From the NCBI GenBank assembly GCA_029219465.1, contig JAQXTL010000005.1:1-64000 (forward strand): a DNA stretch of 64,000 nucleotides, read 5' to 3'. Positions 1 to 64,000 of this stretch are shown here, in pieces. Source of the DNA: Methanobacteriaceae archaeon (GTDB lineage: Archaea > Methanobacteriota > Methanobacteria > Methanobacteriales > Methanobacteriaceae). Position 1 is the first letter of the stretch; each line of letters opens with the position of its first letter. A program made the position numbers and the translations under genes. A model generated the notes under the pieces. The model was not told where the DNA came from and did no database searches. It saw nothing but the letters and a program-made list of their open reading frames with translations.

Positions 1-134
1 CTTATTTAAGTAATTTACTATTTTTTAGCCATTAAAATTTAAATTAAAGAAAAATTAGAACGAATTTTCATCGAAGTGAAACTTCAACTGTAAAAAATTT
101 AAAATCAAATAAGCCTATAAAATTTTACAGACTC

Positions 135-159
135 AAAAAAAGGAGAATTAGAATTCTCC
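135..159 (-). terminator. hairpin terminator of lysA-dapF
   Basis: Positions 142-159 form a hairpin with a seven to eight base-pair stem (GGAGAAT/ATTCTCC). Read on the minus strand it is followed directly by seven T residues (135-141). It contains the dapF stop codon and ends the lysA-dapF transcript. The stem and T-run are seen directly; termination is inferred. Confidence 0.5.
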
Positions 160-1005
160 GTCGTAAACTAATTGTGCCGGACCTTCCATGAAAGCTCCAA
201 GTTCATCATCTTTTTCATAGACATTGAACTTCAAGTCTCCACCAGGCAAATGAAGTAATACATCACTATCAAATAAACCTAATTTAAATCCGGAAATAGC
301 TGTAGAAGTTGCTCCAGTACCACATGCAAGTGTTACACCAGCACCTCTCTCCCAAGTAATCATTTTACCTTCGTTTTTAGAAATAACTTCAACAAAGTGA
401 ACATTAATTTTTTCAGGGAATACTTCATGAGCTTCAATAGCTGGACCATACTTGTTGATATCGATTTCATCCACATTATCAACAAAGATAATTGCATGAG
501 GATTTCCAACACTAATAGCAGTTGCATTGAAAGTTGTATCTAAAACTTCCAATTCACCGTCCAAGAACTCTTCAGCATCACTAATCATTGGGATTTCAGG
601 AGTTTTGAATGTTGATAATCCCATGTCCACTCTGAATAATACTGGTTCATCATCATCCAAGGTAATTTCAATTGTTTTAATTCCTGCTCTTGTCTCAACA
701 GTCATTTTTTCCTGTTTTAAAATACCTTTTCTGTAGACAAAATCACCAAAGCATCTAATACCGTTTCCACACATTTCAGCTTCGCTTCCATCAGGATTAA
801 ACATCCTATAACCGATATCTGCAACGTCAGACGGTTCTACGAATAAAACACCATCTCCACCTACACCGAAGTTTCTGTGGCATAATATTCTACATGCTTC
901 AGGTTTATCTTCTTCAGAGATTACTTTTTCTTTTGATTCATCAATAATTGGAAAATCATTACCGATTCCATGCATTTTTGAAAATTTTAATCCTTTTAAA
1001 TCCAT
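148..1005 (-). CDS. dapF: diaminopimelate epimerase DapF
   Basis: Converts LL-diaminopimelate to meso-diaminopimelate, the step before LysA in lysine synthesis, in the cytoplasm and without a cofactor. The 285 residues match the usual family length. Both catalytic cysteines of the two-base mechanism are present: Cys79 in MCGNG and Cys228 in ACGTGA. The start gives an N-terminus leading into FSKMHGIGNDF, the conserved beginning of the family. It lies 12 bases downstream of lysA on the same strand, so the two form an operon. Methanobacteriales have lysine rather than DAP in pseudomurein, so the pair feeds both protein and wall. Identification is secure. Confidence 0.96.
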   Translation of the reverse strand: MDLKGLKFSKMHGIGNDFPIIDESKEKVISEEDKPEACRILCHRNFGVGGDGVLFVEPSDVADIGYRMFNPDGSEAEMCGNGIRCFGDFVYRKGILKQEKMTVETRAGIKTIEITLDDDEPVLFRVDMGLSTFKTPEIPMISDAEEFLDGELEVLDTTFNATAISVGNPHAIIFVDNVDEIDINKYGPAIEAHEVFPEKINVHFVEVISKNEGKMITWERGAGVTLACGTGATSTAISGFKLGLFDSDVLLHLPGGDLKFNVYEKDDELGAFMEGPAQLVYDGEF

Positions 1006-1017
1006 AATATTACCAGC

Positions 1018-2301
1018 TTATTCTAAGTGTGGTGGAATGCTTTGTTTTGCATATAAGTCTTCGAAGGTTTCTCTTTCACGTACAACTGAGCATTCACCAT
1101 CAGTTACTAAGATTTCTGATGCAAGAGGTCTTGAGTTGTAGTTTGAAGACATGGTAAATCCATATGCTCCAGCGTTTAAGATACCTAATACATCTCCTTC
1201 TTCTACATCAGGCATTGGTCTGTCACGTGCGAATAAATCTCCTGATTCACAAACGTTACCTGCAATATCAACAGTTTGAGTATCTTCAGCATCCATTTTG
1301 CTTGCATTTACAATGTGGTGGTATGATTCATACATTGCAGGTCTTAAGAGAGTGTGGAAACCTGCATCTACACCGATGAATTTTCTGTAACTTTGTTTTA
1401 AACTGTTTACAGTTACTAAAAGTACACTAGCATCTCCAACTAAGTATCTTCCGGGTTCGAGATACATTGTAGGATTATTCATATCATATTCTTCTAATTT
1501 TTCTTTGAATAAACCGATGTTTACTTCTGCAAACTTGTCTAAGTCTACAATATTTTCTTCAGGAGTATATGGAATACCTACACCTCCACCAAAATCAACG
1601 AATTCAAAGTCAATTCCAGCATCTTGGTGAACTTTACCTGCAATATCCATTGTAGATTCAATAGCTAATTTGAATGGTTCTGGGTCTAAAATACCAGATC
1701 CGATGTGAGAGTGCATACCAACAGGTTCAAATCCTAATTCTTTTGCTTTTTGGTATACCTCTACAGCTTCAGATTCCATAATACCGAATTTACTCATTAC
1801 TCCACCAGTAATACAGTGGTCGTGGTGACCTGCACCTACCATTGGGTTTACTCTAAATGAGATTTTTACTCCTTCAGGATTAATCATTTTAGATAATCTG
1901 TTAAGAGCAGAAACTGAATCAATGTTTAAGACAACACCTTCATCATGAACATATTTTAATTCATCATTGGTGATGTTGTTACCAGTAAATAAGATTCTGT
2001 CACCGGAAAATCCGACTTTTTTGGATATGTGAACTTCTCCAGGGGAAACTGCATCAATACAGCAACCTTCACTTTCTAAAATTTTCATTACAGCGAGGTT
2101 GGTATTTGCTTTACATGCGTAAAATACTTTAAAATCAGAGTAATATTTAGAAAAAGCAGAATAAAATCTGTTATAATTGTCTCTTATCCTATTTTCATCA
2201 ATGACATAGGTGGGAGTTCCGAATTCTTCTGCAATATCGACTGCATCTGCGCCACCAATATCAAGGTGGTTTTTTTCGTTAACTTTAATATTTAAATCCA
2301 T
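1018..2301 (-). CDS. lysA: diaminopimelate decarboxylase LysA
   Basis: Pyridoxal-phosphate enzyme that decarboxylates meso-diaminopimelate to L-lysine. It has the fold-type III alanine-racemase barrel followed by a beta domain. The PLP lysine is Lys64 in [14 protein letters not shown] (197-202), the glycine-rich phosphate-binding loop FGGGVG (237-242), EPGR (282-285) and the catalytic CESGD (351-355) are all present. Length 427 is usual. An AGGAG ribosome binding site precedes the ATG. First gene of the lysA-dapF operon, divergent from the Nudix gene to the right. Confidence 0.97.
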
Positions 2302-2444
2302 AATAAAAACTCCTAAAAAAGTTGCATTATGTTTTTAAGTTATTTCTTTTAATATATTTAAATTTTTCTAAACAACAAATAGCTATTCAATACTTTAAAT
2401 TTCAAATTAAAAATATGATTAAAACACTTCATGAGGCAAAAAAT

Positions 2445-2849
2445 ATGGAGAAATTTTATGGTCTTACTGTTAGAGGAGTAATTAAAAACAAAAACGATGA
2501 GATTTTAATTGTTAAAAGACATCCAAAATCAAAAACAGATCCTGAGATGTGGGAACTTCCAGGCGGAAAAGTTGAAGATGGCGAATACTTTACTAAGGCA
2601 CTTGTTCGTGAGATTAAAGAAGAAACAAATCTTGATTGTAAAGTTGGAGACCTTTGCGAAGCGGTACAAAACGATTATTCAAATAAAAGAACCGTACAGT
2701 TAATGATGTATCTTGATGATGTTTCAGGTGATGTTAAAATAAGTGAAGAGCACACCGAGTTTATGTGGGCAAATCTTGATAAATTAAAAAGTTTGGAGCT
2801 ATCTGCATCCCTAAAAAAAGTATTAAAAAAAAGAAATTGGGTTATCTGA
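2445..2849 (+). CDS. Nudix hydrolase (MutT-like)
   Basis: Hydrolyses a nucleoside diphosphate linked to another group; the substrate cannot be told from sequence. The Nudix box runs from Gly41 through Glu47, Arg55-Glu56 and Glu59-Glu60. The late glycine of the consensus is replaced by Asn62. The frame is open further upstream to 2322, but that part is AT-rich and unlike the family. The ATG at 2445 has a GAGG site eight bases ahead and begins the conserved N-terminal strand, giving 134 residues. Convergent with argD. A MutT-type cleansing role or nucleotide-sugar hydrolysis are both possible. Confidence 0.82.
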   Translation: MEKFYGLTVRGVIKNKNDEILIVKRHPKSKTDPEMWELPGGKVEDGEYFTKALVREIKEETNLDCKVGDLCEAVQNDYSNKRTVQLMMYLDDVSGDVKISEEHTEFMWANLDKLKSLELSASLKKVLKKRNWVI

Positions 2850-2857
2850 TGATAACC
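2840..2857. terminator. stem-loop between Nudix gene and argD
   Basis: A perfect seven-pair stem (GGTTATC/GATAACC) with a TGAT loop contains the Nudix stop codon and abuts the argD stop codon. On the minus strand it is followed by a T-rich run (about 2825-2833), so it may serve argD as well as the Nudix gene. Inferred terminator. Confidence 0.4.
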
Positions 2858-4018
2858 TTATAAAATTTCATCTAAAGCTTTAACAAATTCATCAATGTCA
2901 GCTTTAGTAATTGTTAATGGTGGAACAAATCTTAAAACATTTCCAGCAGTACAGTTAATTAAGAATCCTGCTTCTCTGAGTTTGTCAACATATTCTGCAC
3001 CAGGTTTGGTTAATTGTAAACCAACAATTAATCCTTTACCACGAACGTCTTCAATGACATCCTTATCTAATTTTTTCAATTCATCAATGAAGTATTCACC
3101 AACTTCATTAACGTTATCTAAGAATCCTTCACTGGTTAACTCATCGAAGACTACATTAGCTGCTGCACATACAAGAGGTCCTCCACCAAAGGTAGTTCCA
3201 TGGTCTCCAGGTACAAATGCACTAGCTACTTCTTCGGTTGCTAAGATTCCTCCCATTGGGACTCCTCCACCGATTCCTTTAGCCATAGTCATGATATCTG
3301 GTTTAACACCGAATAATTCGTGTGCAAATAATGTTCCACATCTTCCAAATCCAGTTTGTACTTCATCTACAATAAATACAATACCGTTTTCTTTACAGAT
3401 TGCTTCAATTTCTTTTAAGTAATTTGCATCAGGAACATTTACTCCACCTTCACCTTGGATAGGTTCAACAATAATAGCTGCGGTGTTTTCATTAATAGCT
3501 TCTTTAATAGCATCAATATCATTATATAGAACATTTACAAATCCGTTTGGTAATAATGATTTGAATGGTTCGTGATATTCTTCATGACCTGTTGCTGCAA
3601 GGGTCATTATTGTTCTTCCATGGAATGAATCAACAGTAGATATTACTTCACTTTTTCCAGTGTATTTAACAGCTAACTTAATAGCTCCTTCATTAGCTTC
3701 AGCACCACTGTTTGCATAAAAGATTCTGTCAAAGTTAGTTGCATCAACTAATTTTTTAGCATATACCAAAGCTGGTTCATTATAGTAAATACTTGAAATG
3801 TGAATGAGTTTTGCAGCTTGATCCTGTATAGCTTTTACAAGTTTAGGATGATTGTGACCTAAAGCACTTACAGCGATACCTGCAAACATATCTAAATATT
3901 CATTTCCATCAATATCAGTTACTCTAACACCTTCACCATGGTCAAGTACGACCGGTTGTCTGGTAAAAGTGTTTATGAAATAGTCATCTTCTATTTTAAT
4001 TAAGTCTTTAGTATTCAT
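2858..4018 (-). CDS. argD: acetylornithine aminotransferase ArgD
   Basis: PLP aminotransferase of class III that makes N-acetylornithine from N-acetylglutamate semialdehyde in arginine synthesis. In many prokaryotes it also acts in lysine synthesis, but methanogens of this order are thought to use a different (LL-DAP) aminotransferase. The 386-residue length is typical. IVDEVQTGFGR (216-226) and the Schiff-base lysine Lys247 in MAKGIGGG are present, as is SGAEANE (104-110). No other arginine gene is adjacent. It is convergent with the Nudix gene and divergent from the cyclophilin gene. Confidence 0.93.
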   Translation of the reverse strand: MNTKDLIKIEDDYFINTFTRQPVVLDHGEGVRVTDIDGNEYLDMFAGIAVSALGHNHPKLVKAIQDQAAKLIHISSIYYNEPALVYAKKLVDATNFDRIFYANSGAEANEGAIKLAVKYTGKSEVISTVDSFHGRTIMTLAATGHEEYHEPFKSLLPNGFVNVLYNDIDAIKEAINENTAAIIVEPIQGEGGVNVPDANYLKEIEAICKENGIVFIVDEVQTGFGRCGTLFAHELFGVKPDIMTMAKGIGGGVPMGGILATEEVASAFVPGDHGTTFGGGPLVCAAANVVFDELTSEGFLDNVNEVGEYFIDELKKLDKDVIEDVRGKGLIVGLQLTKPGAEYVDKLREAGFLINCTAGNVLRFVPPLTITKADIDEFVKALDEIL

Positions 4019-4089
4019 TTTATCATTCCATAAACTATTTAATCATTAATATTTATAATATTAATATTATTTAAAAATTAGGTGATAAA

Positions 4090-4521
4090 ATGAAAGTCGC
4101 AATAATTGAAACCGATAAAGGGAACATTGAACTTGAATTATTCCCAAATGAAGCACCTGGAACTGTAGAAAACTTTGAAAAATTAATTAAAGAAGGATTT
4201 TATGATGGATTAACTTTCCACAGAGTAATTCCTGATTTTGTAATTCAAGGTGGATGTCCAAGAGGAAACGGTACTGGTGGTCCTGGTTACACAATTAAAT
4301 GTGAAACTGAAGGAAACCCACACAGACACGGAACCGGTGCATTATCTATGGCACACGCAGGAAAAGACACTGGTGGAAGCCAATTCTTCATTACTCACTC
4401 TCCACAACCTCACTTAGACGGAGTACACACTGTATTCGGTCAAGTTATTAAAGGTCAAGATGTCGTTAACGCTATTCGCCAAGGCGACAAAATGAACAAA
4501 GTAACTGTAGAAGAAAGATAA
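4090..4521 (+). CDS. cyclophilin-type peptidyl-prolyl isomerase
   Basis: Catalyses cis-trans isomerisation of prolyl bonds in protein folding. It is a single cyclophilin domain of 143 residues without a signal peptide, so cytoplasmic. [13 protein letters not shown] (43-55) carries the catalytic arginine (Arg45), and GGSQFFI (95-101) follows; these are the core active-site segments. The shortness is typical of minimal prokaryotic cyclophilins. AGGTGAT precedes the ATG. It stands alone between divergent argD and the convergent MFS gene, with its own terminator. Confidence 0.95.
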
Positions 4522-4550
4522 ATTCTTATCTTTCAACTTTTTTTTAATTT
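4513..4550 (+). terminator. hairpin terminator of the cyclophilin gene
   Basis: A perfect nine-pair stem (GAAAGATAA/TTATCTTTC) with an ATTC loop is followed by a run of T (4538-4545). The stop codon lies in the left arm. No T-run follows on the opposite strand, so it serves only the plus-strand gene. Confidence 0.6.
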
Positions 4551-5905
4551 TTAGATTTAATACCAACCAGTGAAGCAAAAATAGATGCTACACACAACAC
4601 CATACAAATTAAACAAGTTATCTGAGAGCTTGTAATTAAAAGAGGGAAATATTTCTCTACAATTGGTACATTACCCATCACAAATGCAAATACCAAAGTT
4701 AACATTCCCATACTCATTGTTTGACCGATAACACGCATTGTAGCAACAGATGCAGATGCAACAGGAGTGTCTTTAGGCGGAACAGAACCCATAATCGCAT
4801 TTGTATTTGGAGATGAAAATATTCCAAAACCTAAACCATGAGCTATCATTGCAACAATCAAGAACCATAGTGGTGTTGAATTGTTAAGCATTGCAAGCAT
4901 TCCAAGAGAAATTGCACCAAAAAGCATACCAACAGCAGCTAGTTTTTGTGGATTTATCTTATCAGAAAGTCTTCCTGAAATTGGAGCCATAATTACCTGA
5001 ATTACAGGAGCAACCAAAAGCACCAAACCTGCCATTTGAGAGTCAAATCCTCTAATGTATTGAAGATTGTAGTTTACAATTGTTGTTACTGCAAATGTTG
5101 CAAGATAAGCTGTTAGCGCTGCAAAGTTAGCAGATGCAAATTTTGGATTTTTAAAGAATTTCACGTCAAATACAGGATATTTCTGTCTAAGTTCAATAGC
5201 AATAAATACTGCTAGTACAACTAAACCGACAACTGTTAATATGATACCAATACTTTCATCCAAACGGGTAAATCCATAGATGAAGAGTAAAATTCCTAAT
5301 GAATATACAATTGAACCTTTCCAATCTATTGGGACATCTGCCATTGTAGCCCATTCTTCTTTGACTTCAACTATAAGTAAAATTAAAATCAAGACTAAAA
5401 AAGGAACTGATGTTAAAAATATAGATCTCCATCCGAACTGGAAGTTTAAAAATCCACCAACAACAGGAGAAGTTGATGTTGCAAGATAAACTCCAGTTAC
5501 ATTGATTCCAATAGCTTTACCACGTTCTTGAGGATCAAATGCAGATACAACCATAGCCATGGAAGCAACATTTAAAAATGATACACCAATACCTTGGACT
5601 AAACGACATAATAAAAACATTTCAGAGTTTATTGAAAAAATAGCTACAATAGAACTTATTATATAAACTGCTGTTCCGAATACCATTGACTTTTTAAGAC
5701 CAAATTTAGCCGATAGCTGACCTGCAGGAATTGTAAAAATAGCTACTGCTAAAAAGAATAGCATAGTAACCCAGTTTTGAACAATATTACTCATGCCAAA
5801 TTCAGATGCTAAACTTGGAACTGCCACCATTACCGCAGAAGATAAAAATACTGCAAAAAATGATGTTAAGGTTGCTACAATTAAAACGATGTTTTTGAGT
5901 TTCAT
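4544..5905 (-). CDS. MFS exporter, 14-helix DHA2 type
   Basis: Major facilitator superfamily proton-coupled exporter. About 14 hydrophobic segments can be counted across 453 residues, which fits the DHA2 drug:H+ antiporter family better than 12-helix MFS. The N-terminal half has the loop 2-3 motif region GQLSAKFGLKKS and the motif-C-like stretch in helix 5 (GVYLATSTSPVVGG). The substrate cannot be inferred. The ATG has no clear ribosome binding site. It lies 23 bases downstream of ogg and is probably the last gene of the minus-strand run from ffh. Confidence 0.85.
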   Translation of the reverse strand: MKLKNIVLIVATLTSFFAVFLSSAVMVAVPSLASEFGMSNIVQNWVTMLFFLAVAIFTIPAGQLSAKFGLKKSMVFGTAVYIISSIVAIFSINSEMFLLCRLVQGIGVSFLNVASMAMVVSAFDPQERGKAIGINVTGVYLATSTSPVVGGFLNFQFGWRSIFLTSVPFLVLILILLIVEVKEEWATMADVPIDWKGSIVYSLGILLFIYGFTRLDESIGIILTVVGLVVLAVFIAIELRQKYPVFDVKFFKNPKFASANFAALTAYLATFAVTTIVNYNLQYIRGFDSQMAGLVLLVAPVIQVIMAPISGRLSDKINPQKLAAVGMLFGAISLGMLAMLNNSTPLWFLIVAMIAHGLGFGIFSSPNTNAIMGSVPPKDTPVASASVATMRVIGQTMSMGMLTLVFAFVMGNVPIVEKYFPLLITSSQITCLICMVLCVASIFASLVGIKSKN

Positions 5906-5928
5906 TGCTTAATAATTTATAGCATAAC

Positions 5929-6840
5929 CTATTTTAATTTAGCCATTAAACCGGATTTTCTTGCATAATGAAACATATACAGTTGAACATAACCTGCATT
6001 ATCTCCAAATTCTTCCATTCCAAATTCCCTTACCTTGGTAACACTAATGTCCTTACCATCAAAGTATAAATGAGAAACAATTCTTTTTATCCATACATCA
6101 CTTGGAAAAGCCTGTCTAAAGTTAAATCCGTAAAGTAAAATACAGTCAGCTACTTTTGGACCAACTCCAGGAACTTTCAGTATTGTCTCAAAAGCTTCAT
6201 CATAGCTCATTTTTGGAATTTCCAAAAGGTCAATTTCATCTGTAAACATCTCAGCAGCTTTTCTCATATATGGTGCTCTATAGCCTACACCACATGATTT
6301 CAAATTATTATTGCATTTTGAGATGTCACCGGAAGTTAATTGGGCTTCTTCTTCATCATCTAAAAATATGTTTTGAAATGAAGAAACTTCAGGAAAAGTA
6401 TAAAACTCATTATAGCTATTTCCCCAATTATGTTTAATTTCTGAAATTGATTTTGTCCATCTTTTAATAGAGTTATTTGCTGAACAAATTGAGGATATAA
6501 TACACTCAAAGGGATTTGGAGCTAAAAATAGTCTTAATCCTGAGCAAAAATCAGACATCTGGCAAAGTTCTTCATGATTTGCCAAATATTTATAAAATTT
6601 ATCTAAGTTAAAATCTAAATCAAAAATATAGTTTAGAGAAGATATAACCTCATTTTGAGAAATATCTCCTTGGTAATTAAATTCTAAGAATTCTCCGGAT
6701 TGTTTAACATTAACTAAAACTGGTTTGTTATTGATTAAAATAGCCTGTTTATAGGAATCATCAATTTTTTCCCAAGGTGGTTGGGATGTCTGACCAGAAA
6801 TCTGTGTTAATTCCAAATCAATCGGAGATTTAATAATCAT
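5929..6840 (-). CDS. ogg: 8-oxoguanine DNA glycosylase, OGG1-like
   Basis: Base-excision repair enzyme that removes 8-oxoguanine and nicks the abasic site. It has an N-terminal TBP-like domain and a helix-hairpin-helix-GPD domain. The hairpin motif [13 protein letters not shown] (221-233) carries the Schiff-base lysine Lys229, and Asp248 follows 19 residues later, the same spacing as Lys249/Asp268 in human OGG1. The 303-residue length fits OGG1. Its ATG overlaps the hisF stop as ATGA, so it is translationally coupled to hisF although the functions are unrelated. Confidence 0.88.
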
Positions 6841-7661
6841 AAACGAACAGCCACGTTATTTTCTTTTAAATATTCTTTTACTTCACCAATAGAATATTGA
6901 TTGAAGTGGAAAATACTTGCTGCAAGAGCTGCACTAACGTCAGTTTTTTCAAAGACATCTAAAATATCTTTTGGCTCTCCAACACCACCACTAGCAATAA
7001 CTGGAATATCAACAGCATCGTTAATAGCTTTGTTTAACTCAATATCATATCCGTTTTGAGTTCCATCTCCATCCATACTTGTTAGGAGAATTTCACCAGC
7101 ACCTAAGTCCTGACATTCCTGAGCCCATTGAATTGCATCAATACCAGTAAATTCACGACCACCATAAATACTTGAATCAAACCAGCAGAAACCTTTTTCA
7201 GTTTCAATAACGGTTTTATCAGGAGCATCATCAGGATGATCAACATATCTTCTTTTAGCATCGATTCCAATTACAACTGCCTGTGATCCTACAACTTTTG
7301 AAGATTCTGTTAATAGCTTAGGATTTTTGATTGCTGCAGTATTGGTTGAACACTTGTCTGCACCTGCTCTAAGCATTTTAGTATAATCTTCAACTTTTCT
7401 TATTCCTCCACCAACACATATTGGCATGAAAACGTTTTCTGTTAATCTGTCAATAACATCGGCCATTGTAGCACGTCTTTCATGAGAAGCAGTAATATCT
7501 AAAACTACAATTTCGTCTGCTCCTTCCTCATAGTATCTGGTTGCAAGGTCTACTGGATTTCCAGCATATTTGATTTCTTTAAATTCAACTCCTTTTACAA
7601 CCCTACCTTCAGGAACTTGTAAATCACAATCTAGACAAGGAATAATTCTTTTAGTTAACAT
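6837..7661 (-). CDS. hisF: imidazole glycerol phosphate synthase cyclase subunit HisF
   Basis: With HisH it converts PRFAR and glutamine-derived ammonia to imidazole glycerol phosphate and AICAR in histidine synthesis. It is a TIM barrel of 274 residues, slightly longer than most. The paired catalytic aspartates are Asp11 in PCLDCDL and Asp134 in IGIDAKRR. The phosphate-binding segments CVGGGIR (82-88) and ASGGVGEP are seen. No other his gene is nearby, so the subunit gene is separated from hisH. Overlaps ogg by four bases. Confidence 0.96.
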
Positions 7662-7710
7662 AGTATCAAAAATAAATAAAAAAAATAGTATTGTTTAAAA
7701 TAAACAATAA

Positions 7711-7869
7711 TTAAGCTGAGTACCTTAAAACAAAGCACAAAATAGCCATGATAACAGTAGCAACAATAACGTGCTCTGGAGAAAGTTTTGGTCCGAGACT
7801 TTCTTCATCAAAATATCTTACTAAACCTGCACCTGTTTGAGGCATAGAAATTTTATCTTTTTTCGCCAT
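7711..7869 (-). CDS. Sec61-beta (SecG-like) preprotein translocase subunit
   Basis: A 52-residue tail-anchored membrane protein, the beta subunit of the SecYE-beta translocon. The cytoplasmic part starts MAKKDKISMP and includes GAGLVRYFDEES, which is characteristic of archaeal Sec61-beta. One transmembrane helix follows (about residues 33-49). Length, motif and single C-terminal helix match the family. It sits between moaC and hisF on the same strand, and in the same run as ffh, another protein-targeting gene. Confidence 0.92.
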   Translation of the reverse strand: MAKKDKISMPQTGAGLVRYFDEESLGPKLSPEHVIVATVIMAILCFVLRYSA

Positions 7870-7939
7870 AATAATCCCACGTATATAATTAATTAATAAA
7901 AATAATGTTTATAGTTATTTTGTTCATAGTATATATAGT

Positions 7940-8407
7940 TTAAATTTTTTCTTTTTTGATTACTTTAATATCACTGATTCTGGTATCAGGGTATTGTCCG
8001 TCGTCATCTTTTTCAACAGCCTTAACCATGTCCCAAACAGTTAATAAAGCAACGCTTACACCAGTAATAGCTTCCATCTCAACACCAGTTTTACCTAATG
8101 TATTAACAGCGCATGTAGCTATTATTTCGTCTTCTTTTACTTCAAAATCAAGTTCAATACCAGTTAAAGCCAACGGATGGCAAAGAGGAATAATTGAAGA
8201 TGTGTTTTTAACAGCTTGAATTCCTGCAATTTGAGCAGTAGTTAAAACATTTCCTTTTTTGATTTCTTCATTTTGAATTAAATTAATGGTATTTTTATCT
8301 AAAAAGATGCTTCCACTTGCAATAGCTCTTCTTTTTTGATCTGGTTTTCCACCGACTTCAACCATGTGTACTCCATTTTCTGTTAAATGTGTAAATTCTT
8401 CAGCCAT
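7940..8407 (-). CDS. moaC: cyclic pyranopterin monophosphate synthase MoaC
   Basis: Converts the MoaA product to cyclic pyranopterin monophosphate in molybdopterin synthesis. The 155-residue length is typical. Family catalytic residues are visible: lysine at 50-51, Cys76-His77 in LCHPLAL, Glu110 and Glu112, Asp126 and Lys129 in WDMVK. Methanogens need the cofactor for formylmethanofuran dehydrogenase (Mo or W form). It lies six bases downstream of pus10. A second pathway gene, moeA, is at 22.1-23.3 kb. Confidence 0.95.
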   Translation of the reverse strand: MAEEFTHLTENGVHMVEVGGKPDQKRRAIASGSIFLDKNTINLIQNEEIKKGNVLTTAQIAGIQAVKNTSSIIPLCHPLALTGIELDFEVKEDEIIATCAVNTLGKTGVEMEAITGVSVALLTVWDMVKAVEKDDDGQYPDTRISDIKVIKKEKI

Positions 8408-8412
8408 ATTAT

Positions 8413-9618
8413 CTACTTCTCACTAACTTCTATTACATCCAATTGTTCACAAATAGCCTTTACACCTAAAATTTCACTTATATTAGGTTGGCTTCTTCCC
8501 TCATCACCAGAGATTAATTCTTTAATGTATAATCCACCTTCAGTTTTAATACGGATACTGAAATGTGTATCGTCAATTATTTCGTATGACAATTCTTTAA
8601 CATGTTTAACACGTACTTTGTCCGCACGTCTTCTTAATACTCTAAGTGGAGTTTGTTGATGAATTTCATCTAATTTTGGCAATTCGTCGAGTTTTGATAC
8701 ATCATATTTCTCATCACACTCAACAATTGCATTATAAACTTTATATGTATCAGGAGATGATTGTTTAATCTCCGCTTTTCTGTTTCTTTTACATAAGTGT
8801 AAATTATGATATGAAGTTTTTCCTTCATTCATTTCATTTACATCTGCTTCAACACTTTCCCAATCAAGTTTTCTTATTTTTGGTTCCTTGATTTCAAGTA
8901 CAAACGGTCTTCCAGAACCTAACATTAATACATCAATGTCTTCACGACCAGCACCATGGAATTTAGCTTCCTTACCCTTGGTTAATTTTAATACATGCTC
9001 GGAAATCAATTCTTCAACGGATTCAGGATACTGTTTACCTGTGAAGTTACATTCTTCACAGCCTCTTCCTTTACATTTTGTACATGGCCATTTGGTTTGT
9101 GGAATTCCTCTTTGAAGTTTGTTGTACTTTCCTTCAATATATAACGGATTGATTTGAATTCTGACTTTAGATTCCACCAAATCAATGTTAAATACAATAT
9201 CTTGGCTTTCAAACTCTGCTTCTTTATCATAGATTTCCCAGAGTCTTAAACCAATTAATCTGTTAACTTCTTTTTTAAGTGTTTCAACAGTCAAATTAAA
9301 TTTAGCAGATAACTCGTCATCACGTTCCTGGATATCTTTAGGAATCTTTGATCCAACGAGGAAAGTATCAAATTCAACTCCTAATTGGTTGATTTTATCA
9401 TCAATTTTTTTATACAAATCATCATTGAGTTTATCAAAGATATTATCACAGATTACGCAATCAACATCATCTAAATTAATGTCTAATTCTTCACAGACTT
9501 TATCTGCTCTTTCAATGTTATTTTTGCCTTCGATTGTTTTGGATAATTTACGTCCAAGGCAATTTTTACAGATTTTACCATCTGTTTGTTCTAAAATTTG
9601 TTTTGCTAATTCGTACAT
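8413..9618 (-). CDS. pus10: tRNA pseudouridine synthase Pus10
   Basis: Makes pseudouridine 54 and 55 in the T-loop of archaeal tRNA, replacing bacterial TruB. The N-terminus has a zinc-binding pair of CxxC motifs (Cys17/Cys20 and Cys54/Cys57). A THUMP-like region follows, with an extra cysteine cluster at 179-190. The catalytic motif GREDID (224-229) gives the active-site aspartate. The 401-residue length is normal. It is downstream of ffh with one base between them, and moaC follows. Confidence 0.93.
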   Translation of the reverse strand: MYELAKQILEQTDGKICKNCLGRKLSKTIEGKNNIERADKVCEELDINLDDVDCVICDNIFDKLNDDLYKKIDDKINQLGVEFDTFLVGSKIPKDIQERDDELSAKFNLTVETLKKEVNRLIGLRLWEIYDKEAEFESQDIVFNIDLVESKVRIQINPLYIEGKYNKLQRGIPQTKWPCTKCKGRGCEECNFTGKQYPESVEELISEHVLKLTKGKEAKFHGAGREDIDVLMLGSGRPFVLEIKEPKIRKLDWESVEADVNEMNEGKTSYHNLHLCKRNRKAEIKQSSPDTYKVYNAIVECDEKYDVSKLDELPKLDEIHQQTPLRVLRRRADKVRVKHVKELSYEIIDDTHFSIRIKTEGGLYIKELISGDEGRSQPNISEILGVKAICEQLDVIEVSEK

Positions 9619-9619
9619 A

Positions 9620-10963
9620 CTATCTATTCATGAATTGACCCATCATACGGTTCATTGCACCGCCACCTAAACGACCACCACGTTTTCCAATTCCTTTCAT
9701 GGTCTTTTTGGTGTTGTTATAATATTTTAAAAGCTCTTTTACTTCACTTTCAGAAACACCAGATCCTCTAGCAATCCTTTGAACACGGGATTGTTTAATT
9801 ATTTTAGGGTTTAACATTTCTTCTTCGGTCATTGAAGACATCATGATTTTGTAAGATGCAATTTTGTCTTCAGTCATTTTAGAAGCTTCTTTAGGGATTT
9901 TATTTCCCATTCCAGGAATCATATTTAAAACCTGTTGCATAGGACCCATTTTATTCATCATATCAAATTGGTTTTTCATATCAACCAATGTGAATTTACC
10001 GGTGAGCATATTGTTCATTGTTTTTTCTGCAATATCCTCGTCAATATTTTCTTCTGCTTTTTCAATAAGAGATCTTATATCCCCCATACCAAGCAATCTG
10101 GAGATGAATCTTTCTGGATCAAACAACTCAAAGTCGTCGATTCTCTCACCAGTACCGATGAATTTAATTGGAGCTCCTGTTTCTGCAACAGCAGACATTG
10201 CACCCCCACCTTTTGCAGAACCATCTAATTTTGTAATAATAATTGATCCAATATCAGTAGCTTTTGAGAATGCTTTAGCCTGTTCACCTGCTTGTTGACC
10301 AATTGTTCCATCAATAACAAGAATAGCTTCATTTGGATTGATAATATCATCTAATTCATCCATCTCAGCAATTAAATCTTCTTCCTGTTTGTGTCTACCA
10401 GCAGTATCGAAAATAATAACTTTTCTGTTTTTAAACTCTTGTAACCCTTTTCTAGCAAGGTCTAAAGCATCTTTATTATCAGGATCACCATATAAAGGAA
10501 CGTCCATTTCTTCAGTTAACTGTTTTAATTGAACGTAAGCTGCTGGTCTCCATGTGTCTGTACATACAACTGCAGGGTTGAAACCTTTCTTTTGTAAGAA
10601 CCTGCATAATTTACCAATGGTGGTTGTTTTACCACTACCTTGAAGACCTAAGAATAAAATTTTGTAAGGTCTTTCATTAATATCCAAACCAACAGTTTCA
10701 CTACCTAAAAGATTTACCATTTCTTCATAAATAATTGTTATAACGTGTTCTCTTGGTGTAATACCTTTTGGAGGCTTTTCTTCAAGAGACCTGGTTTCAA
10801 TTTTCTTTGATAAATCTAGAACTAACTTAATATTAACATCAGATTGAATTAAAGCACGTTGAATGTCTTTTACAACTTCTTTAATAGTTTTTTTATCAAT
10901 AACTGACATTCCTACTAATTTCTTCATTGTATTAGTAAGATTTTCACCTAAATTTCCAAGCAT
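9620..10963 (-). CDS. ffh: signal recognition particle 54 kDa protein
   Basis: GTPase of the signal recognition particle that binds 7S RNA and signal peptides and docks with FtsY. An N-terminal four-helix domain is followed by the G domain ([11 protein letters not shown]-loop, [17 protein letters not shown]) and a methionine-rich M domain ending in glycine, arginine and methionine residues. A GTG lies in frame at 10972, but it is part of the AGTGAT ribosome binding site. The ATG at 10963 gives the family-like start MLGNLGENL and 447 residues. First gene of the minus-strand run. Confidence 0.96.
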
Positions 10964-10994
10964 ATTAATCACTTATATTAATTCTAATTAGCAA

Positions 10995-11027
10995 ACTTAT
11001 ATAATTATATTAGTCTATATTTATATA
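10995..11027. promoter_or_regulatory. divergent promoters of ffh and hpt
   Basis: The gap holds two archaeal TATA-like boxes: TTTATATA on the plus strand at 11020-11027, 28 bases before the hpt ATG, and TTATATAA on the minus strand near 10997-11004, facing ffh. The spacings predict short leaders that include the ribosome binding sites. Inferred from sequence only. Confidence 0.45.
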
Positions 11028-11055
11028 TAACAAAGTTTTAATAATTTGTGATATC

Positions 11056-11625
11056 ATGTTAGAAGAAGTAAAAAAATCTTTAGAAACATCACCAATTGTA
11101 AAAAAAGGTGAGTACAACTACTTTGTAAATCCTATAAGCGACGGTGTTCCAGCAATGAACCCGAAGATGCTTAGAGAATTAGCATTATCTGTATACAAAC
11201 ATGCAGATTTAGATGTTGATAAAATTGTAGCTGTTGAAGCAATGGGAATCCACTTAGCTACTGCATTATCCCTTGCAACAGACATTCCATTCGTTGTAAT
11301 TCGTAAAAGACAATATGGTCTTGAAGGAGAAACAAAAGTACACCAAAAAACTGGATACGGTTCATCAAACCTTTATATCAACGATTTACATGCTGGTGAA
11401 AAAATATTGCTCATTGATGATGTGGTAAGTACTGGAGGAACATTAATAGCATTATTAGACACCTTAAAAGAGTTAGGTCTCGATATCAAATCAACAGTTG
11501 CTGTAATTGAAAAAGGTGCAGGAAAAGAAATCGTTAAACAAGAAACTGGTGTTGATGTATTATCCATCATTAAATTAGATGTTATCGACGGCAAAGTAGT
11601 TATCCAAGAAACAATCGAAGATTAA
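11056..11625 (+). CDS. hpt: hypoxanthine/guanine phosphoribosyltransferase
   Basis: Salvages hypoxanthine or guanine with PRPP to give IMP or GMP. It is a type I phosphoribosyltransferase of 189 residues. The PRPP-binding loop [13 protein letters not shown] (117-129) is complete, with the acidic pair Asp121-Asp122. The N-terminal region resembles the archaeal Hpt group, which is closer to adenine/xanthine PRTs than to bacterial Hpt, so exact base preference is less certain. GTGAT precedes the ATG. It is followed after one base by dph2. Confidence 0.87.
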
Positions 11626-11626
11626 A

Positions 11627-12631
11627 ATGTCAATGTATAATATGGATTTAGATAAAGTAATCCGAAAAATAACATCCATAGATGCTCAAACTGTTGGTCT
11701 TCAGTTTCCAGAAGGTTTGAAAATGCAGGCTGTTAAAATAGCCAGACAAATCGAAGAAGAAACTGATGCAACAGTCATCATTTCAGGTGACCCATGTTTT
11801 GGAGCATGTGATGTTAGTGATTACAAAATGAAAGGGTCTGTGGACTTGATTGTTCATTATGGACACACACCACTTCCTTTAAAATATGAAGTTCCAACAT
11901 TATTCATTGAAGCATATTCAAATATTGATATTAAAAAAGATCTTGAGAAATCCTTAGAACATTTAAAAGACTACTACAGAATAGGGCTTGTTACAACAAC
12001 ACAGCACCTGCATCTTTTAAATGAAACTAAAGATTTCCTTGAGGACAATGGAAAAGAAGTTATTCTTGGTTCCTCACCATCAACCAGAAAAGGGCAAGTT
12101 TTAGGATGTAATTTCTCATCAATCAAAGATTTGGATGTTGAAATAATCCTATTTATTGGAAACGGAAACTTTCACGCATTGGGAATTAAATTATTCTCAA
12201 ATACCCCCGTTCTTGCTCTAGACCCATACAATGGTGAAATTAGAAGCATGAATGAATTTGCAGACAGAATCTTAAGAATCAGATTTGCAAGAATCACAAA
12301 GGCCCGCAGTGCTAAAAAATGGGGAATTTTAGTATCTACAAAAGAAGGCCAATACAGAATGACATTAGCAAAAGAGATTAAAAAGATTCTAGAAGATGCA
12401 AATATGGAAGCCTATATCATATTAGTAGATAATGTTTCACCAGACGTCTTGCTTCCTTACTTAGAACTAGATGCATTTGTTGTAAGTGCATGTCCAAGAA
12501 TTGCAATTGATGATTCCCAAATGTATAAAAAACCATTATTAACTCCACAGGAACTTGAAATAGTTCTAGATAAAAGAGAATGGGAAAATTACCAATTAGA
12601 CGAAATTTTATTCCATGAACGCTATAAATAA
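11627..12631 (+). CDS. dph2: diphthamide synthase Dph2 (radical SAM-like 3-amino-3-carboxypropyl transferase)
   Basis: Transfers the 3-amino-3-carboxypropyl group from S-adenosylmethionine to a histidine of elongation factor 2, the first step of diphthamide synthesis. Three widely spaced cysteines bind an unusual [4Fe-4S] cluster: Cys57 (in DPCFGACD), Cys161 (LGCNF) and Cys289 (SACPR). This spacing fits characterised archaeal Dph2 (Cys59, 163 and 287 in Pyrococcus). The 334-residue length is normal. Three nearby ATGs (11627, 11633, 11642) are possible starts and none has a strong ribosome binding site, so coupling to hpt is likely. Confidence 0.92.
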
Positions 12632-12705
12632 TTTTAAATATTAATTTAAATAAAATTATTATATTAAAGAAATTTTTATAAACTCTTTATTTTGGTGATT
12701 TTAAT

Positions 12706-13275
12706 ATGAAAATAGAAGAAGATAAAATTGTAATGCCTGGAGATAAATTAGGAATAATTGAACAATATCTTCCAGGAGAGGGTACTTATGATGACGATGG
12801 AGATATTAAATCATCAGTACTTGGAAATGTTAAAATTAATCAAAAAATGAAGGTAATTTCTGTTGTGTCAGATGCAAAACCTGCTCTTTTAAAAGTTGGA
12901 GACATAGTTTATGGTCAAATAACCGACATCAAACCACAAAGAGCTAATGTTCAAATTGAATGTATTAAAGACAATGGAAGACCATTAGCATTGCCTTATA
13001 TGGGTGCTATACACATCTCACAAGCAAAAAAAGATTATTTAGAGAAATTATCTGATGCTTTTAGAATAGGAGATATCATTCAAGCAAAAGTTGTTAAAGT
13101 TACTGGAGACAATGTTGATTTAGGCAGTACTGATGATGATTGCGGTGTCCTAAAAGCTATGTGTACTCGTTGTAGAGATTACATGCACACTACACAAAAA
13201 GCTGACGAAGTTCAATGTAATAGTTGTAACAAGAAAGAAAAACGTAAAGTTTCTAAAAACTACATTAATGATTAA
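12706..13275 (+). CDS. csl4: exosome RNA-binding subunit Csl4
   Basis: Cap subunit of the archaeal RNA exosome, which degrades and tails RNA from the 3' end. An N-terminal domain starts with the family signature VMPGDKLG (9-16). An S1 domain (about 62-142) and a C-terminal zinc ribbon (Cys153, Cys156, Cys171, Cys174) follow. The 189-residue length is typical. A GGTGAT ribosome binding site precedes the ATG. It is followed after 13 bases by rpoL, a linkage of RNA decay and transcription genes that is common in this order. Confidence 0.94.
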   Translation: MKIEEDKIVMPGDKLGIIEQYLPGEGTYDDDGDIKSSVLGNVKINQKMKVISVVSDAKPALLKVGDIVYGQITDIKPQRANVQIECIKDNGRPLALPYMGAIHISQAKKDYLEKLSDAFRIGDIIQAKVVKVTGDNVDLGSTDDDCGVLKAMCTRCRDYMHTTQKADEVQCNSCNKKEKRKVSKNYIND

Positions 13276-13288
13276 TTAGGTTGATAAA

Positions 13289-13573
13289 ATGATGGAAAAT
13301 TTTGAAATAATTGAAGATAAAACATTAGAATTAACTTTTGTTGTAAAAGATGAAAGTCATGGAGTTTGCAATGCATTAAGACACATTTTAATGCAAAACC
13401 CTGATGTTGAGTATGCAGTTTACAATATTGATCATCCTCTTACTGGAAAACCAGAAATGACAATTAAAACCAAAAAAGGAAAAAGACCAAGAAATGCATT
13501 GAAAAAAGCTGCAGAAGAACTCCACAGTCAAAGTGCAGATTTAAAAAAACTTATTGATGAAGCTTTAGAATAA
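13289..13573 (+). CDS. rpoL: RNA polymerase subunit L
   Basis: Small subunit of archaeal RNA polymerase that pairs with RpoD in the assembly platform, like the Rpb3/Rpb11 pair. The 94 residues include the alpha-motif region around DESHGVCNALRHILMQN (27-43). The length is usual. AGGTTGAT precedes ATGATGG, so translation could begin at either of the first two methionines. It overlaps its terminator at the 3' end. Confidence 0.93.
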   Translation: MMENFEIIEDKTLELTFVVKDESHGVCNALRHILMQNPDVEYAVYNIDHPLTGKPEMTIKTKKGKRPRNALKKAAEELHSQSADLKKLIDEALE

Positions 13574-13594
13574 GCTTCAATACTTTATTTTTAA
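13559..13594 (+). terminator. hairpin terminator after rpoL
   Basis: A seven-pair stem (GAAGCTT/AAGCTTC, 13559-13578) encloses the rpoL stop codon in its loop and right arm and is followed by a T-rich tail. It separates csl4-rpoL from the Nudix gene, although partial read-through is possible. Confidence 0.42.
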
Positions 13595-13602
13595 GTGGTT
13601 TA

Positions 13603-14025
13603 ATGAGTAAATACAAAAAACCATCTATAACTACCGATATTTTTATTTTTGATGATAATTTTAATTTTATTTTAATTAAAAGAAAAAATAATCCTTTTAA
13701 AAATTATTGGGCGCTACCAGGTGGATTTGTTGACTATGGTGAGACAGTAGAGTCTGCTGCTATAAGAGAAGCAAAAGAGGAAACAAGCATTGATGTTGAA
13801 CTCATAGATTTAGTCAATGTTTATTCTGACCCTAACAGAGATTCAAGAGGTCATACTATAAGTGTAGTATATACTGCAAAAGGAAATTTCGATGATAGAA
13901 ATGCAGATGATGATGCAATAGATATTGGCATATTTTCAGATGATGAAATAAATGAAATAGACCTTGCATTTGACCATAAGAAAATAATAAAAGACTGCTT
14001 AAATAAAGCTAAAAATAAAAAATAA
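13603..14025 (+). CDS. Nudix hydrolase, ADP-ribose pyrophosphatase-like
   Basis: A single Nudix domain of 140 residues. The box runs from Gly41 through Glu47, Arg55-Glu56 and Glu59-Glu60, with Ser62 in the late glycine position. RKNNPFKNYWALPGGFV is typical of the ADP-ribose pyrophosphatase or NUDT-like group. The likely reaction is cleavage of ADP-ribose or a related dinucleotide; this is family inference. It lies 29 bases after rpoL, past a terminator-like hairpin, with a weak GTGGT ribosome binding site. Confidence 0.82.
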   Translation: MSKYKKPSITTDIFIFDDNFNFILIKRKNNPFKNYWALPGGFVDYGETVESAAIREAKEETSIDVELIDLVNVYSDPNRDSRGHTISVVYTAKGNFDDRNADDDAIDIGIFSDDEINEIDLAFDHKKIIKDCLNKAKNKK

Positions 14026-14099
14026 GGTTATATTTAAATAATTTAAAAAAAAAATCATTGTAATATAAATTAATATTTAAATTATAGAGGAGGAGTTAA

Positions 14100-14411
14100 A
14101 TGGAATTTTGTCCAGAATGTGGAGCAATGATGTTTCCAAATGGTAACATTTTAAAATGTAACGGTTGCGGTTACACTAAAGAAGACTCCAATAATAATGA
14201 TTATACAGTTTCAAAGAAAGTTGAGACTGAAGATAATGTTAAAATGTTGGGTGAAGACGTAGACGTTGGCCCAAGAACAGAAGAAGTATGTCCAGAATGT
14301 GGACATAACATTGCAACATACAAATTATTACAAACTCGTAGTGCTGATGAAGCTCCTACTCGTATATTCACATGCGTTAAATGTAAACATACTTGGAGAG
14401 CATATGACTGA
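14100..14411 (+). CDS. tfs: transcription factor S (TFS)
   Basis: Archaeal relative of TFIIS and Rpb9 that stimulates RNA cleavage by stalled RNA polymerase. It has an N-terminal zinc ribbon (Cys4, Cys7, Cys20, Cys23) and a C-terminal one (Cys64, Cys67, Cys92, Cys95). The acidic cleavage hairpin is intact (Asp83-Glu84 in RSADEAPTR), so it should be cleavage-competent rather than an inhibitory paralogue. The 103-residue length is typical. A strong GAGGAGG site precedes the ATG. The next gene starts 10 bases after its stop. Confidence 0.95.
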   Translation: MEFCPECGAMMFPNGNILKCNGCGYTKEDSNNNDYTVSKKVETEDNVKMLGEDVDVGPRTEEVCPECGHNIATYKLLQTRSADEAPTRIFTCVKCKHTWRAYD

Positions 14412-14420
14412 GGGTGTTTT

Positions 14421-15347
14421 ATGAAAGATTCTAAAGAAAAAGAACATAGGATTTCTAATTTAAAGGATTTGATTGACAATGTCAAAGAGGATAATCCTTC
14501 AGAAGATCCACAGGAAGATAAAGAATTAATTAATTATCTTGAAGATTCCAGTGAATTTGATAAATTAGATATCGATGATGAGTATATTTATCATCCGGAT
14601 AATAATAAAGCCGATGTTGTAAATTTAGAAGATGCACCTATCGATAAAGATTTTTTAATCAATACTCCAAAAGAAGAAAAATTAGATGATTTAGTTGAAG
14701 AACTAGAAGAACCAGAAGACATCATTAGTGAAATGAGTGAAAACTTTGAATACATCATTAATGCTAAAATTGGCAGGACTCCTATTTTAGGAATTTTCAG
14801 CGCTGTTTTAGGTGTTGTATTACTAATAGCTTCAATATTTATATTCCAATCTGCTAGTGATAGAGTAATTGATAATGTTGTTGCTGGTGAAACAAATATT
14901 ATTTCAGTACTTGCCCTTGGATTTGGAATTATATTCTTAGCTTACGGAATCTACAAAGTATTCAATGTCAGAAATCCTTTAACAGGAATAACCAATAGTA
15001 TTAACTCTATTGATGCACAGGAAAAAGTTAAAAAAGAAGAAGCTAAGGAAAAAGAAAACAAAAATGTTATTCCTAAAAGCAATATTCCTTTAGATAAAGA
15101 TTCATACAAAATTGGTGAATTCAATATAAAGGACATTAAAACTAAATTTAAAAAATCATCTGATTCTAATAAAAAACCACTCCAACCTATCACTGAAAAC
15201 ATCGATGATATCCCACCTGCTAAAGAAAAAGAAGAAAGCAAAAAAGGATTGACTCGTGAAGAAATTGAGGATATTGAATACAGACAAGCAAAACTCGATA
15301 ATGAAAGTATTGATGATATTTTTGCTGAAGTAGACGATATTGATTAA
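14421..15347 (+). CDS. two-helix membrane protein with long acidic N-terminus, unknown function
   Basis: I do not recognise this 308-residue protein. Residues 1-118 are very acidic and look disordered. Two transmembrane helices follow (about 121-143 and 159-181), then a lysine-rich segment and a mixed-charge tail that ends strongly acidic (DDIFAEVDDID). Both long tails are predicted to be on the same side, probably the cytoplasm given the Lys/Arg just after helix 2. The ribosome binding site GAGGGTG overlaps the tfs stop codon, so it is co-translated with TFS. A scaffold or membrane anchor role is only a guess. Confidence 0.75.
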   Translation: MKDSKEKEHRISNLKDLIDNVKEDNPSEDPQEDKELINYLEDSSEFDKLDIDDEYIYHPDNNKADVVNLEDAPIDKDFLINTPKEEKLDDLVEELEEPEDIISEMSENFEYIINAKIGRTPILGIFSAVLGVVLLIASIFIFQSASDRVIDNVVAGETNIISVLALGFGIIFLAYGIYKVFNVRNPLTGITNSINSIDAQEKVKKEEAKEKENKNVIPKSNIPLDKDSYKIGEFNIKDIKTKFKKSSDSNKKPLQPITENIDDIPPAKEKEESKKGLTREEIEDIEYRQAKLDNESIDDIFAEVDDID

Positions 15348-15409
15348 TTTCCATTTATTTCTATTTTTTTCTTTTATTTTAGAAACAATAGAAATAATAA
15401 TTATTAATA

Positions 15410-15483
15410 GGGCCTGTAGTCTAGTCAGGAATGACGCAGGACTTCGGATCCTGAGGTCGAGGGTTCAAATCCCTCCAGGTCCG
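15410..15483 (+). tRNA. tRNA-Arg (anticodon TCG)
   Basis: A 74-base cloverleaf. The acceptor arms GGGCCTG and CAGGTCC pair with one G-U, followed by discriminator G. The anticodon stem CAGGA/TCCTG encloses the loop CTTCGGA with TCG at positions 34-36, which reads CGA. The T-arm is GAGGGTTCAAATCCCTC. There is no encoded CCA and no intron. The last base is immediately followed by the stop codon of the convergent helicase gene. Confidence 0.97.
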
Positions 15484-17340
15484 CTATTTTTTAACTCTAA
15501 CAACTGCTTCTTTGAAAAAGTCAGGTATTAAAGATCTATACATTGGACTTTTAAATAGCATGTTGATATCACTATCAATAATGTAAGTATAACATGAGTC
15601 GTCTTCAGCTCTCATACCACGTCCATATGCCTGCATTAAAGTCATTACTGTTTTATATGCATACCATTTCTTATCACGTTTCATTCTCATATTAACCTGC
15701 TTATCACCAAGATATGGGAAAGGCATTTTATAAATAACCTGGAATCTACATTTATCATAAGGTAAATCCACACCTTCACTCATAGATGGTGAAATTAAAA
15801 CTAATGGGTTTTCACTTTTCTCAAAGAAATCTAAAACTTGTTCTCTGTTTTTTGAAGTATGTGAAATTAATCTTGAATTATACAAATTATTTGTAATAAA
15901 CTGCTGACATTTATAACTGTGAGTATGAATTAATCCTTTATCTCCTTCGTGTTTTTTCAAAATCTCCTGTAAAATAGGAATAGTCTTAGGAGCTGTATTT
16001 TTAATCCTGTTAGCAGACATTTTACCTGCTAAATTAAGAATAATCGGTCTTTTTTCTTTGGTAAAGGGACTATCAACCTTAATATGATAAACATCATTTG
16101 GATTTAATCCTAACCATTTTGAAAACATTTTATGAGATAAAATTGTAGCACTCATAAAAATAACTACATCCCCATACTTCAATAAATTGTTTTTAGCATA
16201 ATGATGTACTCTTAATGGTTTAAAGGTAACTCCAGACTCTTCAGTATCAATTACCCAGTTATTAGGCTCTTTTTCAAGATTGTTTCTTAAAGTTTTAAGT
16301 CTACCTATAGTTGTTCTAATTCTGTCTGCTTTATTTTTACTTACATCTTTTAAATCAATATCTTCGTAGGAATCTCTGATTGCATCAATTTCCATCATCC
16401 AATCTTCAATTTCTCCGTCTTTTAGTGTTTCAGGAGATATTCTTTTGTTAATATCATTTTCAAGTGTTCTGTTATACAAAGTAACTTCCATTGTAGACAT
16501 TAATTTACTTTCGATATTGTGAGCCTCATCAAGAATAAGAAGTGAACGTGGGCCGAAGTGTTTTACATAATTAAGCTCAACAATTCCATAATCATAGTTC
16601 ATTAATGTAATTGGTGAGTTAATTGCATTAGCTTTCTGATTCCAGTAATGACAGTGGGCACCAGACTGATAAAATACAGTTCCACCAAATGAATCTTCAA
16701 AAGCCAATTCTGCATCCAAAGTAGGATTTTTTGCAACACCATACGGACAGAAAAATTTACTTGAAGTAGGAGAAGTTTTACAAGCTCCCATATCACATGA
16801 AAATTCAAGTTTCTCATGTAAACATGCGAAATTATTCCTACCTTTAACTAACGGAAATTCAAATTCGTCTGAATATTGTGCCTGCAATTGTTTTGTCATT
16901 GTCAAAATGTATGCGGATTCATACATCTTAGCTAAAGTTGTAGCTATTGCAGATTTACCAGTACCTGTTCCTGCTTCCAAAATAATGTACTTATAACCTT
17001 TTTTAATAGCATCGTTAATATCCTGAATAATTTCCAACTGTCCTGTTCTTGGCTCTTCAAAAGGGAAATTTTCAATAATATCATCATCTATATGAGGATA
17101 TAACTCTTTTAAGTAAGCAGCAGTTCCTTCATCTTGTCTATGATCTTCAACACTGTATACTTCAGGAATCTCATCATCCAATATTGATGAACTTCTAGGT
17201 TTTGGTTTAGAAAAACTAAATAAATTAGTTGGACCTTTAGATTCTTTTCTAGAACCTTTTGATTCCTTTTTAGAGTAATTTCCACAAGTACAGTTACTTT
17301 TTAACATTCCGCAATTTGGACAAAAAATTGAATTTGACAT
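15484..17340 (-). CDS. Rad3/XPD-type ATP-dependent DNA helicase
   Basis: Superfamily 2 helicase of the Rad3/XPD/DinG group, 618 residues. The N-terminus has a small cysteine cluster (Cys7, 10, 17, 19) that may be a zinc knuckle, then a poorly conserved linker. Walker A is EAGTGTGKS (122-130) and the DEAH box is at 271-274. Between them lie the cysteines expected for an XPD-like [4Fe-4S] domain (Cys173, 182, 187, 198, with Cys230 further on). The C-terminal helicase half ends with QAYGRGMRAEDD. A role in repair or unwinding damaged DNA is likely. The 3' end abuts the tRNA-Arg gene. Confidence 0.88.
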   Translation of the reverse strand: MSNSIFCPNCGMLKSNCTCGNYSKKESKGSRKESKGPTNLFSFSKPKPRSSSILDDEIPEVYSVEDHRQDEGTAAYLKELYPHIDDDIIENFPFEEPRTGQLEIIQDINDAIKKGYKYIILEAGTGTGKSAIATTLAKMYESAYILTMTKQLQAQYSDEFEFPLVKGRNNFACLHEKLEFSCDMGACKTSPTSSKFFCPYGVAKNPTLDAELAFEDSFGGTVFYQSGAHCHYWNQKANAINSPITLMNYDYGIVELNYVKHFGPRSLLILDEAHNIESKLMSTMEVTLYNRTLENDINKRISPETLKDGEIEDWMMEIDAIRDSYEDIDLKDVSKNKADRIRTTIGRLKTLRNNLEKEPNNWVIDTEESGVTFKPLRVHHYAKNNLLKYGDVVIFMSATILSHKMFSKWLGLNPNDVYHIKVDSPFTKEKRPIILNLAGKMSANRIKNTAPKTIPILQEILKKHEGDKGLIHTHSYKCQQFITNNLYNSRLISHTSKNREQVLDFFEKSENPLVLISPSMSEGVDLPYDKCRFQVIYKMPFPYLGDKQVNMRMKRDKKWYAYKTVMTLMQAYGRGMRAEDDSCYTYIIDSDINMLFKSPMYRSLIPDFFKEAVVRVKK

Positions 17341-17436
17341 TAAAAATATATTAGGTAAAAATAATATAAATAAATTATAGAAAGAGCATTTGTAAAATAA
17401 TTTTTTAAATGAATGATTATAAATTAAAGTGATTTT

Positions 17437-18138
17437 ATGGCTAAAAAAGGAAAATTGATTGGAATTGGTGTTGGTCCTGGAGATACTGAATTATTAACAT
17501 TAAAAGCAGCAAAAGTATTGGAAAGTATCCCTGTAATTTTTTCACCAAAATCTGCAAAAGAAAAAGAAAGTATTGCATTATCAATTGTAAAACCTCTTCT
17601 TGAAAAAAGAGATGACTACAAAAAAGTAATGATTGTTGAACCTATTTTTCCTATGATTGAAAACAAAAATGAACTTGAAAAAATATGGAACAGTGCAGCA
17701 GATTTAGTCTCACAATACCTTAATACCGGAAGAGATGTTGCATTTATTACTCTTGGAGACCCATCCATATTTAGTACTTATTCATACTTACAAAAAAGAT
17801 TAGTTGATGATTACGAAGTAGAAACCATACCTGGAATCACTTCATTTACTGCATGTGCTGCTGCTAGAAACGAAGCTTTAGTTGAACAAAATGATATTTT
17901 AACTGTTGTTCCAAAAATTGACAAAAGAATCAGCAATGTCATAGAATACAGTGATTCTATTGTTCTTATGAAAGCATCAAGAAATTCTACAAAGCTTGAA
18001 TTAAAAATAAAAAATGATAAAAGGGATAAAGATATTTACTCAGTACAAAACTGTACTCGTGAAAATGAAAAAATAGTTGAAGGCTTTTCTCACGAAAAAC
18101 CTTATCTTACAACATCTATTGTTAAATTTAGAGACTAA
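17437..18138 (+). CDS. cbiL: cobalt-precorrin-2 C20-methyltransferase CbiL
   Basis: SAM-dependent methyltransferase of anaerobic cobamide synthesis that methylates cobalt-factor II/precorrin-2 at C20. Methanogens need the product for the Mtr methyltransferase. The fold signature GVGPGDTELLT (13-23) and the second motif LGDPSIFSTY are typical of the tetrapyrrole methylase family and of this subgroup. The 233-residue length fits. GTGAT precedes the ATG. No other cobamide gene is nearby. Its stop codon overlaps that of msvR by four bases, tail to tail. Confidence 0.92.
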   Translation: MAKKGKLIGIGVGPGDTELLTLKAAKVLESIPVIFSPKSAKEKESIALSIVKPLLEKRDDYKKVMIVEPIFPMIENKNELEKIWNSAADLVSQYLNTGRDVAFITLGDPSIFSTYSYLQKRLVDDYEVETIPGITSFTACAAARNEALVEQNDILTVVPKIDKRISNVIEYSDSIVLMKASRNSTKLELKIKNDKRDKDIYSVQNCTRENEKIVEGFSHEKPYLTTSIVKFRD

Positions 18139-18902
18139 CGAATTTTTACACTTTGAGGTTCAATCTCAAAGACACACTTACCATCACCCATTGTATAACA
18201 TTGTGTTTCAATAACGCTAACAGGCAATTTGAAAAATTCAGTAAATAAACCCTCTATTATTCCAGTATCTAAATAACAGGCAGGTTTTCCGGTTTTTGGA
18301 AGTAATTCGCATTCGAAACAGTCGTATGTAGTAATTTTAATTATTTGTCCGATTTCAAAAGTTAATCTACCTAATCCCTTACTTTCCCAGAATTTAGATA
18401 AATTATTCATAAATACATCTAAATCATCATCATATATTTTATGATAGATAGATTTTCCTATCTGATTACCTGTTGATTTTAAAATAGGATCAATATTGAT
18501 TCCTTCCTGAATAAGCATTGCTTTTAGGGTGTGAAATAATAATGTTGAAAATTGTCCATCTCCTTCAACAATATTCTCAATTAAATAATTGGATTGAGTT
18601 TCTTCAAGCTGTTTTGGTTCTGAAAAATTAACAGATCCGAGATACTTTGAGTTTAAATAAAATATTTTTTTTCTGTTGTCTGCAGGGTGCAATTTATAAG
18701 AGATAATTCCAGTTTCCCTTAAATTTTTTAAGTGAACAGAAACAGTGGATTTTGATTTACCCGTATTACTAACAATCTCATCAAATTCCATATCTCTATC
18801 CCTAAGCATTTCCAAAATGGTAAGCTTAACTGGACTTTTTACAACCTTAACAGATAAATCCGATAAATCGGAAAAAATTTGTATTGGTTTTTGTTCGTTC
18901 AT
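18135..18902 (-). CDS. msvR: MsvR-type redox regulator (ArsR-like HTH plus V4R domain)
   Basis: Predicted redox-sensing transcription regulator. Residues about 18-85 form a winged helix like ArsR (KSTVSVHLKNLRETGIISY), and about 150-250 a V4R (4-vinyl reductase-like) domain. V4R cysteines at DCFEC, KPACY, ETQCY and GKCVF are candidates for redox switching. MsvR of Methanothermobacter is known to sit beside and control the fpaA oxidative-stress operon, and this gene is divergent from fprA-rubrerythrin in the same way. The ATG has a strong AAGGAGG site. Family assignment rests on domains plus context. Confidence 0.88.
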   Translation of the reverse strand: MNEQKPIQIFSDLSDLSVKVVKSPVKLTILEMLRDRDMEFDEIVSNTGKSKSTVSVHLKNLRETGIISYKLHPADNRKKIFYLNSKYLGSVNFSEPKQLEETQSNYLIENIVEGDGQFSTLLFHTLKAMLIQEGINIDPILKSTGNQIGKSIYHKIYDDDLDVFMNNLSKFWESKGLGRLTFEIGQIIKITTYDCFECELLPKTGKPACYLDTGIIEGLFTEFFKLPVSVIETQCYTMGDGKCVFEIEPQSVKIR

Positions 18903-19036
18903 TACTTCCCTCCTTATGTATAACTATATATGAGAACTATTAGTTAATAAATATATCTATTATCTAAAATTTAATCAAAATTGTAAAAAATGATAGAAAA
19001 ATTGTACAATGATTAGTAAGTAATTAAAAATTGCTA

Positions 19037-19049
19037 ACGAACTGTTCGT
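19037..19049. promoter_or_regulatory. perfect palindrome, candidate MsvR operator
   Basis: ACGAACTGTTCGT has six-base arms around a central T. It lies 26 bases upstream of the probable fprA TATA box and between the divergent genes. The right half extends to TTCGTA, the half-site I recall for the MsvR box of Methanothermobacter (TTCGTA-N4-TACGAA). Binding is inferred. Confidence 0.5.
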
Positions 19050-19074
19050 AATATGTAGAAGTATTTGGGTTAAC

Positions 19075-19082
19075 TATAAATA
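19075..19082 (+). promoter_or_regulatory. probable TATA box of fprA
   Basis: TATAAATA stands 75 bases before the fprA ATG, between the two inverted repeats. It predicts a transcription start near 19106 and a leader of about 50 bases that contains the second repeat. Not tested. Confidence 0.4.
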
Positions 19083-19111
19083 ACAGATAAATACAAACTT
19101 AATATTAGCAG

Positions 19112-19130
19112 TTCATAATTAACTTATGAA
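19112..19130. promoter_or_regulatory. inverted repeat in the fprA leader, second operator candidate
   Basis: TTCATAA-N5-TTATGAA, a perfect seven-base inverted repeat, lies 26 bases before the fprA ATG. Its half-sites differ from TTCGTA by one symmetric change. It could be a second regulator site just downstream of the transcription start, or an RNA hairpin. Confidence 0.42.
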
Positions 19131-19156
19131 TTACAACTTAATAGGAGAATAATAAA

Positions 19157-20383
19157 ATGAAAGCTAATGCTCAAAAAATAGCTGATGGAGTATACTGGAT
19201 TGGTGTACTTGACTGGGATTTAAGATCCTATCACGGTTACACCTTAGACGGAACTACATACAATGCATACATTGTATTTGGAGAAGACGAGGTAGCAATT
19301 ATTGATAATGCTTACCCAGGAAAAACTAAAGAAATGATGGCACGTATTGACAATGCTTTCGCACAAGAAGGAAGAGATGTAAAAGTTGACTACATCATCC
19401 AAAACCACGTTGAAAAAGACCACTCTGGTGTTTTAGTAGACTTACACAAAAGATTCCCAGAAGCACCTATTTACTGTACCGAAATTGCAGTTAAAGGTCT
19501 CTTAAAACATTACCCAGCACTCGAAGGTGCAGAATTCATTACCGTAGGTACTGGAGACTCCTTAGATGTTGGTGGAAGAACCTTAGCATTCTTAGATGCA
19601 TTCTTATTACACTGGCCTGACAGTATGTTTACCTTACTTGCAGACGAAACCGGTATTTTATTCCCTAACGATGCATTTGGTCAACACTTATGTTACACCC
19701 AAAGATTCTCTGATGAAATCCCAGAATACGTTTTAATGGACGCAGCACAAAAATTCTACGCAAACTTAATTACCCCACTTTCAAAATTAGTACTCAAAAA
19801 ATTAAATGAAGTTGTTGAATTAGGTTTACTCGATTCCATTAAAATGATCGCACCATCCCACGGTCAAATCTGGACTGACCCAATGCAAATTATCGGAGCT
19901 TACCAAAACTGGGCTACTGGTGTATGTGAAGATAAAATTACTATCATTTACGACACTATGCACTACTCTACCCAACAAATGGCTCACGAAATTGCAGAAG
20001 GTGCCATCTCCGAAGGTTATGATGTAGAAATCTTCTTCTTACACGAAGATGAAAGATCTGAAATCGTAAAAAGTATCTTAACCAGTAAAGGAGTAGCTAT
20101 TGGTGATCCTACCATTAACGATGTACCATTCCCAAGTATTGGGGACATCATGTACTACTTAAAAGGTCTCTTATTCAACAGAACCGGAATTGAAAGAAAA
20201 GCTGTTACTTTCGGTTCCATGGGTGGAAGAGGTGGATCTCCTCAAAAACTCGCTGAAGAATTAGGTAACTGCGGATTTGATGTTGTAGATACCCAAGAAA
20301 TCTACTTTGTACCAACCGCTGAAGAAGATAACGCAAGCTTTGAGTTAGGTGTAAAATTAGCTAAAGCATGTAAAGAATTATAA
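19157..20383 (+). CDS. fprA: F420H2 oxidase (diiron flavoprotein FprA/FpaA)
   Basis: Reduces O2 to water with F420H2, protecting a strict anaerobe. The N-terminal metallo-beta-lactamase domain has the diiron ligands His84, Glu86, Asp88, His89 (HVEKDH), His152, Asp172 and His235. A flavodoxin domain binding FMN begins near residue 262 ([12 protein letters not shown]). The 408-residue length is typical. AGGAG precedes the ATG. The coding sequence uses many C-ending codons (TAC, AAC, ATC), unlike msvR, which suggests high expression. It forms an operon with the rubrerythrin gene 23 bases downstream. Confidence 0.95.
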
Positions 20384-20406
20384 ATTAATTAATTAAAGGT
20401 GATAAT

Positions 20407-20820
20407 ATGGTTAAATATGAACATGAAATTGGACTTACAAAAGGAAGCGTAGTTGAAAAAGAAGTTGCTGGAAACTTTGAAGGAGAAACCAACGAAGTAG
20501 GTATCTACTTAGCAATGTCCAGACAAGCATCCAGAGCAGGCTACGGAGAATTAGCTGAAGTATTCAAAAGATTAGCATGGGAAGAAGCTGAACACGCTGC
20601 AAGATTCTGTGAAATGAACGGAATCATTAAAGATGACCTCAAAGCAAACATCGAATGGATGTTAGGCGGAGAAAAAATGGCTAACGCAGAAAAAAGAGCA
20701 GCTTCCGAAAAAGCTCAAGAAGCAGGTCTCGAAACTGCAGCTGACTTCTTTAGAGAAAGTTCTAAAGACGAAGGTCGTCACTACAAAATCTTAGAAGGAA
20801 TCTTAGCTAGATACTTCTAG
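20407..20820 (+). CDS. rubrerythrin-like diiron protein without rubredoxin domain
   Basis: Ferritin-like four-helix diiron protein, probably a peroxide reductase. Its 137 residues contain the helix motifs with Glu60-x-x-His63 (EEAEH) and Glu122-x-x-His125 (DEGRH) and upstream Glu27/Glu30. The C-terminal rubredoxin domain of classical rubrerythrin is absent, so electrons must come from a separate carrier not encoded here. It has the same C-ending codon preference as fprA, an AGGTGAT site, and ends at a clear terminator. The locus resembles the fpaA-rlp-rub operon of Methanothermobacter but without the rubredoxin-like gene between. Confidence 0.9.
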
Positions 20821-20829
20821 ATTTAAAAT

Positions 20830-20866
20830 GAAAGAATTTTTTAATTCTTTCCCATTTTATTTTTTA
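20830..20866 (+). terminator. terminator of fprA-rubrerythrin operon
   Basis: Nine-pair stem GAAAGAATT/AATTCTTTC (20830-20851) with a TTTT loop, followed by a T-rich tail. It lies nine bases after the rubrerythrin stop codon. Confidence 0.55.
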
Positions 20867-20870
20867 AATA

Positions 20871-20906
20871 AAAAAAGTGGAGTTAAATTAAGAGTTAACC
20901 TCTTAA
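20871..20906 (-). terminator. stem-loop serving the site-2 protease operon
   Basis: TTAAGAG/CTCTTAA with a five-base loop (20888-20906). On the minus strand it is followed within about ten bases by a T-run (20871-20878). It lies downstream of the minus-strand protease gene. Confidence 0.4.
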
Positions 20907-20932
20907 ATTACTCTAATCATTAAATACTAATT

Positions 20933-22063
20933 TTATAAAAAACCAGCCATTATTAAAAATACAATTATCATTGCCATAACACCAGACAATGCATTAACAA
21001 ACTGTTTTACCATCTGTTCATGGAATTTATAGGACAATAACACTTCAAGCATGTGTCCACCGTCTAATGGTTTAAGTGGAAGTAGGTTAAATAAACCAAT
21101 TCCCATGTTTAATATGAATACCCAATTAAATAATTCAATAAGGTTGAATAAAATCCATGGAAGTTGTCCTAAGTCATTGTTTTTTAACATGAAATGTTTA
21201 GCTGCTTGAATTCCGAAAAATCCTACAGAATCGTTAGTCGGATTTTTAGACAGTACTACAGAATAGCTTCCCTGATCTGTTTGAACCGTTACATTATCAC
21301 CAGGTTTAAAAGATTTAACAATGTTCAAATATGTCTGAGAATCATTGACTTTATGATTGTCTATTGATTCTAAAATCATTCCCTCTTTTAATATTCCTTC
21401 TGACGGTGAATCTGAAACAATTCTGTCAATTACTATTCCATCTTCAGCAAAGAAATGTGGAATTCCTGCTGAGACTAGGGAAAATAAAACTAATGCAATT
21501 AATGCAAGAGAAATATTAGCAACTGAACCTGCAGCATAAACTCTTAATCTTGATGATTTTTTAGATTTACGCAAGCTTTCTTCATCAGGTTCTACAAATG
21601 CTCCTGGAAGAATAAAGAACAATAAAAGTCCTATTGATTTAATTGGTATTTTTTCACGAACAGAAAGGATTCCATGTGAAAATTCATGAACAAGAATAAC
21701 AGATGCAAGTCCAAGTAAACCATAAACCAGAGGAACATAAATCGGAGAACCCGGAACATCTACACCAGGAATTAAAATTAAAACTGTCGGTGTTTCAAAA
21801 GCATTTGGAATAGATGATAATAGCGTATAAGTGATAAAAATCATAGCTCCAAAGGCTACAACGATACCAACATTCATGAACCATTTCCAAAATGTTGGTG
21901 AAAAATTAGAAATTTTGGATATTAATCCTCTAAGTCTTTGAGTTTTCCACATTATAACTGGAAAATTCAACTCGACTCCATGATTTGATAATTTTTCATG
22001 AAATACTGCGACCAATATCCAAATAAGTGCAAAGGCTATAAAATAATAATAAATACCATTCAT
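20933..22063 (-). CDS. site-2 protease-like membrane metalloprotease (M50) with PDZ domain
   Basis: Intramembrane zinc protease of family M50 that cuts membrane-embedded substrates. The zinc motif HEFSH is at residues 126-130 (counting from the chosen start), and the third ligand is in PLKPLDGGH, 205 residues later. A PDZ domain lies between (about 205-275) and at least five hydrophobic segments are visible. An ATG at 22099 is also in frame, overlapping moeA, but the ATG at 22063 has an AAGGTG site five bases ahead and avoids the overlap, giving 376 residues. The substrate is unknown. Follows moeA in the same transcript. Confidence 0.87.
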   Translation of the reverse strand: MNGIYYYFIAFALIWILVAVFHEKLSNHGVELNFPVIMWKTQRLRGLISKISNFSPTFWKWFMNVGIVVAFGAMIFITYTLLSSIPNAFETPTVLILIPGVDVPGSPIYVPLVYGLLGLASVILVHEFSHGILSVREKIPIKSIGLLLFFILPGAFVEPDEESLRKSKKSSRLRVYAAGSVANISLALIALVLFSLVSAGIPHFFAEDGIVIDRIVSDSPSEGILKEGMILESIDNHKVNDSQTYLNIVKSFKPGDNVTVQTDQGSYSVVLSKNPTNDSVGFFGIQAAKHFMLKNNDLGQLPWILFNLIELFNWVFILNMGIGLFNLLPLKPLDGGHMLEVLLSYKFHEQMVKQFVNALSGVMAMIIVFLIMAGFL

Positions 22064-22079
22064 TAAATACACCTTTGAA

Positions 22080-23297
22080 CTACCAAAGTAATGAATCAAA
22101 GAAGACTACATCAACTATATCGTCCTTTTGACATCCTTCATCATTTTCGTCTATAATGATATAGCTGTTCGCATCAACCATTGACCTAATAATACCAGAA
22201 CCTCTGTTCAAGATATGCTTTGCATTTTCATCATCAGCAAATGCACGTATGAAATCAGTTCTTCCAAGTTGAGAAGGTATCTTAAGTTCAGAAACTCTTT
22301 TTTGAAGATGGAAATCAAAAGATCTTCCTTGCATTTCAAATAAATATTTTCTTGCAACCATGTCAAACTGACTCATGGAAGCAACAGGTTGACCTGAAAG
22401 AGTAAATACCATTTTATCATTAACAACACCTGCACCAACAGGTTTTCCAGGCCTTACAGCAACACCATGGAATAAAATCTCTCCCAAATCATCAACAACA
22501 TCTAAAACAACATCCCCTTTACTGATTGCTGTTCCACCAGTTGTTATTATAACATCATAATCATTAGAAGCTTCAAGAATAGCTTCTTTTACCTCATCAA
22601 ATGTATCTCCTGCATGAGTAATATCACAGATAGCTCCAGAGTCTTCAACCATTGCACTAACAGTGTACTGATTTGAATTGATAATTTTAGCTTTATCAAT
22701 TTCCTCTTTTGTAGGTTCTACCAACTCATTACCTGTGATTATGACTTTAACTCTCGGTTTTTTAAATACTTTAACCTTATCATAACCTGCAGAAGCAATT
22801 AATCCCAATTCCTGATATCTTATGAAAGTATGTTTATCCAATACCTTTTGACCTTTTTTAATATCTTCAGATTTTGGACTTATATTTTCACCAGGAGTAA
22901 CTTGAGAATAGATAGTTAATTTATCATCGTCAACAGTAGTATATTCCTTCATTAAAACAGCATTAGCCCCATCAGGAATAGGCGCTCCAGTAGCTATTAC
23001 AATAGCTTCATTTTCACCAACTGTTTTAGAAGAAAAATCTCCTGCACCAATTGCATCAATAACTTTAAATTCTTTTGGAGCAGATTGTGATGCTCCAAAG
23101 GTATTCTCAGCAATTAAAGCAAAACCGTCCATTGCAGATTTATCAAATGGAGGTGAGTGATGAAATGCCATAATATCCTCAGCCAAAACTCTGTTATGAG
23201 CTTCAGACAATGGAATTTCTTCAACTTTTGTTATTTTTTGATGATCATTAACTAATTTGATTGCATTAGACAATGAATCTAATTTAGATAAAAACAT
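22080..23297 (-). CDS. moeA: molybdopterin molybdotransferase MoeA
   Basis: Inserts molybdate (or tungstate) into adenylylated molybdopterin. The 405-residue length is typical. Seen are the N-terminal PPFDKSAMDGFAL segment, the MoCF domain motif TTGGTAISKGD, and GVAVRPGKPVGAG, all characteristic. The C-terminal beta-barrel follows. GGGGAG precedes the ATG. It lies between purL and the protease gene. It works with moaC at 7.9-8.4 kb to supply formylmethanofuran dehydrogenase. Confidence 0.95.
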   Translation of the reverse strand: MFLSKLDSLSNAIKLVNDHQKITKVEEIPLSEAHNRVLAEDIMAFHHSPPFDKSAMDGFALIAENTFGASQSAPKEFKVIDAIGAGDFSSKTVGENEAIVIATGAPIPDGANAVLMKEYTTVDDDKLTIYSQVTPGENISPKSEDIKKGQKVLDKHTFIRYQELGLIASAGYDKVKVFKKPRVKVIITGNELVEPTKEEIDKAKIINSNQYTVSAMVEDSGAICDITHAGDTFDEVKEAILEASNDYDVIITTGGTAISKGDVVLDVVDDLGEILFHGVAVRPGKPVGAGVVNDKMVFTLSGQPVASMSQFDMVARKYLFEMQGRSFDFHLQKRVSELKIPSQLGRTDFIRAFADDENAKHILNRGSGIIRSMVDANSYIIIDENDEGCQKDDIVDVVFFDSLLW

Positions 23298-23319
23298 TAT
23301 AACTCCCCCATTAAGTTAT

Positions 23320-25458
23320 TTAAGCCATGTACTGTTCGATAACCCCATGATATGCATCATCTAAATCTTCAAATTTGAACTCGTGGTCATTAATGACTAA
23401 ATCAGTACCTTTTACTTCACCAATGACTTTTGCTTCAACATCAATTTGTGATAAGATTTCATCAACAGCATCTGCTTTTACTGTTAAGAGGTATCTAGCA
23501 TGACTTTCTGAATATAACAATTGTATTTTATCTAATTCATCATCAACTAATGTAACGTCACATCCAAGACATGATTTAATTACCATTTCAGATAAAGCTA
23601 CTGCAAGTCCACCAGCAGATACGTCGTGTACCGCAGTGATATTTTTATCTTTATCGTTGCTGATTAAATCTAAGACTGTTTTACCGTTAGCAAATTCTTC
23701 TTCGATTCTGACTTTAGGAGCGACACCTTTTTCGAGGTTGTGAATAGCTCTGTGATATTCTGAACCTTGTAATTCATCATAGGTTTTACCGATTAAGATG
23801 ATTTTGTCCCCTTCGTTTTTAAAGTCCAAGGTTCTGATATTTTCAATGTCTTCTACACCAATTACTCCTACAGCAGGAGTTGGGTTGATTTTTACTCCTT
23901 CAGTTTCATTATAGAAACTTACGTTTCCACTAATGACAGGTGCATCGAATTTTTCAGCTACTAAACTCATTCCTTCAATAGCTGTTTTGAATTGCCATAA
24001 TATTTCAGGAGTTTCAGGATTTCCGAAGTTTAAACAGTCTACAACTGCATATGGAGTTGCACCCATTGAAATTACATTTCTGATAGCTTCTGCTACACAA
24101 CCAGCAGCTCCGTCAAATGGAGATAATTTGGTATGGATTGTGTTTGAATCAGTTGTAAGTGCAATAGCTGTGTTTTCATCGATTCTTAAAACAGCTGCAT
24201 CATCACCAGGTTTTACAACAGTTCTAACTTGAACTTCATGGTCATATTGTTTGTAAACCCATTCTTTTGAAGCTATGTTAGGACTGGATAATAATTGTGT
24301 GAAAGATTTGAAAAGAGGTGGATCTTTAACATCAATTTCCTCAGTGTCTGCAGGGATTTCTGCAATAGGTCTGTCAATTGAAGGTGGGTCTGCTAAAAGG
24401 ATTGTTGGTAAGTTAGCAATTTCATCCCCATCATCAGAAATAACCATGTTGTTTCCTTCAATAACTTCACCAATAACAGCAGAAGAGATTTCGTGTTTGT
24501 CACAAATCTGTTTAGCAAGTTCTACATCATCAGGGTTGATAACAAATACCATTCTTTCTTGTGATTCGGAAAGCATGATTTCGTATGGAGTCATACCGGT
24601 TTCTCTTAATGGAATTGCACGTAAATCTACTAATGCACCATTGCTTGAGGAGTCTACAAGTTCAGAAATACAACAGGTAAGTCCTCCACCACCTAAATCT
24701 TTTACACCGCTAACATTGATTTTTTCTAAGATTTCCAAGGAAGCTTCCAATACTCTTTTTTTGGTAAATGGATCAGCTACTTGTACAGCTGGTCTGTCTT
24801 CGGTTTCAGAATCAGAAGTTAATTCTTCAGATGCGAATGTTACCCCATGAATTCCGTCACGACCGGTTGTTCCACCCATTAAAAGGAATACATCACCAAT
24901 ATTTGGTGCTTGAGCACGAACAATTTTATCTTTTTCAACAAGTCCTACACACATTACATTTACAAGAGGATTTGTTCTGAAAGACTCGTCAAATTCGATT
25001 TCACCAGCAACAGTTGGAATTCCTACACGGTTTCCATAATCAGAAATTCCTTTAACAACATGTTCAAATAAGTATCTTGATTTTTCATCTTCCAAAGGTC
25101 CGAATCTAAGGGAATCTAAAAGTGCGATTGGCATTGCACCCATAGAGATAATATCTCTTAAAATACCTCCAATACCAGTACCTGCTCCTCCGTAAGGTTC
25201 AATAGCAGATGGGTGGTTGTGAGATTCCATTCCCACAGCCAATGCATATTTATCAGTGATTGATACAAGTCCTGCATCGTCACCTGGACCTAAAATAATG
25301 TTTTTTCCTTCAGTTGGGAAAGCTCTTAAGAATGGTCTGCTACTTTTGTATGAACAATGTTCTGAAAACATTACATCAAGCATTCCTTCTTCTAATTCAT
25401 TCATTTCCCTACCGAGGATTCCTTCAATATATTCAATTTCAGAATCAGCTAAAGTCAT
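23320..25458 (-). CDS. purL: phosphoribosylformylglycinamidine synthase subunit PurL
   Basis: ATP-dependent synthase subunit of purine synthesis that makes FGAM from FGAR with ammonia from PurQ. It is the small form (712 residues), which works with separate PurS and PurQ. The N-terminal [14 protein letters not shown] and the GPGDDAG and [12 protein letters not shown] motifs are present. A GTG at 25467 is in frame, but the ATG at 25458 has an AAGGTG site correctly spaced and overlapping the ileS stop codon. It is therefore coupled to ileS upstream. Confidence 0.96.
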
Positions 25459-25468
25459 GTTAAACACC

Positions 25469-28400
25469 TTAATTTTTTATTGAAATAATTACTGTTTCTC
25501 CTTCGATATCCCATTCTTTAGAATAATCTTCAGAATCTTTACTGCATTCTTCACTAGTGCAGATGATTAAACTTTTAGCTCTAACTTCATGAGAAATAAC
25601 ATCGGATTGTGGTACGATTAAATCTTTAAACTCTGAGGAAGTTTCAACACTAACGTTGATGTTTGCTTCAACATCTAAGTCTAAATCTTTTCTCATATCC
25701 TGAATTCTTCTGATTAATTCACGAGCCATAGCTTCTTGTTTAATTTCTAAGGTGATGTTAGTATTTACAAATACGTTTCCACCTTCAAATTCAGATGAAA
25801 CAAAGTCATCAGGAAGTTCTGAGTCAAATAAAATATCATCTTTGGATAATTCATGACCTTCAACAACAATGCTTCCGTTAGCTTCAAGATCAGCTTTAAT
25901 TTGGTTACCGTCACCTTCTTTTAATGCTTTCATTACTTTACCCATGTCTCCTTTGAGTCTTGGACCTAAAGTTTTAAGGTTAGGTTTAGCATTGAATGAT
26001 AACTTTTCAAATTCACTAGCGCAGATTACGTCTTTTGTATTTGATTGATCTTTAATGATGTCAGTTAACTCTTCAATAGCTTTTAAGACATCTTCATCCT
26101 GTGATACAACAGTGATGTCTGATACAGGCCATCTGAGTTTGAATTGTGCAATATCACGTGCTCTAATAGATGCATCGATTACATCACGAACAACATCCAT
26201 TTTAGCTTCAAGTTCAGTGTCAATTGCGTCTTCATCATAGCCCCAATCGTTCATGTGAATACTTTCAAATGCATCTGAATCTACACCTTTTACAAGGTTT
26301 TCGTAGATTTCTTCACAGATGTGAGGAGCTATTGGACATAATACTGAGATTAATTTGACAAGTGCAGTGTATAAACTGTAGTAAGCTGCTAATTTGTCAG
26401 GATTGTCACTTTCAACCCAAGTTCTTCCACGGATAAGTCTTACATACCAACGGCTTAAATCTTCTAAGATGAAGTTATTGATTTTTCTGGTTGCTTTATG
26501 GAAGAATAATTTATCTAAGTCTTCAGCAACTTCTTTAACTAAAGTATTTGCTCTGGAGATAATCCATTTATCTTCAGATCTTAATTCCATATCATCTGCA
26601 GTTAAATCCATTGGGTTGAAGTTATCCAAGGACATGTAAGTGGTTGAGAATACATAAACGTTCCATAGGATATTGAACATTTTGTTGATGTTTAAAAGTT
26701 CATCCCAAACAAATTTTAAGTCATCCCATGGTTTTGAAGCCCATAACAAGTAGAATCTTAAAACATCAGCACCGTATTTTTCAATTACTTCTTCAGGAGC
26801 TACAACGTTACCTAATGATTTGGACATTTTGTTTCCGTTTTCATCCAATACAAATCCGTGCATCAATACTTTTTGGTACGGACTTTTACCCATTGAGATT
26901 ACACCAGTTCCTAATTGTGAGTAGAACCAACCTCTGGTTTGGTCGTGTCCTTCAGTAATAAAGTCATATGGGAACCAGTCTTCGAATTTTTCTTTTTCTT
27001 CAGGATAATAAAGTGAAGCCCAACCAGCAACTCCTGAGTCAATCCATACGTCCAATACATCAGGAATTCTGTTAATAGCTTTTCCACATTTGTCACATTT
27101 TACTTCAACTTCATCAACATAAGGTCTGTGGATAAGTTCAGCATCAGAAACATTGATTTCGTTTAAGGATTCTTCTTTTAATTCACTAAGAGAACCGATT
27201 ACTTTTAATTCACCACAGTCAGGACATTCCCAGATAGGAATTGGAATACCCCAGTATCTTTGTCTTGAAATAGTCCAGTCACGAGCGTTGTCAACCCAGT
27301 CATGGAACCTTCCTTCTCCAGCCCATTTAGGTACCCATTCTACACGAGCAATTTCATCTAACATTTTTTGTTTGATGTCAGTTACTTTTAAGAACCATTG
27401 TTTGGTTGCACGGTAGATAATAGGAGTTTTACATCTCCAACATACACCATATCTGTGTTCTAAAGTTTCTGCTCTGTACATTAATCCTTTGTCTTCTAAG
27501 TCTTGGATAATTTGAGCGTTTTCTTCTTTAGTGAATTTGGTATTGTATTTACCAGCTTCTTCGGTAAAGCATCCGTCTTCTCCAACAGGACAGAAAATAG
27601 GAATTCCATTAGCTTGACCTACTTCAAAATCGTCTGGACCGTGACCTGGTGCAGTATGTACTAAACCGGTACCTTCACCAAGTTCTACGTGGTCTCCGGA
27701 TAAAATTGTGTGTACTGCATCGATTTGTTCAAATTCATCGTGAATAGGAACTTCATCAGATAAAATGTAGTCATAACTCATTCCAATTAAGTCTTCACCT
27801 TTAACTGTTTTGATAACTTCATACATGACTTCTTTTTCTTCGATGATTTGGTCTTCTTCATCTTCAGATTCTGCAGGGATTTTGGTCCTATGGATTTTAA
27901 CTTGTTTACCTAAAACATCTTCCATTAAGTTTTCAGCTAAAATGTAGGTTTCACCATCTTTTGAAACATAAACATAGTCAAATTCAGGATTTGCACAAAT
28001 AGCCATGTTTGCAGGTAATGTCCATGGAGTTGTTGTCCAAACTAAGAAATATGTATTTTCTTCTCCTCTTACAGGGAATTTAATAAAGATTGAAGGGTCA
28101 ACTTTTTCTTCGTATTCAATCTCAGCAGCTGCAAGTGCAGTACCACAGTGAGGACACCAGCTGATTACTCTTTGGTCGTTTACGAGTAAATTTTGCTCAT
28201 TTGCTCTTTTAAGTGTCCACCATGAAGATTCCATGTATTTAGGATCTAAGGTCATATATGGGTCATCCCAGTCCATCCAAACTCCTAATTGATCGAATTC
28301 TTGTTCCATAGCAACTTTGTTTTCCATTGCAAACTCTCTACATTTGTCTACAAAGGTTGCTATTCCAATTTCTTCTTCAATTTCTTGTTTGCTTTGAATA

Positions 28401-28705
28401 CCCATTAAATGCTCTACTTTATTTTCAATAGGAAGACCATGCATATCCCATCCTGCTTGACGTCTTAAACTAAATCCGTTCATTGACTTGAATCTAAGAT
28501 AGGAATCTTTAATAACCTTGTTCCAAGCAGTACCTAAGTGGATTTTACCACTACAATATGGTGGTCCGTCTAAAAATGAGTATCTTGGACCTTTTTCTCT
28601 AAGCTCATTGACTTTCTTGAAAGTATCTTGTTCTTTCCAGAATTTTTGTACTTTCTTTTCTATTTTATCATGATCGTATGATTTATCTGCCTCTTGTATT
28701 GGCAT
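25469..28705 (-). CDS. ileS: isoleucyl-tRNA synthetase
   Basis: Class I synthetase charging tRNA-Ile, 1078 residues, the long archaeal/eukaryotic type. The HIGH-like motif is HLGT (56-59, in [10 protein letters not shown]) and the KMSKS loop is intact (KMSKSLGN). The editing domain lies in the insertion between. The C-terminal anticodon-binding part is complete. An AGGAG site precedes the ATG. A TATA-like AT-rich stretch lies just upstream (about 28725-28740). First gene of a minus-strand run ileS > purL > moeA > protease. Confidence 0.97.
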
Positions 28706-29003
28706 TCTAACTCCTCAAAAATAATAATTTATAATATATATTTTTTTGTTTTAGTTAATAAATAAAGTTTATGGAACACCCCTAAAACGCCAAATTAGAC
28801 AGAAGATTACCTACAATTTAAATGAAAAAACAATTAATTATTTTAATAGATAACGGATTTGATTAAATTATTTTAACCATACTTTACATTAACAAAAAGC
28901 ATTAACATAAAAAAAGTAGATTAAAAATTAGTATGTATATGAAATAAGTATGATTTTGTAAATACTCAAAAAATTGATATAAAATAATAACATAATTAGA
29001 AAT
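28706..29003. other. AT-rich intergenic region, no gene seen
   Basis: About 300 bases between ileS and the next plus-strand genes. It holds the probable ileS TATA box on the minus strand near 28725-28740. A slightly GC-richer patch (28770-28815) shows no hairpin or box motif. I see no other feature. Confidence 0.5.
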
Positions 29004-29114
29004 ATGGGATTTTATAGAAAATACAACACTATTCTTAAAACCATTGATAATGTTGTAAAATTATACAAAATAACAAAAAAAGATTCTAAAAAAACAAAAG
29101 ATGATAAAAAATGA
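29004..29114 (+). CDS. possible 36-residue basic peptide upstream of DsbA-like gene
   Basis: An ATG at 29004 opens a 36-codon frame starting MGFYRKYNT and ending with a lysine-rich tail. Its TGA overlaps the ATG of the following DsbA-like gene (ATGA), as in coupled genes elsewhere in this window. There is no strong ribosome binding site and no recognisable family. It may be a real small protein, a leader peptide, or chance. Confidence is low. Confidence 0.33.
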   Translation: MGFYRKYNTILKTIDNVVKLYKITKKDSKKTKDDKK

Positions 29115-29773
29115 AGATTATTTATTTAAGCGATTTTAACTGTCCATACTCATATATTGGATTAAACAGAATAATGGAAGTTTGTAATGAACTTAGTCTT
29201 GATGTTAACTGGGAAATGAAATCATTTGAACTTGAACCTAAGCTAACAGAAGTTGCAGATGCCTGTGAGAGATATGCAATCAGAAACAATACTACCCCAG
29301 ACAATGCAAAAAGCGAAATTGAAGAAATTGAAGAAATTGCAAAAAGTGAAGGATTAAATATGAACTACATGGATTTGAAACTTGCAAACTCCAAGGATGC
29401 CCACAGACTAGTCAAATATTGTGAAAGAAGACATCCACAAACAACCCAGGAGATTATCTTAAAAATCTTCGAATCCAATTTTATTGATAATGAAAATATC
29501 TCAGATAAAAATATTCTTGTTAAAATAGCTACTTCATGCGGACTTGATGAAAAAGAAATAAGCCAGTTTTTAGAATCCGAAACACTTTCCATTGAAGTTG
29601 ACCTTGACATGGATGAAGCTCTCTCAAACGGAATAAACACAACTCCATACTATATCATAACCTATAAAGACGAAAGGTTAATGGTGCCTGGAGTTTTTGA
29701 TAAAGAATCCTTTAGAATCGCATTTGAAGACATAATTAGTGGAAATATAAAAAATAACCTTCTTCCATTATAA
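29111..29773 (+). CDS. DsbA/FrnE-like thioredoxin-fold oxidoreductase
   Basis: A 220-residue DsbA-fold protein of the FrnE/2-hydroxychromene isomerase-like group. The start MKIIYLSDFNCPYSY places the active site as CPYS, so the second cysteine of a CxxC is a serine. This favours a glutathione-transferase or isomerase-like or monothiol role over disulfide formation. The family's cis-proline is in TTPYY (residues 177-181). There is no signal peptide, so it is cytoplasmic. The ATG overlaps a possible upstream peptide. A DUF192 gene follows on the same strand. Confidence 0.8.
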   Translation: MKIIYLSDFNCPYSYIGLNRIMEVCNELSLDVNWEMKSFELEPKLTEVADACERYAIRNNTTPDNAKSEIEEIEEIAKSEGLNMNYMDLKLANSKDAHRLVKYCERRHPQTTQEIILKIFESNFIDNENISDKNILVKIATSCGLDEKEISQFLESETLSIEVDLDMDEALSNGINTTPYYIITYKDERLMVPGVFDKESFRIAFEDIISGNIKNNLLPL

Positions 29774-29825
29774 TTTCTTTTTTATCGTTAAAAGCTTAAA
29801 TAATTTAAAATCAAATTAATAGCTA

Positions 29826-30152
29826 ATGATTTTAAATAAAACCACTAATGAACAATATAATATAAAAATAACCTATGCAAATAGCTTTTACAAGAGATTT
29901 AAAGGATTGATGTTAAAAAAAGATTTTAGTGACGGACTACTTTTTACAAATCTTAAAGACTCAAGCATTCATACTCTTTTTATGAGATTTGAAATTGATG
30001 TATATTTTTTAGATGAAAATCTGCTTATTTTTGAAAAAACCACTTTAAAACCATGGAAATTCTATAAACCCAAAAAACAAGCCAAATATATTTTAGAAAC
30101 AAAAAAAGACCTATTGAAGCTGAGTATCAATAATAAATTAAAATTTAAATAA
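29826..30152 (+). CDS. DUF192 family protein
   Basis: A 108-residue protein of the DUF192 family, whose function is not established. The family core is seen: FKGLMLKKD near residues 24-32, a hydrophobic strand with HTLFMRFEIDV (near 50-60), and a C-terminal lysine-rich strand. Many family members have a signal peptide; this one does not, so it is probably cytoplasmic. The ribosome binding site is weak. It is convergent with the archaeoflavoprotein gene, with 15 bases between stops. Confidence 0.75.
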   Translation: MILNKTTNEQYNIKITYANSFYKRFKGLMLKKDFSDGLLFTNLKDSSIHTLFMRFEIDVYFLDENLLIFEKTTLKPWKFYKPKKQAKYILETKKDLLKLSINNKLKFK

Positions 30153-30167
30153 AAAAAAAGAAAAACC

Positions 30168-30860
30168 TTAGATTTTATCTAAGATTTCATTAGGGTCTTC
30201 AAATATCTGAATATTGTCAATACTTGCTAATTTACGAGTATTTTCAATATCAATGTCCCTCATATAGATTGTAATAATTTTACCTTCAGAAATTGCATCA
30301 TACGGACATGTGTTTCTACATAAACCACAGCCAATACATTTTGTTAAGTCAATTTCTTCATGTGGAATAATAGCCCCCTGTTCACAAGCCAAAGATGCAA
30401 CACAATCATCACAGCTTTGACATTTAGAAGCTTCCATTTTTGATGGAAGAACTGTATCAATAGGTCCTGGATGAATATCAACAGGCACCATATACACTGG
30501 AACTGCACCTTTGCCTGACTGAGCAACAGCATTTGTTACTAATGTATCAGCTATTCCATAAACTATTTTTGAAACTGTATTTGCTGTAGCAGGTGAAACA
30601 ATTAATAAATCGTATTTCCCAAGGGAAAGACGACCTGTAATTGGATATGAAAATTTTTGATTGGAATCAGTAGCAAGTTCACGGTATTTTCCACCGGTTA
30701 ATCTTTCAACTCTTTCATAAAGACCATACATTTTAAGAACTTCTTCAGCAGCTCCGGACAAGAATATTGTCACTTCATGGTCTTTTGCGAGTTTTTCAGC
30801 AACCTGAACTGATTCTCTAAGTAAATGACCCGCTCCAGTAAATGCAAATCCTATTCTCAT
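30168..30860 (-). CDS. archaeoflavoprotein (MJ0208/DmrX-like) with two [4Fe-4S] clusters
   Basis: A 230-residue fusion of an N-terminal flavoprotein domain (1-145, HFCD-like FMN binding, with SPATANTVSKI) and a C-terminal ferredoxin-like domain. The two cluster motifs are CQSCDDC with a following cysteine, and CIGCGLCRNTCP. Related proteins in Methanosarcina (DmrX) reduce dihydromethanopterin, and the wider group includes AfpA-like electron carriers. It starts six bases after glyA, whose enzyme in methanogens uses tetrahydromethanopterin, which supports but does not prove a DmrX role. Confidence 0.82.
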   Translation of the reverse strand: MRIGFAFTGAGHLLRESVQVAEKLAKDHEVTIFLSGAAEEVLKMYGLYERVERLTGGKYRELATDSNQKFSYPITGRLSLGKYDLLIVSPATANTVSKIVYGIADTLVTNAVAQSGKGAVPVYMVPVDIHPGPIDTVLPSKMEASKCQSCDDCVASLACEQGAIIPHEEIDLTKCIGCGLCRNTCPYDAISEGKIITIYMRDIDIENTRKLASIDNIQIFEDPNEILDKI

Positions 30861-30866
30861 TTTAAT

Positions 30867-32135
30867 CTATAATTTGTGGTATTGATATGCATCTCTATCG
30901 GAGAATGCGTAATCAAGACTTGTGTATTGGTTCATGAATTCAGCAACTTCATCAGCAATGTCTTCTTTGTCAACAGCAACACGTCTAATGAATTCTGCAA
31001 CTTCATCCATTTCTTTTTCTTTTAATCCTCTTCTGGTAATTTCCTGAGTACCTATTCTGATACCGGAAGGATCATCGGAGTTGTCCCTGTTGTCTCCAGG
31101 TAAGAGGTTTTTGTTTAAGATAACATTGTTGTCAGCTAATTCACGTGCAATATCAGATGCTGATCTGATGTTGGTTAAGTTAACTGCAATTTGGTGAGAT
31201 TGGGTGAACCCTAAATCTTCACATAATACATCAAATCCTCTTTCATACATTGCTTGACCTAAAGCTTGAGCGTTTTTAACAGTTTGTTTAGCGTAATCTT
31301 CACCGAATTCTAACATTTCAGCAGTAGCAATACCTAAACCAAGTAAGTGGTGTAAATGGTGGTTACTTACAACACCAGGGAATACTGCATTGTCGATAAT
31401 ATCAGCATTTTCTTCGTGGGAAAGGATAATTCCTCCTTGTGGACCCGGGAATGTTTTGTGGGTACTTCCCATCATTAAGTCTGCTCCTTCTTTAAGAGGT
31501 TGTTGGAATTGTCCTCCAGCAATTAAACCTAATACGTGAGCTGCATCGTACATGATTTTTGCACCGACTTCGTCAGCTGCTTCACGAGCTTCTTTAACTG
31601 GGTGAGGGAATAAGAATAAACTTCCTCCGAATAAGATGATTTCTGGTTTTTCTTCTAAGATTTTCTTATTCATTGCGTCAATATCAATGTTCATTACATT
31701 TTGGTCTAATGGGTGGAAAACAGTTTTTAATCCACGAATACCTGCTGCACTAACGTCAGCGTGAGAAATGTGACCTCCGGAAGGAACTTCCAAAGCCATT
31801 ACTTTTTCACCAGGTTTTGCAAATCCGAAGAATGCTGCGAGGTTTGCAGTTACACCAGAAACAGGTTGAACGTTTGCATAGTCACAGTCAAATAATTGAC
31901 AGGAAAGTTTTTTAGTCTTATCTTCAATTAAATCGACGTATTGACATCCTTCATAAAGTCTTTCAAAAGCTTGTCCTTCAGCATATCTGTGAGCAAAATC
32001 AGTACATAATGCTTCAGTAACTTCTACACTAGTTACATTTTCAGAAGCAATAAGGTTTATACTGTTTCTCATGTATTGAGTGTGTTCTTTAGCGATATTT
32101 TCAAAGTTTAAAATTTCATCTTGATAATTAGTCAT
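30867..32135 (-). CDS. glyA: serine hydroxymethyltransferase GlyA
   Basis: PLP enzyme that interconverts serine and glycine with transfer of a one-carbon unit, in methanogens to tetrahydromethanopterin. The 422-residue length is typical. The PLP lysine is in [14 protein letters not shown], and HRYAEG and [12 protein letters not shown] are recognisable. High use of C-ending codons suggests strong expression. It is followed after six bases by the archaeoflavoprotein gene, forming a two-gene operon. metK lies 138 bases upstream on the same strand. Confidence 0.96.
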
Positions 32136-32273
32136 TTACTACACCTATTATCCAATTATATATTTATGATTAGATTTTTGTAAATCATTTAATATAACAG
32201 TTATGAAAATTACAAAAAAATTAGTTAAAACAAAAAATAATAAAAAAATAAAAAAAGTAAAAGAAGAAGTTAT

Positions 32274-33449
32274 TTAATTTTTAATATATTTCTTTAAATC
32301 TTCAACTTTATCAGTTTCTTCCCATGGAAGACCTTCAATACCAAAGTGGCCGTATTTAGCAGTAGGTTTGTAGGAAGTATCTCTTAAACGTAAAGTTTCA
32401 ATAATTCCATCAGGAGTTAATCTGAAGTTTTCACGTACAATTTCTTCAAAGGTTAAATCTCCAATGTCTGCTCCGGTTCCAAAGGTATCTACCATAACAG
32501 AAGTAGGTTCTGCAACACCAATTGCGTAGGATAATTGGATTTCACATTTGGATGCAAGTCCACTAGCAACAATGTTTTTAGCAATGTATCTTGCCATGTA
32601 ACAAGCACTTCTATCTACTTTAGTACAGTCTTTACCTGAGAATGCTCCTCCACCGTGGCGAGCATATCCACCGTAGGTATCAACGATGATTTTACGTCCG
32701 GTTAATCCTGCATCTCCGTGAGGACCACCGATTTCAAATTTACCGGTTGGGTTGATGTGCTCTTTGGTGTTTTCAGTCATTAATTCTTGAGGAATAATAA
32801 CTTTAAAGAGTTTTTCACGGATATCTTCTTTTAATTGTTCTTGGTTATCAGACATGGTTTCGTCATGCTGGGTTGATAATACTACTGCATCAAGAGAGAT
32901 AACATTTCCATCTTTATCATAATTTACAGATACTTGAGCTTTACCGTCAGGTCTTAAGTATGGAAGTTCTCCGGATTCTCTAAGTTCTGTTAATTTATTA
33001 GTTAATCTACGAGCAAGATCAATTGGGAAAGGCATTAAGGATTCGGTTTCATTAGTTGCAAAACCAAACATCATTCCTTGGTCTCCAGCTCCAGTTTCAT
33101 CATCTCCACGATCTACACCTTGATTAATGTCTGCAGATTGTTCATGAAGCCTGTTTTGAATCTCACAACTATGACCATCGAATTTCAAATCAGGATTGTT
33201 ATAACCAATTTCAACAAGTGTATCTCTTATGATTTGCTCAATTTCCTCTTTTGAAATACTAACTGAAGAGGTTATTTCACCAAATACCATACAAAAATCA
33301 GTAGTTAAACAAGTTTCACATGCAACATGTGCGTTTTTGTCTTTTGCCATATATGCATCTAAGATTGCATCAGAAACAATATCTGCAATTTTATCAGGGT
33401 GTCCCTGAGTTACTGATTCTGATGTAAATGTCCTATATATTTCATTCAT
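32274..33449 (-). CDS. metK: S-adenosylmethionine synthetase, bacterial-type MetK
   Basis: Makes S-adenosylmethionine from methionine and ATP. It carries both classical MetK signatures, [11 protein letters not shown] and GGGAFSGKD, together with GHPDKIAD. These belong to the bacterial/eukaryotic family, not to the divergent archaeal MAT family (MJ1208 type). The frame is open upstream to 33512, but the ATG at 33449 has GGTGAT four bases ahead and gives the normal start [12 protein letters not shown] and 391 residues. Downstream is a U-rich stretch (32231-32265) likely to stop transcription. Acquisition from bacteria is inferred. Confidence 0.94.
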
Positions 33450-33607
33450 AGTATCACCAATAATCATTGATAAATTCGTATTGTAATCATATAAATTTTT
33501 CGAAAATATCACGATTTTAATTAATATGTATAAAATATGTCTTAAATCTTATAAATAAATTATTAAAAATTTATGTAAAAAATAGCTATAAAATTAGAAA
33601 AAGTTAC

Positions 33608-33646
33608 TAAAAAAAATAAAAAAAAGAAATAGAGAAAAAATCTCTA
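33608..33646 (-). terminator. terminator of hdrA
   Basis: TAGAGA/TCTCTA with a five-base loop (33630-33646) lies three bases beyond the hdrA stop. On the minus strand it is followed by long T-runs (33608-33627). Confidence 0.5.
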
Positions 33647-33649
33647 TAT

Positions 33650-35641
33650 CTATTTACCTAAGTCTTCAAGAGCAGCACTGATTTGTGCCATAATTTGCTC
33701 GGTTTTGAAGTGTTGTTGGTTCATAGCACCAGATGGACATGCACCTACACAAGTACCACATCCTTTACATAATGCGGAGTTAATTTGTGCAAATTCTTTT
33801 CCACCTACACCGTGTGCGATACCAATAGCTCCGTATGGACATAATTCAACACATACTTCACAAGCACCACAAATAGCTTCATCGTTAGCTGCAATAATAG
33901 GTTCGATTTCTACTTGACCTTGAGCCATTGGGATAGCTGCTCTGGATGCTGCAGCTGAACCTTGTGCTACGGAGTCAGGAATATCTTTAGGACCTTGTGC
34001 TACACCAGCAATGTAAACACCGTCAGTTAAGGTGTCAACAGGTCTGAGTTTAGGGTGAGCTTCCATGTAGAATCCGTCTGCGGATTTGGAAACACCTAAG
34101 GTTTGTCTGAGTTCGTCAGATCCTTCAGCGTGTTCAAGACCTACGCTTAATACAACTAAGTCGTAAGTGTATTCAGTTACTTTACCGAGTAAAGTATCTT
34201 CTGCTCTGATAGTTAAGGTTAAGTCATCGTTTTCGAAGATTTGTGCAGGTTTACCTCTGATGAATTCAATTCCGTATTTTTCTTGAGAGGTTTTGTAGAA
34301 CTCTTCGTATCCTTTACCGAATGCACGGATATCCATGTAGTAACAAGTTACTTCGGTGTCAGGTTCGTGATCAATACATAATTGAGCGTTTTTCATAGAG
34401 TACATACAACATACTCTGGAACAGTAAGGTTTACCGATAGTTTCATCTCTGGAACCGACACAGTGGATGAATGCTACACGTTTAGGTTCGAGACCGTCGG
34501 AAGGTTTGATTACGTGTCCACCAGTAGGACCGGATGCGTTAATCATCCTTTCAATTTCCATAGCGGTAATTACGTTAGTGTAACGTCCGTATCCGTATTG
34601 GTAAATTCCAGATGGGTCGAATGGGTCGTAACCGATTGCTGCTACAATAGTACCAACTTCTAATTCGATTTCAGAAGCTTCTTGGTTGTGGTCGATAGCG
34701 TCAGGTCCACAAGCTTGGGTACATAACATACATTCAATACAGTAATCTTTGTCAATAGTTGCACATAATGGTACAGCTTGAGGGAATGGGATGTATGCAG
34801 CTTTAACCATACCTACACCTTCGTCGTAGTAGTTAGGGATTTCGATAGGACAAGCTTCTACACATGCTCCACATCCGGTACAAAGATCTTCATCAACATA
34901 TCTAGCTTTTTTCTCTACTTTTACAGTGAAGTTACCGATGTATCCGTCAACTTCTTTTACTTCTGCGTAGGAAATTAATTCGATGTTTTCGTGTTTTGCA
35001 CAGTCTACCATTTTAGGTGCTAAAATACACATTGAACAGTCAAGAGTAGGGAAAGTTTTATCTAATTGTCCCATTCTTCCACCAATGGTTGGGTTTCTTT
35101 CTACCATGTAGGTTTTGAATCCCATATCACCTAAATCTAATGCGGTTTGGATACCACATACTCCACCACCGATAACTAATGCTTTGTCATCTACTGCTAC
35201 TTTGGTAGCTTCTAATGGTTCGAGTAATCTTGCTTTTGCAATAGCCATACGTACTAAATCTTTAGCTTTTTCGGTAGCTGCTTCTGGTTCATCCATGTGT
35301 ACCCAAGAGTCTTGTTCTCTTAAGTTAGCAAATTCAAATAAGAATTTGTTTAATCCAGCTTCTTCTACACATCTACGGAAAGTAGGTTCGTGAAGACGAG
35401 GAGAACATGCTGCAACAACAATTCTGTTTAAGTTTTTCTCTTTGATATCTTCTTGGATCATTGCTTGACCTGGGTCAGAACACATGTATTTGTAGTCAGT
35501 TGAGTGAACTACGTTTGGTAAATCTTTAGCGTATTCTGCAACAGTAGGACAGTCTACGACTCCACCAACGTTTACACCACAGTGACAGACGTAAACACCA
35601 ATCCTTAATTCTTCGTTATTATCTTTCATATTTTCTGCCAT
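33650..35641 (-). CDS. hdrA: heterodisulfide reductase subunit A (HdrA)
   Basis: Flavin-containing subunit of the HdrABC-Mvh complex that bifurcates electrons from H2 to ferredoxin and CoM-S-S-CoB, the last step of methanogenesis. The N-terminus has CHCG, and an FAD-binding motif [12 protein letters not shown] follows. Four cluster motifs are seen: [36 protein letters not shown] and [16 protein letters not shown] lies in frame at 35659, but the ATG at 35641 has an AAGGTG site, giving 663 residues. hdrB and hdrC are not adjacent, as is normal in this order. Codon use suggests high expression. Confidence 0.97.
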
Positions 35642-35678
35642 ATAATTCACCTTGTACAAGTCGTGAAAAATATCTAAT

Positions 35679-35686
35679 ATATATAA
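35679..35686 (-). promoter_or_regulatory. probable TATA box of hdrA
   Basis: A TTTATATATA-like box on the minus strand about 40 bases upstream of the hdrA ATG predicts a leader of about 14 bases carrying AAGGTG. The remaining AT-rich gap to 35939 shows nothing else I can support. Confidence 0.42.
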
Positions 35687-35939
35687 AAAATTGCAATTTT
35701 AAAAACAGTAGTAAAATTTTACATAGTATTAGATAATATTTATGTAGTAAAAACACTCTTATAAAGATTTCTATAAAACATTTAGAGTAACGTTTATATA
35801 TGATGAACTAAAATATTTGAAAAATTAAGAGCAATAAATAAATTAAGAATAAAACACTTTATTAAAGTCAAATAAAGAACAAATATTAATTTTTAATAGG
35901 AATAAAAGAAAAATAATTGAAAAAAAAATTAATTTTTAT

Positions 35940-36845
35940 CTATACAAACGAAATGATAATAGGTAGTGTAATCAAAGAGATTACAGTGTTGATAAATATA
36001 CAATCAGAGGTTAATTCATAATCTAAATCATATGTGATTGCTAGTAACAAAGCAAGCATTGCTGATGGCATTGCTGATTCAATAATTAATACTTTAAACT
36101 GTAAATCAACTATACCCAACATTTTTGCAATTAAAAATGTAATAGCCGGAAGAATCATTAATTTCATAGCTGATGTAAACACGATCATTGATTTACTTCT
36201 CTTTAAAGCTGAAAAATCAATGGAAAGTCCTAAAGTAATCATAATTAAAGGAATTGCACCCTGTCCCAAATAGGAAATAGTATTATCTAAAACACTTCCA
36301 ATTGGTATATTTAAAAAATTAAATATTAAACCTAAAATAACGGACCATAAAGATGGGAATAACAATGTTTTAACAACAGCACTTTTTAGTGTTCCTCCAA
36401 ACTTCAAAATCAAGACAAATGATAAAACTAAAAATATACATAATGTCGATACATCACAAAATATAGCTCTTAAAAGTCCTTCCTGACCAAAAATACCTAA
36501 ATTAATCGGATATCCCATAAAAGCTGTGTTAGCTATTACTAAACAAACCAATATACTCCAGATTTTTTTATCATCATAATGCAATCTTTTCAAAATTAAA
36601 TAAGAGATAACACCAATAATAAGATATGAAAACATTATAATGCAGGGCAATACACACAATTGAGAAAATTGAGATAATTCAGCATTATAAACTGCATTAA
36701 AAATCATACATGGCATTAAAACATACATTACTATTTTATTAAGAATATCTCCATCATTTGCTGATATGAAATCTATTCTTTTAAGAGTATAACCTACAGC
36801 AATCATTATAATGATTGAAAAAATAGTAATTGATATTGCATTCAT
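35940..36845 (-). CDS. AEC family transporter (auxin efflux carrier-like)
   Basis: Membrane transporter of the bile/arsenite/riboflavin-like AEC group, 301 residues with about ten hydrophobic segments in two five-helix halves. Characteristic features are PCMIFNA in the first half and the C-terminal SAMPSAMLALLLAITYD region. Family members export malate, malonate or other small organic anions, or auxin in plants; the substrate here is unknown. It stands alone between hdrA and radA on the minus strand, with no close operon partner. Confidence 0.85.
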   Translation of the reverse strand: MNAISITIFSIIIMIAVGYTLKRIDFISANDGDILNKIVMYVLMPCMIFNAVYNAELSQFSQLCVLPCIIMFSYLIIGVISYLILKRLHYDDKKIWSILVCLVIANTAFMGYPINLGIFGQEGLLRAIFCDVSTLCIFLVLSFVLILKFGGTLKSAVVKTLLFPSLWSVILGLIFNFLNIPIGSVLDNTISYLGQGAIPLIMITLGLSIDFSALKRSKSMIVFTSAMKLMILPAITFLIAKMLGIVDLQFKVLIIESAMPSAMLALLLAITYDLDYELTSDCIFINTVISLITLPIIISFV

Positions 36846-36912
36846 AAAAAAAGTATTAATGTTTATAATATTTAAAATTTACTGAAAAAAATAAGAAAAT
36901 AGAGTTAGTTAT

Positions 36913-37848
36913 TTAACTAACAATACCTTCGCTAGTAATTTTGAATACACATTCACCTTCAGGTAAGTGAGGTGAGTCTACTAAACGTGCAATTCTTTTT
37001 CCAGCCAAACCTTTTTTAAGCCAGATTCTGTAAGTAGAAGCGTGTCCTAAAACGTGTCCACCAATAGCTTTTGTTGGGCTTCCAAAGAAGGAATCAGGTT
37101 TAGCTTGAACTTGGTTTGTAATAAATACAGCAACATTGTAAGTATTAGCAATTTGTTGAAGAGAATGTAAATGTTGGTTTAATTTTTGTTGTCTTACTGC
37201 TAAAGACTCTCTTCCAACATATTCTGCTCTGAAATGAGCCATTAAAGAGTCAACAATAACTAATTTAACATTTTTACCATTTTGAATTAAATCATTGATT
37301 TTATCAACCATTAAGATTTGGTGAGAAGAGTTGAATGCACGAGCAACATGGATTCTTCCTAAAACTTCTTCAACATCTAATTCAAAACCTTCAGCAATTT
37401 GTCTGATTCTTTCAGGACGGAATGTGTTTTCAGTATCCACAAATACACATTCACCATCAAGACCACCTAATTCTTCAGGTAATTGAACAGTTACAGCTAA
37501 TTCATGAGAAATTTGACTTTTACCAGATCCAAATTCACCAAATACTTCAGTAATAGATTGAGTTTCAATTCCACCGCCGATTAAATCATTGAACTCTTGA
37601 CTACCAACAGTAATATGTCCAACGTCTTTTCTTCTTTCATCAACTTCCAATGCAGTTTCAAAATCAATGTTTTCAGATTTACGAGCAGCTTCAATAACTT
37701 TTTCAGCAACACCTTCACCGATTTCTGCTTTTACAGATAATTCTTTAGCAGTAGCGGTTGCTAATCTCATCATATCTGCAAATCCTGCATCCCTTAATTT
37801 TTCTGCGGTTTTTTCTCCAACACCTGGTAAATCATTTAATTCAACCAT
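36913..37848 (-). CDS. radA: DNA repair and recombination protein RadA
   Basis: Archaeal RecA/Rad51 recombinase. The N-terminal helix-hairpin-helix domain starts [18 protein letters not shown], Walker A is GEFGSGKSQ, and Walker B is in [15 protein letters not shown]. Loop L1/L2 and the ATP-cap are complete. An ATG at 37857 is in frame nine bases earlier, but it sits on the ribosome binding site (AAGGA). The ATG at 37848 gives the usual archaeal start and 311 residues. It lies 22 bases downstream of the RPA gene, so recombinase and single-strand binding protein are in one operon. Confidence 0.97.
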
Positions 37849-37870
37849 AATTCTCATTCCTTTTGTTTAT

Positions 37871-40456
37871 TTAATAGTATTTTGATAAAATTTTCTTAGG
37901 ATTTAACCTATTTTCTTCATTATAATCATCGAAACTTACATTAGCTAAAATTTCAATAGTAAGACCTTCTAAATCTTCAAGTTTGTCTTCAATTCCGTAA
38001 CCATCATCAACAATGCTGATAATTTCTTCTTTGTTCATTCCAATCAATTCTTCAGCTAAATTATCGAAGAAAGTGACTTTAATTGAACCAGTATCATCTT
38101 CAATCCTTAAAGGAACCATGAGAAGATATTTAGGATCATCGAATACATGACCACAGTAATCACAGATATATTCATCTTCTGTTTCTTCTACGGTTTTTCC
38201 ACAAGCAGGACATCTTTTACGGATAACTCTATCAGCTTCCACATCATGGATAGTACCTGTTACACAAACATTAACATCATCTTCAGTTAATGATTCGATA
38301 GGTTTAGGAACGTAAATTGCTTCCATTAATTCATCTTGTGAAGGTAATCTTTCAAGTTCGTTTTCATTTGGTTCTAAAATTGCAGTGCTTCTATTAACAA
38401 CAGCTTCAATACGGTTGTCTCTGTCTAAATCGAAACGAGGATTTTGTAATTTAATTGCTTGACCCATTTCAAATTCTCTTTGAGCATTGTCATCCCATAA
38501 GACAATTCTAATAGAACCAGTTTCATCTGCAATTTCAATATTTCTTACAGCACCAGTATCCCCATTGTCTCTTTCAAATGTACGAACATCGTTTAATTCA
38601 ATGACACGACCTATGATAATGACATCAGTATCATCTTCATCGATCTCTTCAATTTTCTTATAATCATATAATGCTTTTTCTAATGTAGCTAATTCTGGTA
38701 TAAACATTGCAGAAGCTTGTTCTTCAGATAATTTAATAAGACGAGCTCCACTACCAATATTTAAGTCTACACTATACATTCCTAATCTGGTTCTTGCATT
38801 TTCAATTTGGTATGCGTCTCCAACGAGATATTCTTCTTCAGCACGTTCATTCCATAAGGATAATCTGACTTTACCGGATTCATCAGCAAAGGTTAATGAA
38901 CGTACGATTCCAATACTTCCATCATCTCTTTGGAATTCATTAGTATCATCTACAGAAAGGATTCTTCCAACAACATCAAGTTCAATTCCATCATCATCAA
39001 TAGTGTAAATTTCACCAATAGGAACTGGTCTTAATTGTTCTCTTAAATCATTGAATGCATCTAAATCTTCCATAGATAAGTTTTCAGGATTAATAGTAAT
39101 TTGAGTATTAAAGTTAGTATTCATTGAGTATTGGCTTTGAGTATATTCATCAAATCTTACAGTACCGCCAATAATTTTTATGATATCTCCTTTGTTAATT
39201 GGTAATTGAGTGTCATCTCCCCATAATGTAACTCTAATCTCACCGGTTGTATCTCTAACATCAAAGTTTCTTAAACAACCTTCAGAACCATCAGTTTTTC
39301 TTGTAAATGTTTTGATATCTTGAAGTCTTGAAACAATTCCTTTAATTGAAACATCTTGTGCTTCAGATAAGTCTCCAATAAGTGAGAATTCATGTGTAAC
39401 TTCAGGAACGTCGAAATCACCTTTGATAATCCTACCGTCCCAATGGGTTAATGACATTTCACTTTCGCCATCCCTGTTCATTCTTTCACGGGCTTGAGCC
39501 TGGATAATTTTAACTGTGTCACCATCTTCAAGACCTAAGTCTTGGATTAATTCAACATTCTTATTCCATAATGTGTAAGTAATTTTACCGGAATAATCTT
39601 GTAAATCAATAGATGCAACTTTTCCTTGCTTACCATTCTTTTCATAGGATCTAACAGTTGAAATTCTAACGATTCTAGCAATAATATTAACTTTAGTATC
39701 ACCTTGGATATCTGCAATATCTGTGATATCTTCAACATATTCCGGATATTTTGAAGGGTCTTCATCTAAATGAATAAGGGTGGATCTTTGTCTTAAATTA
39801 CCTTCAAGACCTGAATATCCTTCTTTAATATCTACACCTTTAATTTGGATAATTTCTCCTTCGTTAACATTCTTAAGAAGCTTGATATTTTGAGTCCAGA
39901 ATACTGTTCTAATTGTACCAGTGTTATCTTTTAATTCCACATTACAGACTTGTCCACTTTGTCCTTTACGTGTTTTAAATGACCTTGGGTTTGAAATGGA
40001 AATTACTCTACCGGAAACTGTTGCATCTTTCATATCTTTTTCAAGTTTATCGATAGTGTCAGCAGCATAATCAGGTTGTTCAGAGATTACTTCAATTTCT
40101 TCGTTGACATATTCACCTACTACCATTTCAGCAAATGTTTCTTCACTCATAAATGAAGCATGCTCATTTTTACTTTTATAATAATCCATTCTATTCAAAA
40201 AGTCTTCTGGTGAAATCTTATCTTTAACTTTATTATAATATTCTAAGATTTCAGCACTCATTTCTACTCCAGCTTCATCACAGGATTCATCAGATGATTC
40301 ATCATCGACACCATATTTTTCTAAAATAATATGAGCGGCATCTACTTCATCATAAAGATCATTTTCCATGAGAATTTCATCTATTTGTGCTTGAAATTCT
40401 TCTTCAGAAAGTTGATCGCTAATTTTTTCATATAAATTTATAATTTCTTCTTGCAT
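37871..40456 (-). CDS. rpa: replication protein A (multi-OB single-strand DNA-binding protein)
   Basis: Long archaeal RPA that binds single-stranded DNA in replication, repair and recombination. Its 861 residues hold a series of repeated OB-folds, each with a recognisable G-x-[VI]-R-[NST] and [VI]-[RT]-[VI]-[TV]-[LF]-W signature (for example VRNIEIADETGSIRIVLW). I count at least five. A C-terminal zinc finger has CPAC and CDYC pairs. The N-terminal 100 residues are acidic and helical. The long single-chain form fits Methanobacteriales, which have few separate RPA subunits. Upstream of radA, with which it forms an operon. Confidence 0.92.
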   Translation of the reverse strand: MQEEIINLYEKISDQLSEEEFQAQIDEILMENDLYDEVDAAHIILEKYGVDDESSDESCDEAGVEMSAEILEYYNKVKDKISPEDFLNRMDYYKSKNEHASFMSEETFAEMVVGEYVNEEIEVISEQPDYAADTIDKLEKDMKDATVSGRVISISNPRSFKTRKGQSGQVCNVELKDNTGTIRTVFWTQNIKLLKNVNEGEIIQIKGVDIKEGYSGLEGNLRQRSTLIHLDEDPSKYPEYVEDITDIADIQGDTKVNIIARIVRISTVRSYEKNGKQGKVASIDLQDYSGKITYTLWNKNVELIQDLGLEDGDTVKIIQAQARERMNRDGESEMSLTHWDGRIIKGDFDVPEVTHEFSLIGDLSEAQDVSIKGIVSRLQDIKTFTRKTDGSEGCLRNFDVRDTTGEIRVTLWGDDTQLPINKGDIIKIIGGTVRFDEYTQSQYSMNTNFNTQITINPENLSMEDLDAFNDLREQLRPVPIGEIYTIDDDGIELDVVGRILSVDDTNEFQRDDGSIGIVRSLTFADESGKVRLSLWNERAEEEYLVGDAYQIENARTRLGMYSVDLNIGSGARLIKLSEEQASAMFIPELATLEKALYDYKKIEEIDEDDTDVIIIGRVIELNDVRTFERDNGDTGAVRNIEIADETGSIRIVLWDDNAQREFEMGQAIKLQNPRFDLDRDNRIEAVVNRSTAILEPNENELERLPSQDELMEAIYVPKPIESLTEDDVNVCVTGTIHDVEADRVIRKRCPACGKTVEETEDEYICDYCGHVFDDPKYLLMVPLRIEDDTGSIKVTFFDNLAEELIGMNKEEIISIVDDGYGIEDKLEDLEGLTIEILANVSFDDYNEENRLNPKKILSKYY

Positions 40457-40614
40457 ACCAAACCCCTCATTGAAAAGTTAATTATTATTTTATAACTAGA
40501 ATGTATATAAAAATTATTAGAGAGAGCATTTGAAAAGTAATGCATATACTAAAATTAAAAATAAATTAATAAAAATATTTCTTAAGTGCATCTATGTTAA
40601 AAAGTGAAAAAAAG

Positions 40615-42018
40615 TTAATATGCATTATGATTTTTCTTTAATACAGTTTTAATCATAATACCTAAGTCTAAACCTAAATGCCAGTTTTCTACATATTCAA
40701 TATCATATTCAATACGTTTTTTAATTGAGGTATCTCCACGACAACCATGAATTTGAGCCCAACCAGTTAATCCAGGTCTAACTTGATGTTTAACCATGTA
40801 TTTAGGAACAGTTTCCTTGAATTGTTTAACAAAATATGGTCTTTCAGGTCTTGGACCTACAACACTCATATCACCTTTCACTACATTGAAAAATTGAGGT
40901 AATTCATCAATACTGGTTTTTCTTATAATTTCCCCAACTTTGGTTTTTCTTGGGTCATCTTTTGTTGTCCATTCAGACTTTTCCTCATCAGGATCTTGGA
41001 CTTTCATACTACGGAATTTATACATCATGAAAGGTTTACCGTTATGACCTATTCTTTCCTGTTTGAATATAATAGGTCCTTTGGAAGACAATTTAATTGC
41101 AATAGCAGTTATTAACATGATTGGTGATGTAATAATAATTGCAATTATTGATATGATGTAGTCTGAGAGATATTTCAAGAATTTATTGAAATCATCATCT
41201 AAAGGAACATATCTGATATTAATAATAGGAATGTCATCAACCATATCTACAGAAGGCTGAGCAGGGAAATATCTGATATAATCAGGAATAATCTCCGCTT
41301 TAATTCCAACTCTCTCACAGCTTTCCACAAGATCATTGATTTTATCATAATATTGTAAAGGAATAGCTAAAACAACTCTGTCAAATCTGTTTTTATCAAG
41401 AATTGCATCAATATCTGAAAAAGATCCAATGATACTGCTTCCTTCAATTTCACGTCCAATATGATCTTGGCGTCCTAAAAAACCACTTACAACAAATCCC
41501 ATATATGGATTTTCACGAATCTTACGTGCAAATTTGAAAGCTAGTTCATTATCTCCAACAATGAGAATATGCTTAATATTTTTGTTGTTAATGCGTATTC
41601 TTCTTAAAAAAGCCCTGATTGTAAATCTTTCAATGATTGCAAAGAAAGTTGAAATCATAGCTAATAAAATCAACATAATCCTTGAAAAGTTAGGTTGATT
41701 TATGATAAACAAAATTGACACTAATACAATAAATGCAACAATGTTTACCTTAATTAATTGGGTAGCTTCTGAAAATATATTTTTATAAGTTCTACGGGGC
41801 TTATAAAGGCCAAACGCGAAATATAAAATTAAATAAACAGGAATTATTGCAAAAGCAAAGAATAAAAAATAACTTACAAATCCTAAATGTCCTCCAAGAG
41901 GTCCAAAAAGAGTAGTTTTGAATCTTAACCATAAAGAACAAAGAAGTGCCAATGCAATAACTAAAACATCAATTAAAACCAATGCTAAATTCAATAATTT
42001 TTGGTTTTCTTTAATCAT
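40615..42018 (-). CDS. polyprenyl-phosphate sugar phosphotransferase (WbaP/PssY-like)
   Basis: Membrane enzyme that starts a lipid-linked glycan by moving a sugar-1-phosphate from a nucleotide sugar to a polyprenyl phosphate. The 467 residues comprise four N-terminal transmembrane helices, a CoA-binding-like Rossmann domain (about 145-250, ILIVGDNELAFK), a further helix, and the C-terminal bacterial sugar transferase domain with ERIGHNGKPFMMYKFRSM and FNVVKGDMSVVGPRPERP. GGGGGT precedes the ATG. Last gene of the minus-strand glycan operon. The sugar it transfers is unknown. Confidence 0.92.
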   Translation of the reverse strand: MIKENQKLLNLALVLIDVLVIALALLCSLWLRFKTTLFGPLGGHLGFVSYFLFFAFAIIPVYLILYFAFGLYKPRRTYKNIFSEATQLIKVNIVAFIVLVSILFIINQPNFSRIMLILLAMISTFFAIIERFTIRAFLRRIRINNKNIKHILIVGDNELAFKFARKIRENPYMGFVVSGFLGRQDHIGREIEGSSIIGSFSDIDAILDKNRFDRVVLAIPLQYYDKINDLVESCERVGIKAEIIPDYIRYFPAQPSVDMVDDIPIINIRYVPLDDDFNKFLKYLSDYIISIIAIIITSPIMLITAIAIKLSSKGPIIFKQERIGHNGKPFMMYKFRSMKVQDPDEEKSEWTTKDDPRKTKVGEIIRKTSIDELPQFFNVVKGDMSVVGPRPERPYFVKQFKETVPKYMVKHQVRPGLTGWAQIHGCRGDTSIKKRIEYDIEYVENWHLGLDLGIMIKTVLKKNHNAY

Positions 42019-42068
42019 TAAACTACCCCCAAACTGATTAATATTAATTATTTGAATTTAATAATTAT

Positions 42069-42926
42069 TTAATCTTTCTTTTTAAATAAATTTAAAAATA
42101 GCTTTAAAATACATAAAACAGCAATCCCAATATAGACTACAATATTGACTATAAATGAAGACTCGTCTGCATGATGTTTTTTATAATAAATGTACATTGC
42201 TCTGTAAAACTCATAAATCAATTTGGATTTTTGTTTTTTACTGCTTGCACCTTTTAAATGGGTAATTTTAGATTCTCCATAGTATATAATCTTCCAGCCT
42301 GCTTTTTTAATCCTATAACAAAGGTCAATATCTTCACCATACATGAAAAATGTTTCATCAAGAAAACCTGACTGGTTTAGTGCCTCACTTCTCATAAACA
42401 TAAATGCTCCGGTAAGACAGTCAATTTCATAGATTTCATCATCAGGAAGATTATCTAAGTTATAGTCATTGTCTTTGCTTTTTGTTGGAATATGAAACAA
42501 TCTGAAAAATGAATTTTTAACGTTTGGAAAACTCCTTTTACATGCTTTGTCAAGTTCACCGTTTTCTAAAACAACTCTGCATCCGCATGCACCGACATCT
42601 TCATGATTTTCCATATAGTTGTAGATGTTATTTAATGTATTTTCCCAAACAATTGTATCTGAATTTAAAAGAAGAACATATTTACCTTTTGCAATCCTTA
42701 AAGCCTGATTATTTCCTGCTGCAAAACCGTTATTTTCTTTTGATGCAATAAATGTTACTTTATCGCCAAAATATTCTTTTAGCTTTGCAAGGCTATCGTC
42801 ACTGGATGCATTGTCAACTACCAAAATCTCATATTCAAATGAACATTCATTTTCAAAAATAGAATTAATAGTATTTTTTGTTAGTTCAAATGTTTGATAG
42901 TTTACAATTACGACTGAAAGGTCCAT
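42069..42926 (-). CDS. family 2 glycosyltransferase (rhamnosyltransferase-like)
   Basis: GT-A fold transferase using a nucleotide sugar. VVIVNYQT at the N-terminus, VDNASSDDS and LLLNSDT (DxD-like) mark the active site, with a C-terminal FFMYGEDIDLCYRIKKAGW segment typical of rhamnosyltransferase-like GT2. A single hydrophobic segment near the C-terminus may anchor it. Two ATGs are close: 42935, whose TGA overlap would couple it to the upstream gene, and 42926, preceded by GATGAT. I prefer 42926 (285 residues) but both are possible. The sugar is inferred only from the nearby dTDP-rhamnose genes. Confidence 0.88.
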   Translation of the reverse strand: MDLSVVIVNYQTFELTKNTINSIFENECSFEYEILVVDNASSDDSLAKLKEYFGDKVTFIASKENNGFAAGNNQALRIAKGKYVLLLNSDTIVWENTLNNIYNYMENHEDVGACGCRVVLENGELDKACKRSFPNVKNSFFRLFHIPTKSKDNDYNLDNLPDDEIYEIDCLTGAFMFMRSEALNQSGFLDETFFMYGEDIDLCYRIKKAGWKIIYYGESKITHLKGASSKKQKSKLIYEFYRAMYIYYKKHHADESSFIVNIVVYIGIAVLCILKLFLNLFKKKD

Positions 42927-42931
42927 ATTAA

Positions 42932-43891
42932 TCATCTTTTTAAAAATTTAATAGTGTTTATTATTAATCTGAATTCAAGTTTAAAATAGTTTTTTGTATT
43001 TTTGGATTCAAATTTAACCTTATCTATCTTACTTCTAGTAGATAATCCTTCACGTAACCCAGCCCTGTAAGTTTTACCAAAGCCTTTTTTGCAAAAGAAT
43101 ATGTATTTAATTAAAAATCCTAAAAACAGGAAAACAAAATTTAGAATTTTTAGTGGAATTGGAATATTTTTATAAACTACCCATACATTATTACGGGCCG
43201 CTAATTTGACCTTGAATTCATTATATCTGCTTCCTGAAGTTGCACTTCCAATATGATAAACAATAGCTTCAGGACATAAAAGGTTTCTATATCCGTTAAT
43301 CCTTGATCTAATAGCTAAATCAACATCTTCCATATATGCAAAGAAGTTATCATCAAATAAACCTATTTCTTCTAAAATTGATTTATTATACATTGCAGCT
43401 CCAGCACAGCTTGAAAAAATATCTCTTACTTCAACATATTCACTGGATTTATGATTTTCCCCTACTTTTTTAGTCCATGCAAGAAGATTGTATTCATCCC
43501 CTACATCATCAATTAAGTCTTTATTGTTATATTGAAGCATTTTAGCCTGAACTGAGAAAATATCATCGCTGGAAGTTATTAAATCGATTAATTTTTTAAT
43601 TGATCCTTTTTTAATTTCTGTATCATTGTTAATTAAAAATATAAGACTGTTTTTAGCTTTTCTTATCCCCTGGTTAACCGCTGGTGAAAAACCTACATTT
43701 TCTTTGTTTTCAATTAAAACCAACGGGAAATTGAACTTATTATTTTTAAGATAGTCAATACTAGAGTCACTAGACCCGTTATCTATAATGATAACTTCAC
43801 CAATATACTCACTATCTTCATTAAGGGACTCTAAGAATGTTTTTAAAAATCTTTCCCCATTATAATTAGGTGTAACAACAGAAACTTTCAT
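42932..43891 (-). CDS. family 2 glycosyltransferase
   Basis: Second GT2 enzyme of the cluster, 319 residues from the ATG at 43891. It starts MKVSVVTPNYNG, with IDNGSSDSS and FLINNDTEI as active-site segments and FFAYMEDVDLAIRSRINGY as the acceptor-side motif. It is similar in plan to the previous gene, and the pair probably arose by duplication. A TTG at 43900 is also in frame but less likely. Its start follows the upstream gene's stop by one base. Confidence 0.88.
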   Translation of the reverse strand: MKVSVVTPNYNGERFLKTFLESLNEDSEYIGEVIIIDNGSSDSSIDYLKNNKFNFPLVLIENKENVGFSPAVNQGIRKAKNSLIFLINNDTEIKKGSIKKLIDLITSSDDIFSVQAKMLQYNNKDLIDDVGDEYNLLAWTKKVGENHKSSEYVEVRDIFSSCAGAAMYNKSILEEIGLFDDNFFAYMEDVDLAIRSRINGYRNLLCPEAIVYHIGSATSGSRYNEFKVKLAARNNVWVVYKNIPIPLKILNFVFLFLGFLIKYIFFCKKGFGKTYRAGLREGLSTRSKIDKVKFESKNTKNYFKLEFRLIINTIKFLKR

Positions 43892-43892
43892 A

Positions 43893-44864
43893 TTAATCAA
43901 TTGAATTTTTAAGTTTTTTCCATATTTTATAATAATTCTTTGGACTTAATAAGAATAACTTTATTTTAAGTTTGAATTTAGAATCTCCTTCAAACTTGGA
44001 TAATTTTGTAAATAAGTCTAATTCTTTCATTTGTGAGAGTACTTCATCAAAATCATAATTGTTTACAAAAAAATAATTCATATTTCCAAAAATAGCTTTT
44101 GGTATTCTTGATGTTATTATTAAATCAGCTAATTCATCTTTTCCATGCTTTTTGTAGTATTTTGCTAAATTTTCAAATACATCTACAATATAAAAACGTC
44201 TGAAATTAGATGTTCTAATAGCTGAATTCTCATGCTGGATATAACAGTATGTTGCTTCATTACTAATGGAAATAACATCTCCAAAAACTAATGCTTTAAG
44301 TGCAAACTCTGTATCTTCACCATATACAACATCTGGTGTGAATCTGATATTATTCTCATCAATAATACTTTTTTTATACATTAACTGACAAAATGAGAAA
44401 GGAATTTCCATATTCAATTCCATTTTTATAAAATCTTCACAAGAAATTGATTGAGTTTCAAACTTGTAAGGATTAGAAATATTATTTTTTTCTTTTTTAA
44501 CTAACTGTACTAAACTGAAATCAGTTTTTCCATTGTATAATTCTGATAAATGATTTTTTTGTATATAATCATCTGCGTCAACAAAAACAATATATTCACC
44601 ACGTGCAAGTTCAATTCCACGATTTCTTGCACAGCTTACACCATAATTATCCTGGTGAACTATATTGTGACTTATATTTGATTTGGATAATTTTTCTTCA
44701 ATTATTTCAAGACTGTTGTCGCTAGAGCCATCATCTATGACAATAACTTCAAAATCCTCAAAATCCTGATTAATTATTGAATCAAGTGTGGTACCTATAT
44801 ACTCACAACTATTATAAACTGGAACGATTACACTAACCTTAATATTATCCATTTTATCAGCCAT
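43893..44864 (-). CDS. family 2 glycosyltransferase (capsule type)
   Basis: Third GT2 enzyme, 323 residues, of the capsular polysaccharide type. Seen are VSVIVPVYNSCEYI, VIDDGSSDNS, and the DxD segment FVDADDYIQ. The fold ends near residue 215, and the C-terminal 100 residues resemble the helical extension of capsule glycosyltransferases. ATGs at 44864 and 44852 are both possible; the first overlaps the previous gene's stop codon by one base (TAATG) and would couple translation. Confidence 0.88.
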   Translation of the reverse strand: MADKMDNIKVSVIVPVYNSCEYIGTTLDSIINQDFEDFEVIVIDDGSSDNSLEIIEEKLSKSNISHNIVHQDNYGVSCARNRGIELARGEYIVFVDADDYIQKNHLSELYNGKTDFSLVQLVKKEKNNISNPYKFETQSISCEDFIKMELNMEIPFSFCQLMYKKSIIDENNIRFTPDVVYGEDTEFALKALVFGDVISISNEATYCYIQHENSAIRTSNFRRFYIVDVFENLAKYYKKHGKDELADLIITSRIPKAIFGNMNYFFVNNYDFDEVLSQMKELDLFTKLSKFEGDSKFKLKIKLFLLSPKNYYKIWKKLKNSID

Positions 44865-45943
44865 TATTTTAATAGAAAGTCGACAACTCTTTTAGATGAA
44901 TCACCATCAATTACATCAAATTGTGTCTTAGTAAATTCAGATATTTTGCTTTTATCAAATTCCTCATTTTTAATTACATTTATTAATTCATCAGAGGTAT
45001 AAACAATTGGTCCTGGAACGGTTTTTTCAAAATCATAGTAAAATCCACGTTCATTTGACAAATAGCTATCCAAATCATATGTGAAAAATATAGCAGGCTT
45101 ATCCAAAGCCACAAATTCTATCATAATAGACGAATAATCAGTAATTAAGATATCACTTATAAGCATTAATTCCTGTTCACATTCATAATTACTTGCATCA
45201 ATATAGCTTCCTTTGGATATAATATCCTCTTTGTAGAAGTCTTTGATTTTAGGGTGAAGTCTTAAGGATAAAACATACTCATCACCTAAAACACGGTTAA
45301 ATTCATCTAAATTCAAGTAATTAAATACATTATTGTATTTTTCATCATCTCTAAATGTTGGAGCATACAATACAATTTTCTTATCTGTTGGGAAATTGTT
45401 GTCTTTTAAAAATTTTGATTTTAATTTGTCTACATCATGATTTTCAAAATAGTAGTCCATACGAGGAAGGCCTAATGATTTAATTTTACTCTCAGATATC
45501 TGGAAAGCTTCCTTATAATATTTTTTAACATTATTTGAAGTGACAATTAAATAATCTGTTTTATTAGAGATTTTTTCAAGAATTTCTCTGCTTTGAATAT
45601 CTACAGATCCTCCGAACTTCTTAGAAGCACCTGGAGCATGCCATAACTGAACAACAACAGTTTCAGGATTGAAATTCATAAAAGCAAGCGGGAAAAAATT
45701 GTCATTTAGGAATATGAATTTTGAACTAGAGAGCTTTTTGAAACTACTAATAGAAAATTTATCCTTGTAAAAATAGTGAAAATCAAAGTTTCCACGATTC
45801 TCAAATTCCTTTTTAATATAATCTAAGTTACCTTTAAAGGATTCTTTTGAATCAATGATAAATGAAACTTTGTTATTATTAATTTTGGTGCTTTTAAATA
45901 AATTAAATAAAGCACCATAAAATTTATGGGCTATATAACTCAT
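44864..45943 (-). CDS. CDP-glycerol glycerophosphotransferase family protein (TagB/TagF-like)
   Basis: Predicted to add or polymerise glycerol phosphate (or another CDP-alditol) on a lipid-linked glycan, as in teichoic acid synthesis. The 359 residues correspond to the TagB/TagF catalytic domain without the N-terminal GT of larger fusions. Family motifs are QLWHAPGASKKFGG (about 98-111), LYAPTFRDD, LRLHPK, and DILITDYSSIMIEF, with His and Asp as catalytic candidates. The family is mainly bacterial but known in Methanobrevibacter. Between GT2 genes and the paired membrane proteins. Confidence 0.9.
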   Translation of the reverse strand: MSYIAHKFYGALFNLFKSTKINNNKVSFIIDSKESFKGNLDYIKKEFENRGNFDFHYFYKDKFSISSFKKLSSSKFIFLNDNFFPLAFMNFNPETVVVQLWHAPGASKKFGGSVDIQSREILEKISNKTDYLIVTSNNVKKYYKEAFQISESKIKSLGLPRMDYYFENHDVDKLKSKFLKDNNFPTDKKIVLYAPTFRDDEKYNNVFNYLNLDEFNRVLGDEYVLSLRLHPKIKDFYKEDIISKGSYIDASNYECEQELMLISDILITDYSSIMIEFVALDKPAIFFTYDLDSYLSNERGFYYDFEKTVPGPIVYTSDELINVIKNEEFDKSKISEFTKTQFDVIDGDSSKRVVDFLLK

Positions 45944-45953
45944 ATTAAATTAC

Positions 45954-46217
45954 TTAAAATAATACTCCAGACTCAATCATAGATTTAATACCTAAAATGA
46001 AAATTGCAAGTCCACCAGCGAAATTAATGTAACGAGCATATTTCATTGCAATTTTGGTACCAAATGTTCCAATTGCAAGCCAAGCACAAACAGCAATTAA
46101 ACTTAAAATACCAAGAACAAAAGGATTAACGTGAGCAACAACACCTTGAGCAGCTAAAATTAAATTCTCGATATTTCCAAAAATTAATAATCCTGCGAAT
46201 TGTTTTAATTCATCCAT
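45954..46217 (-). CDS. three-helix membrane protein A, tandem paralogue
   Basis: I do not recognise a family with certainty. The 87 residues contain three hydrophobic helices: about 7-28 (with GNIENL), 32-52, and 65-82. It is about half identical to the neighbouring protein B and keeps IFGNIENL, QGVVA, VNP, IGTF and GGLAIFILG. The loop between helices 2 and 3 has Lys54, Lys59 and Arg62, so by the positive-inside rule N-in/C-out is predicted. LysE/MntP/CadD-type transporters are built from two such three-helix units fused, which is the closest structural parallel. Upstream of the TagF-like gene. Confidence 0.78.
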   Translation of the reverse strand: MDELKQFAGLLIFGNIENLILAAQGVVAHVNPFVLGILSLIAVCAWLAIGTFGTKIAMKYARYINFAGGLAIFILGIKSMIESGVLF

Positions 46218-46218
46218 T

Positions 46219-46485
46219 CTAATCGCCTCTTATTGACTCAATCATTGCTTGAGCACCTAAAATGAAAATTGCTAAACCACCAATAAAATCAATTAACGGT
46301 GCATATTGAATAAACATACCAGTTGCAAAAGTACCAATGAATAACCAGATACATACACAAACTATACTTGCAACACCTAATTTAACAGGATTTACTCCTG
46401 CAACAACTCCCTGAGAGGATAATACTAAATTCTCAATGTTTCCAAAAATAATTAAACCTAAAAAGGGCAAATACTGCTCTAACAT
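46219..46485 (-). CDS. three-helix membrane protein B, tandem paralogue
   Basis: Paralogue of protein A, one base away on the same strand. Two in-frame ATGs exist: 46494, only one base after GGAGGA, and 46485, ten bases after it; I prefer 46485 (88 residues). Three helices keep the same motifs as A. The loop between helices 2 and 3 has no positive charge; the first loop (Lys) and the C-terminus (Arg) do, so the predicted orientation is opposite to A. It is the first gene of the operon that runs to the sugar phosphotransferase. Function unknown. Confidence 0.78.
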   Translation of the reverse strand: MLEQYLPFLGLIIFGNIENLVLSSQGVVAGVNPVKLGVASIVCVCIWLFIGTFATGMFIQYAPLIDFIGGLAIFILGAQAMIESIRGD

Positions 46486-46551
46486 ACTCACCATTCCTCC
46501 AAATAATTTAATAAAACATTATTTCCTACTTATCTTAATAAGATTAATAAA

Positions 46552-46561
46552 ATATATAAAA
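46552..46561 (-). promoter_or_regulatory. probable TATA box of the glycan operon
   Basis: TTTATATATT on the minus strand stands about 65 bases upstream of the first membrane protein. It lies in a 220-base gap between rfbB and this operon, the only sizeable gap in the cluster. Nothing else is evident in the gap except a T-run downstream of rfbB (46684-46690, minus strand) that could end that transcript. Confidence 0.4.
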
Positions 46562-46714
46562 TTATCCTAAATTTACAAAATAACTAAATCTTAAAAAATA
46601 ATGAAAAATTAGTGAACTGGTTTAAAATTAAAAACAATAAGGAACCATATCACAAAAAAATTAAAAAAAGTTTTCAAAACAGATAAAAAAAGAGGTAAGT
46701 TTCAAGTGTAAAAA

Positions 46715-47722
46715 TTATCTGCATGAATACATTTTTTCATAATACTCTTTATATTCGCCACTTTTGATTTGATTGGTCCAGTTTTGATTATCCAAGTACC
46801 ATTGGATTGTCTGTTCAATACCAACGTCAAATGAATACTTTGGGCTCCAACCAAGGTCATTTTGGATTTTATTTGAGTCAATTGCATAGCGTCTGTCATG
46901 ACCCAATCTATCGGTTACAAATTCAATTAATGACTCATCTTTGTCTAATTGGCTTAAAATTAATTTAACAATTTCAATATTTTGTTTTTCGTTATTTCCA
47001 CCAATATTATAAACTTCACCAAGCTTACCATCGTGAAGAACCAAATCAATAGCTTGACAGTGGTCATAGACATGTAACCAATCTCTTACATTCTTACCAT
47101 CGCCATATACTGGAAGTTTTTTATCCTCCAATGCGTTTGAAATCATTAATGGAATAAGTTTTTCCGGAAACTGGAAAGGACCATAGTTATTAGAACAGCG
47201 AGTAATATTTATCGGTAAACCAAATGTTTCACCATAAGATCGGGTAATTAAATCTCCACTTGCTTTTGAAGCAGAATATGGACTGTTTGGCTGTAAAGGA
47301 GTAGTTTCTTTGAAGTATCCTGTTTTTCCTAAGCTTCCATAAACTTCATCTGTTGAAATCTGAATATATTTTTCAACACCATACTGTTTAGCTGCATTTA
47401 ACAAAACCTGTGTTCCCAAAACATTTGATTTAATAAAGATTTCAGGATCACTAATACTTCTGTCAACATGACTCTCAGCAGCAAAATTAATAACATAATC
47501 TGATTTTTCAACCAGTTCATCAACTACTGCTTTATCACAAATGTTTCCTTTAACAAAAGAATAGTTATCCTTATTTTCTATATCCTTTAAGTTTTCAAGG
47601 TTTCCACAGTATGTTAAATCATCTAAGTTAATAATTTCATATTCAGAGTATTTATTGACCATATATCTGATAAAATTACTTCCAATAAACCCTGCTCCAC
47701 CGGTAACAAGTATTCTTGACAT
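46715..47722 (-). CDS. rfbB: dTDP-glucose 4,6-dehydratase RfbB
   Basis: Second step of dTDP-L-rhamnose synthesis. It is a short-chain dehydrogenase-type enzyme with the NAD motif TGGAGFIGSNF and the catalytic YSASK tyrosine-lysine pair. STDEVYGSL supplies the aspartate-glutamate dehydration residues. A GTG at 47731 lies in frame but belongs to the GTGAT ribosome binding site; the ATG at 47722 starts MSRILVTGG and gives 335 residues. Last gene of rfbD-A-C-B. Confidence 0.95.
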   Translation of the reverse strand: MSRILVTGGAGFIGSNFIRYMVNKYSEYEIINLDDLTYCGNLENLKDIENKDNYSFVKGNICDKAVVDELVEKSDYVINFAAESHVDRSISDPEIFIKSNVLGTQVLLNAAKQYGVEKYIQISTDEVYGSLGKTGYFKETTPLQPNSPYSASKASGDLITRSYGETFGLPINITRCSNNYGPFQFPEKLIPLMISNALEDKKLPVYGDGKNVRDWLHVYDHCQAIDLVLHDGKLGEVYNIGGNNEKQNIEIVKLILSQLDKDESLIEFVTDRLGHDRRYAIDSNKIQNDLGWSPKYSFDVGIEQTIQWYLDNQNWTNQIKSGEYKEYYEKMYSCR

Positions 47723-47727
47723 GAAAA

Positions 47728-48288
47728 TCACTCATATTTAATTTGAGATTGCTTAAAGCTTAGCCATTGTTTATCCTTTTCGGATAAAATTACTTCATCA
47801 ATTCCATCTAATGGCCAGTCAATAGCAATATCTTCATCATCCCATTTAATTCCACTTTCATCTTCGCCGTGATAGAATTCTGTACATTTATACACGAATT
47901 CAGCTTCATCAGACAATACTAAAAATCCATGAGCAAATTTAGGAGGAATATACAATTGTCTTTTATTTTCATCAGACAAGATAGCTCCAAACCATTTACC
48001 ATAAGTTGGAGAGTCAGCTCTTAAATCAACACCAACATCAAAGACTTCTCCCTTAATAACACGGACTAATTTGCCCTGAGGGTATTTTACTTGCAAGTGT
48101 AAGCCTCTTAATACTCCTTTAGTTGATTTTGATTGATTATCCTGAACAAATGTCAAGTCATAACCAGCATCCTTAAATTCCTGTTCATGGTATGTTTCCA
48201 TAAAATATCCTCTGTCATCTTCAAAAACAGTAGGTTCTACCATAAACATTCCATCAATGTCTGTTTTTATAAAATTAAATTTTCCCAT
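47728..48288 (-). CDS. rfbC: dTDP-4-dehydrorhamnose 3,5-epimerase RfbC
   Basis: Third step of the dTDP-rhamnose pathway. The cupin of 186 residues shows GVLRGLHLQ with the catalytic histidine, KLVRVIKGEVFDV, and FAHGFLVLS. The ATG at 48288 follows a GTGAG site; a GTG nine bases before it is part of that site. It lies five bases upstream of rfbB and six bases after rfbA, so all are co-transcribed. Confidence 0.95.
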   Translation of the reverse strand: MGKFNFIKTDIDGMFMVEPTVFEDDRGYFMETYHEQEFKDAGYDLTFVQDNQSKSTKGVLRGLHLQVKYPQGKLVRVIKGEVFDVGVDLRADSPTYGKWFGAILSDENKRQLYIPPKFAHGFLVLSDEAEFVYKCTEFYHGEDESGIKWDDEDIAIDWPLDGIDEVILSEKDKQWLSFKQSQIKYE

Positions 48289-48293
48289 AAAAC

Positions 48294-49160
48294 TCACTTT
48301 TTAGCTAAATTAAATAAATATTCGCCATAATCTGTTTTTTTAAGTTCTTCTGCAGTTTCAAGTAATTGCTCTTTTGTGATATATCCTTTATAATAAGCAA
48401 TCTCTTCAAGACATGCAATGTATAATCCCTGTCTTTTTTGAATTGTTTCAATGAAGTTTGCAGCTTCCAGAAGTCCTTCATGAGTTCCTGTATCAAGCCA
48501 GGCCATTCCTCTTCCCAATAGCTCAACTTTAAGCTTTCCACGTTTTAAATACTCTTCATTAATTGAAGTTATTTCAACTTCACCTCTTGGGGAAGGTTCA
48601 ACGTTTTTGGCAATTTCAATTACATCGTTATCATAGAAATAAAGCCCAGGAACAATATAATTTGATTTAGGATTTTCAGGTTTTTCTTCAACTGAAATTA
48701 CATTCCACTCCTTATCAAATTCAACAACACCAAAAGCTTTAGGATTGTTTGTGTAGTATCCGAAAATTACTGCTCCTTCTTCTAGTTTAGTTGCCCTTTC
48801 AAGGATTTCTGTAAATCTGTGTCCATGAAATACGTTATCTCCTAAAATTAAAGCAACATTATCATCACCAATAAATTCTTCACCAATGATAAATGCTTCA
48901 GCAAGTCCGTTAGGGTCGTCTTGAACAGCATATGAGAATTTAATTCCTAAACTTTCACCGTCACCTAAAAGATCCTTATACATCGGTAAGTCCCTAGGAG
49001 TTGAAATAATTAATATTTCCTTAATCCCAGCAAGCATTAAAACAGAAATAGGATAATAAATCATAGGTTTATCATATAAAGGCAATAATTGTTTTGAAAC
49101 AGCTTTTGTAATAGGATAAAGACGAGTTCCAGAACCTCCTGCAAGTACAATACCTTTCAT
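48294..49160 (-). CDS. rfbA: glucose-1-phosphate thymidylyltransferase RfbA
   Basis: First step of dTDP-rhamnose synthesis: dTTP and glucose-1-phosphate to dTDP-glucose. The 288 residues start [16 protein letters not shown], the nucleotidyltransferase signature, and continue with [15 protein letters not shown] and the metal-binding region LGDNVFHG. The start is placed at 49160; the GTG nine bases before belongs to the GTGAT site. Between rfbD and rfbC. Confidence 0.96.
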
Positions 49161-49205
49161 AATAATCACTTAATCATAATATTATTTTTTATAACTAATA
49201 TAATT

Positions 49206-50048
49206 TTAAAAATCAATCAGCTCAATATACTCACTGATTGCATCTTTGTAATTTCTAAGTGGTTTAAATCCTTTATCAGTCCAGTTTTTATTTTCAAGTA
49301 CTGAATAGCTTGGACGTGGTGCTGGACGGGCAAACTGCTTTGCTGTAACAGGCACTACATTAACATCAACATCTGCAACTTCAAATATATATCTTGCAAA
49401 TTCACACCAGGAGCAGCTTCCAGAGTTTGTTAAATGATAAACACCATAAAAATCAGTTTCAATAAGCTCACCAATAGCTCTGGCCAAATCCAAAGTGTAG
49501 GTCGGTGATCCAACTTCATCATAAACCACAGTTATTTCACTGTGATTTTTAGCAAGTTCAAGCATAGTTTTAGGGAAATTTCTACCGTTAACACCATATA
49601 ACCATGCAGTTCTAATAATGAAGTATTCATCAAGAATTTCCTTAATAGCTTGTTCACCTTCAAGTTTTGTTTTTCCATAAACACTTATTGGTCCTGTTTT
49701 ATCATCTTCTACCCACGGTCTGTCGTTTTTACCGTTGAAAACATAGTCTGTACTTATATGAACTAAAACACTGCCAGATTGCTTACATGCTAAAGCAAGG
49801 TTTCTTACACCTTCTGCATTTACATCATAAGCATGCTGTTTATTTTCTTCACAGCCATCAACATCAGTGTATGCAGCAGAGTTTATTACAATATCAGGTT
49901 TTTGGCTTAAAATAAACTCCAAGGTGTGATTTTTATCAGTGATATCCAATGTCTTAGAAGTTGTGAGTATTAGCTCATGCTTATCTGATAAAACTTCTTT
50001 TAAGTCAAATCCTAACATTCCATTAGAACCAGTTATTAAAATCTTCAT
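49206..50048 (-). CDS. rfbD: dTDP-4-dehydrorhamnose reductase RfbD
   Basis: Final NAD(P)H-dependent reduction that yields dTDP-L-rhamnose. The 280 residues open with ILITGSNGMLGFDL, and STDYVFNG and YGKTKLEGE hold the catalytic serine-tyrosine-lysine set. First gene of the rfbD-A-C-B run, divergent from the nucleotide-sugar dehydrogenase with 68 bases between starts, which must hold both promoters. Confidence 0.95.
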   Translation of the reverse strand: MKILITGSNGMLGFDLKEVLSDKHELILTTSKTLDITDKNHTLEFILSQKPDIVINSAAYTDVDGCEENKQHAYDVNAEGVRNLALACKQSGSVLVHISTDYVFNGKNDRPWVEDDKTGPISVYGKTKLEGEQAIKEILDEYFIIRTAWLYGVNGRNFPKTMLELAKNHSEITVVYDEVGSPTYTLDLARAIGELIETDFYGVYHLTNSGSCSWCEFARYIFEVADVDVNVVPVTAKQFARPAPRPSYSVLENKNWTDKGFKPLRNYKDAISEYIELIDF

Positions 50049-50116
50049 ATTACCACTTAAAACTTTAATATTAGTTTTAATAAATATTATATTTATATTT
50101 AAACGGAGTCAAAATT

Positions 50117-51355
50117 ATGAAGGTATGTATTATAGGTCAAGGATATATTGGGTTGCCAACTGCAGCTCTTTTTTCAAAAAGTGACTGTGAAGTTGTTGGA
50201 GTAGATATCTCACCGGAAATGGTTGATAATTTAAACAAAGGAATTATTCACATTGAAGAACCGGGAATTGGAGACCTAATTAACGATGCAATAGCTAATA
50301 ATTCATATTCTGCTAGCTTAACACCTCAAAAAGCAGATGCATTCATTATTACTGTGCCAACACCATACATTGTGGAAAACTATAGCTGTGATTTAAGCTA
50401 TGTTATTGACGCATGTAACTCAATTTTACCGTTCTTGGAAAAAGGAAATACAGTTATTGTTGAATCTACAATTGCTCCGCTTTCAACTGACGAACAAATA
50501 AAACCAATTTTTGAAAAAGCAGGTTTTACTATTGGAAAAGACTTGTTCCTTGCACATTGTCCTGAACGAGTTCTTCCGGGTCAAATCATGTATGAATTAG
50601 TTAACAACAACCGTATTATCGGAGGAGTAACTCCTGAATGTGCTAAAAAAGCTAGTGAAGTATACGGACAATTTGTTGAAGGTGAATTAATACTTACTGA
50701 AGCAAAAACTGCTGAACTATCAAAATGTATGGAAAATACTTTTAGAGATGTAAATATTGCACTTGCAAACGAACTTGCCAAAATCTGTGCTGAAATAGGT
50801 GTTAATGCATTAGATGTTATTGAAATGGCAAATAAACATCCAAGAGTAAACTTACATTCCCCAGGACCTGGTGTTGGAGGACACTGCCTTGCTATTGACC
50901 CATACTTCATTTATGCAAAAGCTCCACAACAAGCAAAAATCATTAAATTAGCAAGAGATACCAATAAATCCATGCCTGATTTCGTATGTGATAATGTAAG
51001 AAAAATCATTAAAGAAGGTAAAATAGGTGTTTTAGGCGTTTCTTATAAAGGAAATACTGATGATGACAGAGAAAGTCCCGCATATGAAATTATTTCCAAA
51101 TTAAGTGATGATTACAACATTATGATTCATGACCCTCATATTGAAAATCCTACCTTTGTAAGCTTTGAAGAAGTTGTAAAAGACAGTGATTTGATTTTAG
51201 TGCTTTGTGATCATGATGAATTCAAAGAACTAGACTATGATTTAATTAAAAATAGTATGGAAAATCCAGTTATCTTTGATACAAAAAATATAATAAGAAA
51301 AGTCCCATGTGATATTAAATTATATAATTATGGGAACTTATATGAATTAAACTAA
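50117..51355 (+). CDS. UDP-sugar 6-dehydrogenase (WecC/UDP-ManNAc dehydrogenase-like)
   Basis: Oxidises the C6 of a UDP-sugar to a uronic acid in two NAD-dependent steps. The 412 residues start MKVCIIGQGYIGLPTA. The catalytic cysteine is in GGHCLAIDPYF, and EHAPG-like GPGVGGHCLA follows NLHSPG. TECWEC-type sequence resembles WecC and archaeal UDP-ManNAc dehydrogenases more than UDP-glucose dehydrogenase, but specificity cannot be fixed from sequence. A GGAG site precedes the ATG. It overlaps the DUF2264 gene by four bases tail to tail. Confidence 0.9.
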   Translation: MKVCIIGQGYIGLPTAALFSKSDCEVVGVDISPEMVDNLNKGIIHIEEPGIGDLINDAIANNSYSASLTPQKADAFIITVPTPYIVENYSCDLSYVIDACNSILPFLEKGNTVIVESTIAPLSTDEQIKPIFEKAGFTIGKDLFLAHCPERVLPGQIMYELVNNNRIIGGVTPECAKKASEVYGQFVEGELILTEAKTAELSKCMENTFRDVNIALANELAKICAEIGVNALDVIEMANKHPRVNLHSPGPGVGGHCLAIDPYFIYAKAPQQAKIIKLARDTNKSMPDFVCDNVRKIIKEGKIGVLGVSYKGNTDDDRESPAYEIISKLSDDYNIMIHDPHIENPTFVSFEEVVKDSDLILVLCDHDEFKELDYDLIKNSMENPVIFDTKNIIRKVPCDIKLYNYGNLYELN

Positions 51356-52560
51356 AAATTAACAGATTGATCTTGCGGGATTGGTTGACCTTCCCATGCT
51401 CTAAGACTAGTCCATGGCGCAGACGGAGATATCCAAAATGCGTCATCCTTGTCCAATCCTAAAGCTAAAAATACAAAACAGCATGAATAAAGTGTTCCTG
51501 TATTAACACTATCTTCAGCAACATCAATTTGTGGACCATACAAACCAATATTTAACCATCCTTGTGAAGTAAAATTCTTATTTGATCCAAATTGAGTTTT
51601 TAAAACTTTTGTAAGAGCAGCTCTAACCTGTGCAACATCAATGTTTCTTGGTAATATCTTAAGTAATGCAGATTGAGACATCAAATAGAAAACACCACAA
51701 CGGTAAGATAAATATTTTCCAAGTAAAGGATAAGTTCCTTCAGGTGAGATAAGTCTTTCAAGTTGAGATGATAATCTTGAAGACCTCATTAATTGAACAT
51801 CTAAGAATTCACCTTCTTCTAAACCGTATTTTCTCATAACACCTAATATGTCATTAAGCATAGGGTGAATAAATAAACTGTTATAGTAACCTACTTCAAA
51901 GTCTTCTCCATCAGAGTATCTTCCATCGCCAATATAGAGTTCATCTCTGAATTTACGAACACCATAAACTAAGCGTTCCTTATCACATTCACCAGTGAAT
52001 TCTAAAAGAGCAGCTTCAATCATAGAAGTGTATAATAACCAATGATTTTCATAAGGTGCAATAATTCTTGTACTTTTAAGATCACCAATTATTCTAGCCT
52101 GTATTTTAATTGGTAAATTATTCCAGATTTGATTTTTAGCTCTGAGTAAACCTTGAGCAAATAAAGCAACATCAACTAAAGATTCTTTAGGTTCTATATC
52201 AAAAAGAAAATCATTACTTTTAGGATCAATGGCATTAGAAATAGATTTTAGAGTTAAATATATATATTTTTCACGAATTTTTCCTTCTTCACTGCCATCT
52301 GCACCAAGCTCCAACCAAGGTGCAATTCCATTAAATACTCTTGTAAATGCATCAAAATAAGCAATATTATGATTATCACTAGAAATTGATTCAACAGGCA
52401 TTTTTTTCTTAAGAGAGTCTTTTGATAAGTTATTTAATATTGGAAAAGCAATTCTTTCTAATGTTGAAATCCAAAACATTCTATCTTCATAGACAGATGG
52501 TTTCTCCTCAATTACAGGAGCCTTATTTTTCTTAAATCTTTTAAAAATTGAGTTACTCAT
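51352..52560 (-). CDS. DUF2264 family protein
   Basis: A 402-residue cytoplasmic protein of the DUF2264 family, which in bacteria often lies with polysaccharide genes and has an alpha/alpha-barrel glycosidase-like or lyase-like fold. RVFNGIAPWLEL (71-82) and the second-half SAPWTSLRAWEG segment are typical. No signal peptide is seen, and the first 40 residues are charged. It faces the leuC gene and overlaps the sugar dehydrogenase gene at the other end. Function in the cluster is unknown; trimming or modifying the uronic-acid glycan is a possibility only. Confidence 0.78.
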   Translation of the reverse strand: MSNSIFKRFKKNKAPVIEEKPSVYEDRMFWISTLERIAFPILNNLSKDSLKKKMPVESISSDNHNIAYFDAFTRVFNGIAPWLELGADGSEEGKIREKYIYLTLKSISNAIDPKSNDFLFDIEPKESLVDVALFAQGLLRAKNQIWNNLPIKIQARIIGDLKSTRIIAPYENHWLLYTSMIEAALLEFTGECDKERLVYGVRKFRDELYIGDGRYSDGEDFEVGYYNSLFIHPMLNDILGVMRKYGLEEGEFLDVQLMRSSRLSSQLERLISPEGTYPLLGKYLSYRCGVFYLMSQSALLKILPRNIDVAQVRAALTKVLKTQFGSNKNFTSQGWLNIGLYGPQIDVAEDSVNTGTLYSCCFVFLALGLDKDDAFWISPSAPWTSLRAWEGQPIPQDQSVNF

Positions 52561-52682
52561 ACTGTATATTTTTGATATACATATTATATAAATATATTAA
52601 AAATCGGCTTTTTAGAAAATAAAGCAATCATTATATATTTTATAATCAATATATATTTATCATTAATAAAGAGGTTTATATT

Positions 52683-53930
52683 ATGCCAACTATGTCAGAA
52701 AAAATATTAGCTAAGGCTTCTGGAAATGATAAAGTTGAAGCCGGAGATATTGTTATAGCAGATATTGATATAGCAATGACTCATGATTTAACTGGGCCTC
52801 TTTCAGTAGAATCTTTTAATAAAATTGGAGCTGAAGATGTATGGGATCCAACAAAAATTGTTATTCCATTCGACCATCAGGTTCCTGCAGATTCTATCGA
52901 CTCAGCTAATAATCATATAATAATGAGAAAATTCGTTGAAGAATATAATATTGAAAATTTTTATGATGTTAATGCAGGAGTTTGTCACCAAATTTTACCT
53001 GAAAAAGGACATGTAGTTCCTGGGGATGTTATTGTAGGTGCAGACTCACATACTTGTACTCATGGAGCATTAGGTGCATTTTCAACCGGAATTGGATCAA
53101 CAGATATGGCAATGGTTTTTGCTGAAGGAAACTTATGGTTTAAAGTTCCTGAAACAAACAGATTCAATATTACCGGAAAATTAAAAGAAAATGTCTATGC
53201 TAAAGATGTAATTTTAAATATTATTGGCCAAGTAGGCGCTGATGGTTCAACTTACAAAGCTTGTGAATTTGCTGGTGAAACTGTATCTGATATGAGTGTT
53301 TCAGACAGAATGGTTTTATGTAATATGGCAATTGAAATGGGTGGAAAAACTGGTTTAGTCGAACCTGACCAAAAAACCATTGATTATGTTGAAAAACGTT
53401 CAAACAAACCATATCAAGTATTTAAAACCGATTTAGACTCATCTTCACTTAATATAATTGATATTGATGTAAGTGACTTAGAGCCTCAAATTGCTTGTCC
53501 TCACAATGTTGATAACGTAAAACCTGTAAGTGAAGTTGACCAGGAAATCGACCAAGTATTCTTAGGTTCATGTACCAACGGTAGATTAAGTGACTTAAGA
53601 GATGCTGCTAAAATCTTAAAAGGTAACAAAGTATCCAAAGGCACTAGAATGCTTGTTATTCCAGCATCACAAGAAATTTACATGAAAGCTTTAGATGAAG
53701 GATTAATTAAGATATTCGTTGAAGCAGGAGCTCTTGTATCTGCTCCATGTTGTGGACCATGTCTTGGAGGACACACAGGAATTATCGGACCTGACGAAGT
53801 AAGTCTTTCAACTTCAAACAGAAACTTCAAAGGAAGACAAGGAAGTCCTGACGGAAAAGTATTCTTATCCTCTGCTGCTGTTGCGGCTGCTTCAGCAATT
53901 GCAGGTAAAATTGTAGCACCAGGTGAATAA
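52683..53930 (+). CDS. leuC: 3-isopropylmalate dehydratase large subunit LeuC
   Basis: Aconitase-family large subunit with a [4Fe-4S] cluster that isomerises isopropylmalate in leucine synthesis. The 415-residue archaeal type has cluster cysteines in GSCTNG and [11 protein letters not shown], and [13 protein letters not shown]. Archaeal paralogues also serve homoaconitate (coenzyme B synthesis); the adjacent LeuD loop (see leuD) favours isopropylmalate. First gene of leuC-leuD-leuB; a GAGGTTTAT site precedes the ATG. Confidence 0.93.
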
Positions 53931-53931
53931 A

Positions 53932-54411
53932 ATGAAAGGAACAGCATGGAAATTTGGAGATGATATTGATACCGATATCATTATTCCTGGAAGATATTTG
54001 ATTTATACTGATGAAGAAAGATTATCTGCTCACTGTATGGAAGGTTTAGACCCTGATTTTGATAAAAAATGTAAAAAAGGAGATTTTATCGTAGGGGGTA
54101 AAAACTTTGGTTGCGGATCTTCAAGAGAACATGCCCCAATAGCTCTTAAAGGTTTAGGAGTATCAGCTGTAATTGCTGAGTCTTTTGCAAGAATTTTCTA
54201 CAGAAACGCTACAAACGTTGGAATTCCACTCTTAGAAGCTCCTGGAATAAGCAAACTTGTAGAAGATGGAGAAGAAATTGAAGTCGATATGGAAAATGCA
54301 ACCATTACATCTAAAAATGGTGAAAGCATAACATTCAGAAAATTACCTCCATTCATGTTAGAAATTTTAGAACAAGGTGGTTTAATTGAGTACCTCAAAA
54401 ACAAAAGATAA
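53932..54411 (+). CDS. leuD: 3-isopropylmalate dehydratase small subunit LeuD
   Basis: Swivel-domain small subunit of the LeuCD isomerase. Residues 1-22 hold [15 protein letters not shown], the variable loop is YLIYT (22-26), and the signature [14 protein letters not shown] follows. In Methanocaldococcus the isopropylmalate isomerase has YLVYT at this loop and the homoaconitase has YLRT (recalled from the literature), so YLIYT favours leucine synthesis. A GTG at 53923 is in frame but lies in the AGGTGA site; start at 53932. leuB begins 26 bases before its stop. Confidence 0.93.
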
Positions 54412-55393
54412 ATACCAGATTGCTGTTGTTCCTGGTGACGGAATCGGAAAAGAAGTAATGGAAGCAGCAATTCATGTTTTAGATGCTTTAGATATCGATT
54501 TTGATTATGTTTATGGACAAGCTGGTGACGAATGCCTTGAAAAAACTGGCAGTGCACTTCCTGATGAAACATTAGAAATCATCAGAAATTCAGATGCTTG
54601 TTTATTTGGTGCAGCAGGAGAAAGTGCAGCAGACGTTATTGTTAAAATACGCCAAGAAATGAGAATGTTTGCTAACTTAAGACCTGTAAAAGCATATCCT
54701 AATACTAATTCCTTATCAGATAACATAGATTTCATGATTGTTCGTGAAAACACTGAAGGATTATACATTGCAAATGAAGAAAGTTACACTGACGATGGAG
54801 CTGTTGCAAAGCGTATTATTACACGTGAAGCTGAAGAACGTATTATCGACTATGCATTTAAATATGCAAAAGATAATAATAAAAGTAAAGTAACCGGTGT
54901 TCACAAAGCTAACGTTTTAAAGAAAAGTGACGGTTTATTCAAAGACATATTCTATGAAGTTGCTGAGAGATATCCTGAAATTGCAACTGAGGATTACTAT
55001 GTAGATGCAACTGCAATGTATCTCATAACAAAACCTGAAAGCTTTGATGTAATTGTAACTACAAATCTCTTTGGAGATATACTCTCCGATGAAGGTGCAG
55101 GTCTTGTTGGAGGACTTGGATTAATACCATCTGCAAATATTGGTGAAGATGCAGCTTTATTTGAACCTGTTCACGGTTCAGCACCAGATATTGCAGGACA
55201 AGGAATTGCTAATCCAATAGCTATGATGCTCTCAGCAGTTATGATGCTTAGACATCTTGGTGAAAATGAAGCAGCAGACAGATTTGATAATGCAATTTTA
55301 AAAGTTCTCAGTGACGCTAATATTTTAACTGGCGACTTAGGTGGCTCAGCTACCACTATGGAAGTAGCAGAAGAAGTCAAAAATAACTTATAG
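54386..55393 (+). CDS. leuB: 3-isopropylmalate dehydrogenase LeuB
   Basis: NAD-dependent oxidative decarboxylase of leucine synthesis, 335 residues. VVPGDGIGKEVM, ENTEGLYI and the metal-binding TTNLFGDILSDEG are present, and SAPDIAGQGIANP ends the substrate region. The start is TTG at 54386, five bases after a good AAGGTGG site and inside the end of leuD; no ATG gives a complete N-terminus. It may equally be annotated as a homoisocitrate dehydrogenase relative, but the operon with leuCD supports LeuB. Confidence 0.92.
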   Translation: MSTSKTKDKYQIAVVPGDGIGKEVMEAAIHVLDALDIDFDYVYGQAGDECLEKTGSALPDETLEIIRNSDACLFGAAGESAADVIVKIRQEMRMFANLRPVKAYPNTNSLSDNIDFMIVRENTEGLYIANEESYTDDGAVAKRIITREAEERIIDYAFKYAKDNNKSKVTGVHKANVLKKSDGLFKDIFYEVAERYPEIATEDYYVDATAMYLITKPESFDVIVTTNLFGDILSDEGAGLVGGLGLIPSANIGEDAALFEPVHGSAPDIAGQGIANPIAMMLSAVMMLRHLGENEAADRFDNAILKVLSDANILTGDLGGSATTMEVAEEVKNNL

Positions 55394-55408
55394 AAATGGA
55401 GACATACA

Positions 55409-55522
55409 ATGGATTTCAAAAAATTAACAAAAATACAACTCGCAGCACTTTTTATTATATTCATTATGGTAGTGAGTGGGGTTGCTGGATTCCTTCTCAT
55501 ATTATTCAGTAAAGCTATGTAA
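55409..55522 (+). CDS. 37-residue single-helix membrane peptide
   Basis: A small frame starting MDFKKLTKIQ with one hydrophobic helix (about residues 11-33) and a short polar end (FSKAM). The basic N-terminus predicts the N-in orientation. A GGAG site lies nine bases before the ATG. It fits between leuB (15 bases) and ribH (23 bases) without overlap and reads as a real gene of this operon. I do not recognise a family, and its role is unknown. Confidence 0.68.
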   Translation: MDFKKLTKIQLAALFIIFIMVVSGVAGFLLILFSKAM

Positions 55523-55545
55523 AAAAAATTATAGAGGTTGATAAA

Positions 55546-55968
55546 ATGGCAAAATATGAAATAGCAGCAGTAGTTGCAGAATTTAACTATGACATCACAC
55601 AAATGATGTTAGAACTCGCAAAAGCAGAAGCAATGAACAGAGGATGCGAAATTACAAAAGTAGTCGCAGTTCCTGGCGTATTCGATATGCCACTCGTGAT
55701 TAAAAAATTATTAAAATCTGGAAAATTTGATGCAATTGTTACCTTAGGTGCAGTAATTGAAGGTGCAACTGACCACGATCAAATTGTAGCACAACACGCT
55801 TCCCGTAAAATTGCTGATTTAGCATTAGAATACGACACTCCAGTAGCTCTTGGTATTACTGGTCCTGGAATGACCAGATTAGATGCACACAGACGTGTTA
55901 AAAACGCTAAAAGTGCAGTTGAAGCAGCTATTAAAATGTGCGACAGATTAAACGAATTAGATGAATAG
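55546..55968 (+). CDS. ribH: 6,7-dimethyl-8-ribityllumazine synthase RibH
   Basis: Makes the lumazine precursor of riboflavin, FMN, FAD and F420-type flavins. The 140-residue single domain shows VAEFNYDITQMML, VPGVFDMPLV and LGAVIEGATDHD, with the catalytic histidine in DHDQ. It is shorter than bacterial RibH but usual for archaea. An AGAGGTTGAT site precedes the ATG. Methanogens use flavins heavily in Hdr and FprA. Followed after eight bases by the methanogenesis marker 11 gene. Confidence 0.95.
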   Translation: MAKYEIAAVVAEFNYDITQMMLELAKAEAMNRGCEITKVVAVPGVFDMPLVIKKLLKSGKFDAIVTLGAVIEGATDHDQIVAQHASRKIADLALEYDTPVALGITGPGMTRLDAHRRVKNAKSAVEAAIKMCDRLNELDE

Positions 55969-55976
55969 ATGATTAT

Positions 55977-56912
55977 ATGGAAATCTTAAAACCTGATGAA
56001 TTACGAGAAAAATTTGACGATCCTTGGATTGCACCATACCAAAAAGTATTGACAATGGTGGACGGCGATAAAGTAGAACTCGTTGAATACCACCCATGCA
56101 TTTCAGGTTCCCACTGGTTGTTAAATCAATACAGAAACAATTCTGAATTAATTGATTCTGCATACCGTGATGGTAATAAACATGTTTACAAATGCCATGC
56201 AGGTAAAGCACCATTAGACCTTAAAGCAAGTTTTAATGCTGCTGGAATTGATGAAATTGTTATTGACGGCGATGAAGTTAAAATAACACACAGTGGTCTT
56301 GCAGGTGCGGGTGTTGGTGCTGGAATGTGCAGAGGAATGGGAGAAGGTGTTAAATACATTGAACTCATTGAAGTTGGAGGAGGATCAAAAGTTGGAAAAG
56401 CTACAGTTGTTACTCCAAAACTTGAAAAAGTAGTAATCGGTGTTGATGATACTGACGTTAAAGATGCTGGTGCTACATGGACAATGGCTCATAATTTAGG
56501 TGTGGAACTTGCTAATGAAGGTTTTGAATACTTAGACCATATTATTGTTCAATTATACCCACACAATCCACATAAAACCCAAAATTGTGTATCAATTGCT
56601 TTAACATTCGCTGTTGAAGAATCTAAAAAAGAAGAATTGATAAACAGAGTCATTGAAATTCTCAAAAGAGATACATTATCCGATAAAACTGCAATTGCTA
56701 TTTTAGAAGGATTAAGCATTCCTGAAAAATTAAGAGAATATTCAATTGCTACAAAATCCGGAATGATGGATGTTGAAACAGCAGAATCTGTTGCAAAAGA
56801 ATTAGACATTGAATTGATCGCTGTTACTGGCGAACAAGGAAAAGTTGGTGCTCTTGCTGCATTAGGTCTTTACGATGATGTTGAAGAAGCAGTAAAAGCA
56901 TATGATAAATAA
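55977..56912 (+). CDS. methanogenesis marker protein 11
   Basis: Belongs to the methanogenesis marker 11 family, proteins found in almost all methanogens with unknown function. The 311 residues include a conserved N-terminal part with HPCISGSHWLL and CHAGKAPLDLK, the segment GLAGAGVGAGMCRGMGEG, and VIGVDDTDVKDAGATW, which resembles the nucleotide-binding DDTD motif of the TiaS tRNA-modifying enzymes. A link to tRNA or cofactor modification is inference. It ends at a bidirectional hairpin and follows ribH in the operon. Confidence 0.87.
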   Translation: MEILKPDELREKFDDPWIAPYQKVLTMVDGDKVELVEYHPCISGSHWLLNQYRNNSELIDSAYRDGNKHVYKCHAGKAPLDLKASFNAAGIDEIVIDGDEVKITHSGLAGAGVGAGMCRGMGEGVKYIELIEVGGGSKVGKATVVTPKLEKVVIGVDDTDVKDAGATWTMAHNLGVELANEGFEYLDHIIVQLYPHNPHKTQNCVSIALTFAVEESKKEELINRVIEILKRDTLSDKTAIAILEGLSIPEKLREYSIATKSGMMDVETAESVAKELDIELIAVTGEQGKVGALAALGLYDDVEEAVKAYDK

Positions 56913-56942
56913 ATCTAAAAGAAATTTTTCTTTTTAGATTTA
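56911..56942. terminator. hairpin between marker 11 gene and the membrane glycosyltransferase
   Basis: An imperfect stem of about 13 pairs (AAATCTAAAAGAAA against the complement, one bulge) starts at the marker 11 stop codon and ends three bases before the glycosyltransferase stop. T-rich stretches follow on the plus strand. It probably ends both convergent transcripts. Confidence 0.5.
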
Positions 56943-56944
56943 TA

Positions 56945-58636
56945 CTATTTTTTAAAACTAATATCTAAGAAATTATTAGTAAACTGTTTAATTGAAGTAG
57001 AATTAGTATCTTCAAATACAATTGTTACATTATGTCCTTCATAATTAAAGGATTTATTTAAATTATTTTTATAATTAAAGGAAGTTAAATAATTTCCATT
57101 AAGTGAAATTGAGTAATCTTCATTGTCTTTAAATACTCCAAATGAACTTCCAATTGACTCATTATCTAAAAATATCTCATAGGTAGATGAATTTTTACCA
57201 GTAGTAACAATAAATTTCTCTTTAATAGTGGAATTATTTTTTAGGTCCTGATTATGAGTAACAATAGAGTTTTCAAATATCTCTTTTAGGCGACTATTTT
57301 GAATTACATTACCATCTTCAAGATGTAGATTCTTTTTAACCTCAAGAGGCAATCTTATAATATCCTGTTCACCAAATCTGGACTCATTAATGTCATAAGT
57401 ACTGTTATAGATTTTAATTGTATCATTTACATCTACACCTAACGTCATCATAGCATCCGAAGGCATACGTATCTGATTAGTTTCATTTTCAATAGCTGCA
57501 TCAACAGTGTATGGGCCTCTAACAGAAATTGCACTGTCTCTTGGAGAGTTATCAGCATAAATAATTAAATTACGTGAGTTAGGTTCAATTGATAACACAC
57601 CATGATCAAAGTTAGCTGCTCCAATAAATGTTGAAATCATTAAAAGCAAAATAATAATTGAAATAATCATTGGAAAATGAATTTTAACAAAAGATTTTAT
57701 TAAACTGCGTGCAGGTGTCTTTTTAAACATGACAATGGACTTGACAATAACCTTAATAATGTAGAAAACAGCAATTAAAATTCCGATAATGGAGATTATA
57801 ACTCCAATAGCTAATGGAACATATTTTACAAAGAATATTGTAAATAAACCTAAAATAACCAAGGATAAACCAACAATGGACATTCTAATAAACTGACCAA
57901 TGTCATCAATCATTGTAACTCTTCCATACTTGTTAGCACGTCCGATAATAGTTCTTACAACCTCATTTGCCATTAAATTCAACTCAGAAAGTGGAGACAT
58001 ATCATGTTCAATAGCTCCAATGTCAACTTCCATAATTGAAATACCTAAAACATCAGCATCGATAACAATACCAACGTCTACACCATAATCACTTTCAAAA
58101 TTAATTTTCTTTAAGACTTCTTTACGTGCTGCGAATTGACCGCTTAACGGCTGTTCAAATGAAATTTCCGGGAAGAAAAAGTTAAGTAATGGTTTAGCGG
58201 TAAGTTCAGTAACACGTCCACTTGCACGGGAGAATTTAGTTTTAGTAATATCGGTTTTTCCTTCTAAAATTGGTTTAATCATTGATTCTACTTTAGCAGA
58301 AGTTAAGTTACGGATATCTGCATCAATAAATGCAATAATATCACATTCGGATTGTTTATACCCTGTTTTTAGAGCTTCTCCTTTACCTTTATTGGTTTCA
58401 TGATTAATTACCTTTGCACCAGCTTTTATTGCTTCAGATTCTGTCTGGTCAGATGAACCATCATTAACCACAATTATCTCATCAACATAAGCTGCTTTCT
58501 TTACTACCCCTACAACCTTAGCTACAGTTTCCTCTTCATTATAAGCAGGAATAATAACTGAAACCTTTTTATATTTAGGTTTTTGAGTTTTAATACTCGC
58601 AAGTAAAAAAGAAAGAATTACAAAAAACCAATACAT
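56945..58636 (-). CDS. membrane glycosyltransferase with an extracytoplasmic AbrB-like domain
   Basis: A 563-residue protein: short N-terminal helix (3-16), a cytoplasmic GT2 domain (24-about 240; VIIPAYNEEETV, VNDGSSDQT, FIDADIRN), three further helices (252-271, 274-296, 320-342), then an outer domain (343-563). The outer part has many N-x-S/T sequons, consistent with glycosylation outside the membrane. Two segments, IRMPSDAMMTLGV (389-401) and IIRLPLEVKKNLHL (426-439), resemble the paired strand-helix-strand units of AbrB/double-psi barrels. A DPM-like transfer to a membrane lipid is likely; the outer domain's role is unknown. Confidence 0.8.
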   Translation of the reverse strand: MYWFFVILSFLLASIKTQKPKYKKVSVIIPAYNEEETVAKVVGVVKKAAYVDEIIVVNDGSSDQTESEAIKAGAKVINHETNKGKGEALKTGYKQSECDIIAFIDADIRNLTSAKVESMIKPILEGKTDITKTKFSRASGRVTELTAKPLLNFFFPEISFEQPLSGQFAARKEVLKKINFESDYGVDVGIVIDADVLGISIMEVDIGAIEHDMSPLSELNLMANEVVRTIIGRANKYGRVTMIDDIGQFIRMSIVGLSLVILGLFTIFFVKYVPLAIGVIISIIGILIAVFYIIKVIVKSIVMFKKTPARSLIKSFVKIHFPMIISIIILLLMISTFIGAANFDHGVLSIEPNSRNLIIYADNSPRDSAISVRGPYTVDAAIENETNQIRMPSDAMMTLGVDVNDTIKIYNSTYDINESRFGEQDIIRLPLEVKKNLHLEDGNVIQNSRLKEIFENSIVTHNQDLKNNSTIKEKFIVTTGKNSSTYEIFLDNESIGSSFGVFKDNEDYSISLNGNYLTSFNYKNNLNKSFNYEGHNVTIVFEDTNSTSIKQFTNNFLDISFKK

Positions 58637-58965
58637 TAAAATTCTCCGTTAATAGTCATTATTATAATTACTTTTATTTTTTATAACATATAAATTGTTA
58701 ATACATGATTTTAAAAAAGAAAGAATTTTAAAAAATACAACTTTCATACCAAATAACCATCATGCATTTTTTTTGATAATCGAGTAAAACTGTATTAAAA
58801 TAATCAAAATAACATTTTTTAAAAAATAATAAGTTAATGAGCTTAAAAAATAACAAAAATCAAGATTATTACTATAATTATGTTTAAATAACTATATTTT
58901 TTTATATTAAGAAACTTATATTATAGGATATATAAATATTTACAAATCGATATGGGGAAGAGAAT
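58637..58965 (+). promoter_or_regulatory. AT-rich promoter region of the adhesin gene
   Basis: About 330 bases without a gene between divergent transcription units. A TATATAAATA box (58929-58938) stands 28 bases before the adhesin ATG, followed by a GGGGAAGAG ribosome binding site. The rest is extremely AT-rich and holds no repeat or conserved RNA structure that I can support. Confidence 0.5.
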
Positions 58966-61900
58966 ATGTTTAATAAAATTAATAAACTTTTAGTAGTAAT
59001 TTCATTAGTTTTAATTTTATTAGCTGTTATTCCATCAAGCTTTGCAATAAATGAAGATTCAAGTTTAAATGAGACTGAATTCGTATCTATTTCAAATTAC
59101 AGTCCAGAACCTTTAGAAGCTACATATTATTATGACTATTACTTTGATGCATCAGCTGAAAGTGACGGTGATGGAACTATAAATAATCCATACAAAACAT
59201 TAACAGCCAATAGAATTAGGTCAAATTCAAATATACACTTAGCCAATGGAGAATATACATTGGATAAGAAGAAAGATATCAGTAATGTTAATTTCATAGG
59301 CAGTGATCCTGAAAAAACAATTATTAAGTTTAATGGATATGGTTTTAATATCTAAAGCACAATATTTTTGCAGAATTTAACACTAACTGATCTAGCAATA
59401 ATAAATAATTATAGACTTAGTGCTACCAATACTATTTTTACTCAGTCAACTGGTAGTTCAATAGATTATTATGGAAATAATTTTGGTGGAGCTATTTACA
59501 CTCCTCTAAATAATTACTATGCAACATTAGTAAATCTAACAAACTGTACTTTCAAAGATAATTATGCAGAATATGGGGGCGCAATTTATCTAGAAAGTGG
59601 AAATTTATACTTAAATGACTGTAAATTCATAAATAACACCGCTCATAATTATGGTGGTGCAATAGCTTTAGAATATGACTCAAAAGTTACCATAAAAAAA
59701 TCTGAATTTATTAATAACTATGCTCAAAATAATGCTGGAGGAGCAATATATTTAAGAAATTCTGAATTGATTGGTGAAAATATAGAAATTACAAATTGTA
59801 GTGCAACATTTGGTGCAGGAATAACCTCACTTTCATCTAATGTTAATTTAAACTCTGTAAAAGGGAAAAATAACGCAGTAAAATATGATGGTGGATTTAT
59901 TTATCAGATGTATGGAAAATTATCAATTGTTTCTTCATCATTCAATAACAACTCAGCACTTAACGGTGGTGCAATCTTTGTTGATAACACAACCTCATTA
60001 ATTATTATTACAACTAGCTTCACAAATAACAAAGCTAATTTAACAGCAGGGGCAGTTTATTCACTTTTAAACAAGTTAAATAGAGGAAATTCAATTAAAG
60101 ATATGTCTTTAGGAAATACTTTTGAAAATAACACAGCATCATCAAAACAAGATGCATATGAAAGTGATCTTATTGAATTAAATATTGGAAATGGAGATTA
60201 TGTACTTTATTACGTAAATACAACTGAAATTACCATTATTCCAAGTAAATACAGTTTAATTGATGAAAATAACAATCCAATAGCTGGAAAAGAAATAGTA
60301 TTTGAATTAAATGGTGAGTCATATCTTGCTACTACTGATATTAATGGTATAGCATCTATTAATATAAATTTAAAAGTTGGAACTTATGAAATTAATGCTA
60401 AATTCAAAGGAGATGAAGAATATTTCCCAACAAATACAATTGGTATAATTAATGTCAAAAATAAAGTTGAAATTACAATTGACATAAGTAAAAACTCCAA
60501 CAATGCAATAATTTATATTAAGTTATCAAAATCACTTGATGAATCTTTACTTGTTGAAATAAACGATGTTGAATACATCATAAATACTGTAAACGGAAGA
60601 GCAATAATTAATTTAGATAATTTGGAAAATGGAAACTACTTCATTGTTGCAAAACTAATAAATGAAGAAGAATACATTACTAATTCTTCCAACAATGAGT
60701 TTGAAATTAACCTAAAATCTCTTGAAATTATTTCACAAAACATGACTATGGCTGATTACAGCAGTGAAATGTATTCAATTACTTTATTGGATAGTGAAAA
60801 TAATCCAGTAGCTAATAAAATTGTTGTTTTCAATATTAATTCTGAAAGATATGTAAGAACAACCGATATTAATGGTATTGCATCAATTCCTATTAATTTA
60901 AAACCTGGAGTATACGATATCCAAACCATGTTCAGTGGTGATGATGAATTCTTTAAAAACAATGCTACAAATACCATTGTTGTAAAAGAGGGAAGTACAA
61001 TCAAGGATATTGTAATTAAAAACAATACTCATGATGTTTCAATTGAAATAACATTAAATAAAGAAATTGATGAAGAAATTAACTTCAAAATCAATGACAA
61101 ACAATATTCCATCATAACATCAAAAGGTACAGGAATTTTAAACATCAACTTGGACAATGGAATCTATGATCTTTATGTCACTATGGTAAAATACAACACA
61201 ACCAAGAAATACACATTCAAAGTTGACCTACCAGACACTATAAAATCATATGATTTTACCACATACTACAAGAGTAACAGCACCTATGAAATTACTCTTA
61301 CAAATAATGGAAAGAAAATTTATGGAAAAACAATAATATTTACTCTTAATGGTAAAAATTACACTACAACAACGGATATTGACGGAAAAGCAAATATTAC
61401 TGTTGATTTAGCTGTTGGTAACTATGTAATATCCATTTTTAATCCTGAAACTGGTGAAAATATAAGTAATACCATCAAAGTAGTTAAAACAATTATAAAC
61501 AATAAAGACTTAGTCAAATACTATGGTGGCAACCAAGTTTACAAAGTTCTTGTAATTGGAGACAATAACAAAGCTGTTGGTGCTGGTAAAGTAGTAGTTA
61601 TGAAAATTAATGGAAAAACATACAATGTAAAAACCGATTCTAAAGGTTATGCTTCATTGAATGTTAAATTTGCTCCGAATACATACACAATAACTGCTAC
61701 ATACAAACAATTTAGTGTGAAAAACAAAGTAGTAATCAAATCAACAATAGTTACTAAAAATGTTGTAAAGAAAAAATCAAAAACTGCATATTTCTATGCT
61801 AAATTACTCGACAGCAACGGAAAGATCCTTAAATATAAAAAAGTTAAATTTACATTTAAAGGAAAAACCTATACTGTTAAAACCAATTCAAAAGGAATTG

Positions 61901-62001
61901 CTAGTTACAAATTAAAAAATACTCTTAAAGTAGGAAAATACACAATTTATACCAGTTATTGAACTTTAAAAGATAAAAGAACTATAACTGTCGTAAAATA
62001 A
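58966..62001 (+). pseudogene. adhesin-like protein, broken by two in-frame stops
   Basis: One frame runs from the ATG at 58966 to TAA at 61999, interrupted by TAA at 59353 and TGA at 61960. A signal peptide (1-28) is followed by a right-handed beta-helix with repeated GGAIY and F-x-N-N motifs, and about five Ig-like (Big_1-type) repeats with the (T/K)TD.nGIAS signature. The last repeat normally ends after the TGA in TLKDKRTITVVK, and the true stop then begins the terminator hairpin. Adhesin-like proteins of this build are abundant in M. smithii. The two stops imply loss of function or a recent lesion; read-through is not excluded. Confidence 0.85.
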
Positions 62002-62030
62002 GGATTTTTCCTTACTTTCTTTTTTTATTT
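61999..62030 (+). terminator. terminator of the adhesin gene
   Basis: TAAGGA/TCCTTA with a TTTT loop (61999-62014), then a T-rich tail with a run of seven T (62019-62026). The hairpin starts at the original stop codon. Confidence 0.5.
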
Positions 62031-62121
62031 TCAACCACAACCACCAATCTCCAACATCTAAGTAATGTATATCTATTAAATAGAGAATAATTAAATTAAA
62101 GACATAAACTTAAGTGAAAAA

Positions 62122-64000
62122 ATGATAGCTAAAACACTCGAAAAAGAATTGAATCTATCAGATTGGCAAGTTAAAAAGGTAATCAAATTAATAGATGATG
62201 GAAATACCATCCCATTTATTGCAAGATATAGAAAAGACGTTACTGGTTCTTTAAATGATACAACATTAAGAAAATTTGATGAAAGATTAAAATATCTTAG
62301 AAATTTAGAAGATAAAAAAGAAAAAATCATTAAAAGAATTAGTGAGCTTGGAAAATTAAATGATGATTTAAACAAAAAAATCATCAATGCAAAAACTCTT
62401 GTTGAACTTGAAGACTTGTATCGTCCATATAAAAGCAAAAAACAAACAAGAGCAACAAAAGCTCGTGAAAAAGGCTTGGAACCTTTGGCAAATATTATTT
62501 TAAAACAGGAAATTACTGAAGATGTGAAAAATATTGCTAAAGACTATGTTAATGATGAAGTTAAAAGTCCCGAAGAAGCAATTCAGGGTGCACAAGACAT
62601 TATTGCAGAAGAAATTTCAGACAATTCCGAGTTTAGAAAAAAAATTAGACAAAATACATTCTACACAGGTAAAATAGAAACAAAAGCTAAAAATAAAGAT
62701 GAATCAACAGAATATGACATTTACTATAATTATTCAGAAGATGTTAAAAGAATCCCACCACACAGAATTTTAGCTATTAACCGTGGGGAAAACGAAGGAA
62801 TAATCAAAGGTAAAATTACCTGTGATAGTGATGATGTAATCGAATATTTAAACAGACATATTCTTAAAAACATCTCCAATAATCCTGGAAAAATAAAATA
62901 CAATAAATATACAACCCCAATTATAAAAGAAGCTATTATTGACTCTTATAAAAGATTGATTTCACCTGCTATTGAGAGAGAAATTAGAAATTGTCTTACT
63001 CAAAAAGCAGAAGAAAAATCAATTGAAGTATTTGCCAAAAACTTAAATCAGCTATTAATGGAAAGCCCATTAGTTGGAAAAACTATTCTAGGTTGGGACC
63101 CTGCTTTTAGAACAGGTTGTAAATTAGCAATTATTGATGAGACTGGAAAAGTCCTTGATACTGCACTTATTTATCCAACACAACCTCAAAATAAAGTAGC
63201 TGAGTCAATTGAGACTGTACGCGGATTAATTGAAAAATATAACATTAATGTAATAGCTATTGGAAACGGAACTGCTTCAAGAGAATCTGAAGAAATTGTT
63301 GCTCAAATTATTAAAAATACTAATGTAGAATACATTATTGTTAATGAAGCTGGAGCATCTGTTTATTCTGCTTCAAAATATGCAGATGAAGAGTTTCCGG
63401 ATTTCTCAGAAGGAGAGAGAAGTGCTGTTTCAATTGCAAGAAGACTTCAAGACCCGTTAGCAGAACTTGTAAAAATTGATCCTAAATCTATCGGTGTTGG
63501 TCAATACCAGCATGATATGAACCAAAAACAGCTAACCGAATCATTATCTGGAGTTGTTGAAAAGGTAGTAAATGAGGTTGGAGTAGATTTAAACACTGCT
63601 TCTGTAAGTTTACTTAACTACGTATCTGGAATTGGAAATACAACTGCTAAAAATATCATTGAATACAGAGAAGAAAACGGAAGTTTTAACTCAAGAAAAG
63701 AACTTTTAAAAGTTAAAAAATTAGGTAAAAAGACATATGAACAGTGCGCAGGATTTATCAAAGTAAATAACCCGCAATATCCTCTAGATAATACTACAAT
63801 ACATCCTGAATCATATGATGCTACTTATAAACTTCTTGAAAAGCTAAATTATAGTGTTGAAGATATCGGAAGTTCCAGTTTAAAATTAGACAATATAGAT
63901 ATTGATGAAATCTCAAAAGAATTGGATATTGGTCAGGAAACTCTAAAAGACATTATTAAAGAACTTAAAAAACCTGGTCGTGACCCTCGTGAAGATATGC
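62122..64000 (+). CDS. tex: Tex-like transcription accessory protein, 5' part
   Basis: Nucleic acid-binding protein of the bacterial Tex / eukaryotic Spt6 family. The first 626 codons are in the window and the C-terminal S1 domain lies beyond its edge. An N-terminal helical domain has IPFIARYRKDVTG and ELEDLYRPYKSKK, and the YqgF-like domain has LGWDPAFRTGCK (about 325-336). Helix-hairpin-helix segments follow, with SLLNYVSGIGNTTAKNI near residue 495 and KLGKKTYEQCAGF near 535. The ATG at 62122 follows AAGTGAA. Tex is rare in archaea, so bacterial transfer is plausible. Confidence 0.92.
   Translation, partial: MIAKTLEKELNLSDWQVKKVIKLIDDGNTIPFIARYRKDVTGSLNDTTLRKFDERLKYLRNLEDKKEKIIKRISELGKLNDDLNKKIINAKTLVELEDLYRPYKSKKQTRATKAREKGLEPLANIILKQEITEDVKNIAKDYVNDEVKSPEEAIQGAQDIIAEEISDNSEFRKKIRQNTFYTGKIETKAKNKDESTEYDIYYNYSEDVKRIPPHRILAINRGENEGIIKGKITCDSDDVIEYLNRHILKNISNNPGKIKYNKYTTPIIKEAIIDSYKRLISPAIEREIRNCLTQKAEEKSIEVFAKNLNQLLMESPLVGKTILGWDPAFRTGCKLAIIDETGKVLDTALIYPTQPQNKVAESIETVRGLIEKYNINVIAIGNGTASRESEEIVAQIIKNTNVEYIIVNEAGASVYSASKYADEEFPDFSEGERSAVSIARRLQDPLAELVKIDPKSIGVGQYQHDMNQKQLTESLSGVVEKVVNEVGVDLNTASVSLLNYVSGIGNTTAKNIIEYREENGSFNSRKELLKVKKLGKKTYEQCAGFIKVNNPQYPLDNTTIHPESYDATYKLLEKLNYSVEDIGSSSLKLDNIDIDEISKELDIGQETLKDIIKELKKPGRDPREDM

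Follow-up and report, generated by a model that had tools for sequence, protein, structure and literature searches.

A paired three-helix membrane protein family of Methanobacteriaceae as a probable split, antiparallel half-transporter of the LysE superfamily

Two adjacent genes of a Methanobacteriaceae archaeon encode very small membrane proteins that resemble each other, which raises the question of whether their products work as one unit and, if so, what that unit does. On the current view, inverted-repeat transporters began as small dual-topology proteins that were duplicated, became fixed in opposite orientations and were fused. A sequence-only reading of the locus had proposed that the two genes (B upstream and A downstream; Table 1) form an unfused, ancestor-like pair of half-transporters related to LysE and MntP. 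Here, the locus was followed up within the window (the whole 64,000-nucleotide stretch of DNA that was analyzed) and across related genomes. The best overall explanation is probably a split half-transporter pair of the LysE superfamily, arranged antiparallel in the membrane and perhaps moving a divalent cation.

Table 1. Positions in the window of the B-A pair, its conserved sites and the neighboring genes.
Feature	Position	Strand	Assignment	Basis
Gene B (upstream)	46219..46485	minus	88 aa + stop; predicted 3-TM half-transporter, N-out/C-in	ORF, relatives, charge bias, helices of the L040 model
Gene A (downstream)	45954..46217	minus	87 aa + stop; predicted 3-TM half-transporter, N-in/C-out	ORF, identity to B, charge bias, helices of the L040 model
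B residues 15-19, GNIEN	46429..46443	minus	Predicted TM1 break; Glu aligns with the conserved Asp of MntP TM1/TM4	Conservation, L040 model, alignment with MntP repeat 2
A residues 14-18, GNIEN	46164..46178	minus	Predicted pseudo-symmetric counterpart of the GNIEN site of B	Conservation, L040 model
B TM3 signature D-x-x-G-G-x6-G	46255..46290	minus	Common to MntP TM6	Motif scan; Tsu and Saier 2015 (PMC4608589)
rfbB-type dTDP-glucose dehydratase gene	46715..47731	minus	Upstream of B, 230-nt gap between	
CDP-glycerol:poly(glycerophosphate) glycerophosphotransferase family gene	44864..45943	minus	10 nt after A	PF04464, Pfam E 5.8e-74
Three family-2 glycosyltransferase genes	42069..44864	minus	Same operon	PF00535
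Polyprenyl-phosphate sugar transferase gene	40615..42018	minus	End of glycan operon	PF02397

Both reading frames are real: the ATG of B is preceded by GGAGG at a spacing of 10 nt, and a single nucleotide lies between the stop codon of B and the start codon of A. The two products had been described as paralogues that are roughly half identical; the identity is slightly higher (49/82, 60%; E 6e-34), and the three motifs said to be common to them, IFGNIENL, QGVVA and GGLAIFILG, are indeed present in both. The charged residues were likewise found as described, with two Lys and one Arg in the loop between helices 2 and 3 of A, and no positive residue there in B, which carries Lys in loop 1 and Arg at the C-terminus. 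Pfam and NCBIfam scans of the two proteins of the window gave nothing meaningful: PF02659 had no match at E values up to 10, PF01169 and the families of the LysE clan had none either, and a sequence profile search of the PDB returned no match. When 45 relatives were scanned, 29 weak families appeared, including TerC (0.018) and LysE (0.024), matches that would be too weak to suffice by themselves.

The distribution of the family is narrow and its pairing is nearly obligate. A single-sequence search of 120 relatives was positive in 68 genomes, with two or four hits in nearly every one, and a profile built from 45 members gave hits in 104 of the 152 phylum genomes, spread over 4 of 20 genera within one family. 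From a scan of 84,980 species genomes, 80 loci were kept; all belonged to Methanobrevibacter, Methanosphaera or other Methanobacteriaceae, and many genomes have a second, divergent B-A pair (pair 2). In the first locus set, every group of family genes (161/161) had exactly two members. After the addition of 20 loci, 127 distinct B-A pairs were available, a recurrence beyond chance, in which the gene order is always B-A, with two exceptions to pairing: a B-A-A' triple (L164, minus strand, G157:C10:196708-197735), in which A' follows the pair by about 190 nt, and a lone A of the second pair with B missing (L165:6478-6724, plus strand, G056:C54). The latter has KYADYIEI shortened to KYAEI, a three-residue deletion before GG, and is probably a decaying copy, judging from its sequence. 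The co-occurrence of both genes, which had been put forward as a check, thus holds with A seen once without B. In a tree of 84 rows, all B and all A sequences were split by a single branch (SH-aLRT 91), indicating that the duplication is older than the spread of the family and that there has been no detectable mixing since.

The charge distribution predicts opposite orientations for the two halves. Over the 127 distinct pairs, the mean number of Lys and Arg is 0.02, 1.30, 0.08 and 2.13 in the N-terminus, loop 1, loop 2 and C-terminus of B, respectively, and 0.95, 0.02, 2.51 and 0.17 in the same regions of A. The bias, defined as (L1+C)-(N+L2) from these counts, is positive in 127/127 B and negative in 126/127 A, the odd one out (L047) having a run of unknown bases; as the pairs come from related species, they are not 127 independent events and the count is not a probability. 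By the positive-inside rule, loop 1 and the C-terminus of B and the N-terminus and loop 2 of A should be inside, which agrees with the opposite orientations predicted earlier from the window. The residues that carry the bias vary by clade (e.g., ...SIRGD in pair 1, the pair of glycan clusters, vs ...AVKNIRSK in pair 2), implying that the bias itself has been kept while the letters change.

One natural fusion bears directly on how the halves are arranged. In a 192-kb contig of a rabbit-gut MAG (G030; L040:6872-7459, minus strand, G030:C1), the only genome in which a fusion was found, B and A form one ORF with a short, charged, Glu-rich linker (RKDVKEEEEIIDEYGENKNSSGGEF). As two three-helix units are joined there by a short polar linker, the halves must be antiparallel. 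An AlphaFold2 prediction, made with an alignment of the L040 fusion and 24 further pairs translated across their stop codons, had a pLDDT of 85.9 and a pTM of 0.80, and consists of two repeats (separate genes in the window), each comprising a broken helix and two long helices (9-17/21-31, 36-60, 62-93; 113-121/125-135, 140-164, 166-195). In both halves, helix 1 is predicted to break exactly at the GNI of GNIEN (G122-N123-I124 in the second half). Because the fusion and the read-through linkers favor an antiparallel answer, this model is support for such a fold and not proof of it. Together, the charge bias, the near-obligate pairing and the fusion make it very probable that B and A form an antiparallel heterodimer in the membrane.

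In one clade (L041, L042, L047, and also L040), B ends with a long, mostly acidic tail (RKDVETEEEIIEEYVEERNR), which resembles the acidic linker that fused MntP and TMEM165 proteins have in the cytosol. The L040 fusion arose within this clade.

Kinship was examined with MntP, LysE, MarC, TerC, Cad and SMR members from archaeal genomes, together with 14 unrelated membrane families taken from the flanks. In hhalign comparisons with the B/A profile, MntP scored 25.0, LysE 24.6 and MarC 19.9, whereas 15 membrane controls did not exceed 16.8, SMR being the top control. Shuffling columns within each helix or loop gave z values of 4.4 for MntP, 5.5 for LysE and 2.5 for MarC, against -0.6 to 1.0 for seven controls. 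As accepted clan members compared in the same setting scored 24.3 (MntP-LysE) and 19.5 (MntP-TerC), the score between B/A and MntP is as strong as that between accepted members. The hhalign probabilities for individual pairs of profiles are modest (15-63%), and the local alignments extend over 34-43 columns, mainly TM2-TM3. TerC (4 sequences) and Cad (one usable sequence) were without profile signal; Cad/CadD (PF03596), the TM1 of which reads TNIDDL, scored 11.2, inside the shuffle range. A forced full-length alignment with MntP repeat 2 ran over 87 columns with one gap and placed NIEN on SIDA.

Other features point the same way. The TM6 motif of the MntP type combines an acidic residue with a glycine pair and one more glycine further on (positions 4, 7-8 and 15; Tsu and Saier 2015, PMC4608589), and the corresponding TM3 signature, [DE]xxGGx6G, occurs in 77/127 B, 61/127 A and 19/30 MntP and in 0 of 19 other families. 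The Lys plus Arg counts along the loops of MntP (0/2.8/0.2/2.5/0.3/3.0/0.04) mirror B followed by A. An AlphaFold2 model of MntP from the same archaeal family (helices 3-27, 33-60, 62-93; 104-114/116-127, 133-161, 164-186) has helices of nearly the same lengths as the L040 model and the same break in TM4, with TM1 (repeat 1) unbroken. The fully conserved Asp of MntP in TM1 and TM4 is not kept; Glu occupies the aligned place in both halves of all 127 pairs, so that acidity is kept. We consider it likely, with good confidence, that the pair belongs to the LysE superfamily with MntP and LysE as its nearest families, in view of the profile comparison with its controls, the TM3 signature, the loop charges and the predicted helix layout, and the link proposed earlier was borne out to this extent.

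Foldseek comparisons of the L040 model gave nothing significant against the PDB (best E 1.5) or against viral models, and as the true MntP model fails equally in the PDB (best E 0.73), this test lacks power. Compared with the solved CcdA structure (5vkv) of the superfamily, the BA model gave TMq 0.39 (E 3.3) and the true MntP model TMq 0.43 (E 5.5), so that this comparison does not discriminate either. The fold of the model can be reconciled with that of MntP, and the unrelated fold that would have spoken against a six-helix inverted repeat was not what emerged.

Several more specific assignments were rejected. Membership of the MntP family proper (PF02659) was set aside since the pair lies below the Pfam threshold and lacks the fully conserved Asp. 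UPF0016/GDT1 (PF01169) was excluded because its E-x-G-D-[KR]-[ST] motif is absent, the TM1 motif being GNIENL throughout, and because A and B have no PF01169 match; a PF01169 search of 60 genomes of the phylum also found no member. SMR (PF00893) was dismissed, as three helices are predicted instead of four and the profile score is not above shuffles (z 1.0). CcdA-like electron transfer was dropped in the absence of conserved cysteines.

The proposal that the pair is ancestor-like is doubtful. B and A are 60% identical and each is about 17-25% identical to the MntP repeats, and a joint tree with these repeats placed B and A together with a support of 100; the alternative grouping of A with repeat 2 and B with repeat 1 had a p-AU of 0.459 and was not rejected. 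A prefers MntP repeat 2 (z 5.5 vs -0.8 for repeat 1) and B has a smaller preference for repeat 1; given the joint tree and the p-AU value, these preferences may stem from orientation signals held in common and not from descent. The simplest reading of the identities and the tree is a separate, younger duplication; the B/A event was thus probably independent of that of MntP, a replay of its route and not its ancestor or survivor.

Under the preferred reading, B and A would be two halves of one membrane transporter with three transmembrane helices each, the first helix of each half being broken mid-membrane at the invariant GNIEN. B would insert N-out/C-in and A N-in/C-out, giving a 3+3 antiparallel heterodimer with two-fold pseudo-symmetry in the membrane plane. 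In the middle of the membrane, NIEN is the invariant polar stretch (127/127 B and 127/127 A), and the QG after it is nearly always kept in both halves. Both GNIEN motifs could line one central site, each half contributing a Glu and a pair of Asn as well as a conserved Gln located farther down the same helix, and a divalent metal cation might be exported through it by alternating access. The cargo is suggested by the conserved Asp of MntP and CadD at the same place, an analogy by which we hold a divalent cation just short of an even chance; the direction of transport is probably outward. More weakly, we infer that the copy in glycan clusters may provide the metal needed for surface-glycan assembly or keep it in balance; TMEM165 and TerC proteins offer parallels, in which metal is supplied to glycan assembly or to exported enzymes. 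The genome of the window also has an ordinary fused MntP (G000:C15:48615-49055), so manganese export need not fall to the B-A pair.

The gene neighborhood is constant for one pair and variable for the other. As had been noted, the pair of the window stands first in a surface-glycan operon, between the rfbB-type and PF04464 genes at the spacings given in Table 1. The PF04464 gene is the next neighbor in 44 loci and the rfbB-type gene the upstream neighbor in 43, and pair 1 is always inside surface-glycan clusters, in two quite different gene arrangements. Pair 2 lies outside glycan clusters without conserved neighbors, and no metal-gene context was seen there. An Rfam search gave no riboswitch or other match. 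In Methanosphaera-type loci (L167, L171, L131, L037, L175 and L183), a winged-helix-like protein of about 91 aa is encoded 400-860 nt upstream on the same strand, and two conserved genes are divergent to it.

It is conceivable, on the strength of this context, that the antiparallel pair is a small flippase for a lipid-linked glycan or glycan precursor, like ArnE/ArnF of the SMR type or the GAP lipid exporters. The recurrence of pair 1 in differently arranged glycan clusters is consistent with this, as are the lack of any Wzx or ABC exporter seen among the genes of the window's cluster and the inclusion of peptidoglycolipid (GAP) exporters in the LysE superfamily (PMC4608589). However, three Wzx-type genes are found elsewhere in the genome, outside the window's cluster, pair 2 has no such neighbors, and the most conserved residues form two symmetric mid-membrane acidic/amide sites, a better fit for a small ion, which makes a flippase unlikely. 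The fuller version, in which the pair would represent a novel class of minimal heterodimeric flippase that handles precursors of archaeal surface glycans and that evolved within the LysE superfamily through a separate round of duplication, fixed opposite topologies and, in one lineage, fusion, is improbable. Since the genome has both Wzx-type genes and a normal MntP, neither a flippase nor a cation role is required by the absence of an alternative.

A second alternative accepts the antiparallel pair and regards its likeness to MntP and LysE as convergence of short glycine-rich helices in an unrelated small dual-topology family. The shortness of the local profile alignments and the lack of Foldseek support agree with this, whereas shuffles that keep the composition of each helix fall short of the observed scores, and MntP shows the same TM3 signature, pattern of loop charges and layout of helices, the signature being absent from controls; we therefore regard convergence as improbable, too. 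Slightly less probable again is a role other than transport, with the two proteins serving surface-glycan enzymes as a membrane scaffold or a metal chaperone, comparable to the TerC-like metalation of exo-enzymes. According to two reports (PMC10550928, PMC12096827), TerC proteins of the LysE superfamily act in metalation of exported enzymes, and pair 1 is apparently co-transcribed with glycan enzymes; nevertheless, B and A have no soluble domain, the four TerC sequences gave no profile signal, and no fixed set of enzyme genes accompanies pair 2. That a small membrane protein was simply duplicated in tandem not long ago, without any pairing function, tandem paralogues being common in general, can hardly be credited in the face of one ancient B/A split, near-perfect co-retention, an opposite charge bias kept everywhere and a fusion.

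A split half-transporter pair of the LysE superfamily is thus the reading that we carry forward. With opposite pairs fixed over at least four genera and one fusion, the family shows how such transporters evolve, and its 127 pairs allow charge evolution, co-evolution and fusion to be tracked. It also provides a testable structure for two genes that are unannotated, near-universal in gut methanogens and linked to their surface glycans. A literature search, with most subscription journals outside its reach, returned no report of the B-A pair.

Among known systems, SMR pairs (EmrE-like, ArnE/ArnF) and DUF606 pairs are likewise small paralogues of opposite orientation, ArnEF being located in a sugar-lipid operon; unlike B and A, they have four or five helices per half. 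The LysE translocator (PF01810) is a profile partner on par with MntP, the match falling on TM2-TM3 of repeat 1, but it is a fused amino-acid transporter of about 200 aa without GNIEN and [DE]xxGGx6G. The half-gene pairs of cyanobacterial UPF0016/GDT1 are also adjacent three-helix half-transporter genes of opposite orientation, and their halves are interdependent, both being needed in yeast complementation (PMC4067407); B and A differ in lacking E-x-G-D-[KR]-[ST] and in the organisms that carry them. As of that 2014 study, paired and fused intermediates side by side were known only in DUF606 and UPF0016, and UPF0016 pairs only in cyanobacteria (PMC4067407). With MntP (PF02659, TC 2.A.107), the pair has in common 3+3 helices, an acidic residue at the same place in TM1/TM4, [DE]xxGGx6G in TM6, the loop-charge pattern, an acidic cytosolic linker, predicted helix lengths and the TM4 break. 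It differs from MntP in being two genes, in having Glu instead of Asp and GNIEN in both halves, in the lack of a Pfam-level match, and in halves that are 60% alike, whereas the repeats of MntP are about 25% alike. Half-transporter pairs as such are established by UPF0016, SMR and DUF606, and what is new is a further such family in the same superfamily, archaeal and near MntP, with one fusion and a steady link to surface-glycan genes.
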